From positions 1-35,290 of IMG/VR virus record IMGVR_UViG_3300020166_000058: a stretch of DNA of 35,290 nucleotides. The stretch is one strand, 5' to 3'. Position 1 is the first letter of the stretch, and each line of letters opens with the position of its first letter. Origin of the DNA: a virus. Both the position numbers and the translations under genes were made by a program. Shown here in pieces: positions 1 through 35,290 of the stretch. The notes under the pieces are model-generated. The model did no database searches and had not been told where the DNA came from. It saw only the letters and a list, made by a program, of their open reading frames with translations.

Positions 1-1
1 A

Positions 2-1108
2 AAAGGTCGATACGCCTCAGAGCAAGAGCGAGCAATGGCGCAAGATGCGGCTACTGCACAGTATCGTGCTGACACGTTGGCGGCTCAAGCCAAACGCACC
101 GGCCTTGAGTCAACGAAGTTTGAGCGAGATCAGCTCAAAGAAGCTGGGAAGTTTTATATGGGAAGCGCCATGCTTCCTGACTTCAAGGTCGACACTGAGT
201 TAGAAGGTCAACTGCAATCAGCAGGTCTGCAACGATTTCTGCCAAGCCAGCAAATTGACACTGAGAATCTCGTCACCCTTAACAATTTAGATCGAATGGG
301 TAGAGAGATATTGCAGACCGGCGAAATAGGAAGGGCTAACAGTCCTGAGTTCTTGGATCTTTTTAACAAAGCATTCGATCGCGAAATAAGTACTGGTGAA
401 GGTCAGGTTGATCCTAGCTCAGGCAAGGTAGTAAAGGATAAGCGCGTCGTGGGCTTCCAAGATATGGGCAGCGGTAAGTTTGCTACCGAGGTAACCATGG
501 TTTATGAAGATGGCACGCAATCTGAGCCACGCCCGGTTACTCTTTTCCGCTCTAGCAACCCAGATGATCCTGTGGTTGCAGAAGATCCTGATGCAATGAT
601 CCGAATGGTGCTGGGCCGAGCAGAAGTTGCTCGACGCATATCCTCTAACAAAGGGACCATCCAGTCCGCATACGACTTGATCACCGGAAAGAACGACAAG
701 GCTGAAACAGGCCAGACGCTGCCAGCTAACGCAAAGATGATTGAATATCTCACTCAGAATGGCATGGAGCGTGGTGAGGCAACGACGATTGTTACTCAGT
801 CAAAGGGCAATCCAATGAGTATCGCTGCGACGGTAGCAGGAAGAATGGTAACTGGCGACGTAAGCGGTGAGGCGACATTTGAGCAGGTATACCCACAAGT
901 GCTACAAGCCCTTCAATCTCCTGAAGCACCTACTGCAGCACCTACTGCAGCACCCGCTGGAACGCCTACTGCAACACCCACGACAGACCAAGAAGCATTA
1001 AAGGCTGAGAAAGCTAAGGCTATGGGTCTCAACATTCCCGGTCAGGTAGACGTGACGCAGGCCCAGTCGAATACCCTGCCCCCCGGTTACAGAACGGCTA
1101 TAGGGTAA
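2..1108 (+). CDS. Virion-region protein of unknown function, 5' truncated by the window edge
   Basis: I do not recognise a family. The frame is open from base 2, and the first ATG (35) lacks a ribosome binding site, so the gene very probably starts upstream and about 368 C-terminal residues are present. The sequence is polar and charged, with no membrane segment or signal peptide. Counting from the ATG at 35, residues ~120-180 are Gly/Asp-rich and look like a beta-structured domain. Residues ~298-314 form an Ala/Pro/Thr linker encoded by 12-bp near-repeats (928-975). It lies 6 bp before the next virion gene in the same orientation, so it belongs to the late operon. A structural or internal virion role is inferred from position only. 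Confidence 0.75.
   Translation, partial: KGRYASEQERAMAQDAATAQYRADTLAAQAKRTGLESTKFERDQLKEAGKFYMGSAMLPDFKVDTELEGQLQSAGLQRFLPSQQIDTENLVTLNNLDRMGREILQTGEIGRANSPEFLDLFNKAFDREISTGEGQVDPSSGKVVKDKRVVGFQDMGSGKFATEVTMVYEDGTQSEPRPVTLFRSSNPDDPVVAEDPDAMIRMVLGRAEVARRISSNKGTIQSAYDLITGKNDKAETGQTLPANAKMIEYLTQNGMERGEATTIVTQSKGNPMSIAATVAGRMVTGDVSGEATFEQVYPQVLQALQSPEAPTAAPTAAPAGTPTATPTTDQEALKAEKAKAMGLNIPGQVDVTQAQSNTLPPGYRTAIG
928..975 (+). repeat. Four 12-bp tandem repeats coding an Ala-Pro-Thr linker
   Basis: Units at 928-939 and 940-951 are identical (GCACCTACTGCA). Those at 952-963 and 964-975 are diverged copies. They encode an Ala/Pro/Thr-rich linker near the C-terminus of the first protein. Such repeats expand and contract by slippage and usually mark flexible inter-domain linkers. 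Confidence 0.85.
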
Positions 1109-1114
1109 TAGCGC

Positions 1115-2872
1115 GTGGAGTTCGCTACCGACAAGGACAACAACCGCTTTCGATGGGATGGTAACGACTGGGTTAAAGCCGAGTTTGCCTATGACCAAAA
1201 CAACAATGAGTTTGCTTGGGATGGCGCCGATTGGGCGCAGGTAAATACTGAGGCTCAAGACTTTGCTGACGAGAAGTATGGGCAGCAACAGCCCTCAGCC
1301 CCTTTGGATGGTCAAGAGCAAAATCGGTTTGGTGATTTCGTAGATCAGACCCAAGCAGCATTCGCAGAAAGCTTCGGTGCTGATGCAGCTGCTGCCCGAA
1401 TCTTGACTGGCAGTGAAACTGCGGGTGCTATTGAAGACTCCCTTTACGAGTATGGTGAAGAGCAAAGGTCGACTTTAAGCTCTAACGCCAGAGAAGCTCA
1501 GGGCAAGACATGGCTCAGCGAAAACGAGGGCGAGACCTTCGGTGATGCATGGGGCGATGTTGATAGCTGGATTTCACTTGGAGCGTCCGGCGCAGGATCT
1601 CTAGGCTCGTTGATCGCTGGTGGTGGCGTAATTAAAGCAGCTGCCAGTATTGGTCTTCGTGGCCTTGGTAAGACCATCGTTAAAAACAGCGCGACAGACA
1701 AGCGCGTCAACATGGGTATCTACGGAACACTCGAGGCAGGAATGGTCGGTGGTTCCGCAGGCCGTGCTGTTGAGGAAGAAATCCTCCGCATGCCTAATGA
1801 AATTCTCGTGGAATCCGAAGGATTTCAGGATGTATTCCAAGAGCTGATCGAAGAAGGCTATTCAGAGTCAGAGGCGGCAGACCAAGGTAAAAAGATATTC
1901 GCAAGAAGCACTGCTCAGATGGCAGTTGTCGGAGGCGGAGCAGCAGGTTTAGTTCTTGGCACAGTAGCTGGTAAGTATCTTGATGATGCGATCTCTGGGC
2001 GTATGGCTGGAGGAATGGCCGGGCTTCCTAAGAACGTAGCACTACAGACCGGAGTTCAAGGGGGTACTGAAGCAGCCCAAGGCGGCAGTCAGAAGTTTGT
2101 AGAAAACTTCGGTGTTCAGCAGGCTGACTCAAGCCAAGAACTTTCAGAAGGTGTAGCCGAAGCTGCGGTAGCAGAGGGTCTTGCTGGCGGAATGATGGGC
2201 GCACCTGTGGGTGCAATTGGATCTCTTAGTTCACCGGTCGATTTGACTCAGACTCCTGACACGGATCCATTCTCGGATGTCGAGATTCCTGATCTTGGGC
2301 TAGTGGTAGATGAATTCGGCAACCCAGTGGAGCCAGAGGGTTTGCTACCTGCGCCAGAAGTAGAGCCCGAACAGGTAGAACCAGACTTCGTTGTCACGCC
2401 TAGTGGCATGGCAGCAGAGAGCCAAGCGGATATTGACCAAGGTCAAGAGCGCATGAGAGCAGAGGCCGAGTCAGAAGTGCCTCTCATTGAGACAACTTAT
2501 CAGCCAGATCCTGACATGGTGGTTAACAGTCAGGGCGAGGCAATGACGCCTGACCAGCAGACTCAGGTCGACCTTGGCTTTAGGCCTAACCAGCTGGCTA
2601 TTGAAAACAAGAACGTAATCTACGGCGAGGGACCAGTACGTGATCCCGCACGCAATGATGCTCTCGAGGAAGAGTTTCCTCAAGGATACAACGTCGACAC
2701 CTATGAAGGTGATGCTGAGTTCAAGGCGCTGAAAGACATCAACATCAAGCAGCAGTTCCAAATTGAGGACTCCGGCGAGGTAGTTGAGGTCAGTGAGAGG
2801 GCGGATCGATTGTTTAGTAAAATCGACAAGCGCAGAGGTGTACTGACCAAACTTCTGGAGTGCGTAGGCTAA
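1115..2872 (+). CDS. Glycine-rich putative internal virion (ejection-type) protein
   Basis: 585 residues from a GTG start (1115), six bases after the previous stop, with AGGG just upstream. Residues 2-41 are two ~20-residue tandem repeats of pattern EFA-D--NN-F-WDG-DW. Gly/Ala-rich hydrophobic, amphipathic segments lie at about 155-180, 268-290 and 355-370, separated by acidic stretches. Residues ~375-470 are Pro/Glu/Asp-rich and probably disordered. An LFSK motif at 566-569, 16 residues before the C-terminus, resembles the three LFSR motifs in the 2105-residue protein of this operon. Gly-rich helices of this kind occur in phage proteins ejected into the envelope. That role is inferred and no enzyme motif is visible. 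Confidence 0.75.
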   Translation: MEFATDKDNNRFRWDGNDWVKAEFAYDQNNNEFAWDGADWAQVNTEAQDFADEKYGQQQPSAPLDGQEQNRFGDFVDQTQAAFAESFGADAAAARILTGSETAGAIEDSLYEYGEEQRSTLSSNAREAQGKTWLSENEGETFGDAWGDVDSWISLGASGAGSLGSLIAGGGVIKAAASIGLRGLGKTIVKNSATDKRVNMGIYGTLEAGMVGGSAGRAVEEEILRMPNEILVESEGFQDVFQELIEEGYSESEAADQGKKIFARSTAQMAVVGGGAAGLVLGTVAGKYLDDAISGRMAGGMAGLPKNVALQTGVQGGTEAAQGGSQKFVENFGVQQADSSQELSEGVAEAAVAEGLAGGMMGAPVGAIGSLSSPVDLTQTPDTDPFSDVEIPDLGLVVDEFGNPVEPEGLLPAPEVEPEQVEPDFVVTPSGMAAESQADIDQGQERMRAEAESEVPLIETTYQPDPDMVVNSQGEAMTPDQQTQVDLGFRPNQLAIENKNVIYGEGPVRDPARNDALEEEFPQGYNVDTYEGDAEFKALKDINIKQQFQIEDSGEVVEVSERADRLFSKIDKRRGVLTKLLECVG

Positions 2873-3234
2873 TGAATAAGATTTCTAAGAAAGACCTAGA
2901 GCAAAAAATGCGGTCTGGCGCGGTAGTGCGAGATGCCAGTAACAAGAAATTATACAAGGGCGATCAACCGGCTCCTTCTAAGGCTGACATTGCTCCCCTC
3001 CTAGACAAGGCTGCACTCGAAGATCTGAACTCGATCAATGAGACCGCAGGCAAGCGTATCGATGCGGCACTGGCTGTGGCAGAGAAAAAGGAAGGGCAGA
3101 CGCAAGAGCTCATGAAGCAGATCACCGAAATGCTAGAAAAAACTTCTAAGCGCGTTCCCTACGAATTCGAAATTATTCGTGACGACAAGGGCAACCTATC
3201 AAAGGTGAAAGCCACCCCAGTTGAGGCTGAATAA
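2872..3234 (+). CDS. Small helical phage protein of unknown function (120 aa)
   Basis: The ATG at 2872 overlaps the preceding stop (TAATG), with GGAG at 2857-2860. An in-frame GTG at 2860 is the alternative start. The protein is Lys/Glu-rich. Residues ~45-95 look like a long amphipathic helix or coiled coil. It ends in a beta-like segment, EFEIIRDDKGNLSKVKATPV, a pattern seen at the C-terminus of many small phage proteins of unknown function. The next gene starts at its stop (AATAATG), so translation is coupled. It may be a small virion or scaffold-like component, but nothing in the sequence decides this. Confidence 0.75.
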   Translation: MNKISKKDLEQKMRSGAVVRDASNKKLYKGDQPAPSKADIAPLLDKAALEDLNSINETAGKRIDAALAVAEKKEGQTQELMKQITEMLEKTSKRVPYEFEIIRDDKGNLSKVKATPVEAE

Positions 3235-4904
3235 TGCCTGCTTATTCAACTGACCTTCAAACGCTGAGCACTGCCGATGGTGTGGATGGTTCGCAGCCTA
3301 CCGGATGGTCTGAAACGTCAGGCCATATTACTGGTAACCAAGGCCCCGCAGACGAGGACTTAGTTCTTCAGGGTCAGTCGTGCGTATCGAAACCTTCAGG
3401 AAACGCTACTGGCGTTGCGGCGGGATTTAACTACAACCACGGCATCAATATCAGGGCTGATGCAGATTGGGTGGATGGCACTTCGGTTATTTTCTATTGG
3501 TGGCTGGCTACATTTCCCAGCGCTTTGGAGAGCTTTACTTTTGGCCCTACCACGGGCGTAAGTGGCGATACAGGCGCTACTATTTCAGGCGGCTACCTGC
3601 TTGGCGTAGGTCAGGGTGAGGCAAACGCTCGATACTTTAACGTGGGCGGAAACGACAAATACGCTGGACCCTTCGGTGGATGGGTGAACACTGCCGTAGA
3701 GCCGGTCAATACCCCTGTCGCTTATACAGACGGCAGCCCAAACGCTATTTATGACGTGTTTCATTACATCCCGGTACTGAAGCAGTCGGTACGTCGAGGT
3801 AACTCGATGGCGGCAGATGTTTTGCGATGGGGTCCGAGAGGAAAGATAACAGTAAGCGGCACAGGTGTTGCCACGCTTGATCGTGTCGGTGAGTTTGACA
3901 GTCGAAATGATACGTCTGCCGATTCAGAGTTCACGCTAATTGATAGTGGTCAGCACCGGCTAGGCCTATTCCAATCCGAGGCAGGCTTCTACCTATGGAA
4001 GGGTCAGTTAGAGGTGACGGGCACACTGACTGATGACAACACATCTATCGTGTTGCAGGACTGCCCAACCGTTTATGCCGACTTCACGGAGATGCTCGTT
4101 AATGATGGGACAGTAAACCTGACAAACGTCTCGTTCACTGCGCAAGCGACTTCACCAAGGCAAGGTAAGTTTTCGCGAACGGGCTTGAGCCCCACTTTAA
4201 ATATGACCGGCTGCGTTTTATTGGATACGTCAACAGCGTCCTTATCAAGCGCTACTGGATGCTCCTTTGTTAGAACGCTTGCAGTAACAACAAGCGGCAA
4301 CTTTAAAAACAACAAGGTAACAGAGTCGGCAGATACCGTTGGATTGAAAACAAGCTCGTTCAACATTTTTTCAAGCGACGTTACTGGTAATGAGTTTACG
4401 AAAAGCGCCAGTACAAGCCATGCAGCAGAGATAAACGGTACTACAGACTTTGTTTGGGACAACACGCTTATTGGTTATGGCACAGGCTCAACTGGGAGCC
4501 CGGTTACAACAACCAGCACGGGCAACGAAGCACTGCATCTAACATCAACTAGCGGCACTATCGATATTTCAGTTGCTGCTGGAGCAACTATACCCACGAT
4601 CAGATCAAGCGGAGTGACAGTCAACGTCATTGCTCAGCAAACAACGCTAACAATTACCGGCGTAAAGGCTGGCTCTGACGTTGTTATTAGATCCGCTGGA
4701 ACAACAACAAAATTACTAGACGTTCAGGACATTGTTTCGGATGGGAGCGTCTCGTACCAGTATACATTCGCTGCGTCGACATTCGTTGACGTAGCAGTAT
4801 ACGGAGAGGGATTCGTCCCTTTCTTTATCAACAACTTTGAGCTTAGCGTCAATGATGCGTCATTGCCTGCGGCTCAGGTCACAGATAGGAACTACACCCC
4901 ATGA
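3234..4904 (+). CDS. Beta-rich virion protein, putative tail appendage component
   Basis: 556 residues starting at an ATG that overlaps the previous stop. The composition is Ser/Thr/Gly/Asn-rich and low in Lys. Residues ~250-510 are dominated by short alternating strands and turns (SGTIDISVAAGATIPTIRSS), consistent with a beta-helix or stacked beta fold as in fibre and spike proteins. The N-terminal ~200 residues contain aromatic-rich stretches (VIFYWWLATFPS) resembling a globular lectin-like domain. There is no signal peptide and no hydrolase motif. I do not recognise the family. A surface-exposed appendage is inferred from composition and from its position among the virion genes. Confidence 0.75.
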   Translation: MPAYSTDLQTLSTADGVDGSQPTGWSETSGHITGNQGPADEDLVLQGQSCVSKPSGNATGVAAGFNYNHGINIRADADWVDGTSVIFYWWLATFPSALESFTFGPTTGVSGDTGATISGGYLLGVGQGEANARYFNVGGNDKYAGPFGGWVNTAVEPVNTPVAYTDGSPNAIYDVFHYIPVLKQSVRRGNSMAADVLRWGPRGKITVSGTGVATLDRVGEFDSRNDTSADSEFTLIDSGQHRLGLFQSEAGFYLWKGQLEVTGTLTDDNTSIVLQDCPTVYADFTEMLVNDGTVNLTNVSFTAQATSPRQGKFSRTGLSPTLNMTGCVLLDTSTASLSSATGCSFVRTLAVTTSGNFKNNKVTESADTVGLKTSSFNIFSSDVTGNEFTKSASTSHAAEINGTTDFVWDNTLIGYGTGSTGSPVTTTSTGNEALHLTSTSGTIDISVAAGATIPTIRSSGVTVNVIAQQTTLTITGVKAGSDVVIRSAGTTTKLLDVQDIVSDGSVSYQYTFAASTFVDVAVYGEGFVPFFINNFELSVNDASLPAAQVTDRNYTP

Positions 4905-5071
4905 TGAAAAAAGTAGTCATGACAACAGACAGCAAGCACGTAGGTGACACGGTCGACTCCACCGCCGACGTAATTGAATTCGCTGACGGCGAGAAGATGC
5001 AGGTGGAAAAGCGCCTAGCAGACAACAGGGTTCTCTCGAACTCCAACTACGTTATTATTTTAGAGGAATAA
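4901..5071 (+). CDS. Small protein of unknown function (56 aa)
   Basis: The ATG at 4901 overlaps the previous stop codon (4902-4904), and an immediate second ATG lies at 4904. The 56-residue product begins MMKKVVMTTDSKHVGDTV and ends in a hydrophobic strand, NYVIILEE. It looks like a small all-beta fold. Its last codons (GAGGAA) supply the ribosome binding site of the next gene at 5075, so it sits within a continuous translational chain. Function is unknown. Confidence 0.65.
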   Translation: MMKKVVMTTDSKHVGDTVDSTADVIEFADGEKMQVEKRLADNRVLSNSNYVIILEE

Positions 5072-5074
5072 AAC

Positions 5075-6523
5075 ATGGCCAAGTTGATTGATGGTGACGA
5101 TCTCATCGTCGGCACTAACATCGCTATTGATACAACTGCCCGGACTTTTACGCTTACCGCGTCAGCTGATGGTTCTACGACCAATGGCCTGATCGCAAAA
5201 GACGGCGTAACACTTCAGGCGCTGTATTCTAAATTCATCAAGCTCTGGGAAACCAGTGCTTACAACAGCTTCCCGTTCCCAATGTATGCAATTGACGCCA
5301 AGTCGGGTCAGTTCCAGTTTGGTTTTGACGGATCAAAGTTCAGTGATTGGGGTCCATCAAACGACGCTACTCGTAACATGTTGCGAGATGGTGGTTTCGA
5401 TGAATTCCAAGCAGGCGGCACAGCAGCCCTTGATGGAACATCTGCAACCGGCGATCTTGCTCGCAGATATGTAGGCATCGTATCTCTGGGTGATGTTAAT
5501 ACGGGCGCTCAGCTTTACTACCAGCTTGCCTCAGCAGATGCCGCGGTCGATTTCGAATTTGACGATGAGGTTAACCAAGCAGTACAGATCTTTGGTGACT
5601 CAGCTGTTGATGCAGGGTCAGCCAACGTCAACAAGCAGGCATTCTTCAGAGCCTATGCTCGTGAGGAAGGGTTCACATACCGCGACTCTACGCTGGCCGA
5701 CACTGGTCAGACAGCGACAGGTGCATTTACTGTTAATGTTCTGCTCTCTAACTCGGTTGATACGAACATTGTCAACACTGACGCAGAGATTACCGGAGCT
5801 CAATCTGCGACTTACACAAACATCACGGTCGATTACTTCAGTGCAGGTCAGTCAACGGACATCAACGATGTAAACGATGACTTCCCTTTCAGCGTTATCG
5901 TCGATGGTAATGGTGCAACGCTTCAGCAAATCTACACCAAGCTGCAGTACCTTCTTCGCCAAGATGCGGACATTAATGATGCTGGAAACGCAGGGACAAT
6001 AAACGGTAAGACGGCTAACTTGCTTGCGGAATTTGAGGGATCAACGCTCAAGTGTAAGCAAGGCGTGTTTATCTCGAACTTTAATGTCGACGAGCTGAAC
6101 AATGTCGAGTTCATTGACGATAACGGCGTAACTCGTGTTTACAACTTTGCTTCAAGTGGAACGCTTCAGTTCAACAGCTTCTTGGCGTCAGGTGGAACAG
6201 GCTACTTCACTATGTTCATCACTGACTCAGTCACTGGTGCTGATGACTACGGAACGGGCGCTGCAATTGTTCTTGACGACAAGGATGGCTCGGACATTTC
6301 AGGAACAATCTCAAGCGGATCTATTCCCTTCACTTTCGCATACGACACCAACGTGCAGGGCGGTCGGTCAGTCTTCACAGAAGCTGGCGGAACGGTTCCT
6401 GTAACGGTCATTGCGGGTAACAAAGGCGTGGCTAAGCCGGTAGTTGCAACAGCAACAATCACCAAGGCGAAAGGTATAACGATCTCTCTCGTTGCTGAGC
6501 AGGATCGAGCTTACGTCGACTAA
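5075..6523 (+). CDS. Putative virion structural protein (482 aa)
   Basis: ATG at 5075 with GAGGAA eight bases upstream. The protein is 482 residues, acidic, and rich in Asp, Thr, Ala and Gly. It has regular beta-type segments (e.g. DDLIVGTNIAIDTTARTFTL at residues 8-27) and no membrane segment or catalytic motif. The N-terminal region around residues 50-100 contains an aromatic cluster (FPFPMYAIDAKSGQFQFGF). It is separated from the next virion gene by 12 bp that carry a strong AGGAG site. It probably forms part of the tail or another appendage, but I do not recognise the family. Confidence 0.75.
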   Translation: MAKLIDGDDLIVGTNIAIDTTARTFTLTASADGSTTNGLIAKDGVTLQALYSKFIKLWETSAYNSFPFPMYAIDAKSGQFQFGFDGSKFSDWGPSNDATRNMLRDGGFDEFQAGGTAALDGTSATGDLARRYVGIVSLGDVNTGAQLYYQLASADAAVDFEFDDEVNQAVQIFGDSAVDAGSANVNKQAFFRAYAREEGFTYRDSTLADTGQTATGAFTVNVLLSNSVDTNIVNTDAEITGAQSATYTNITVDYFSAGQSTDINDVNDDFPFSVIVDGNGATLQQIYTKLQYLLRQDADINDAGNAGTINGKTANLLAEFEGSTLKCKQGVFISNFNVDELNNVEFIDDNGVTRVYNFASSGTLQFNSFLASGGTGYFTMFITDSVTGADDYGTGAAIVLDDKDGSDISGTISSGSIPFTFAYDTNVQGGRSVFTEAGGTVPVTVIAGNKGVAKPVVATATITKAKGITISLVAEQDRAYVD

Positions 6524-6535
6524 TAGGAGTTAATC

Positions 6536-8518
6536 ATGGCGGCTAACGACAAGCGTTTCACCCGTGTTCCACCAGAGAGCACTGGTGATCGCATCCACAT
6601 GGTCCATACCGCAGAGATTGAATTCTCTGGTGGCTATGATCAGTGGCAGATAGGCAAGAGATACACCATTAGTGGTAACGGTGGGCCAACTATGTTGGTT
6701 CACGTCCACGGTGTGCAGGGCTCAGGCGTTGCTGGTCACCTAAGCGTTCACTACGCGAAGGCTGACAAGTACAACGAAGTAGAGCCAATCGCAGGGCAGA
6801 CGGTCACCGATCCTGATGGCATTACTGTCGCTGCTACTGTCGTTGCCGCTTATGATACTTACATACCTGCTCAGAACATTATTGGTTACGATAACCCTGA
6901 GTACGGCATGGATGTCGATATCACTGGCTCAGCCAATGTCCGATTTGCTGAGGGTCTTCCGCAGCTAGATGCGTGGGGCAAGCTACGAACCACTGGTGCT
7001 ACTTCTCTGGGTGAGTATGTCTTCGGACAGCCTGAGATTCTGAACAACAACTTTGCCAAGACCTCATTCGAGGGTGGCTATATCACCTATGAAGTGGATC
7101 GAAACTCCGTAAAGGTTGGTATTGATGATCAGGTTGGTACAGTCGCAAATGCGTTTGCTGCCATGACTTCAAATACTTATCACCGGTATGTGGCAGGCAG
7201 TAGTCACCTGTACGCAGGCACTGCCAGACTAAACGACCCTGCAGCGACAGGCAGCGTTAGACGCTGGGGATTGTTTGATTCAAACAATGGCTTCTTCTTT
7301 ATTGTAGGAGCAGGCGGCACTGGTGCAGCAGGCGCCACAGGATTTGGTGTGTGTATTCGCAGCAGCATCCCTTCTGCTCCACAGAAAGACACGATCATTC
7401 CTCGATCCGAATGGAATGGAGACAAACTTGATGGCACAGGTGATAGCCAAGAAGTACTAGACCTGACTCACGCAAACATCTGGTGGATTGATATCCAATG
7501 GCATGGTGCTGGACGAGTTAGGTTCGGAACCTATGTAGATGGTCAGCGCGTTGTTTGTCATAGCTATTATCAAGGCAATCGGTTTGATCAAGCGATGAGC
7601 CAGACAGCGTCGTTACCGGTTTGTTTCTCAAACAAGGGGACCGCAGGTACTGGCTCAAATCTGTTTATTGAGACTTGGTCTGCTGCGGTATGGACTGAAA
7701 CGACGCTCGATGTTCGTAGCTTCGGTCAGCCATCTACCTATGCGTCATCGCATGCGACCGTTACAGCAGACATCGGTGACGACTGGCAGTACCTGTTCAG
7801 CCTGAGTCCAGAGCAGCTCCTTGATAGTGGCGAGGTTAACCACTCTTTGTATATGCCTACATCAATATCAGCGTTCGCATTTGATCAGGTCGCTGGGGCA
7901 CCAGAAGCGTTGGTGGATATGAAGGCAACCTTGAACTCAGTACACGCTGGTCATGATTTTAGTTTGATCCCCGGAACTACGGTCGATGTCTCTACTGCAG
8001 GAACAAGCTACGGCGGTGGCAAGACCATCCTCGAAGAAATGTTCCGAGGTCGCTATGAAGCTGATCTTACCGACACATACAACAACTATCAGTATGGATC
8101 AGTTAAGAACTACTCAGATGATGGCGGAACCGCATCGCAAACAGTTACCGGTGCTACTGAAGCATTAGAGGCCGAGATTACTGTCAGTGGATTACTGGCA
8201 CTGAGAGAGCCTCAAGCGGCAACCTTCCCTCTCAACCTATTGGGTGGCGCAGTAGAGATCACTGGGTCCACAAACGTCAGCTGGAACGGCACTTATTTCT
8301 TGAGCCCAACTGGGACGAGCACAGCCAAGCTATACAGTGATGTGGGCTTGATGACTCCGGTTGACTCATCTGGATTCGGTGCATTTACCGGGACAGCTAC
8401 CGTCAAAGGATTCTATGGCTCACGACTTGTCTGGAGCTTCTTCGCGAAGACTAGACCTAGCCTTTTCACAACAGTGAAGTTGATGCTGGCGGTGAATTGG
8501 AAAGAGCTGATCCAGTAA
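6536..8518 (+). CDS. Putative large virion structural protein (660 aa)
   Basis: ATG at 6536 preceded by TAGGAG. The 660-residue protein is beta-rich. Residues ~1-130 include a region contacting PAQNIIGYDNPEYGMDV, and the middle section (residues ~215-420) has a concanavalin-like look with repeated aromatic strands (WWIDIQWHGAGRVRFGTYVD). The C-terminal ~100 residues are Gly/Thr-rich. No catalytic residues can be assigned. It is co-directional with its neighbours, with short spacers, and is most likely a tail or adsorption-apparatus protein. The family is not recognised. Confidence 0.75.
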   Translation: MAANDKRFTRVPPESTGDRIHMVHTAEIEFSGGYDQWQIGKRYTISGNGGPTMLVHVHGVQGSGVAGHLSVHYAKADKYNEVEPIAGQTVTDPDGITVAATVVAAYDTYIPAQNIIGYDNPEYGMDVDITGSANVRFAEGLPQLDAWGKLRTTGATSLGEYVFGQPEILNNNFAKTSFEGGYITYEVDRNSVKVGIDDQVGTVANAFAAMTSNTYHRYVAGSSHLYAGTARLNDPAATGSVRRWGLFDSNNGFFFIVGAGGTGAAGATGFGVCIRSSIPSAPQKDTIIPRSEWNGDKLDGTGDSQEVLDLTHANIWWIDIQWHGAGRVRFGTYVDGQRVVCHSYYQGNRFDQAMSQTASLPVCFSNKGTAGTGSNLFIETWSAAVWTETTLDVRSFGQPSTYASSHATVTADIGDDWQYLFSLSPEQLLDSGEVNHSLYMPTSISAFAFDQVAGAPEALVDMKATLNSVHAGHDFSLIPGTTVDVSTAGTSYGGGKTILEEMFRGRYEADLTDTYNNYQYGSVKNYSDDGGTASQTVTGATEALEAEITVSGLLALREPQAATFPLNLLGGAVEITGSTNVSWNGTYFLSPTGTSTAKLYSDVGLMTPVDSSGFGAFTGTATVKGFYGSRLVWSFFAKTRPSLFTTVKLMLAVNWKELIQ

Positions 8519-8528
8519 GGAGTAAGCC

Positions 8529-9236
8529 GTGGCATTATCGCTATGGATCTCGCACGCTGAAGAGTGGGAGGCCAACGAAAAAGTAAGCATCGACGGGGTT
8601 AGTAAAGTTATCCGTGTGAACGATGATGTCACGTCATTGGACATCAGGGTCGATGTTTACTCTGCGTGGGTTCGATGGTTCGAGCGGGATCAGAACGCTC
8701 AGTTCCTACCGGCAATGCGCTTCTCTGGCTTGGATCCCATTCCGGGCGGCTTCACGGGCGGGACATTCTTCGTAACGAACGGGTGGAAGCTGTACTACAA
8801 CCCGAACACAGTAGCTGTGAACGGCATCCTTTACTCTGACAATTTCTTGACCGCCTATTACACCTACGAAGGCGTCGAAGTATTCCCCGCGACTGTATCC
8901 GCACTGGGTATTCAGGCATCTGCTGCATCTGACGGCGCGGCGATTGCTGATGCTGTATGGGCGAACGATGGCGTTGTGTCTGCTGAGGATGTTGCAACGG
9001 AAGTTGCGGCACCTAGCGCCGATACGATTGCTGCTCAGGTCTGGAGTCAGGCCATAGAGGCAGGCCTAAGCGCGGAAGAAGTTACTCGCATCATGTTCTC
9101 AGTACTCACCGGCAAAGTTTCGGGAGCGGGAACAGGCACAGAGCGATTCCGCGATGTCGCTGACACCAAGGATCGATTAGTAGTCACCGTTGATGACGAT
9201 GGCAACAGGTCCGCGGTGGTGAGAGATGGCGCTTAA
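8529..9236 (+). CDS. Phage tail-region protein with conserved C-terminal VDDDGNR domain
   Basis: GTG start at 8529 preceded by AAGGAG. 235 residues. The N-terminal half is a beta domain (DVTSLDIRVDVYSAWVRWFE). The C-terminal ~80 residues carry repeated A--VW segments (ADAVWAND, AAQVWSQ), then EEVTRIMFSVLTGKVSGAG and VTVDDDGNRSAVVRDG. This C-terminal pattern recurs at the end of many small phage tail proteins of varied fold. It overlaps the next gene by 11 bp in another frame. A minor tail or baseplate role is inferred from that pattern and from position. Confidence 0.8.
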   Translation: MALSLWISHAEEWEANEKVSIDGVSKVIRVNDDVTSLDIRVDVYSAWVRWFERDQNAQFLPAMRFSGLDPIPGGFTGGTFFVTNGWKLYYNPNTVAVNGILYSDNFLTAYYTYEGVEVFPATVSALGIQASAASDGAAIADAVWANDGVVSAEDVATEVAAPSADTIAAQVWSQAIEAGLSAEEVTRIMFSVLTGKVSGAGTGTERFRDVADTKDRLVVTVDDDGNRSAVVRDGA

Positions 9237-9459
9237 ACATTTTGGCGCTCGTCATTTCAGAGCAAACACCTTTAAAACAATTACCCACTTTCGGGTCGAG
9301 GTCGAGCTACGCGACAAGACCGGCGGCACTCGCAAGAAGTGGGTTGAGTTCGAGGCTGAACGCTACAACGAGGAGATGCAACTTCTCTATGAGCAGGCTC
9401 GGAGAGATGAAGAAGAGATTATTGCTGTGATTGTTACAGCCATGGAGATCATACAGTGA
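9226..9459 (+). CDS. Small phage protein following the tail gene (77 aa)
   Basis: The ATG at 9226 lies inside the 3' end of the previous gene, and the stop overlaps the GTG of the next gene (GTGA at 9456), so the three genes are translationally coupled. The product is basic at the N-terminus (MALKHFGARHFRANTF), which matches the common N-terminus of the small ORF that follows such tail genes in many phages. A charged amphipathic helix makes up the second half. Function is unknown. Confidence 0.75.
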   Translation: MALKHFGARHFRANTFKTITHFRVEVELRDKTGGTRKKWVEFEAERYNEEMQLLYEQARRDEEEIIAVIVTAMEIIQ

Positions 9460-12400
9460 GTTTAACTGCTTGTATTAAGAAGGCCGCTAAAGCTATTAGT
9501 CCACAGGACGGTGCATATCTAACTCAGGTGCGTGCCGAGTTAATGCAGGAAGGCATGACCGCGATAGAAGCGGATCGTGCAGCTGTCCAGACATTGATGG
9601 ACGGCACCATGCAGGAACTTCAAGAGCTATCTCGTATGGTTGAGGAGCAAGGTGGAAAGCCTCTTTATGAAGAGATGACGCAGGCGGCACTGAGCAGAGT
9701 CACAGACCGCACGCCAGAGCTTCAGGAAGCCGCACAAGGGGTCACTGAAGGAACGGTAAATCAAGAGCAATACGCTGAGACGGTCGATCGATTCAAGCCC
9801 GTACAGGCCTATGAGAGCGTTCCTGAGCCAGAGGCTGATGAGGCAGCAGTAGCCGCACTCACAGAAGACAAGCGAGAGCGTTTTGGTGCGGCCAGAGAAG
9901 TAGAAGACGGCACCCCAGTAGCAGTGAGATTAGACATCCCAGCATACCGTGACAACGGCACATGGGTTGTATCGATACACGAGCAGAAAGAAGGTCAGGG
10001 CCAGAGCTCATTTCAAGCTGGTAAGTCAATTGGCTATGACAGCACGGCAGTCATCGATAATGTTGAATTCGGTATGCCTCAGAAAGGCGCACTGAATATC
10101 GCCAAGGGTAAGCCCAAAGGGACTATCGCAACGATGAAAGGGACATGGAGAAATGTTCCTGCGGCTGCAGCCAAAGAAATGGCAGATGCTGCGATGGCTA
10201 GTGGCGATTATGTGCAGGTCGGAATGGACCCAGAGCGGCACAGTTTCTTCTATGACCGTGGTGATCACCGTGTGCCTGTGTTGAGCGCAGATGAAGTCAT
10301 TCAGGTAGGCCCATTAGTTCTGGCTAAGAATCCCACCTACGGCAAGAAAGAAGATTTCCTATTTAGTCGGACTGGTAAGCCTGCCCTTGACCCGGTGCAG
10401 CTCAATGCGGTCGTCGAGAGGATCACCCCCGGGCGGAACATAGATAATCCCGAGTCCCCGGTTGTCGTCGTCGACACCTTTAACGATCTTCCGCAGGCGA
10501 TCAAAGATGTAGCGATCGCACAAGGTGCGCAGCGTGCTGATGGTACGTCTGAAGTTGATGGCGCTTTTCATAATGGGAAAGTGTATCTCGTGCGCGAAGA
10601 GATCGCGAGCGAAGAACAGGCTGAAACTGTACTACTGCACGAAACTACGCACGGCGGCATGATGGAAATGCTGCGCGATCAAGGTATCAAGCAGGCAGCA
10701 AACGAATTATTCGTAGCCATGGGTGGTTCCAAAGGCTTCAACAAGATCGCCGCAGAGATGGGCATCGAGGAAAAGCTCAAGCCATACCGCGAAGGATCAG
10801 AAGGCATGACCCAAGAGGATCGTCAGTTCCTTATGGTGTCAGAGATGCTCGCCTACATCGGCGAGAAAGGATCTAAGGGGCTCAAGCTTAAAGCTCAGGA
10901 GCTCATCGGTCGCATCAAACAGTGGCTACGTGATCGTGGGTTCGCGACTCTGGCTGAAAAGGATGCGACTGACATTGCCTATATGGCACGCAAGTCACGA
11001 GAGATCGGTCTAGGACAAGGCCCAGCCACACTGTTCTCGAGAAAGAGAGAGAAGCAGCTGGGTGAATACTCTGCCCGTCAAGATGCTAATGGCGGACTGT
11101 TTGTCAGTGGTGACGTTGAGAGCATTCGATCCAAGCTCCCCGATGGATTGCGCGGTCGACCTGTCGAAGGCGGTCTGCAGTTCACGCCAAACAACGCCCC
11201 CAGAGTTGAGGCTGCACTGAGCGGTGAAAGATTCTCTGGCAGGTCGGGTGAAGTTACAAAGAACGAGATGAAGAACGGCAGGTACGTCGGAGCTCCACCT
11301 CAGTACAACACGCCAGCCAAACTCCCGGCATTCAGAAAGCGATTCAAGATGCTGGCTGATGAAGGCACCCGGGGACGTTTCTGGTACGAGAACTCAGGTG
11401 AAGCCATCCTGCAGATGACCGGCGGTAACGTCGAAGAGGCCAAGAAGTTTGTAGCCTTGCTCGCTATCTTCTCACCCCAAGCCAAGGTGGACGCTAACTC
11501 TACCTTCGCGCTGCGAGCATGGGCCCAGTATCAGGCCGGGAAGCCCATCGAAGTTAAGCAAGACAACATGAACCAGAAGGCTACCGAGCTTCTCTATGAG
11601 AACAAGCCTTGGAATGGGGAGAAGACTAGTAACTTCTTCCAGAATCTTTTGCGAGAGATCGAGCCCAGTACCGAAGGTAAGCAAGGCGCAACCATCGATC
11701 TATGGATGATGCGTGCTGGAGGCTTCAAGACAGACGCGCCAAACGGATCGCAGTATGCATTCCTCGAGAACGAGACTAACCGACTGGCACAGGAATTAGG
11801 CTGGGAGCCTCAGCAGGTGCAGGCTGCAATCTGGGTAGCAATGAAAGCCCGGATGGAAAACAAAGGCGTTAAGCAGCGCACTGAAGCAAGGTCTGAGAAA
11901 GACGGCTACCTTCACTACACCTACGAGCCTAAGAAGACGCGGCATGTAACTTCGCCTGATGAGCATATGCAGAATTGGATCGACGAGGCGATGAAGCACA
12001 CGCCTACTGAGGCGGATACTAGTGCTGCCAAGTTCGATTACGGGGATGGCGTGCGTCGTCACCTTGGACAGATCTCATGGGAGGCGACTCCTTCTACGAA
12101 GATCGACGTTCTACCGGGCATCCATGACGCAAGCTACGAAGACAAGCTCGACTTCCAGTATGCCGTACAGAACGTGCTCTACGATGAGAACGGCACGGAT
12201 AAGCTTGCCATGCAGCTGGGGCTGCTTGTAAATACCAATGACACCGTGGTCCCCGGCTACTGGGAAGGCATCAGTAATCCATCGAACCAGACCGAAGTAG
12301 CTATGGTTCCTGCTAAAGGCAGTGTTACGGGTACTGATCAAGCCCAGAAAGACAATCTGGATGTCTACGCTGCAGCAATAGGTCTCATGCTCAATCAAGA

Positions 12401-15400
12401 TGGTGTCGGATATCACCGCCCGTTTTACAAGGCAGCTAAGAAAGACAGTCACGGGATTGAGCTTGATGTTGGCGGACCACTTACTGGCGATCAGGTTACC
12501 GCTCTAGGCAAGGGCATTGAGGCGGTCTTCGGAGATCTCGCTGGCGCTATCGGTATTATTAGTACGCCAAATGGTGTGCGTTTGGTAGATTTTAGTGAGA
12601 TGGGCTATAAAAAGTTCGGTCCTCTCATCCAGCAAGTGGTAGAATCAGAGACAGATTTGACGGCTGAGTTAGTACACTTTGCGTTTGACGGTGACTTAGT
12701 CGAGAACAATTGGGAGGATAGTGCCGATGGGCAAGATTACATCAACAAGATTCGCGACAAAGGACGATCCGATATACTCGGGTTCATCGCAGCTGAGTTT
12801 TCACAACCGCTCCAAGAAGTCTTCAACCGATACTCAGAAGAGTTCGGATGGGGCGAGCCCGGAGATGTCCAAGAAAGACTCGAGCAAGCCAGCAACGAAG
12901 CAGGATATGTAACCCCTCTCTTCTCTCGCAGGCGTGAATCCACATTCACAGTACCTGAAGAGAAATTCGCGGATAGGTTTATCCGCAACCTACAAGATAA
13001 ATTCCTACAAGTTCAGCGCGTTCAGCGAGCAATCGAAAAAGCCACGGGCCGCAAGCTAGAGAAAGACTCTGACCCTTATCTGGTAGAGCAGTTCTTCACT
13101 GGCAAAGCTGAGGAAGATCTCGCCGCGGCAGAGCGCAAATTCATTCAGCCAATGATGGACAAGCTCGGTCAGTACGGCCTGAACATGAATGAGTTGGATC
13201 TATTCCTGATGGCTCGTCATGCGCCCGAGCGTAACGCAACCATTGCAGAGCGCAGAACACCCAAGGCTACAGATCAGGAGCCTAATCCAGAATCTGAAAT
13301 GCCGGACGGCGGTTCAGGAATGACCAATCAGCAGGCAGCTGACTGGATGGCGACGTTTGATCGCGAAGGAAAGTTGCAGCAGCTCGAAGAGGTGGCTAAG
13401 TACATCGACATGATGGTGGTTGAGCAACGTCGCATCATGACAGATCTTGATTTGATCAATGAGGCTCAGGCGTACCAGCTCGAAAACAACTGGCAGTACT
13501 ACGTTCCACTCAAGGGCTTCGCTGAAGACTCTGAGTCCGATAACTCTACGCTGCACCAAAAGCGCGGCAAGGGTTTTGATATCCGGGGCAAGGAATACAA
13601 GTCTGCGACGGGCCGTAACAGTATGCCGGAAAGTCCTACAGCCGTGCTGCTAGCAGACCTCACTGAGAAGATCATACGATCCAGAAAGAATGAGGTAGGT
13701 CAGGCCTTCCTCAAGATGGTTCAAGACAATCCCAACCCGGACATCTACGAGATTCTGGAGCCGGGGGACTTGCCCAAAGGTTATGACGGCACGCTTGATA
13801 AAGATGGCAAGGCGAAGATGTCTGCTATCAACCCGGCTATGGACCCCTCAGTATTAGCCGTAAAGCAAAAAGGCGGCGAGACTAAGTACATTAAGATTCA
13901 CGACAAGCTGCTTGCATCTGCTATGAAGAACATGGGGCCGCAAGAGATGGGCACGGTAACCGGCTTAGTCAATACAGCTACCCGGTTCCTCTCTGCAGCT
14001 AACACTTCTTTCTCCCCCGAGTTCCCACCCGTTAACTTTGTTCGAGATATCACCACGGCAATCATGAGTGTCTTGGCTGAGACCGATTTGAAGGACGGCA
14101 AGATTAAGGACATGGAAGGCGTTGCCGCGAAGATGGCTAAGGGTGCTTTGTTCCGAGTTAGAGATATCAACAACTACTATGAAAGCGTCAAGGCTGATCC
14201 CAATTACAAGCCCGAAGGTATTGAGGCAGACTTTGCTGAGTTCCTAGAGATGGGTGCTAAGACTGGATACTTTGACAGCAAGGATATCAACCAGCTCAAG
14301 GGCGACCTCGAGAGCATGCTCACCATGGCAGGCAACACCAACAAGGGTGCCTTCCTAAGAGCTAAGAAGAAAGTGTTCGATAAGGTCGAGCAATGGAATA
14401 CCGCGGTAGAGAATGGTGTTCGTTTGTCTGCGTATATCCATGCCCGGGATGCTGTATACCAAGCATCGATTGAGTCAGGTGTCGCGCCTGAGAAGGCAAT
14501 GAAGGATGCCAAGCTAACAGCTGCTGACTTAGCCAAGAACCTAACCGTTAACTTCAACCGTAAGGGTGAGTATGGTCAGGCCATAAACGCTTGGTACATG
14601 TTTGCCAACGCCAGTATTCAAGGCAGCTTCAACTTGCTGCGTGCTGTATCTCCACTACGACGCGATGCCGAAGGCGACTTCAAGCTAGATCCCAAGATGA
14701 ACACGGCCCAGAAGGTAGCCGCGGGAATGGTGGGCACTGGCTACTTCTTTGCCGCGATGAATCGTGAGCACGGCGGTGAGGATGAGGATGGCGTACCGTA
14801 CATCGACAAGATCTCTCGTCACGTTAGAGAGCGGAACCTTATCTTGCTCGACAGTGTGTGGGGCGGTGACGGCGAGAAGTACACAGCTTTGCCTCTGCCA
14901 TACGGCTTCAATATATTCTTCAATCTCGGCGACACGCTGGAAGCTGGCAAAAACTCAACGTACTTACCAAGACGACAGTCACTGGTAGGCCAGATGGTCA
15001 TCGGGTCACTGAACTCATTCAGTCCGTTTGGTGTTCCTGCAGGCGAAGATGCCCTTACCGGAACAGCTCTAACCCTCACGCCATCAGTGTTGAAGCCAAT
15101 CGCTGAGATTGCTGCGAACCAAAGCGAGTTCAATGGTGGTCCGATCTACCCAGAGCAACGTGGCTATGGCGCTCAGCCGGTCGAGGCTTATCAGTCATTC
15201 CGCTCCACCAAAGAAGTGTACAAGAACCTTTCCATGTTCATGAACGACTTCACTGGCGGCAGTAAGTATGAAGAGGGTGGTATCAGTATCGCCCCTGACA
15301 AGATCGAACACGTCGTTGAATACGCGATGGGTGGTATGTATCGAACCGGGTCAAGGCTTCTCGAGACTGTCGATGCGCTTGGAGATGGCCGACAGCTGTC

Positions 15401-15773
15401 AACCAACAACATTCCATACCTCAGATCATTTGCCGGAGAGAACAGATTCTACGAAGACCAGTCTCTTTTTTATGACCGATTAGAAGACATAGATAATGCG
15501 GTTGCGGCCATCAAGGATAGAGAAAGCACTCCGGCAGAGAGGGGTGCGGCTCGAAAGGAAAACATGTGGAAGATAAAGCTTGCTAACAGGGCCAAGGGCG
15601 CTAGGAAGCGAATGAAGTTCCACCGTGATGCAAGGGATCGAATTGTCGCCAATACAGAGATCACAGACGCGGAGAAGGATGTTCGAATTAAGGAAGCGGA
15701 GGCCAAGATGAAGGCGGCTACGGATGAGTTTAATAAGGCTTACAACGAAGCCGAAAACAAAGCTGAGGGATAG
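9456..15773 (+). CDS. Giant polyvalent virion protein with zincin-type metallopeptidase motif and LPD38-like C-terminal region
   Basis: 2105 residues from a GTG that overlaps the previous stop (GTGA), with GGAG at 9444-9447. Residues 395-399 are HETTH in the context VLLHETTHGGM, a zinc metallopeptidase HExxH motif. Three LFSR motifs (302-305, 526-529, 1155-1158) separate blocks. Residues ~600-820 form an unrecognised helical domain containing FWYENSGEAILQMTGGN. The C-terminal ~900 residues (coiled, then WYMFANASIQGSFNLLRAVS near 1710 and LPLPYGFNIFFNLGDTLE near 1815) resemble the large polyvalent-protein-associated domain LPD38. Such proteins are packaged in virions and delivered into the host, where their domains act early. 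The peptidase may process itself or host targets. The family assignment comes from recognition by eye. The HExxH is plainly visible. Confidence 0.85.
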   Translation: MSLTACIKKAAKAISPQDGAYLTQVRAELMQEGMTAIEADRAAVQTLMDGTMQELQELSRMVEEQGGKPLYEEMTQAALSRVTDRTPELQEAAQGVTEGTVNQEQYAETVDRFKPVQAYESVPEPEADEAAVAALTEDKRERFGAAREVEDGTPVAVRLDIPAYRDNGTWVVSIHEQKEGQGQSSFQAGKSIGYDSTAVIDNVEFGMPQKGALNIAKGKPKGTIATMKGTWRNVPAAAAKEMADAAMASGDYVQVGMDPERHSFFYDRGDHRVPVLSADEVIQVGPLVLAKNPTYGKKEDFLFSRTGKPALDPVQLNAVVERITPGRNIDNPESPVVVVDTFNDLPQAIKDVAIAQGAQRADGTSEVDGAFHNGKVYLVREEIASEEQAETVLLHETTHGGMMEMLRDQGIKQAANELFVAMGGSKGFNKIAAEMGIEEKLKPYREGSEGMTQEDRQFLMVSEMLAYIGEKGSKGLKLKAQELIGRIKQWLRDRGFATLAEKDATDIAYMARKSREIGLGQGPATLFSRKREKQLGEYSARQDANGGLFVSGDVESIRSKLPDGLRGRPVEGGLQFTPNNAPRVEAALSGERFSGRSGEVTKNEMKNGRYVGAPPQYNTPAKLPAFRKRFKMLADEGTRGRFWYENSGEAILQMTGGNVEEAKKFVALLAIFSPQAKVDANSTFALRAWAQYQAGKPIEVKQDNMNQKATELLYENKPWNGEKTSNFFQNLLREIEPSTEGKQGATIDLWMMRAGGFKTDAPNGSQYAFLENETNRLAQELGWEPQQVQAAIWVAMKARMENKGVKQRTEARSEKDGYLHYTYEPKKTRHVTSPDEHMQNWIDEAMKHTPTEADTSAAKFDYGDGVRRHLGQISWEATPSTKIDVLPGIHDASYEDKLDFQYAVQNVLYDENGTDKLAMQLGLLVNTNDTVVPGYWEGISNPSNQTEVAMVPAKGSVTGTDQAQKDNLDVYAAAIGLMLNQDGVGYHRPFYKAAKKDSHGIELDVGGPLTGDQVTALGKGIEAVFGDLAGAIGIISTPNGVRLVDFSEMGYKKFGPLIQQVVESETDLTAELVHFAFDGDLVENNWEDSADGQDYINKIRDKGRSDILGFIAAEFSQPLQEVFNRYSEEFGWGEPGDVQERLEQASNEAGYVTPLFSRRRESTFTVPEEKFADRFIRNLQDKFLQVQRVQRAIEKATGRKLEKDSDPYLVEQFFTGKAEEDLAAAERKFIQPMMDKLGQYGLNMNELDLFLMARHAPERNATIAERRTPKATDQEPNPESEMPDGGSGMTNQQAADWMATFDREGKLQQLEEVAKYIDMMVVEQRRIMTDLDLINEAQAYQLENNWQYYVPLKGFAEDSESDNSTLHQKRGKGFDIRGKEYKSATGRNSMPESPTAVLLADLTEKIIRSRKNEVGQAFLKMVQDNPNPDIYEILEPGDLPKGYDGTLDKDGKAKMSAINPAMDPSVLAVKQKGGETKYIKIHDKLLASAMKNMGPQEMGTVTGLVNTATRFLSAANTSFSPEFPPVNFVRDITTAIMSVLAETDLKDGKIKDMEGVAAKMAKGALFRVRDINNYYESVKADPNYKPEGIEADFAEFLEMGAKTGYFDSKDINQLKGDLESMLTMAGNTNKGAFLRAKKKVFDKVEQWNTAVENGVRLSAYIHARDAVYQASIESGVAPEKAMKDAKLTAADLAKNLTVNFNRKGEYGQAINAWYMFANASIQGSFNLLRAVSPLRRDAEGDFKLDPKMNTAQKVAAGMVGTGYFFAAMNREHGGEDEDGVPYIDKISRHVRERNLILLDSVWGGDGEKYTALPLPYGFNIFFNLGDTLEAGKNSTYLPRRQSLVGQMVIGSLNSFSPFGVPAGEDALTGTALTLTPSVLKPIAEIAANQSEFNGGPIYPEQRGYGAQPVEAYQSFRSTKEVYKNLSMFMNDFTGGSKYEEGGISIAPDKIEHVVEYAMGGMYRTGSRLLETVDALGDGRQLSTNNIPYLRSFAGENRFYEDQSLFYDRLEDIDNAVAAIKDRESTPAERGAARKENMWKIKLANRAKGARKRMKFHRDARDRIVANTEITDAEKDVRIKEAEAKMKAATDEFNKAYNEAENKAEG

Positions 15774-15774
15774 C

Positions 15775-16947
15775 ATGGAGCACCTATTAGAGTTTGCCAC
15801 GGAACGGCAAAAGGAAGTAATAAAACTAGTCATAGAGATGGGCAGTGCTCGACGTGCTGCTGAAGCTTTAGGAATACACCACAGCACTGTGGGTGAGATG
15901 ATAAATCGCGCCAAGTCCAAGGCAGCAATAAGCGGTGTTGCGCCAGAAGCGGGTATGACCCATCAAACTGCGGAAGGCTTTGCTACTAAGCGCGTCAGCA
16001 CCATGTACAAAGATGACGGTTCGGTAGGCCTCCAGTGGCATATACAAGAGCAAGATAAAAAGCAGCAGATGGAAGCGATCACTCGTTTTTGTGAGTCGTT
16101 TAAGTGGAAGCCAGCGCCCAAGATTAAGCACAAGGGTGCTGAGAAAGCTGAGCTATGCACGCTGTACACGCTTACCGATTATCACATGGGTATGTATGCC
16201 TTCCGAGATATCGGCGGTGATGATTGGGACAGCAAGATAGCGACCAACACAGCCATTACAGCATTGGCTCAGATGATTGATGGGTCACCGGACTCAGCCA
16301 TAGGGATACTGAATCTCCAAGGCGATTTTTTGCATTACGACTCCCTAGAACCAGTAACTCCGACTTCCGGCCATATCGTCGATTCTGATTCAAGAATGGA
16401 AGCACTGGTCGACGTTTCAGTGCACCTGATCATGCACTGCATAGAGATGCTGTTAGAGAAGCACAAGGATCTGAAGATCTTTATCTGCGAGGGTAACCAC
16501 GATATCGTCTCGAGCCTATTCCTGCGCAAGTTGGTCAAGCACGTCTACATGGATAACAAGCGTGTCAGTGTGGACGACACGTCGTTCCCGTACTATGCGT
16601 ATCAGCACGGCAGGGTCATGCTGGGATTCCACCACGGTCACAAGAAGAAAAACACCGCCTTACCAGCGCTGTTCGCCAGTGAGCCAAGGTATCGTCAGAT
16701 GTGGGGCTCTTGTACTGCTGGCACGTATATCCACACAGGTCACTATCACCATCAAGAAAAAGATGTCCACGAAGATGGCGGTGCCGTTGTGGAGCGTCAT
16801 CCAACACTCGCTGCACGCGACAGCCATGCCGCTCGCGGTGGCTACACGAGCCTAAGAGCAGCGCACGCTATAACGTACCACAAGGAAAAGGGTGAGGTGT
16901 CTAGGTGTACGGTTACACCCAGCGCATCCCAAGAAGCCGCAGCCTAA
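15775..16947 (+). CDS. HTH-calcineurin-like metallophosphoesterase fusion
   Basis: 390 residues. I chose the ATG at 15775 (GAGGGA six bases upstream, just after the previous stop). A longer frame from 15724 would overlap the previous gene. Residues ~10-45 form a helix-turn-helix (ARRAAEALGIHHSTVGEMI). The rest carries the calcineurin-like phosphoesterase metal-site series: D135-x-H137 (TDYHMG), GD at 183-184, GNHD at 240-243, an HHGH cluster near residue 285 and GHYHH from 322. It is the last gene of the plus-strand late operon and overlaps a convergent small gene by 35 bp. A nuclease or phosphodiesterase acting on DNA or RNA is plausible. The actual substrate is unknown. Confidence 0.88.
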   Translation: MEHLLEFATERQKEVIKLVIEMGSARRAAEALGIHHSTVGEMINRAKSKAAISGVAPEAGMTHQTAEGFATKRVSTMYKDDGSVGLQWHIQEQDKKQQMEAITRFCESFKWKPAPKIKHKGAEKAELCTLYTLTDYHMGMYAFRDIGGDDWDSKIATNTAITALAQMIDGSPDSAIGILNLQGDFLHYDSLEPVTPTSGHIVDSDSRMEALVDVSVHLIMHCIEMLLEKHKDLKIFICEGNHDIVSSLFLRKLVKHVYMDNKRVSVDDTSFPYYAYQHGRVMLGFHHGHKKKNTALPALFASEPRYRQMWGSCTAGTYIHTGHYHHQEKDVHEDGGAVVERHPTLAARDSHAARGGYTSLRAAHAITYHKEKGEVSRCTVTPSASQEAAA

Positions 16948-17155
16948 ACTCTGCTTCAGTCTTATTGATCGTGTGCTTCCTGCATCCGCAGCTTTTACGA
17001 GCTCGGATGTGGGCTCCCCTGACATTCCATTCGTTGCTGCACGCCTTGCACATACACAACCACCAGTGATGGTTGTCGTTGCCGCGGTAAGCGTAGTCAA
17101 GAACTCGAACGTAATCCGTTTCGAATCCCCGATAGTCCCTTCGTTTAGCTGGCAT
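16913..17155 (-). CDS. Small zinc-ribbon phage protein (SCGC type)
   Basis: 80 residues from the ATG at 17155. A TTG at 17182 would add nine residues. The core pattern WWLCMCKACSNEWNVRGAH followed by ARKSCGC has paired cysteines spaced as in the zinc-ribbon found in many small phage proteins and next to HNH or GIY-YIG endonucleases. No nuclease motif is present here. Its start overlaps the stop of the upstream small membrane gene, so they are coupled. It converges on, and overlaps, the phosphoesterase gene. A nucleic-acid-binding role is inferred. Confidence 0.65.
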   Translation of the reverse strand: MPAKRRDYRGFETDYVRVLDYAYRGNDNHHWWLCMCKACSNEWNVRGAHIRARKSCGCRKHTINKTEAEFRLRLLGMRWV

Positions 17156-17279
17156 CAAATATGTGCGCCCAGAAGCAGACAAGACCAGTTGCTATGACAG
17201 CAAATAAAACAGCAAGGAGCATAAAGGTCATTACAATTGCCGCAGATACAAAGTAGCAGCTTTTAATGAACCCCTTCAC
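17145..17279 (-). CDS. Small single-span membrane protein (44 aa)
   Basis: GTG at 17279 lies inside the 3' end of the upstream gene, and the stop overlaps the start of the next, forming a coupled trio. An internal ATG at 17231 would give only the hydrophobic part. Residues ~8-40 (FVSAAIVMTFMLLAVLFAVI and onward to CFWAHIF) are almost continuously hydrophobic, enough for one membrane span. Function is unknown. In a lysogen such short membrane proteins can act in superinfection exclusion, but that is speculation. Confidence 0.5.
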   Translation of the reverse strand: MKGFIKSCYFVSAAIVMTFMLLAVLFAVIATGLVCFWAHIFDAS

Positions 17280-17595
17280 CACCGCACTTTTCACACCGCG
17301 GCTTATGTCCAAAGATAGGTATTTCAGATAAGTAGTAGCCCCTTTCGCCAGTGCCGCAACACGCACTGCAGATCTCAGTGCTGAGTCGACCGCTAACATC
17401 AGAAGCACCTTGAAGTCTCCCGCCCAATCTTTCATCTTCGTTCTCCCAAGCGTCATAGCCATAAAGCTCTACGATCCTGAAGTAGCGCCTCATGGTGGTC
17501 TCTGATATGTTGTTTAGTGTTGCGATGTTGCCCATGAAAACTCCGCTTTCGCGCAGCTCATAAGCCTCTGCCATTTGTGTAACTGAGAGTTTCAT
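17263..17595 (-). CDS. HTH and CxxC zinc-finger protein (putative regulator)
   Basis: 110 residues from the ATG at 17595 (MKLSVTQMAEAYELRESG). An ATG at 17622 is possible but would extend into the arm-like repeat next to attP. Residues ~1-50 look like a helix-turn-helix (GNIATLNNISETTMRRYFRI). Residues ~75-110 carry CSACCGTGE and CEKCGGEGV, a DnaJ-like CxxCxGxG pair that should bind zinc. It is the first gene of a three-gene minus-strand unit between attP and the late operon, so it is probably expressed from near attP. A small DNA-binding regulator is inferred. Confidence 0.65.
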   Translation of the reverse strand: MKLSVTQMAEAYELRESGVFMGNIATLNNISETTMRRYFRIVELYGYDAWENEDERLGGRLQGASDVSGRLSTEICSACCGTGERGYYLSEIPIFGHKPRCEKCGGEGVH

Positions 17596-17599
17596 GTGA

Positions 17600-17614
17600 C
17601 ACGAATTGGCCACG
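17600..17614 (+). repeat. Left copy of a 15-bp direct repeat flanking attP (possible integrase arm site)
   Basis: CACGAATTGGCCACG, matched with one change by CACGAATTGGTCACG at 17805-17819. The two copies lie about 30 bp left and 137 bp right of the tRNA-derived core. Direct repeats flanking attP are the usual form of arm-type binding sites for tyrosine integrases or excisionases. No binding data are available. Confidence 0.5.
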
Positions 17615-17643
17615 ACGGCCATGAAACCCAGTGTTTACGGGGA

Positions 17644-17668
17644 GGTTCGATTCCGGCCCCGGGCACCA
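17644..17668 (+). other. attP: attP core: 3' end of a tRNA gene (T-loop to CCA)
   Basis: The 25 bp contain a T-loop (GGTTCGATTCC), the 3' half of the T-stem, a 7-base acceptor strand CCCGGGC, discriminator A and CCA. The 5' half of the T-stem (GGAGG, where GCCGG is needed) does not pair, and nothing upstream makes the rest of a tRNA. So this is a borrowed tRNA end, as in attP sites of tRNA-integrating phages, not a gene. The host tRNA should begin GCCCGGG. I cannot name its isotype with certainty. The integrase starts 171 bp to the right. Confidence 0.85.
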
Positions 17669-17768
17669 TCAGCATATTTCCAGAAATAACATTCCCCACT
17701 ATTTCGCACCCTTTCCTAACAAATTCAACGGTTTACCCAACCCCTCGTTAGTAGCCATCCACCAAATG

Positions 17769-17826
17769 ATTGGAATTCCCACTATAAAATTGGTTATGAT
17801 CTGCCACGAATTGGTCACGCGATTGG
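17769..17826 (+). repeat. Phased ATTGG motifs between attP core and integrase
   Basis: ATTGG occurs at 17769-17773, 17789-17793, 17810-17814 and 17822-17826, with offsets of 20, 21 and 12 bp, close to helical turns. The third lies within the right 15-bp repeat (17805-17819). The left repeat contains ATTGG too (17605-17609). This suggests integrase arm sites or a bent regulatory region upstream of the integrase. Confidence 0.35.
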
Positions 17827-17839
17827 ACACGGAGGGTTT

Positions 17840-18823
17840 ATGGCAGGGAGTTTCACTCGACTGGAGAGCGGAAACTGGAGAGCACGGGTTCTCGTTGATG
17901 GAGCTCGTATCACTGGAACATTCCCGACTAAGCGCAGGGCTGAGCAATGGGTTGGGGAGCAGCTCAATAAAAAGCATGCGGTCTACAGCTACACTCTTCT
18001 TGAAGCAGCTCAGCGGTATGCCGACGAGGTTTCTCCAACCAAGAAGGGAGAACGCTGGGAGGCGATAAGAATTAACGCCTTGACCAGAGACTACCCGCGA
18101 CTTTTTGCTATGAAGCTCAGCAAGATCGAATCCCAGCACATCGAAGAATTTATTAAGGATCGAATGGAGTCGGTCAAGAGTTCGACCGTTAACCGGGAGA
18201 TCAGCGTGATCTCTCACATATTTAAAAAAGCGATCAAGTGGAAGTGGGCAACGGAGTCTCCGACGACGCACGCTGACAGGCCGCGAGATCCACCGCCAAG
18301 AGAACGACGGATATCCGAAGAAGAGATCGCCTTGATTTGTGCTGTCTTGGGATACTCCGAAGAGGTAACGGTGACCAACAAAAGTCAGATCGTCGCCATT
18401 GCTTTCTTGCTCGCTATCGAGACTGCGATGAGGCAAGGGGAAATCTCCAGTCTGGAGAAGAGAGACGTTGATCTGAATCGTAAAACTATTACGCTTCGCC
18501 CCGAGATCACCAAAACTAATGAGGGTAGGATTGTCCCACTCAGTCCCGAGGCCATTCGTTTGATCAAGAGAGTACCCAAAAGCAAGACCTCTCAATGGCT
18601 CGGATGCTACGCGCCCAGCGTCAGCGCCCTGTTTCTCAAGGCGGTTCGAAAATCTGGAATTGAAAATCTCACCTTTCATGATTCGAGACATGAGGCCACG
18701 ACCCGGCTTGCTGGTAAGTTCCACGTCTTGGACCTTGCCAGAATCACCGGGCACAAAGACATCAACAAGCTTTTGATCTATTACAACCGGAGCGCTGCTG
18801 ACATGGCTAACGACTTGGTCTAA
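17840..18823 (+). CDS. int: Tyrosine recombinase (phage integrase)
   Basis: 327 residues. ATG at 17840 with GGAGGG at 17831-17836. An N-terminal AP2-like arm-binding domain (residues 1-45, TRLESGNWRARVLVDGARI) is followed by a core-binding helical domain (~55-150) and a C-terminal catalytic domain. Catalytic residues visible: R198 in AMRQGEISSLE, a Lys in EITKTNEGRIVPL, H280-x-x-R283 in FHDSRHEA, H305 in TGHKD and the nucleophile Y314 or Y315 in LLIYYN. It lies 171 bp from the attP core with arm-like repeats between, so it should catalyse integration into, and with an excisionase excision from, a host tRNA gene. It converges with the AlpA-like gene and overlaps its end. Confidence 0.97.
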   Translation: MAGSFTRLESGNWRARVLVDGARITGTFPTKRRAEQWVGEQLNKKHAVYSYTLLEAAQRYADEVSPTKKGERWEAIRINALTRDYPRLFAMKLSKIESQHIEEFIKDRMESVKSSTVNREISVISHIFKKAIKWKWATESPTTHADRPRDPPPRERRISEEEIALICAVLGYSEEVTVTNKSQIVAIAFLLAIETAMRQGEISSLEKRDVDLNRKTITLRPEITKTNEGRIVPLSPEAIRLIKRVPKSKTSQWLGCYAPSVSALFLKAVRKSGIENLTFHDSRHEATTRLAGKFHVLDLARITGHKDINKLLIYYNRSAADMANDLV

Positions 18824-19023
18824 GCTTTTCGCGTAGCCCATGCGACTACCTCGTTGCGTATCCACCGACGACCAGCAGGAGCGCACTCGGGAAAATCTGG
18901 GCGCTTACTAATTTTATTCATGAAGTAGTGGCGACTGTACCCAAGGTACTGAGAACACTGGGTTGAGCTCCAGAGCTCCTCATGGCTATCTAATTCTAGT
19001 GTGTGCATTTCAACTTCGCTCAT
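18820..19023 (-). CDS. AlpA/excisionase-like HTH protein
   Basis: 67 residues, ATG at 19023. The segment LWSSTQCSQYLGYSRHYFMN followed by PDFPECAPAGRRWIRNEVVAWATRK is the winged-helix (MerR-like) pattern of AlpA and phage excisionase proteins: W-S-xx-xxLG-S, then P-x-R-W---EV--W. It is the last gene of the minus-strand recombination operon, and its 3' end overlaps the convergent integrase by a few bases. It is the best candidate for the directionality factor Xis, though it could be a transcriptional regulator of the integrase. Confidence 0.8.
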   Translation of the reverse strand: MSEVEMHTLELDSHEELWSSTQCSQYLGYSRHYFMNKISKRPDFPECAPAGRRWIRNEVVAWATRKA

Positions 19024-19036
19024 TTAAGAGACCCTT

Positions 19037-19507
19037 TTATGCTGCGTTAATGGAGTCAGCCCGAAACGGAGACGGGCCTAGATCGCTCAAGCGATCGATG
19101 TGGTAATGAAGGACTACCTCCTCGTCGGCCTTGTCACCTCGGTCGAATCTACCTCCAACCGTTGTGTAGCAAGGTGGCTCAATGAGACTGATGTACTTCA
19201 CACGATCGTCGTAAACGATGACGAAAGCTGATGAGCAGCCGGTAGCATCAAGCAAAGAAATTGCCTGCTGCCGCTTGGCTGATGAAACTAATATGGTGGG
19301 ATAATTGTCGTGTGCACAGTTACGACGTTTAACCTCAACGAAACCGCGGACGACCAGAATGCCTTCCTCGTTAACCTTCTCGAAAGCAAAGTCTAAAACG
19401 CCGAACTTGGATAGTTTTCGCAAATTGCAATTCCAAGAGCGCTCCAGATAGGAAGCGACAATGCGCTCCCTATCCAGATCGTTTGCAGTTTCATAGGTAG
19501 GACGCAT
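19037..19507 (-). CDS. PD-(D/E)XK-type nuclease-like protein
   Basis: 156 residues, ATG at 19507, two bases after the stop of ssb. The arrangement GVLDFAFEK (D39) followed by RGFVEVKRR (E58-x-K60) is the D...ExK signature of PD-(D/E)XK nucleases, with a following helix (SSAKRQQAISLL) as in resolvase-like members. Sitting in an operon with ssb, an exonuclease and an annealing protein, it probably acts in phage recombination, either as a Holliday-junction or branched-DNA endonuclease or as a general nuclease. The exact substrate cannot be read from the sequence. Confidence 0.7.
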   Translation of the reverse strand: MRPTYETANDLDRERIVASYLERSWNCNLRKLSKFGVLDFAFEKVNEEGILVVRGFVEVKRRNCAHDNYPTILVSSAKRQQAISLLDATGCSSAFVIVYDDRVKYISLIEPPCYTTVGGRFDRGDKADEEVVLHYHIDRLSDLGPSPFRADSINAA

Positions 19508-19509
19508 GC

Positions 19510-19896
19510 TCAGAAGGGCATGTCGTCTGATACGCCGCCGACAGTGTCAGCAACTGGCTGTGGGGAGTTGGCACCAGAAGGCTGGTTAGCCTTGGGCAAG
19601 ACTACAATCCTGTCCGCTCTGATGTCGTTTGAAAACTTTTCAATCCCTTGCTCATTGGTCCAAGATCGAATCGTTTGCTCTCCGGTCACCTCAATCATTG
19701 AGCCCTTTTGCAAGATACCCATTAAGGCCTGAGCTCGCTTAGCGCCCCAATAATCGACGTTGTGCCAGTTAGTGGTCTGCCTGTCGCCCCAGCCTACGTT
19801 ATCAGCCAAGCCAATCTTTAAGACAGCGTCACCGCCTACCTGTTTTATTTCTGGGTCACGCGATATGTTGCCCAGAACGATTATGGTATTACTCAT
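19510..19896 (-). CDS. ssb: Single-stranded DNA-binding protein
   Basis: 128 residues, ATG at 19896 overlapping the stop of the exonuclease gene. The N-terminal ~100 residues fit the SSB OB fold (MSNTIIVLGNISRDPEIK, WHNVDYWGAKRAQALMGIL, KGSMIEVTGEQTIRSW). A short disordered linker follows, then the acidic tip DDMPF, the canonical C-terminal protein-interaction tail. It coats ssDNA during phage replication and Erf/exonuclease recombination and should recruit partner proteins through the tip. Confidence 0.95.
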   Translation of the reverse strand: MSNTIIVLGNISRDPEIKQVGGDAVLKIGLADNVGWGDRQTTNWHNVDYWGAKRAQALMGILQKGSMIEVTGEQTIRSWTNEQGIEKFSNDIRADRIVVLPKANQPSGANSPQPVADTVGGVSDDMPF

Positions 19897-20780
19897 TACT
19901 TTGTTCCCTCGTTAGTTTTAATGGTCCACGACGTGGATTCTGAGCCCTTGTATGCAGAGAGATCCGCATCGGGCATTAAGTCTTTGAACGCTTGCGAGTA
20001 CTTGATCGTGCCCGGGCGCTTCGTTGAGTAGACAAGAAGATCACCACCGCGGGTGCGCCTACCATCGACTGACTCTAGAATTTTTTTCTTGAGCGACTCC
20101 TTGGTAGCCTTGAGCACGGCCTCAGCATCGACGGCTGACTTCCACTGGTTGGCTAGGGATATAAATTCATCGTCATCACGAATGACCTCACGATCCTCAA
20201 TAAATGGTGCAAGCCTTTCGGAGTCCGCCATGATGGCCTCAACTTCCTCGTGGAATGCGTACAGAATGCCCACGTTATTGGCGAGCCATTCACCGTCACG
20301 CTGCACACGTTCAATGTGCATCTCGGTAGGCGTCCACACGATAAAGTCGCACCACTCTCGCGACGTGCAGTGAAGCTGAAGCTGTATCTGCGCGTAGTAA
20401 TGTGGTGATTGAGACAGCGGCTTGATTTTCTTTGAGAAGGGGCACTTGATTTCAACGATCCCCGATCGCCCGATGAGGCCGTCCGGCGAGGCTGCAATCC
20501 ATTCGTACTCTGGGTGATTAATCTGGCCGGTCTCAAAGACTATCTGGCCAGACTGTTCTTGGTACGCCTCAAGAGCCACTGGCTCGTGCTTAGTACCCCA
20601 CTCGGTAGCGAAGTTACCCTTGAACTCAGATTCAGCACCGGCCTTCGCACGCACCTTCTCGCGCAATGCGTCGTCCCGACTAGCAAAAGGACTGATACCT
20701 AAAACGGAGCCCACCATGGACCCCGTTATAGATACTGCCGCTCGCTGTGCAAACCACTCTGGTGAGCGTTGTTCAATCAT
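19896..20780 (-). CDS. YqaJ/lambda-exonuclease family recombination exonuclease
   Basis: 294 residues, ATG at 20780, overlapping the erf stop by 4 bp. The N-terminus QRSPEWFAQRAAVSITGS is the family hallmark. The active site reads SPDG (D100) followed by IVEIKCP (E110-x-K112), with GTKHEP at 62-67 and QIQLQLHCT at about 141-149. The family degrades one strand of dsDNA 5' to 3' and works with an ssDNA annealing protein, here the adjacent Erf, plus SSB. The C-terminal ~100 residues are helical and less conserved. Confidence 0.92.
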   Translation of the reverse strand: MIEQRSPEWFAQRAAVSITGSMVGSVLGISPFASRDDALREKVRAKAGAESEFKGNFATEWGTKHEPVALEAYQEQSGQIVFETGQINHPEYEWIAASPDGLIGRSGIVEIKCPFSKKIKPLSQSPHYYAQIQLQLHCTSREWCDFIVWTPTEMHIERVQRDGEWLANNVGILYAFHEEVEAIMADSERLAPFIEDREVIRDDDEFISLANQWKSAVDAEAVLKATKESLKKKILESVDGRRTRGGDLLVYSTKRPGTIKYSQAFKDLMPDADLSAYKGSESTSWTIKTNEGTK

Positions 20781-21532
20781 GCTGCATCCTCCTTTGAAAT
20801 CTCGGCCTGCAACACATCCGCAAAGCCTTGTGTGCCCATCTGCTTTTTGCAGAGATCACTGAATACGCCACCCGCGCTTTGCTTGAGCTTGTTCAGCTTG
20901 GCGAAGTCGTCGTCATCGATGCCGAGGCGAGCTATCGCTATACCCGCGGTGTCAGAAGCCTCCGAAGCAGCATTCATCATCTGAATGTTCTCCGCATACT
21001 TGACCGCAAGCTTGGTATACCCAGCGAAAAAAACCATGGATGCCTTCTTCGCGTCATCAGCGGCCTTCTCACGCTCCGGTGCAAGTGCTGACTCAACAAG
21101 GTCAGCGACCTTTGAGTCCTTAGCCACAGAGTCGTTTGCAGACTTAGCGTCATCATCTTCCTGTCCGATCCCGCAGATCGCAGTCAAAGAATACCGACGC
21201 GCATAGGTCAGCAGTGAGCCGAAACCTTGGGGCGTCATACTCTGACCCGCAGGCATCAGGAATGTACAGCGAATGAACTCGCCAGACTTGTGCATGAGCA
21301 TGGTAGTAACACCACACTCCGAACCATCTCGCGCAGGCAGCTGGACATAACTCAACCCGTTCTTGGCGAAGGGCTCTTTGATCGCAGTAATGACGTTCTC
21401 AAGCTTGGCGTACTTATACTTTCCGCCTTTGGCTTGTCCTGTTGCGTTCGCATCTGCGTGCTCGATGTCAGCCTGAGCAGCGGCTAATGCAGAGGCAATG
21501 TTCTCAATCGAAGGGCTTGTCTCGTAATTCAT
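20777..21532 (-). CDS. erf: ERF-family single-strand annealing protein
   Basis: 251 residues. A perfect AAGGAGGT site decides the start at 21532, and the ATG overlaps the previous stop (ATGA). A GTG-type start at 21553 would include the ribosome binding site. Residues ~30-135 carry the Erf signature: GKYKYAKLENVITAIKEPFA, MTPQGFGSLLTYARRYSLTA and GIGQEDDDA. The C-terminal ~110 residues are Lys/Asp-rich and helical. It anneals complementary ssDNA produced by the neighbouring exonuclease and probably drives circularisation and recombination of phage DNA. Confidence 0.93.
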   Translation of the reverse strand: MNYETSPSIENIASALAAAQADIEHADANATGQAKGGKYKYAKLENVITAIKEPFAKNGLSYVQLPARDGSECGVTTMLMHKSGEFIRCTFLMPAGQSMTPQGFGSLLTYARRYSLTAICGIGQEDDDAKSANDSVAKDSKVADLVESALAPEREKAADDAKKASMVFFAGYTKLAVKYAENIQMMNAASEASDTAGIAIARLGIDDDDFAKLNKLKQSAGGVFSDLCKKQMGTQGFADVLQAEISKEDAA

Positions 21533-21672
21533 GCTGCCACCTCCTTGATCCACTCTCGGGTGAGGCGCTTAGCTTCCGCACGGGTAGTTGCACTGATCAG
21601 TACAACATGATTTTTGAACTGGACGCGGCGGCAAATGTCGCCGTAATAGCCTATGAATTGTTGAATAACCAT
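21529..21672 (-). CDS. Small leader gene of the recombination operon (47 aa)
   Basis: ATG at 21672, preceded by AAAGGAGACGACCA, one of seven minus-strand starts sharing a GAGACGACC leader. The product begins MVIQQFIGYYGDICRRVQFK and ends REWIKEVAA. Its stop overlaps the erf start (ATGA), and its last codons form the erf ribosome binding site, so erf translation should depend on it. It is basic, with a short beta-beta-alpha look (KNHVVLISATTRAEAKRLTR). Function is unknown. Confidence 0.75.
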   Translation of the reverse strand: MVIQQFIGYYGDICRRVQFKNHVVLISATTRAEAKRLTREWIKEVAA

Positions 21673-21673
21673 T

Positions 21674-21683
21674 GGTCGTCTCC
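21674..21683 (-). promoter_or_regulatory. GGAGACGACC translation leader, recombination-operon copy
   Basis: Minus-strand GGAGACGACC ends one base before the ATG at 21672. It combines a Shine-Dalgarno GGAG with the conserved extension ACGACC, which recurs before genes at 27511, 28338, 29043, 29393, 29912 and 30553. No hammerhead core lies upstream of this copy. Confidence 0.75.
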
Positions 21684-21710
21684 TTTGTTTTGCCGTGATT
21701 GGCAAGAGAC

Positions 21711-21739
21711 AGGATAGTTAATAAAGGTGTATTTTACAA
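21711..21739 (-). promoter_or_regulatory. Putative promoter of the recombination operon
   Basis: On the minus strand, TTGTAA (21734-21739) is followed by a 17-bp spacer and TATCCT (21711-21716), a moderate sigma-70 match, about 38 bp before the first start codon at 21672. An inverted repeat ACAAC-7-GTTGT (21736-21752) overlaps the -35 box and could be a repressor operator. The rest of 21740-21988 shows no convincing gene. Confidence 0.4.
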
Positions 21740-21988
21740 CCTATTGTGTTGTTTTTAATTCTGATTCTTCTTTGATCGTGAGAATTAAAAGGGTATTTCG
21801 GCTCAAAAATCTTGATATATGCCCGAGAATGGTTTTGAATCATTTGAATCCTATCCGGTAATTCTGCTGATTTGGGAAACCAAAAGGAGGTGGGCAGCCG
21901 TGAATCAGCAGCCCGGTAGGACAGTTGCCAGTAGTTACGAAGAGTTAATTTTAGTTGTAGAAGAATCTGTTCCAGAAGAGAAGCAAAT

Positions 21989-22327
21989 CTACTGCTTGTT
22001 GGAGCTCTTCAAAAGACTTGCAAGCAGAGACTCCCGCTCTTCCTGAGTCGACCGGTCCCACATGTCTTCAAGTGAGCGCTGGCTCTTGGGTCGTTCGCCG
22101 GTCAGTAGCCATTCGAAAGAAACACCCGTCAGCTCACAAATGTCGCGAGCTATAGCGATACTGGGCATTCGCCTCCCGGTTAGATAGTTATTAACCTGCT
22201 GTGACGTGAGCCCCAAGTGCTTTGCTACTTCAGTCTGCGACCACTGTGCAGCATCAGACTGAGCAAGCGCATGCTTCAATCGCTTTGAGAATTCAACGTC
22301 AATTTGTTTTCTAGTTTCCTCGTTCAT
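21989..22327 (-). CDS. Short CI/Cro-type HTH repressor
   Basis: 112 residues, ATG at 22327. Residues ~14-70 form an XRE-family helix-turn-helix (WSQTEVAKHLGLTSQQVNNY, then LTGRRMPSIAIARDICELTG) ending in the typical FEWLLTGE. The C-terminal ~40 residues are charged and helical. There is no LexA/CI peptidase domain, so RecA-driven self-cleavage is not expected. It is divergent from the early replication operon with a ~580-bp control region between, which is the position of a lysogeny repressor. Direct repeats and palindromes upstream (22380-22490) are candidate operators. Confidence 0.85.
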   Translation of the reverse strand: MNEETRKQIDVEFSKRLKHALAQSDAAQWSQTEVAKHLGLTSQQVNNYLTGRRMPSIAIARDICELTGVSFEWLLTGERPKSQRSLEDMWDRSTQEERESLLASLLKSSNKQ

Positions 22328-22408
22328 TCCTACTCAGCCGGTCATTCTTGTTTACTATTTAACATTAATAATCCTAACATTTTCCACTGTTTTTCACTAA
22401 TTTAGATC

Positions 22409-22424
22409 ATGGAAGTTTTTCCAT
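22409..22424. promoter_or_regulatory. Palindrome in the repressor upstream region (candidate operator)
   Basis: ATGGAA-GTTT-TTCCAT is a perfect 6-bp inverted repeat with a 4-bp centre, flanked on both sides by ATTTAGAT(C/T). It sits 80-100 bp upstream of the repressor start and between the divergent units, the usual place for operators of the HTH repressor. Confidence 0.4.
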
Positions 22425-22859
22425 CATTTAGATTAATTAACGAATCAGAATTTTTCCTTGTGCAATAAGTACACTATAGGTTACAGTCGACTCTCTTGGT
22501 TTGACGGTGCACAACGAACGCTCGGCCAAGAAGGAACATGCGCAAGAGGTTGGTCAGGCGCAAGCAGAGGGAAGCGGGGCGTTGCACATAACGTCAAGTG
22601 AGTGGCTGTGACCATGCTGATTTACGTCAGTGAATTCCACTCAAGTCATGGCGCGTAATCGACTATGACCTCCAAGACGGCCACAGGATGGCTTGCGGAG
22701 AAAGGCTCCAAACTCAGCGTTCGTTGGGTATGGGGAAGATGTGCTCAGCCAGTGGGTTCATTCCCTAGCCAAGGTTAAATGGATACCACTAACTAAGTTA
22801 AGTAGTAGGTCTATGTATCGAAGTTGATGCGTAGGCGCGAGGCTTAAAACCGGAGAGGC

Positions 22860-22869
22860 GAGACGACCA
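22860..22869 (+). promoter_or_regulatory. Plus-strand copy of the GAGACGACCA leader motif
   Basis: GAGACGACCA at 22860-22869 is identical to the conserved leader of the minus-strand genes. It is 40 bp before the helicase ATG and has no start codon at the usual distance. It could be chance, a remnant leader or a binding site shared with the others. Confidence 0.4.
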
Positions 22870-22909
22870 AGCCACGACCCCCCCGGTGCTCATTACAAGC
22901 GAGGACAGT

Positions 22910-24421
22910 ATGCCACAAGTACACGAAAACAAACATAAAAATACGGCAAGACCTTACCAATTAGATGCGCTTGCAAAGTGCAGACAAAACGTCGCTTCAG
23001 GCGTTAAATCTCAAGTACTCATGGTTGCCACTGGCGGAGGTAAAACCTTCATCGCCGCAATGGTTGCTGAGAGCGTCGTCAAGAAAGGCGGTCGCTTATT
23101 CTTTATCGTCGATAGCCTAGAGCTTGTTGATCAAGCAGCCAGAGCATTCTCAGCCGCTGGCTTGGGTGTAGGCGTCATTCAGGGGATGCACGAGTGGACT
23201 GATTACTCTCAGCCCGTTCAGGTAGCCACGATTCAAACACTTCGCTCTCGATGGGCGAGGCTTGCGCTTCATCTGATGCCCACCGTGGTCATGATCGATG
23301 AGTGCCATGTTATCCATCGGGCTCATGAGAAGATTGTTCGCGAGTGTACTCACAAGTCGATCCCCGTGATCGGCCTGTCAGCAACCCCATTCCGACGTGG
23401 CTTGGGTAATGTATTCGATGAGCTCGTTGTCGGAGCAACCACAGCAGATCTAACGAAGCTGGGTTACTTGGCTCCGGCTAGATGCTACGCACCGTACATC
23501 CCAAACCTAAGTAGCGTTAACAAGAAGTCCGATGGCGACTGGCAAGAAGATGCGCTGGGCGATTTTATGGGTGCGGCTAAGATCGTCGGCGATGTTGTCG
23601 AGAGCTGGAAAAAGCTGGGAGAGAACAGGCAAACGCTGGTATTTGGTTGTAACGTCGCTCACTCCAAGCTACTGCGCGATGCGTTCAAAAGCGCGGGTGT
23701 TAAGGCTGATCATGTTGACGGTTATGAAACCGACATGGATGTGCGCAAGCAAAAGATCGCTGACTTCAAGTCCGGCAAGATTCAAGTCCTGTGCAACGTC
23801 GCAGTTTTAACCAAAGGATTTGATGCGCCTGAGTGCGCCTGCATCGTCATCGCACGCCCAACTAAGTCACTCATGATGCACATTCAAATACTGGGCCGTG
23901 GTCTTCGCACCGCCGCCGGTAAAGAAGACTGCATCATCATAGATCATGCGGGTAACTGTATCCGCAATGGACTGCCCACAGAGGTTCTGCCTACCGAGCT
24001 CGATGATGGCGATCTGAAGCGAAACCTAGACCGCAAGTCGAAGGACAGTGATGAGCCGACGGAGCACCCTTGCCCGTCGTGTGGGTTGCTGAAGCTGTCA
24101 CGCAAATGTCCGAGCTGTAATTACATGTACGAGAAGCTCGAGGATGTTGAGCGTAGGGACGGTGAGCTACGCGAGATCAAGACGACTAAGACCGCCAATC
24201 GAAAGGCGACTCCGCAAGAGAAGCAGGATTTCTACGGCGAGCTGAAGGCCTATGCCCGAGACCGCGGTTACAAGGAGGGCTGGGCTTCCAATCAATACCG
24301 ATCGAAGTTCGGTGTATGGCCTAACGCCTACAAAGACAGTCCGCTCAAAGAGCCCACGCAGGAAACGCTGAACTACATTACGCATAGGCAGATTGCTTAC
24401 GCGAAGAGGTCAGCGGCATGA
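22910..24421 (+). CDS. Superfamily 2 DEAD/DEAH-type helicase with C-terminal zinc finger
   Basis: 503 residues. I chose the ATG at 22910 because GAGGA lies five bases upstream. A GTG at 22886 has none. Motif I ATGGGKT (K45), motif II DECH (130-133), motif III LSATPF, motif V-like VAVLTKGFDAP and motif VI QILGRGLR are all present, so both RecA-like domains look intact. Residues ~387-405 carry a CPSC...CPSC zinc finger, and the C-terminal ~90 residues are basic. It overlaps the primase gene by 4 bp, and together they form the replication core. It probably unwinds DNA at the phage origin or remodels forks. Confidence 0.95.
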   Translation: MPQVHENKHKNTARPYQLDALAKCRQNVASGVKSQVLMVATGGGKTFIAAMVAESVVKKGGRLFFIVDSLELVDQAARAFSAAGLGVGVIQGMHEWTDYSQPVQVATIQTLRSRWARLALHLMPTVVMIDECHVIHRAHEKIVRECTHKSIPVIGLSATPFRRGLGNVFDELVVGATTADLTKLGYLAPARCYAPYIPNLSSVNKKSDGDWQEDALGDFMGAAKIVGDVVESWKKLGENRQTLVFGCNVAHSKLLRDAFKSAGVKADHVDGYETDMDVRKQKIADFKSGKIQVLCNVAVLTKGFDAPECACIVIARPTKSLMMHIQILGRGLRTAAGKEDCIIIDHAGNCIRNGLPTEVLPTELDDGDLKRNLDRKSKDSDEPTEHPCPSCGLLKLSRKCPSCNYMYEKLEDVERRDGELREIKTTKTANRKATPQEKQDFYGELKAYARDRGYKEGWASNQYRSKFGVWPNAYKDSPLKEPTQETLNYITHRQIAYAKRSAA

Positions 24422-25320
24422 AGACTACGGATCGCGCTCAGGGCAAATGGTTCGGGATTCTGTCAGCGCTTGGCATAGAGCACCGGCACCTCACAGGCAA
24501 CCACGGACCCTGTCCTCTCTGCAACGCAGGGAAGGATCGTTTCCGATGGGACAACAAAGAAAACCGCGGAACGTATTACTGCTCCAGCTGTGGTGCTGGG
24601 GACGGCATGAAGCTGGCAATGCAATACACCGGTCTTCAGTTTAAGGAGTGCGCTGAGCGTATCGATGAGCTCTGCGGTGAAGTTAAGGCTCAGCCTAATA
24701 AGCCAAAGGTAATACCGATGGACAGATTGCGCAGGATCTCGAGCGGCTTGGTTTCAATCACTGAGGGTGACCCAGTCGCGACTTACCTCAAGGGTAGAAA
24801 CTTAAAGTGTCCGGTGAAGTATCTAAGACTCCATCCTTCGCTCCCGTACTGGGACGGCAAAGAATTGGTTGGCAACTTCCCAGCTATGGTGGCGGCTTAT
24901 CGATGTCCAGAGGGACGGGTATCTACTTTTCACGTCACTTACCTGACAAAGGACGGTAGGAAGGCGGAAGTCCCCGCTCAAAAGAAAGTCACGAGCTCTA
25001 TGGCTAAGGGGGGTGCAATACACCTCTGCGATGCAGCAGAAGTCATGGGTATTGCTGAAGGGATAGAGACGGCGATTGCCGCTCGCATTCTGCATGGCGT
25101 GCCGACGTGGGCCGCGGTCAACGCGACTGCACTGGCTAACTTTGAGCCACCAGAGACCTGTAAGAAGTTGATTGTGTTTGGTGATCGGGATGCCTCCTTC
25201 ACCGGACAGATGTATGCCTATCAGTTGGCGCACCGCTTGCGGGATCGCGTCGAGGTTGTAGTCGAGCTACCTGAGAAGATCGGCGATTTTGCGGACGAGG
25301 TGACGATGAATGCAGGGTGA
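24418..25320 (+). CDS. DNA primase/TOPRIM protein with N-terminal zinc finger
   Basis: 300 residues, ATG at 24418 overlapping the helicase stop. The N-terminus has a primase-type zinc ribbon: CPLC near 32 and CSSCGAGDG near 57. A TOPRIM domain follows: GIAEGIETAIAA (E214) and VFGDRDAS (D256, D258). This is the zinc-ribbon plus TOPRIM layout of phage primases partnered with a separate helicase, here the gene just upstream. It should make RNA primers for phage DNA replication. No helicase domain is fused. Confidence 0.93.
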   Translation: MKTTDRAQGKWFGILSALGIEHRHLTGNHGPCPLCNAGKDRFRWDNKENRGTYYCSSCGAGDGMKLAMQYTGLQFKECAERIDELCGEVKAQPNKPKVIPMDRLRRISSGLVSITEGDPVATYLKGRNLKCPVKYLRLHPSLPYWDGKELVGNFPAMVAAYRCPEGRVSTFHVTYLTKDGRKAEVPAQKKVTSSMAKGGAIHLCDAAEVMGIAEGIETAIAARILHGVPTWAAVNATALANFEPPETCKKLIVFGDRDASFTGQMYAYQLAHRLRDRVEVVVELPEKIGDFADEVTMNAG

Positions 25321-25765
25321 CTTTTGGATTATCCGAAGCAAGCAATCAGACAGGGAGCAGGAACAGGCGATGACGTTTCTCATGGAGGCCATAAAGCTTG
25401 GCCTCGCTGAGGGCGACGTGCATATCCAGATGAAGACAGGTGACAAGGCGTACACCCCTGCCCAACACAGTGCGATCTGGAAGTACTGCGGGATGGTTGC
25501 TGATGCGCTCAGCTCTCGCGGCGTGACCCTGCAAACCCTTCTCGAATCGATGAAGAAAGGCGCAGAGATCGAGGTCACCAAAGAGAACGTGAAATATCAG
25601 ATGTGGGCACCGCTTCAAAAAGCCCTGTTCTCTGAGTCCAGCATGCGCCGCCTTGAGAAGTCTCAGGTTTCGCAGATCTACGATCACATCAATCGGTTTT
25701 TAGTTAACGAGCACTCAGTGAGCGTCCCATTCCCAAGCAAGGATCTTATCGATGAACGCAATTGA
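25310..25765 (+). CDS. NinB-like phage recombination-region protein
   Basis: 151 residues, ATG at 25310 inside the primase 3' end. The pattern TPAQHSAIWKYCGMVADAL around residues 50-68, then WAPLQKALF and QIYDHINRFLVNEHSVSVPF PSKD in the C-terminal third, is familiar from a phage family found between replication genes and Holliday-junction nucleases. It is loosely similar to NinB/YbcN in layout (the xxxQxxxxWxxxxxxA helix). A DNA-binding recombination accessory role is inferred, and the assignment is by recognition only. Confidence 0.55.
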   Translation: MQGDFWIIRSKQSDREQEQAMTFLMEAIKLGLAEGDVHIQMKTGDKAYTPAQHSAIWKYCGMVADALSSRGVTLQTLLESMKKGAEIEVTKENVKYQMWAPLQKALFSESSMRRLEKSQVSQIYDHINRFLVNEHSVSVPFPSKDLIDERN

Positions 25766-26027
25766 CGTATTGATTGAAGCACAAGGCCATCTCGCTAACA
25801 GGGCAAGCACCTACGATAAGCCATCTGGAGAAAGATCAATGGATAAGACAGTGACCGCGTTCAATGCAATCACCGGTCACTCGATGTCAGTGGAACAGGG
25901 CTGGTTATTCATGGCGCTACTCAAGGCCGTGCGAACTCAGCAGGGAGACTTCAGGCTTGATAATTACGAGGACGGCGCGGCGTACTTTGCCCTGATGGGG
26001 GAGCAAGCCAGTGCCGAAGCTGAGTAA
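25752..26027 (+). CDS. DUF6378-like small phage protein
   Basis: 91 residues, ATG at 25752 overlapping the previous gene by 14 bp. The conserved core reads RASTYDKPSGERSMDKTVTA, FNAITG, EQGWLFMALLKAVRTQQGDF and DNYEDGAAYFALM, the pattern of the DUF6378 family common in early regions of phages. It is mostly alpha-helical and soluble. It overlaps the next gene (GTG 26011). No biochemical function is known to me. Confidence 0.75.
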   Translation: MNAIDVLIEAQGHLANRASTYDKPSGERSMDKTVTAFNAITGHSMSVEQGWLFMALLKAVRTQQGDFRLDNYEDGAAYFALMGEQASAEAE

Positions 26028-26322
26028 GTTACGCGGCGCATCTAAAGGTCAAGACTGCACCGTTCAGCTTTACCCGTACTGCCTTTGGGGTACGACTGAA
26101 ACCACCGTTCTCGCGCACGCGCCAAGCGAGATGAAAGGTCTTGGCTTTAAAAGCCCTGACTGGTGGGCGGCTGATGCTTGCGCAGTGTGCCACGACCTCG
26201 TGGATGGGCGCAGGCGCGTCGATGACATAACAGCAGAGGAAATCTACAGGGCTCATGTCAGAGGGGTCTACAGGACGATACAGCGAAGGATCGAGGGGGG
26301 TTTAATCGATGTCGCAAATTGA
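26011..26322 (+). CDS. DUF1364/YbcO-like HNH-fold nuclease
   Basis: 103 residues from the GTG at 26011, with GGGGGAG upstream. The pattern LRGASKGQDCTVQLYPYCLW, VLAHAPSEMKGLGFKSPDWW, ACAVCHDLVDGR and YRTIQRRIEGGLI matches the DUF1364 family of lambdoid ninR-type regions (E. coli YbcO), in which Cys/His residues form a beta-beta-alpha-metal nuclease site. It sits where lambda carries Nin genes, between recombination genes and the antiterminator, and probably acts in processing recombination intermediates. Confidence 0.8.
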   Translation: MPKLSKLRGASKGQDCTVQLYPYCLWGTTETTVLAHAPSEMKGLGFKSPDWWAADACAVCHDLVDGRRRVDDITAEEIYRAHVRGVYRTIQRRIEGGLIDVAN

Positions 26323-26743
26323 AGACTTGCTGGATTTGATGATCAAGGACGAGGGATTGCCTGAGCCAGTGCGTGAGCTGAGATTCGCTCGTGACATTGT
26401 TGGGGACTACAAGGGGATTAGACAGCGCCTGAAGGATATGGACCTGAAGGATTGGCGGTTTGATTTTGCATGGCCTGAATTACTGCTGGCATGCGAGGTG
26501 GAAGGCGGTGGATGGGTCGGTGGACGACATACCACTGGCAAAGGATTTGAGGGTGACCTTCGGAAGTACGATGCGGCGATGAAGTATGGCTGGACGGTGT
26601 ATCGATGCAGTGGAGCGATGGTCAAAGAGGGCGTGGCTATTCAGACATTGAAGGGATTGCTTTATGCAAAAGCGGAACTTAGGGAAAATCAGAGCGCTGG
26701 TATTCGAGTGGGGGAAGTGGCGGCGAAGCGAAGATTCACTTAG
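26309..26743 (+). CDS. PD-(D/E)XK/VSR-like phage endonuclease
   Basis: 144 residues, ATG at 26309, overlapping the YbcO-like gene. The core is WRFDFAWPELLLACEVEGGG (D52, E63-x-E65), then GGRHTTGKGFEGDLRKYDAA and GWTVYRC. This is a well-known phage endonuclease pattern, with VSR-like fold features, that occupies the slot of RusA-type Holliday-junction resolvases. It overlaps the antiterminator gene by 80 bp. A role in resolving branched DNA before packaging is inferred from that context. Confidence 0.8.
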   Translation: MSQIEDLLDLMIKDEGLPEPVRELRFARDIVGDYKGIRQRLKDMDLKDWRFDFAWPELLLACEVEGGGWVGGRHTTGKGFEGDLRKYDAAMKYGWTVYRCSGAMVKEGVAIQTLKGLLYAKAELRENQSAGIRVGEVAAKRRFT

Positions 26744-27041
26744 GGGGTTAGGGTACAAGTCACCTGCGTTGACTCCAAACCGAAGCTCAGAGAACGAGAT
26801 TTATGCGCCGCCGGAAATACTGGAGGGGATAGATGAAGCCGTGCGAATCATGCGCGAAGACCAGTTCGCAGGCTACGATCTATTCAAAGAGAGGTTTTAC
26901 TATCGGACTCAGCTGAAGGAGTGCGCGAAGCATTTTAGCGTGTCAGAGTCTCTAGCGTCTCAGATTCTGGATCACTTGCTGAGTTGGGTCGATGGGCATA
27001 TATACTCGCGGCACCGATCAACAGGCACTGAAAAGCTTTAG
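26664..27041 (+). CDS. Q-like late antiterminator
   Basis: 125 residues, ATG at 26664 preceded by AAGGGA at a normal distance, overlapping the endonuclease by 80 bp. The N-terminal EWGKWRRSEDSLRGLGYKSP and the C-terminal helix-turn-helix (LKECAKHFSVSESLASQILD, then HLLSWVDG) with YYRT before it fit the phage antitermination protein Q family. It is the last early gene. A terminator lies immediately before the late genes (30921-30945), as expected if Q lets polymerase read through it. Its 3' end overlaps the convergent minus-strand operon by ~107 bp. Confidence 0.75.
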   Translation: MQKRNLGKIRALVFEWGKWRRSEDSLRGLGYKSPALTPNRSSENEIYAPPEILEGIDEAVRIMREDQFAGYDLFKERFYYRTQLKECAKHFSVSESLASQILDHLLSWVDGHIYSRHRSTGTEKL

Positions 27042-27159
27042 GGCGAGCAGTGTTCCAACCACGAAGGGTGCTGTGAGGCACCCCCGTGATTTCCATCAGC
27101 GTTGCTACGCTTGGAATACCCACATCCTTACAGGAATTGAGAATTGTTTTATCGGTCAC
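26935..27159 (-). CDS. Small HTH-like protein, last gene of the ribozyme operon
   Basis: 74 residues from the GTG at 27159, overlapping the previous gene by 11 bp. Residues ~15-50 (IPSVATLMEITGVPHSTLRG, then WNTARPKAFQCLLIGA) look like a helix-turn-helix with a Trp-containing recognition turn, as in several small phage regulators. Its 3' half overlaps the antiterminator gene on the other strand, so transcription of the two could interfere. A regulatory role is inferred. Confidence 0.55.
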   Translation of the reverse strand: MTDKTILNSCKDVGIPSVATLMEITGVPHSTLRGWNTARPKAFQCLLIGAASIYAHRPNSASDPESETLETLTR

Positions 27160-27511
27160 TTGGTGCCCCTTTGCTCATCATTCGGTGAATCTGCTCACCC
27201 CTTGGCTCGAATCCCACAGTATGCCATAGGTAGCCCCGCTCAATGTCAGCGTAATCATACCGCCGTGGCGAGTAGGCAGAGATCAAATCGATGTTGAAGT
27301 CGATCCCTCGATCGTCAGCCTTTTCCCATTGATTCAGCAGACGACTAAGCGCTTGGTAATGATTCTGCTCTACGCTTAGCTCGTGTTGCCAGTGGACGCT
27401 GACTGACTGGTTAAACCCATCAGGCAGATGAAACACGCGGTGCGCTACTGCCTTTACTTTTTGCCCTGAAGTCCCAGTTGCTGGGATGAATTTAGTTTTG
27501 ATGTCGTACAT
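27149..27511 (-). CDS. Unknown small phage protein (120 aa) with conserved leader
   Basis: ATG at 27511, preceded by AAGGAGACGACC with five A/T-rich bases between, which fixes the start. Upstream in-frame ATGs lie in the previous gene. The product begins MYDIKTKFIPATGTSGQKVK, an N-terminal pattern seen in small phage early proteins of unknown function, and contains HWQHELSVEQNHYQALSRLL. It is soluble and aromatic-rich. It overlaps the previous gene by 20 bp and the next by 11 bp. Confidence 0.75.
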   Translation of the reverse strand: MYDIKTKFIPATGTSGQKVKAVAHRVFHLPDGFNQSVSVHWQHELSVEQNHYQALSRLLNQWEKADDRGIDFNIDLISAYSPRRYDYADIERGYLWHTVGFEPRGEQIHRMMSKGAPSDR

Positions 27512-27692
27512 TTTTGGTCGTCTCCTTAACTTTTTTGATGATTGGTGGAAGCCAATCTGCAATCTGATATTCATCGAGGTCGAACTGAACGATCAAGATG
27601 AATTCAATTTCTGAATCGGTGTAACCGCCCGGTCGAGACTGAGTGCGGTAAAGCATCTCAGCCAGATCGGCAATGCGAGCCCTAGTCCTCAT
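27492..27692 (-). CDS. Unknown small protein (66 aa)
   Basis: ATG at 27692 (MRTRARIADLAEMLYRTQSR), overlapping the previous stop region. An ATG at 27710 would add six residues. The rest (GGYTDSEIEFILIVQFDLDE, then WLPPIIKKVKETTKN) is mainly helical and acidic to basic along its length. No family is recognised. It is coupled on both sides within the operon. Confidence 0.6.
   Translation of the reverse strand: MRTRARIADLAEMLYRTQSRPGGYTDSEIEFILIVQFDLDEYQIADWLPPIIKKVKETTKNVRHQN
27516..27527 (-). promoter_or_regulatory. AAGGAGACGACC translation leader without a ribozyme
   Basis: Minus-strand AAGGAGACGACC lies 4 bp before the ATG at 27511, inside the coding end of the upstream gene. It is the only GAGACGACC leader in this operon not preceded by a hammerhead, which suggests that the leader works by itself in translation. 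Confidence 0.75.
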
Positions 27693-27969
27693 CGTCACGG
27701 TCCCATTCAAATTGAAGCCACTCGATGCTCTGCCTCATTTTCTGCCGAATGCGAGCGCCGCAGATCGTTTCATCCTCGGCTTTTTCAGCCATTAGCTCTT
27801 CGAGCGCCTCGTCGTAGTCGTAGAACTCGTAGGGGAGTTCTTGCCAGTGGCTCATGGTGTGGTGAAAGTCACCTTTGCGGCGGACTTCCCACATGTGTTG
27901 CACCTCGATCACGTACAACTCTTCAGATACGTGAACGGTAGCGTTCAGGGGGTTGGGTCGTTTAAGCAT
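27682..27969 (-). CDS. Unknown acidic phage protein (95 aa)
   Basis: ATG at 27969 overlapping the previous stop by 8 bp. The protein starts MLKRPNPLNATVHVSEELYV, has an aromatic middle (HMWEVRRKGDFHHTMSHWQE) and ends in a strongly acidic helix (EWLQFEWDRDDED). Charge and aromatic content resemble small host-interaction or DNA-mimic-like phage proteins, but nothing allows a functional call. Confidence 0.65.
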   Translation of the reverse strand: MLKRPNPLNATVHVSEELYVIEVQHMWEVRRKGDFHHTMSHWQELPYEFYDYDEALEELMAEKAEDETICGARIRQKMRQSIEWLQFEWDRDDED

Positions 27970-28219
27970 CGTACACCCCCATGATTCCCGGGTTGATCCA
28001 CTCGAACCTCAGCCCGTTGTCATCGAGCAGTTTATTGAGATCTGGGCTACCCCAGAACATCTCGTAATAATCCGCGTAGTACCACGGGCCAGATGGGTTT
28101 AGAGGCATGCCGCCTTCTGCGGCAATCTCGAAGTGCGCGTGATCAGTGAACCTGCATTCGTTGCGCACTATTGGTACGCCTGCAGATTTAAGTACTGCTC
28201 TTGCTTTTATCCAACTCAT
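27962..28219 (-). CDS. Unknown aromatic-rich phage protein (85 aa)
   Basis: ATG at 28219 overlapping the previous stop (ATGA), with GGGAGG upstream. The sequence begins MSWIKARAVLKSAGVPIV and contains GPWYYADYYEMFWGSPDL and LLDDNGLRFEWINPG, an unusually Tyr/Trp-rich small globular protein. No membrane segment or known motif is visible. It is translationally coupled to the 40-residue gene before it. Confidence 0.65.
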   Translation of the reverse strand: MSWIKARAVLKSAGVPIVRNECRFTDHAHFEIAAEGGMPLNPSGPWYYADYYEMFWGSPDLNKLLDDNGLRFEWINPGIMGVYDA

Positions 28220-28338
28220 GATGCACCTCCCATGAGTAGTTTTTTAAGTTCCGCAATATCGCGGCCACTGATAAGCGCGAGTCGCGCCATTGTGATATTG
28301 GTGCTGTCGAACAGGTCGACGATTTCTTGATTTGTCAT
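28216..28338 (-). CDS. Tiny HTH-like protein (40 aa) behind a hammerhead
   Basis: ATG at 28338, with the GAGACGACC leader ending five bases upstream and a type I hammerhead (28367-28420) just before that. Product MTNQEIVDLFDSTNITMARL followed by ALISGRDIAELKKLLMGGAS, which has the helix-turn-helix-like rhythm of a single small DNA- or RNA-binding unit. Its stop overlaps the next start (ATGA). It is the first gene of the distal mRNA segment produced by ribozyme cleavage. Confidence 0.7.
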   Translation of the reverse strand: MTNQEIVDLFDSTNITMARLALISGRDIAELKKLLMGGAS

Positions 28339-28366
28339 GATGGTCGTCTCATTAACGTGGTGGATT

Positions 28367-28420
28367 CCACAGACGCCTCTCGGCGTTTCGTTCACTATCC
28401 AAGTGATCTCATCAGTGTGG
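28367..28420 (-). ncRNA. Hammerhead ribozyme, type I (HHR-5), 5' of the 40-aa gene
   Basis: Minus-strand RNA: stem I CCACA (28416-28420) pairs with UGUGG (28367-28371). CUGAUGA is at 28409-28415. Stem II (28390-28408) pairs G-C, then UCACU with AGUGA, with one A-A mismatch. GAAA is at 28386-28389. Stem III is CGCC-GAGA-GGCG (28374-28385), a GNRA-capped hairpin. U at 28373 and C at 28372 complete the GUC triplet. Predicted cleavage is between 28372 and 28371. The stop codon of the upstream gene (28412-28414) is the first UGA of CUGAUGA. UGUGGAAUCCACCAC after the cut can refold as a hairpin. Confidence 0.93.
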
Positions 28421-28597
28421 GGTCATTAAATCTGCGTCGGTAAACCTGAAGGCGATCTTGATCAGCGGTGACTCGGTCACGTAGACCCAGCCGCTCTCGT
28501 ATCGCAGCTCGATCACACGTTGGTGCCGAGCCAGACCATCGAAGAAGACATCGCCGACTTGCCAGCGTGGGCGGTTAGGGATCATTTCGCTCATCAT
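28412..28597 (-). CDS. Unknown small protein (61 aa) ending inside a ribozyme core
   Basis: ATG at 28597 overlapping the stop of the 149-residue gene (ATGATGA). A small beta-barrel-like sequence: RPRWQVGDVFFDGLARHQRV, then IELRYESGWVYVTESPLIKI. Its last codons (CCA CAC TGA) form part of stem I and the CUGAUGA core of the hammerhead at 28367-28420, so its coding sequence and the ribozyme are constrained together. Function is unknown. Confidence 0.75.
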   Translation of the reverse strand: MMSEMIPNRPRWQVGDVFFDGLARHQRVIELRYESGWVYVTESPLIKIAFRFTDADLMTPH

Positions 28598-29043
28598 GCT
28601 GCTTGCTCCTTCACGTAATCGGACCAGCTCATTACAAGGCCGTCGATGCAGACCTCTCGCTTCATGGCTTCGCGTGCTTGACCTTTGCCGACAATCCATG
28701 ACTCTCGGGTGTAATCGAAGTCATCGAACTCGCAATGAGCGATGCGATGGGCAAGCCAGCAGTCTACGCCACGCTCGATGAAGGTGGGGTGCTGGTATTC
28801 GGAGCAATGGTCTCGAACATTGAAGAACGCTTCTTCGCACTCAGCGATGTCAATAATTTCCTCAACGAACATGTCGTTGTTGATTTTCACCAGTGCGGCG
28901 AGTTTGTATTTATCACGAGGGTTGCAGGTGAAGATGAACGTGTCTCCACCTTTTGGTTTCCAGCGCTGAGGGCACTCACCCTCGCCGTCCCAGTCGTGAG
29001 CGCCGTAGTTTTCATAGGTTTGAGTTTGAATAATTACTTTCAT
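28594..29043 (-). CDS. Unknown phage protein (149 aa) of a recurrent phage family
   Basis: ATG at 29043 directly after AAAGGAGACGACC. Starts MKVIIQTQTYENYGAHDWDG, then GECPQRWKPKGGDTFIF, a pattern I recognise from uncharacterised proteins in many phage early regions. The middle (EEIIDIAECEEAFFNVRDHC) is acidic, and the end (CIDGLVMSWSDYVKEQAA) helical. It is soluble with several Cys/His but no clear metal motif. It follows the type II hammerhead, and a second gene is coupled to its stop. Confidence 0.8.
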   Translation of the reverse strand: MKVIIQTQTYENYGAHDWDGEGECPQRWKPKGGDTFIFTCNPRDKYKLAALVKINNDMFVEEIIDIAECEEAFFNVRDHCSEYQHPTFIERGVDCWLAHRIAHCEFDDFDYTRESWIVGKGQAREAMKREVCIDGLVMSWSDYVKEQAA

Positions 29044-29071
29044 GGTCGTCTCCTTTGACGTTTAAGGATCT

Positions 29072-29127
29072 GCCTCATCAGTGCCCGGGGATCAGTCCGG
29101 GTCAGACGCCCCGGGGGGCGTTTCGGC
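29072..29127 (-). ncRNA. Hammerhead ribozyme, type II permutation (HHR-4), 5' of the 149-aa gene
   Basis: Minus-strand order: stem II 3' strand GCC (29125-29127), GAAA (29121-29124), stem III CGCCC-CCCG-GGGCG (29107-29120), U 29106, C 29105 (GUC triplet). Stem I is a hairpin (29082-29104) pairing UG with CA and CCCGG with CCGGG around a bulged A and an 8-base loop. CUGAUGA (29075-29081) follows, then stem II 5' strand GGC (29072-29074). Predicted cleavage is between 29105 and 29104. Stem II has only three G-C pairs before an A-A mismatch, so it is the least certain of the five. The upstream stop UAG (29127-29129) touches stem II. Confidence 0.78.
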
Positions 29128-29393
29128 TAGTGTGCTCTAGGGATAAGGTTCCCCCGTCCTTGCTCGAGCAGGGCGAGGAACTCAGCTACCGTACCGGGGA
29201 AGGCAGCAGCAGCCTCGTTGAACTCAACGATGTCGCCGAGCAGCGTGTTCTCGCAGTCGAGAATCCCCCGGTCAAAGGCCATGGCTTGCACCCGGCCCCA
29301 TTCGGTGTCGTCTTGCTGGTTAAGCACACTGCGTGCGATGCGTTGCTCGAGGGGCTTCTTACCGAAGCCTTTAAGTTTGATTACTCTGTCCAT
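29127..29393 (-). CDS. Unknown small phage protein (88 aa)
   Basis: ATG at 29393 with the AAAGAGACGACC leader four bases upstream. Begins MDRVIKLKGFGKKPLEQRIA and continues as alternating helices (GDIVEFNEAAAAFPGTVAEF, then LALLEQGRGN). It is released as its own ~322-nt RNA if the flanking type I and type II ribozymes both cut. No family is recognised. Confidence 0.75.
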   Translation of the reverse strand: MDRVIKLKGFGKKPLEQRIARSVLNQQDDTEWGRVQAMAFDRGILDCENTLLGDIVEFNEAAAAFPGTVAEFLALLEQGRGNLIPRAH

Positions 29394-29421
29394 AATGGTC
29401 GTCTCTTTAGCGTGGTGAATT

Positions 29422-29475
29422 CCACATACGCCTCACGGCGTTTCATCGGGTATTCAGCCCGAATCATCAGTGTGG
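29422..29475 (-). ncRNA. Hammerhead ribozyme, type I (HHR-3), 5' of the 88-aa gene
   Basis: Minus-strand RNA: stem I CCACA (29471-29475) with UGUGG (29422-29426). CUGAUGA at 29464-29470. Stem II (29445-29463) pairs UCGGG with CCCGA around a 7-base loop, with a U-U at the base. GAAA at 29441-29444. Stem III CGCC-GUGA-GGCG (29429-29440). U 29428, A 29427, giving a GUA triplet. Predicted cleavage is between 29427 and 29426. Stem I begins immediately after the UAA stop of the 26-residue gene. The basal U-U may lower activity. The following GUGGAAUUCACCAC can form an alternative hairpin. Confidence 0.9.
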
Positions 29476-29556
29476 TTAGCCTAGAATGTAAAAGACCAGA
29501 ATGTAGGCAGAGAGCCCACACCCGATCGTCCAGTGCGCGATATCCATGTTGGTCAT
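29476..29556 (-). CDS. Tiny single-span membrane peptide (26 aa)
   Basis: The ATG at 29556 overlaps the stop of the preceding gene (ATGA), and the UAA stop touches the first base of the hammerhead at 29475. The product starts MTNMDIAHWTIGCGLSAYIL and ends VFYILG, so residues 9-25 are a membrane-spanning segment. Coupling to the 119-residue gene and the exact fit between two features support a real gene. Function is unknown. Similar short phage membrane peptides can modulate host envelope proteins. Confidence 0.65.
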   Translation of the reverse strand: MTNMDIAHWTIGCGLSAYILVFYILG

Positions 29557-29912
29557 GCCGCCACCTGACTGCATGCCTTAGCGACTTCATGACCTGCTTG
29601 AGTCAGGTACTTGGGGCCGGTGATTTTCATGCGTCCCGTGAGTTCCGGCAGTTGCACGGTGACAAACTTGAGAGGCTCCACCGTATCACCGGTATCGGTG
29701 CAATAGACACCTTGATCGTCCCACCCCAGATCAGTGCGACCGCTGACATCGAGCACTTGCACGCTCAGCGTCCTGCCTTCGAGCTCGTAGTACCGACTCC
29801 AATCGAGTATGCAGATCCGAATTGCGCCTTCGACTGCATCGAAAATTGAAGCGTCTCGCCCGTAACTCGAACCGCCGCCGATGCGGATAATTGCTAAATA
29901 GTCTTTTTTCAT
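29553..29912 (-). CDS. Unknown phage protein (119 aa)
   Basis: ATG at 29912, four bases after AACGAGACGACC. A longer in-frame extension to 29987 would run through the ribozyme and is rejected. The sequence MKKDYLAIIRIGGGSSYGRD, then VEGAIRICILDWSRYYELEG, looks like an alpha/beta fold. The C-terminal part (LTGRMKITGPKYLTQAGHEV) ends in a helix resembling a small winged-helix. It follows the best-formed type I hammerhead and is coupled to the 26-residue membrane peptide. Confidence 0.8.
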   Translation of the reverse strand: MKKDYLAIIRIGGGSSYGRDASIFDAVEGAIRICILDWSRYYELEGRTLSVQVLDVSGRTDLGWDDQGVYCTDTGDTVEPLKFVTVQLPELTGRMKITGPKYLTQAGHEVAKACSQVAA

Positions 29913-29941
29913 AATGGTCGTCTCGTTAATCGTGGTGAATT

Positions 29942-29995
29942 CCACAGACGCCCGTGGGGGCGTTTCGCCTGAGTCTCGCAGGCTCATCAGTGTGG
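29942..29995 (-). ncRNA. Hammerhead ribozyme, type I (HHR-2), 5' of the 119-aa gene
   Basis: Minus-strand RNA: stem I CCACA (29991-29995) with UGUGG (29942-29946). CUGAUGA at 29984-29990. Stem II GCCUG-7-CAGGC (29967-29983). GAAA at 29963-29966. Stem III CGCCC-CCAC-GGGCG (29949-29962). U 29948, C 29947, giving a GUC triplet. Predicted cleavage is between 29947 and 29946. All core bases match the consensus and no stem has a mismatch. Stem I begins at the base after the UAA stop (29996-29998) of the upstream gene. GUGGAAUUCACCAC follows the cut and can refold as a hairpin. Confidence 0.96.
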
Positions 29996-30553
29996 TTAGA
30001 AGTTGAAGTCGTGAAAGGCGTATGGCTCAGTCTGAAGCGTGAAGCGAACACCCTTATGCGTCCATTGGCTATTGCTACCTTTGCATCGTCGGATGCGGAT
30101 GACCTCATTGTCTGGGTTGGATGTGTAGGTGACCTTTTGATTGTGCTGGTCTACTACGTGACCGAAGAAGCCGCCTGATACTTGCTTGCAATCGCCGATG
30201 TGGTGGTCGCTGTCAACACGTCGAATCTCAATCGTTTTGCGGGACACGACTCTGACGATCTCCCAAGCTCGTTTGTCTGAGTACATATGCTCAGTTGCGT
30301 GCGTGAAGTTTTTCTCCCGGCTGCTGACTTTCCAGCGTTTCTCGCACTGTACATGCAGTGCGTGGGCTTTAGCTTCTTCAGATTTGGATGGGTCGTCGAT
30401 TATCGCGTCTAAAAACTTATCGAAGCTTTCGTCCTCTTCTATAGCGGCTTCGTGTGCCTCTCCGGGGCTGTAATAAATCTTGTTTTTTTCTTCCCAGACT
30501 CCGGGGTTTCTCCAGCTCTGGTTCTGAATTACATATTGCGCTTGTATATACAT
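29996..30553 (-). CDS. First protein of the ribozyme operon, unknown phage family (185 aa)
   Basis: ATG at 30553 directly after GGAGACGACC. The frame extends to 30592, but the extension is ribozyme sequence. Starts MYIQAQYVIQNQSWRNPGVW. The middle is acidic and helical (EAHEAAIEEDESFDKFLDAI). The second half is a beta domain (REKNFTHATEHMYSDKRAWE, then IVRVVSRKTIEIRRVDSDHH, GSNSQWTHKGVRFTLQ). The C-terminal half resembles a phage protein type I have seen in many early regions, without known function. Its stop directly abuts the type I hammerhead. Confidence 0.82.
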   Translation of the reverse strand: MYIQAQYVIQNQSWRNPGVWEEKNKIYYSPGEAHEAAIEEDESFDKFLDAIIDDPSKSEEAKAHALHVQCEKRWKVSSREKNFTHATEHMYSDKRAWEIVRVVSRKTIEIRRVDSDHHIGDCKQVSGGFFGHVVDQHNQKVTYTSNPDNEVIRIRRCKGSNSQWTHKGVRFTLQTEPYAFHDFNF

Positions 30554-30565
30554 GGTCGTCTCCAT

Positions 30566-30619
30566 TGACGTTTCGGCGATACTGCGCCTCATCAGGCCAA
30601 CTGATAGTTGACTACGTCA
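30566..30619 (-). ncRNA. Hammerhead ribozyme, type III permutation (HHR-1), in the operon 5' leader
   Basis: Minus-strand order: stem III 5' strand UGACGU (30614-30619), A 30613 (GUA triplet), stem I hairpin GUCAAC-UAUCA-GUUGGC (30596-30612, one G-U), CUGAUGA (30589-30595), stem II GGCG-CAGUAU-CGCC (30575-30588), GAA (30572-30574) and stem III 3' strand ACGUCA (30566-30571). Predicted cleavage is between 30613 and 30612, removing ~140 nt of leader after initiation near 30756. Every core base is present. The start codon of the first gene lies 12 bases downstream of stem III. Confidence 0.95.
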
Positions 30620-30762
30620 TACGACCATTAATGCAACGGCCTCTCAGGTAGTTGCGCTCATCCAGCTGGTCCGTGACGTAACCCAAATGCGTTTGCGCGA
30701 TGGGGCGACTCTGAACGGGAGTACCGGCAGGTTTTATAGGAAACCTCGTAAACTATCACCGA
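30620..30762 (-). other. Untranslated 5' leader upstream of HHR-1
   Basis: Between the predicted start of the minus-strand transcript (~30756) and the type III ribozyme I find no convincing gene on either strand. The minus-strand copy is ~140 nt and would be released by cleavage at 30613/30612 with a 2',3'-cyclic phosphate end. Whether it is a stable RNA cannot be told from the sequence. Confidence 0.4.
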
Positions 30763-30791
30763 ATAATAATCGCGGTATTCGCGATTGTCAA
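30763..30791 (-). promoter_or_regulatory. Strong sigma-70 promoter of the ribozyme operon with palindromic spacer
   Basis: Minus strand: -35 TTGACA (30786-30791), exactly 17 bp, -10 TATTAT (30763-30768), matching consensus at 6/6 and 5/6. The whole spacer (30769-30785) is the palindrome ATCGCG-AATAC-CGCGAT, a likely operator that would block the promoter when bound. Predicted start is around 30756. Confidence 0.85.
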
Positions 30792-30804
30792 TACAATGTG
30801 ACAA
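30785..30804. promoter_or_regulatory. Second inverted repeat overlapping the -35 box (candidate operator)
   Basis: TTGTCA (30785-30790) and TGACAA (30799-30804) form a perfect inverted repeat with an 8-bp centre. It covers the -35 of the minus-strand promoter and lies upstream of the putative late promoter, so a bound protein could affect both. Confidence 0.5.
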
Positions 30805-30831
30805 AAGTAACAAATGGTTGGAACTTAGTTC

Positions 30832-30860
30832 TTGCCAACCGTCAGGGCAAAACGCAGAAT
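30832..30860 (+). promoter_or_regulatory. Putative late promoter (PR'-like)
   Basis: TTGCCA (30832-30837), 17 bp, CAGAAT (30855-30860): 5/6 and 4/6 matches to the sigma-70 boxes. It is followed ~60 bp later by an intrinsic terminator and then the lysis, terminase and portal genes. With a Q-like gene upstream, this is where a Q-dependent promoter should be. A GGTTGG...CCAACC inverted repeat (30816-30840) overlaps the -35. Confidence 0.45.
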
Positions 30861-30920
30861 TCGTATAGGGTGGCGCTTTTGCTACCTGTTCCCTCAAGGT
30901 CTCTTTCCACATAGAGCATT

Positions 30921-30945
30921 GCCCGGTCCTCCCGGGCTTTTTTTT
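30921..30945 (+). terminator. Rho-independent terminator before the late genes (tR'-like)
   Basis: GCCCGG-TCCTC-CCGGGC (30921-30937) is followed by eight T residues (30938-30945). It sits 11 bp before the first late gene, so the late operon cannot be expressed from upstream without read-through. This fits antitermination by the Q-like protein. Confidence 0.9.
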
Positions 30946-30955
30946 GGCTATTGGC

Positions 30956-31201
30956 ATGAATGAATATCAGCAAAGACAATTGATTGATGAAAGCGCCGAC
31001 AAGGCCGTGAAGAAAACTTTTGCGATTCTTGGGGTGGATATCGATGACCCGGGCGATGTTGAGGATTTTCGGAAAGATCTGAGATTCAGCAACCAAATGC
31101 GCTCTTTCATGGATAAGGGGCAGATTGCGTTCGTGTCAGGGATTGCCATCGCTATGGCGGCAGGTCTCTGGGCCGCGCTCACGGGAAGGTTCCTAGACTG
31201 A
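30956..31201 (+). CDS. DUF6127-like small membrane protein, putative holin-region gene
   Basis: 81 residues from the ATG at 30956, with no clear ribosome binding site. A TTG at 30944 would add four residues. The soluble part (AVKKTFAILGVDIDDPGDVE, then DFRKDLRFSNQM) matches a small phage family I associate with DUF6127. Residues ~60-75 (AFVSGIAIAMAAGLWAAL) are one membrane span. It is the first gene after the late terminator and overlaps the next start (TGATGG). A lysis-related role is possible. Confidence 0.75.
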   Translation: MNEYQQRQLIDESADKAVKKTFAILGVDIDDPGDVEDFRKDLRFSNQMRSFMDKGQIAFVSGIAIAMAAGLWAALTGRFLD

Positions 31202-31452
31202 TGGCCACCCCAGCCAAAGGAAAGGCAAAGGTAAAAATTACCTCGACCGGCAAGAAGGTCAGCTACGGTCAGGCAGGCAAAGCAAAGGATGGTGGTCCTC
31301 GAGTAAGGGCGGGAACGTCCAAGGGCGATGCGTACTGCGCCAGAAGTGCTGGTCAAATGAAAAAGAATCCGAAGGCAGCAGCGAACCCAAACTCGCCGCT
31401 CAGACTCAGTCGAAAGCGCTGGAAATGTTCCGGCACTAAGTCAAGGAAGTAG
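31201..31452 (+). CDS. Small basic phage protein (DUF6321-like)
   Basis: 83 residues, ATG overlapping the previous stop. It is Lys-rich (MATPAKGKAKVKITSTGKKV). The second half has the conserved-looking pattern AYCARSAGQMKK, NPNSPLRLSRKRWKCSG, which recurs in small phage proteins of marine and soil phages and which I associate with DUF6321. Two cysteines are present but no zinc ribbon. High charge suggests DNA binding or a capsid-associated role. Confidence 0.7.
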   Translation: MATPAKGKAKVKITSTGKKVSYGQAGKAKDGGPRVRAGTSKGDAYCARSAGQMKKNPKAAANPNSPLRLSRKRWKCSGTKSRK

Positions 31453-31454
31453 TA

Positions 31455-31577
31455 ATGACGCCATGTAGCGGATGCAAGACAAAGGTTGCCTGCAAGAAGG
31501 CCGGTAAGTGCTTGAAAAAGCCGCTTCCGAAACGCGGAATGCGTGCCAAGAAATCACAAGCTCGCACTGGTAAGTAG
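31455..31577 (+). CDS. Tiny Cys/Lys-rich protein (40 aa)
   Basis: ATG at 31455 with AAGGAAG upstream, two bases after the previous stop. The product begins MTPCSGCKTKVACKKAGKCL, with four cysteines in the first 19 residues (CxxC, then C, C), followed by a basic tail. A small metal-binding knuckle is likely. It is one of four consecutive tiny genes in the proximal late operon. Function is unknown. Confidence 0.6.
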   Translation: MTPCSGCKTKVACKKAGKCLKKPLPKRGMRAKKSQARTGK

Positions 31578-31579
31578 CC

Positions 31580-31786
31580 GTGGGTGAGGTAATAGAATTT
31601 CCCGCGGATGAACTCGATGGAAGCGTAGAAAAGTACGTCTGCGTCGATTGTGGCGGTGAGAACTTCAAGTGGTATCACTCGTGTGAGGTCGAAGAGGTTT
31701 TCATCATGGAATGCACTGCCTGCGACAACTCATTTATGTTGATCGGTCAGGTGGTCGATGAATCAATTCTGGATACATTGCACTGA
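31580..31786 (+). CDS. Small zinc-ribbon protein (68 aa)
   Basis: GTG at 31580, two bases after the previous stop, with a weak ribosome binding site. The pair CVDCGGENF and ECTACDNSF (CxxC spaced ~23 residues apart) forms a classic zinc ribbon. The N-terminus is acidic (GEVIEFPADELDGS). The stop overlaps the next start (TGATG). It probably binds nucleic acid or protein. No specific family is recognised. Confidence 0.7.
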   Translation: MGEVIEFPADELDGSVEKYVCVDCGGENFKWYHSCEVEEVFIMECTACDNSFMLIGQVVDESILDTLH

Positions 31787-31899
31787 TGGCCAAGAAGAGT
31801 AAGGGGCCATGCTGGGACGGCTACCAAATGGTAGGCCAGAAGATGAAAAACGGTAAGCGCGTCCCCAACTGCGTACCCAAGAAAAAGGGCAAGAAGTGA
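31786..31899 (+). CDS. CWxGY...VPNCVPK tiny phage protein (37 aa)
   Basis: ATG at 31786 overlapping the previous stop. The stop overlaps the GTG of the holin-like gene. PCWDGYQMVGQKMKNG, then KRVPNCVPKKKGKK, is a short pattern that recurs in many marine phages, sometimes alone and sometimes inside larger virion proteins. It is basic, with two cysteines. Function is unknown. Confidence 0.75.
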   Translation: MAKKSKGPCWDGYQMVGQKMKNGKRVPNCVPKKKGKK

Positions 31900-32234
31900 A
31901 CCCCATTTTGACGGGAATACTATCCCTTGGCTCAGAGTGGTTTAAGCGCAGGGGGGAGAAGACCAAAGCCAAGCATGAAAACCAAATGGCTCGCCTTGAT
32001 GCGGAGAAGGATTGGGATCTCACTCAGGCAGGTAACAGCGGCTCAAGCTGGAAAGACGAGTGGTTCGTAATTGTGCTCTCAATCCCTATGGTCGGAGCCT
32101 TCATCCCATCGATGGTTCCACACATGCAAGAAGGCTTCGTAGTGCTTGGGTCAATGCCCGATTACTACAAAGGTTTTTTGGGTGCGGCGATAGGTGCCTC
32201 ATTCGGCATAAAGGCGTTAAGCAAATGGAAATGA
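31896..32234 (+). CDS. Putative holin-type membrane protein (112 aa)
   Basis: GTG at 31896 overlapping the previous stop (GTGA). The N-terminal ~50 residues are charged (SEWFKRRGEKTKAKHENQMA). Hydrophobic segments follow at about 54-72 (EWFVIVLSIPMVGAFIPSMV) and 92-110 (YYKGFLGAAIGASFGIKALS), giving two membrane spans. This layout, next to an M15 endolysin, fits a phage holin or 3TM-like lysis protein that controls endolysin release. Confidence 0.75.
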   Translation: MNPILTGILSLGSEWFKRRGEKTKAKHENQMARLDAEKDWDLTQAGNSGSSWKDEWFVIVLSIPMVGAFIPSMVPHMQEGFVVLGSMPDYYKGFLGAAIGASFGIKALSKWK

Positions 32235-32314
32235 TCGAGATGCTCTGCTGGCTATTGCTATGCGCTGGAACCGGTGTTGCTCTCATTTTTGCGCTGGATC
32301 AGATCGACAAATGA
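32225..32314 (+). CDS. Tiny membrane protein (29 aa) between holin and endolysin
   Basis: ATG at 32225 inside the holin-like gene. The stop overlaps the endolysin start (AAATGA). Sequence MEMIEMLCWLLLCAGTGVAL followed by IFALDQIDK: residues 6-24 form one hydrophobic span. Position and overlaps suggest a real lysis-cassette accessory such as an antiholin or spanin-like piece. There is no lipobox. Confidence 0.6.
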   Translation: MEMIEMLCWLLLCAGTGVALIFALDQIDK

Positions 32315-32667
32315 AAAACTATTTTTCGGCGGAAGAACTATCCTGTACTCACTGTGGCTTAGAAGGCTTTGATGACATTGCTCTAGAGTCCTATAACACT
32401 ATGAGACATGAGTCTGGATTCCCATGGATTGTCACAAGCGCCTATAGGTGTAAAGACCATCCAATCGAGAAGAAAAAAGATGTCCTTGGAGCTCACGTCG
32501 GTGGCACTGCAATGGATGTCTTCTACGACTCAGATGAGAAGCTATTAACGATCCTTCGCATCGCTCTCAATCATGGGGTGACTCGAATAGGAATACACGA
32601 CGACGCAAAGTTCATTCACATGGATTTCGATGATGAGCTTCCTTCACCCGCTTACTGGCAATATTGA
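32311..32667 (+). CDS. Endolysin: peptidase M15A-type D,D-carboxypeptidase/endopeptidase
   Basis: 118 residues from the ATG at 32311. Zinc-site pattern: SAYRC (43-47), H62-x6-D69 in GAHVGGTAMD and H103-x-D105 in FIHMD, matching the peptidase M15A family of phage endolysins that cut peptide cross-links of peptidoglycan. No signal peptide is present, so export would rely on the adjacent holin-like protein. The stop overlaps the terminase small-subunit start (TGATG). Confidence 0.9.
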   Translation: MKNYFSAEELSCTHCGLEGFDDIALESYNTMRHESGFPWIVTSAYRCKDHPIEKKKDVLGAHVGGTAMDVFYDSDEKLLTILRIALNHGVTRIGIHDDAKFIHMDFDDELPSPAYWQY

Positions 32668-33125
32668 TGAGCAAACTAACTGCAAAACAACAGCGATTCG
32701 TTGATGAATACCTCATCGATTTGAATGCGTCTCAGGCCGCGATTCGTGCTGGTTACAGCGAGAAAACATCGAGATCCATTTCTTCTGAGCTCTTAACAAA
32801 ACCTAACATTCAGCAAGCAGTCAATCAGGGCCAAGCTGAGCGTCAAGCCAAGACCAAAATCGATGCGGCTTGGGTGCTTGAGCAGGCGGCTCAGTCCTAC
32901 ATTACAAACAGCGCTGAATACATGGATGAGCAGGGCCGAATGGTGCCGCTCAATGCGAATGCGGCGAGAGGATTCTTGGAGCTTGCAGGCAAGCACGTCG
33001 GCGTTCAGGCGTTCAAGGAAAAGATCGAGACCGAAACCACCTTGAAAGTGGATGTCAGCGACATAGCGGAGGCCACAACTGAGGCTGAAGCGGCTGACGC
33101 TTATTTGCAGATGCTGAGGCACTAA
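32667..33125 (+). CDS. terS: Terminase small subunit
   Basis: 152 residues from the ATG at 32667. LTAKQQRFVDEYLIDLNASQ, then AAIRAGYSEKTSRSISSELL and KPNIQQAV, is the N-terminal helix-turn-helix of the Terminase_2 family. The C-terminal half is helical and acidic and probably oligomerises. It recognises phage DNA for packaging with the large subunit encoded 133 bp downstream. Confidence 0.93.
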   Translation: MSKLTAKQQRFVDEYLIDLNASQAAIRAGYSEKTSRSISSELLTKPNIQQAVNQGQAERQAKTKIDAAWVLEQAAQSYITNSAEYMDEQGRMVPLNANAARGFLELAGKHVGVQAFKEKIETETTLKVDVSDIAEATTEAEAADAYLQMLRH

Positions 33126-33126
33126 A

Positions 33127-33249
33127 ATGGTACTGACCGAACTCAAGATGCTCCTCAAGGAAGCGTGGGAAGACAAGGGCGTTAGATTCGCCACATATGG
33201 CATGGGGCTGGTCCTCTGCCTCTGGGCGTTACAAGAGATGGTTTCCTAG
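33127..33249 (+). CDS. Tiny membrane protein (40 aa) between the terminase genes
   Basis: ATG at 33127 overlapping the region after the terS stop. Product MVLTELKMLLKEAWEDKGVR followed by FATYGMGLVLCLWALQEMVS. The second half (residues ~22-38) is a single hydrophobic span. No clear ribosome binding site precedes it, but it fills the gap exactly and keeps the coding direction. Function is unknown. Confidence 0.5.
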   Translation: MVLTELKMLLKEAWEDKGVRFATYGMGLVLCLWALQEMVS

Positions 33250-33257
33250 AACGCTTG

Positions 33258-34817
33258 ATGGACTTCAAAGCGCCGGACTATAAGGCGGAGTTGACCCAGC
33301 GAGCTCACAGGCTACAAGGCCTCAGAGACAAGCCTGAGCTACTCCCGCAGATACGAGCCCATTACCGGCAGAACATCGGTCAATTCATCAGCGACTGGGG
33401 CATGACTGCTGACCCGCGTAATGCGGAGCGCGGCCTCCCTGTCGTGGTGCCCTTCGTGCTGTTCGATCGACAGCTGGAGTGGGTGGACTGGCTCATCGAT
33501 CGCTGGCACTCACAAGAGTCGGGATTGACTGAGAAGTCGAGGGACATGGGTGTGTCTTGGCTGAGTATTGCGGCGGCCTGTTCGGTATGCCTTTTTCACA
33601 GGGATATCAACATCGGATTCGGGTCACGCAAAGAGGAATACGTCGACAAGATCGGCGACCCCAAATCACTGTTTTTCAAGGCACGGCAGTTCATGGAATT
33701 GCTACCGCCTGAGTTCAAGGGGGACTGGACACAACGCAGTCACTCGAGCCACATGGTCATACGCTTCGGTAACGGCTCCACATTGACCGGTGAGGCAGGA
33801 ACGAACATCGGAAGGGGTAACAGGACAGCGATCTATTTCAAGGACGAGAGCGCGTTCTACGAGCAACCAGAGCTTATCGATGCGGCACTGTCTCAGACCT
33901 CGAATTGCAAGATCGACATCAGCACACCAAACGGTGCTGGCAACCCGTTTTACAAGAAGCGGCATGGGGGCAAGATCCCAGTGTTTACGTTCCATTGGCA
34001 AGACGATCCGCGGAAGGATGATGCGTGGTACGCAAAGCAGTGTGATGAGCTTGACGCAGTGACGGTAGCGCAAGAGATCGACATCGATTACACGGCCTCG
34101 ATTGAGGGTGTCTGCATCCCAGCCAGATGGATCAGGGCGGCAGTCAATCTCGTCGACAAGCTGGAGACCATGCCAAGCGGTGAGACCCGTATCGGTTTCG
34201 ACGTAGCGGATGAGGAAGGCAAGGATGACAACGCGGTCTGTGTTGTGACTGGCACGGTGGTCGAGGCCATCGAATCATGGAACGGCAAGGACACGCATCA
34301 GTCCACGGGGATAGCCACGCAGTTTGCTCGAGATCATCGGGCAATGTACGTCAATTTCGACTCGATCGGGGTCGGTGCAGGCGTGAGGGCATCGGGCAAG
34401 CTATCGGGTGTTTCATTCATCCCAGTTGCAGTGTCAGAGAGTCCCACCCCGGGATCGGTTGTAGGGATGCCTGAGAGGCTCAACAAAGACTTTTATCTGA
34501 ACCTTCGGGCTCAGTTGTGGTGGGAGATGCGCATACGTTTTGAGCGTGCCTACCAGCACGTCAACGGGATCAAGAAGTGGTCCCTAGACGACATGATCAG
34601 TATCCCCAATCGGGCGGAGTTGATCTCAGAATTATCACAGCCGCTAGTCGAGTACACGGACAGCGGAAAGATCAAGATCGAATCTAAGAAGGCAATGAAA
34701 CGTCGTGGGATACCTTCGCCGAACGAGGCTGAGGCTCTGCTACTCGCATTCACGCCAAGACGGCAAAAGGTAGCGGCAAGACCAACGAAGGTCGCGTCTT
34801 CAGCAGGGTGGACATAA
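33258..34817 (+). CDS. terL: Terminase large subunit
   Basis: 519 residues. I start at the ATG 33258, and a TTG directly before it is possible. ATPase: Walker-A-like KSRDMGVSW (93-101), Walker B IYFKDE (192-197), coupling motif ISTPNG near 217. Nuclease: GFDVADEEGKDD (acidic residues near 315) and VNFDSIGVGAG near 370. This is the full motor-nuclease layout that packages DNA into the prohead through portal, encoded directly downstream. Confidence 0.96.
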   Translation: MDFKAPDYKAELTQRAHRLQGLRDKPELLPQIRAHYRQNIGQFISDWGMTADPRNAERGLPVVVPFVLFDRQLEWVDWLIDRWHSQESGLTEKSRDMGVSWLSIAAACSVCLFHRDINIGFGSRKEEYVDKIGDPKSLFFKARQFMELLPPEFKGDWTQRSHSSHMVIRFGNGSTLTGEAGTNIGRGNRTAIYFKDESAFYEQPELIDAALSQTSNCKIDISTPNGAGNPFYKKRHGGKIPVFTFHWQDDPRKDDAWYAKQCDELDAVTVAQEIDIDYTASIEGVCIPARWIRAAVNLVDKLETMPSGETRIGFDVADEEGKDDNAVCVVTGTVVEAIESWNGKDTHQSTGIATQFARDHRAMYVNFDSIGVGAGVRASGKLSGVSFIPVAVSESPTPGSVVGMPERLNKDFYLNLRAQLWWEMRIRFERAYQHVNGIKKWSLDDMISIPNRAELISELSQPLVEYTDSGKIKIESKKAMKRRGIPSPNEAEALLLAFTPRRQKVAARPTKVASSAGWT

Positions 34818-34820
34818 CGT

Positions 34821-35290
34821 ATGGTTTTACAGGTAAGCACACCAGATCAGGTTACTGAGCAGAGAAACGCTGAAGAAGAGATGCGCGTCGAATCAATGAA
34901 GGCGTCATATCAGGGCAACCCAGTCACGGATTCGCTTGCGGCGCATGTCAGATCGATGTGGGAGGTCTCCAAGTTCAATCGGATGGACCTAAACAATCGA
35001 CTTCAGGACTGCCAGAGACGGCGTGCTGGGGAGTATGACGAGGGTAAATTACAGGCGATCAAGACGCAGGGTGGATCTGAGATCTACATGCAGATCACCA
35101 GTGCTAAATGTCGTGCCGCTAAGGCGTGGCTGTCGGACCTATTTCAGCCCTCTGGCGATAGGCCGTGGCGGATAGAGCCAACACCGTTACCCGATCTACC
35201 ACCACAGCTGATGCAAAACCTAGTGGCTGAGGCGGTTCAGGGTGCAATGGAGTTGGGCGTCCCACCTGAGATGGTGGATCAGATGATGCC
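34821..35290 (+). CDS. Portal protein, 3' truncated by the window
   Basis: ATG at 34821, three bases after the terL stop. Only the first 156 residues are present. The stretch RLQDCQRRRAGEYDEGKLQA, then GGSEIYMQITSAKCRAAKAW and PWRIEPTPLPDLPP, is typical of the N-terminus of portal proteins of short-tailed phages. The portal forms the DNA-passage ring at the capsid vertex. The gene is cut at the window end, so the remainder and the capsid genes are not visible. Confidence 0.9.
   Translation, partial: MVLQVSTPDQVTEQRNAEEEMRVESMKASYQGNPVTDSLAAHVRSMWEVSKFNRMDLNNRLQDCQRRRAGEYDEGKLQAIKTQGGSEIYMQITSAKCRAAKAWLSDLFQPSGDRPWRIEPTPLPDLPPQLMQNLVAEAVQGAMELGVPPEMVDQMM

Follow-up and report, generated by a model that had tools for sequence, protein, structure and literature searches.

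Five hammerhead ribozymes in one phage operon, and the order and RNA ends of hammerhead arrays in viral contigs

Sets of hammerhead ribozymes in phage genomes were described by Perreault et al. in 2011 (PMC3088659), who saw single genes or gene blocks of prophages flanked by several hammerheads "on many occasions", with examples in Agrobacterium tumefaciens, Azorhizobium caulinodans and Clostridium scindens. In the same study, tandem constructs of about 2 kb from three such sets were cleaved in vitro and one triple set was cleaved in E. coli, and an early transcript of a halovirus was mapped to start no more than 3 nt from a hammerhead site. More recently, bacterial self-cleaving ribozymes were found to be enriched in one another's vicinity and close to Mu-like phage genes, for a reason stated to be unknown (Eckert et al. 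2023, PMC10085705). Among designed constructs, the closest is RiboJ, the sTRSV hammerhead with a downstream 23-nt hairpin, which raises both mRNA and protein (Clifton et al. 2018, PMC6206723).

Five hammerhead cores in the leaders of one operon

Our analysis of a 35,290-base IMG/VR virus record, referred to here in its full length as the window, revealed five complete hammerhead cores on the minus strand between 30,619 and 28,367, in the order III, I, I, II, I. The core CUGANGA, GAAA and NUH with A15.1-U16.1 is present at all five sites, and at each of them the three core-joining stems take a type I, II or III arrangement. An independent scanner, defined by CTGANGA, GAAA and NUH (UH) and allowing all three cyclic orders of the three pairing stems, found these five sites and no others on both strands of the 35 kb, with scores of 36-42.5. 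In 60 dinucleotide-shuffled versions of the window, hits scoring at least 30 averaged 0.017 per shuffle and none reached 32, and 1.08 Mb of related loci shuffled in trinucleotide blocks gave no scanner hit. The initial annotation had described five complete cores (one type III, three type I, one type II) in the leaders of genes or coupled gene pairs, with predicted fragments of about 666, 520, 322, 733 and at least 1437 nt; permutations, positions, cuts and fragment sizes all agree with our results. The near-identical contigs L009 (99.8% identical) and L018 (99.97%) carry the same ribozyme set.

The operon consists of small genes of unknown function. Its features, with the predicted cuts, are as follows.

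30763..30791, minus strand: sigma-70-like putative promoter TTGACA-N17-TATTAT, 11 of 12 consensus matches
30768-30786, minus strand: palindrome AATCGCG-AATAC-CGCGATT filling the promoter spacer, a possible operator
30566..30619, minus strand: hammerhead 1, type III, the first of the operon; predicted cut 30613/30612; stems form in the minimum-energy fold
30551..30562, minus strand: start-associated sequence GAGACGACCATG
29996..30553, minus strand: gene 1, 185 aa, function unknown, weak phrog_19789 match
29942..29995, minus strand: hammerhead 2, type I, beginning right behind the gene 1 TAA; predicted cut 29947/29946
29932..29946, minus strand: predicted post-cleavage 5′ hairpin GUGG-AAUUCA-CCAC, mutually exclusive with stem I
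29553..29912, minus strand: gene 2, 119 aa, no family match
29476..29556, minus strand: gene 2b, 26 aa, hydrophobic, in ATGA overlap with the gene 2 stop
29422..29475, minus strand: hammerhead 3, type I, beginning right behind the gene 2b TAA; predicted cut 29427/29426 (GUA)
29412..29426, minus strand: predicted post-cleavage 5′ hairpin GUGG-AAUUCA-CCAC
29127..29393, minus strand: gene 3, 88 aa, no family match
29064..29128, minus strand: hammerhead 4, type II, overlapping the gene 3 TAG (29,127); predicted cut 29105/29104
28594..29043, minus strand: gene 4, 149 aa, relatives common among viral contigs
28412..28597, minus strand: gene 4b, 61 aa, coupled to gene 4 (ATGATGA)
28367..28420, minus strand: hammerhead 5, type I; predicted cut 28372/28371
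28357..28371, minus strand: predicted post-cleavage 5′ hairpin GUGG-AAUCCA-CCAC
28216..28338, minus strand: gene 5, 40 aa

No convincing gene lies upstream of hammerhead 1, which follows the promoter by about 145 nt. The four ribozymes that are not of type III are all placed on stop codons; for hammerhead 5, the UGA of gene 4b is itself U4-G5-A6 of the core. The operon apparently runs on to about 26935, and this further part is free of ribozymes. One start-associated sequence, GAGACGACC, recurs behind each ribozyme; the window contains 8 copies, where 0.3 would be expected for a 9-mer. Copies of GAGACGACCATG at 29924, 29405, 29052 and 28350 precede the later starts, and GAGACGACC occurs further at 27524 and 21682 (minus strand) and 22860 (plus strand). 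As a side lead, AUGGUCGU in the released leader (30628-30621) may pair with the start-associated ACGACCAU and so block the first start; this pairing appears in the predicted fold, and the relatives L009 and L018 are near-identical, with none diverged.

The initial annotation had named significant hits of the Rfam hammerhead models at the five sites as support. With 46.3 bits (E = 1e-6), only the type II site came out above the gathering score; the type III site stayed below it (31.4 bits, E = 0.0013), two type I sites gave weak RAGATH-1-hammerhead matches only (20-23 bits), and the third type I site had no Rfam match. Rfam models fit type I forms poorly. Our own covariance model was trained on 45 type I ribozymes taken from other contigs, with this phage and its near relatives excluded. 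It matched the three type I sites over their full length at 53.8 (29947), 44.9 (28372) and 44.0 (29427) bits, with E-values of 6e-16, 7e-13 and 1e-12, and gave partial matches to the type II and type III sites through the shared core. Stem II carries a mismatch in two hammerheads, U.U at 10.1/11.1 in the 29427 site and A.A in the 28372 site, so that these two may be slower.

Arrays in other viruses: order, stop codons and hairpins

DNA-pattern scans of viral contigs, which are not a random sample and in which gene ends were taken from mechanical ORFs, yielded at least 302 nonredundant loci, each containing between 1 and 15 ribozymes. Among the loci listed, 115 of 302 hold several ribozymes (2-15, median spacing 616 nt), and in 115 of 116 loci among the matches listed all ribozymes lie on one strand. 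An unrelated contig array (L333/L374, III-I-II-I-II) is a second independent set with all three permutations. The earlier statements that hammerheads occur mostly as single copies, and that a tandem set with all permutations may be undescribed, are thus contradicted by these loci and by the clusters published in 2011 (PMC3088659). The isolated Streptomyces phages Hank144, Pablito, Daudau and R4 contain 8, 8, 5 and 3 type II ribozymes, respectively, all unannotated: the feature tables of the stretches examined show coding genes only. Blast against isolated phages gave no match for the window operon or for the arrays L315, L002, L105 and L466, and a search of phages with the large left-arm protein (1115-2872) likewise gave none. 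A strict type I pattern had only two hits in prophages of named genomes. Relatives of gene 4 were tried as a path to further ribozymes and dropped, as almost none carry them.

The rules of order and of hairpins were found by inspection and checked on later scans, and for the last scan the predictions were fixed beforehand. In mixed arrays, type III leads in 21 of 22 cases. It did so in all 16 nonredundant mixed arrays of the first set (product of 1/n = 4e-9), and all type III ribozymes preceded any type I or II in the three mixed arrays of the new scans (19/19 cumulatively) and in two of three in the last scan, the exception being L644 (I-III-I-I). The type III-first order is thus strong, not absolute; the absolute form, that type III always comes first, is ruled out by L644 and by arrays made solely of type III, which are common.

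A stop codon at -12 to +8 of the ribozyme was found in the first set for 154/190 type I, 23/29 type II and 5/57 type III ribozymes, in the new-scan loci for 36/39, 119/184 and 6/32, respectively, and in the last scan for 5/7 type I and 4/63 type III. This corresponds to 65-92% of types I and II in the two large sets and 6-19% of type III, compared with 8% of random positions. Promoter-like sites were present upstream of 10 of 53 type III ribozymes versus 2 of 119 internal ribozymes of types I and II.

Where a type III ribozyme does have an upstream gene, a strong separate hairpin lies between the stop codon and the cut in 93 of 105 cases. In the first 48 of these cases its median energy is -17.3 kcal/mol and its median z -2.1, against a median z of 0.0 for type III without such a gene (n=42) and -0.1 for types I and II (n=455; p = 3e-5 and 1e-12). 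In the last scan, 54 of 57 type III ribozymes with an upstream gene had a hairpin below -10 kcal/mol (median z -2.2); the contrast with type III lacking a gene gave p = 0.14, with a no-gene group (n=6) too small for the comparison. The order exception L644 also has a hairpin upstream of its type III. These hairpins end 0-11 nt from the cut, and there is therefore no room for a promoter in between. By a fold-based measure, only 2 of 39 had a terminator-like T tract, and some of the upstream hairpins may be terminators.

RNA ends, proposed segmentation and alternative readings

For all five leaders, a 5′ hairpin ahead of the ribosome site is predicted on the cleaved mRNA: types II and III would retain stem I, and the three type I leaders are predicted to form a new GUGG-N6-CCAC. 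Among 190 type I ribozymes, 63 have, shortly downstream, a sequence of a few nucleotides' distance that is complementary to the 3′ strand of stem I that the cut would free (30 +- 5 when permuted), as do 40 of the 149 with other stem sequences (19 +- 4); the enrichment is confined to about one third of type I ribozymes. Moreover, the pseudoknot between loop II and the 3′ tail just after stem I, described for type I in 2011 (PMC3088659), could form in 62 of 190 (20.7 +- 3.8 when permuted). Candidate contacts between stems I and II are GAAU/AUUC in leader 3 and GGAU/AUCC in leader 5, which differ in a compensating manner; leaders 1 and 2 have none that is clear, and in hammerhead 4 the GAUC of loop I is complementary to a GAUC in the 3′ tail. 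For leaders 2 and 3 before cleavage, the minimum-energy fold favours the downstream hairpin over stem I, so these leaders may cut only with fast folding or be partly off.

From the observed cores, their positions, the independent model hits and the statistical rules, we infer cleavage, end protection and differential expression. The initial annotation had already proposed that the operon is cut into segments, and co-transcriptional segmentation into hairpin-capped mRNAs, whose levels can differ, is in our view probably the right reading. An early-type phage operon would be transcribed leftward from about 30757 as a single RNA, and five hammerheads, one ahead of each gene or coupled pair, would cut it during synthesis into a leader of about 145 nt and mRNAs of about 666, 520, 322, 733 and more than 1400 nt. 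The permutation at each junction would suit the needs of both new ends. With types I and II behind a stop codon, the closed stem III would stay on the upstream mRNA and form a hairpin that stops 2 nt short of its 3′ end, resembling a terminator stem but letting the polymerase continue. Type III, with its open stem III, would leave no upstream hairpin and would be used where an upstream gene is absent. Each downstream mRNA would begin with a 5′-OH and an immediate hairpin (the new GUGG-N6-CCAC in the three type I leaders, stem I in the other two), followed by the ribosome site. The likely outcome would be separate, end-protected mRNAs.

On balance, though by a narrow judgement, we extend this to a grammar of RNA ends in which each upstream mRNA released by a cut has a 3′ hairpin: types I and II would supply their own stem III on the stop codon, and type III would stand without an upstream gene or behind a separate hairpin. 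The ribozyme would then substitute for a terminator, capping both ends while transcription continues, and the shape found at a given position would be explained by the need for a hairpin at the upstream cut end.

The same leaders could instead be regulated switches that turn single genes on or off, in which cleavage responds to ribosomes completing translation of the gene before it, to the CCAC strand downstream or to a ligand. Regulated cleavage was raised by Perreault et al. (PMC3088659). The downstream CCAC is predicted to compete with stem I, and in leader 5 the core UGA doubles as the upstream stop codon, an arrangement found in 42 of 240 type I ribozymes, so that terminating ribosomes would sit on the ribozyme. 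Yet the ribozymes are minimal, the leaders contain no conserved ligand-binding domain and compact phage genomes also yield stop-codon adjacency; switching seems unlikely. Still less likely, in our estimate, is that ribozyme leaders spread as linkers among cargo genes, as mobile or recombination cassettes with little effect on expression. Gene identities are variable, gene 4 relatives in viral contigs almost always lack ribozymes, ribozyme number differs among the related Streptomyces phages, and cluster K mycobacteriophages have comparable start-associated repeats (SAS), all of which would suit such cassettes; the permutation and hairpin rules, however, are hard to explain without a function at the RNA level, and the cores are intact while stem sequences vary, in a sample chosen for pairing. 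Because the scanner selects for pairing, covariation counts were excluded from the evidence. That cutting and ligation yield circular or spliced RNAs from the segments seems most improbable: hammerheads elsewhere serve circular RNA replication and permuted pairs could ligate in principle, but the stems differ among the five sites and offer no match for ligation, and Perreault et al. (PMC3088659) report that such products were sought and none found.

To the question of what hammerheads do in phages and bacteria, standing since 2011, the present statistics offer a specific, checkable answer, namely that they would make defined, hairpin-capped mRNA ends within operons. If true, these arrays would provide natural parts for splitting synthetic operons.

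Comparison with known systems

In the 2011 sets, as in the window, multiple hammerheads of types I-III lie on the same strand around genes of a phage operon; the window differs from those sets, as presented in PMC3088659, in having five ribozymes and all three permutations in a single unit. The position rule, the stop-codon adjacency and the 3′ hairpin are absent from the text of that paper considered here. The enrichment described in PMC10085705 likewise concerns clustering in phages, with no order or end rule stated in the portion of the paper considered here. As far as the open-access literature considered goes, the organising rule of order and RNA ends looks new. The start-associated sequence has a counterpart in the SAS of cluster K mycobacteriophages (Pope et al. 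2011, PMC3203893), also a short repeat just before many starts that overlaps the ribosome site; its sequence is different, and the extended SAS consists of inverted repeats, not ribozymes. The cleaved RiboJ transcript, like the predicted products of our leaders, has a hairpin at its 5′ end ahead of the ribosome site (PMC6206723), whereas RiboJ is engineered, single and promoter-proximal and has no role at an upstream end. By analogy, and on our best reading, the overall function of these phage ribozymes may be likened to a natural terminator-plus-RiboJ.

Leader complementarity to the first start codon

In the window, the segment directly 5′ of stem III of the type III hammerhead is the complement of a sequence at the first start codon of the operon.

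30621-30628, minus strand: AUGGUCGU, directly 5′ of stem III
30550-30557, minus strand: ACGACCAU, at the first start codon

Because of this complementarity, the first start codon may be masked in the uncleaved RNA. The leader released by type III cleavage could also pair with the copies of ACGACCAU in the remaining leaders.

In several other viral contigs (L280, L468, L618, L635, L636, L671, L672 and L683), a hairpin, AGUGUCUUCAAAGACACU or variants of it, recurs between a stop codon and the type III ribozyme.

Hammerhead arrays in other viruses

The longest array among the matches listed comprises 15 hammerheads of types I and II within about 6 kb (contig L466, positions 1-6100), with an almost identical stem II throughout. 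Type II hammerheads also lie among small genes close to one genome end in the related Streptomyces phages Hank144 (L605), Pablito (L607), Daudau (L608) and R4 (L606), where their number varies (8, 8, 5 and 3, respectively); they are not among the annotated features of the genome stretches examined.

Start-associated sequence and other window features

The divergent promoter region contains a terminator-like hairpin, directly followed by a rightward gene start. The protein encoded at 1115-2872 matches families of DarB-like antirestriction proteins, endolysins and virion RNA polymerases, which share a domain.

30921-30946, plus strand: hairpin and T8 resembling an intrinsic terminator
30562, 29924, 29405, 29052, 28350, 27524 and 21682, minus strand: GAGACGACC, nine-base start-associated sequence
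22860, plus strand: GAGACGACC, same sequence

Within the window, GAGACGACC precedes genes with and without ribozymes, and it resembles the start-associated sequences of cluster K mycobacteriophages (Pope et al. 2011, PMC3203893).
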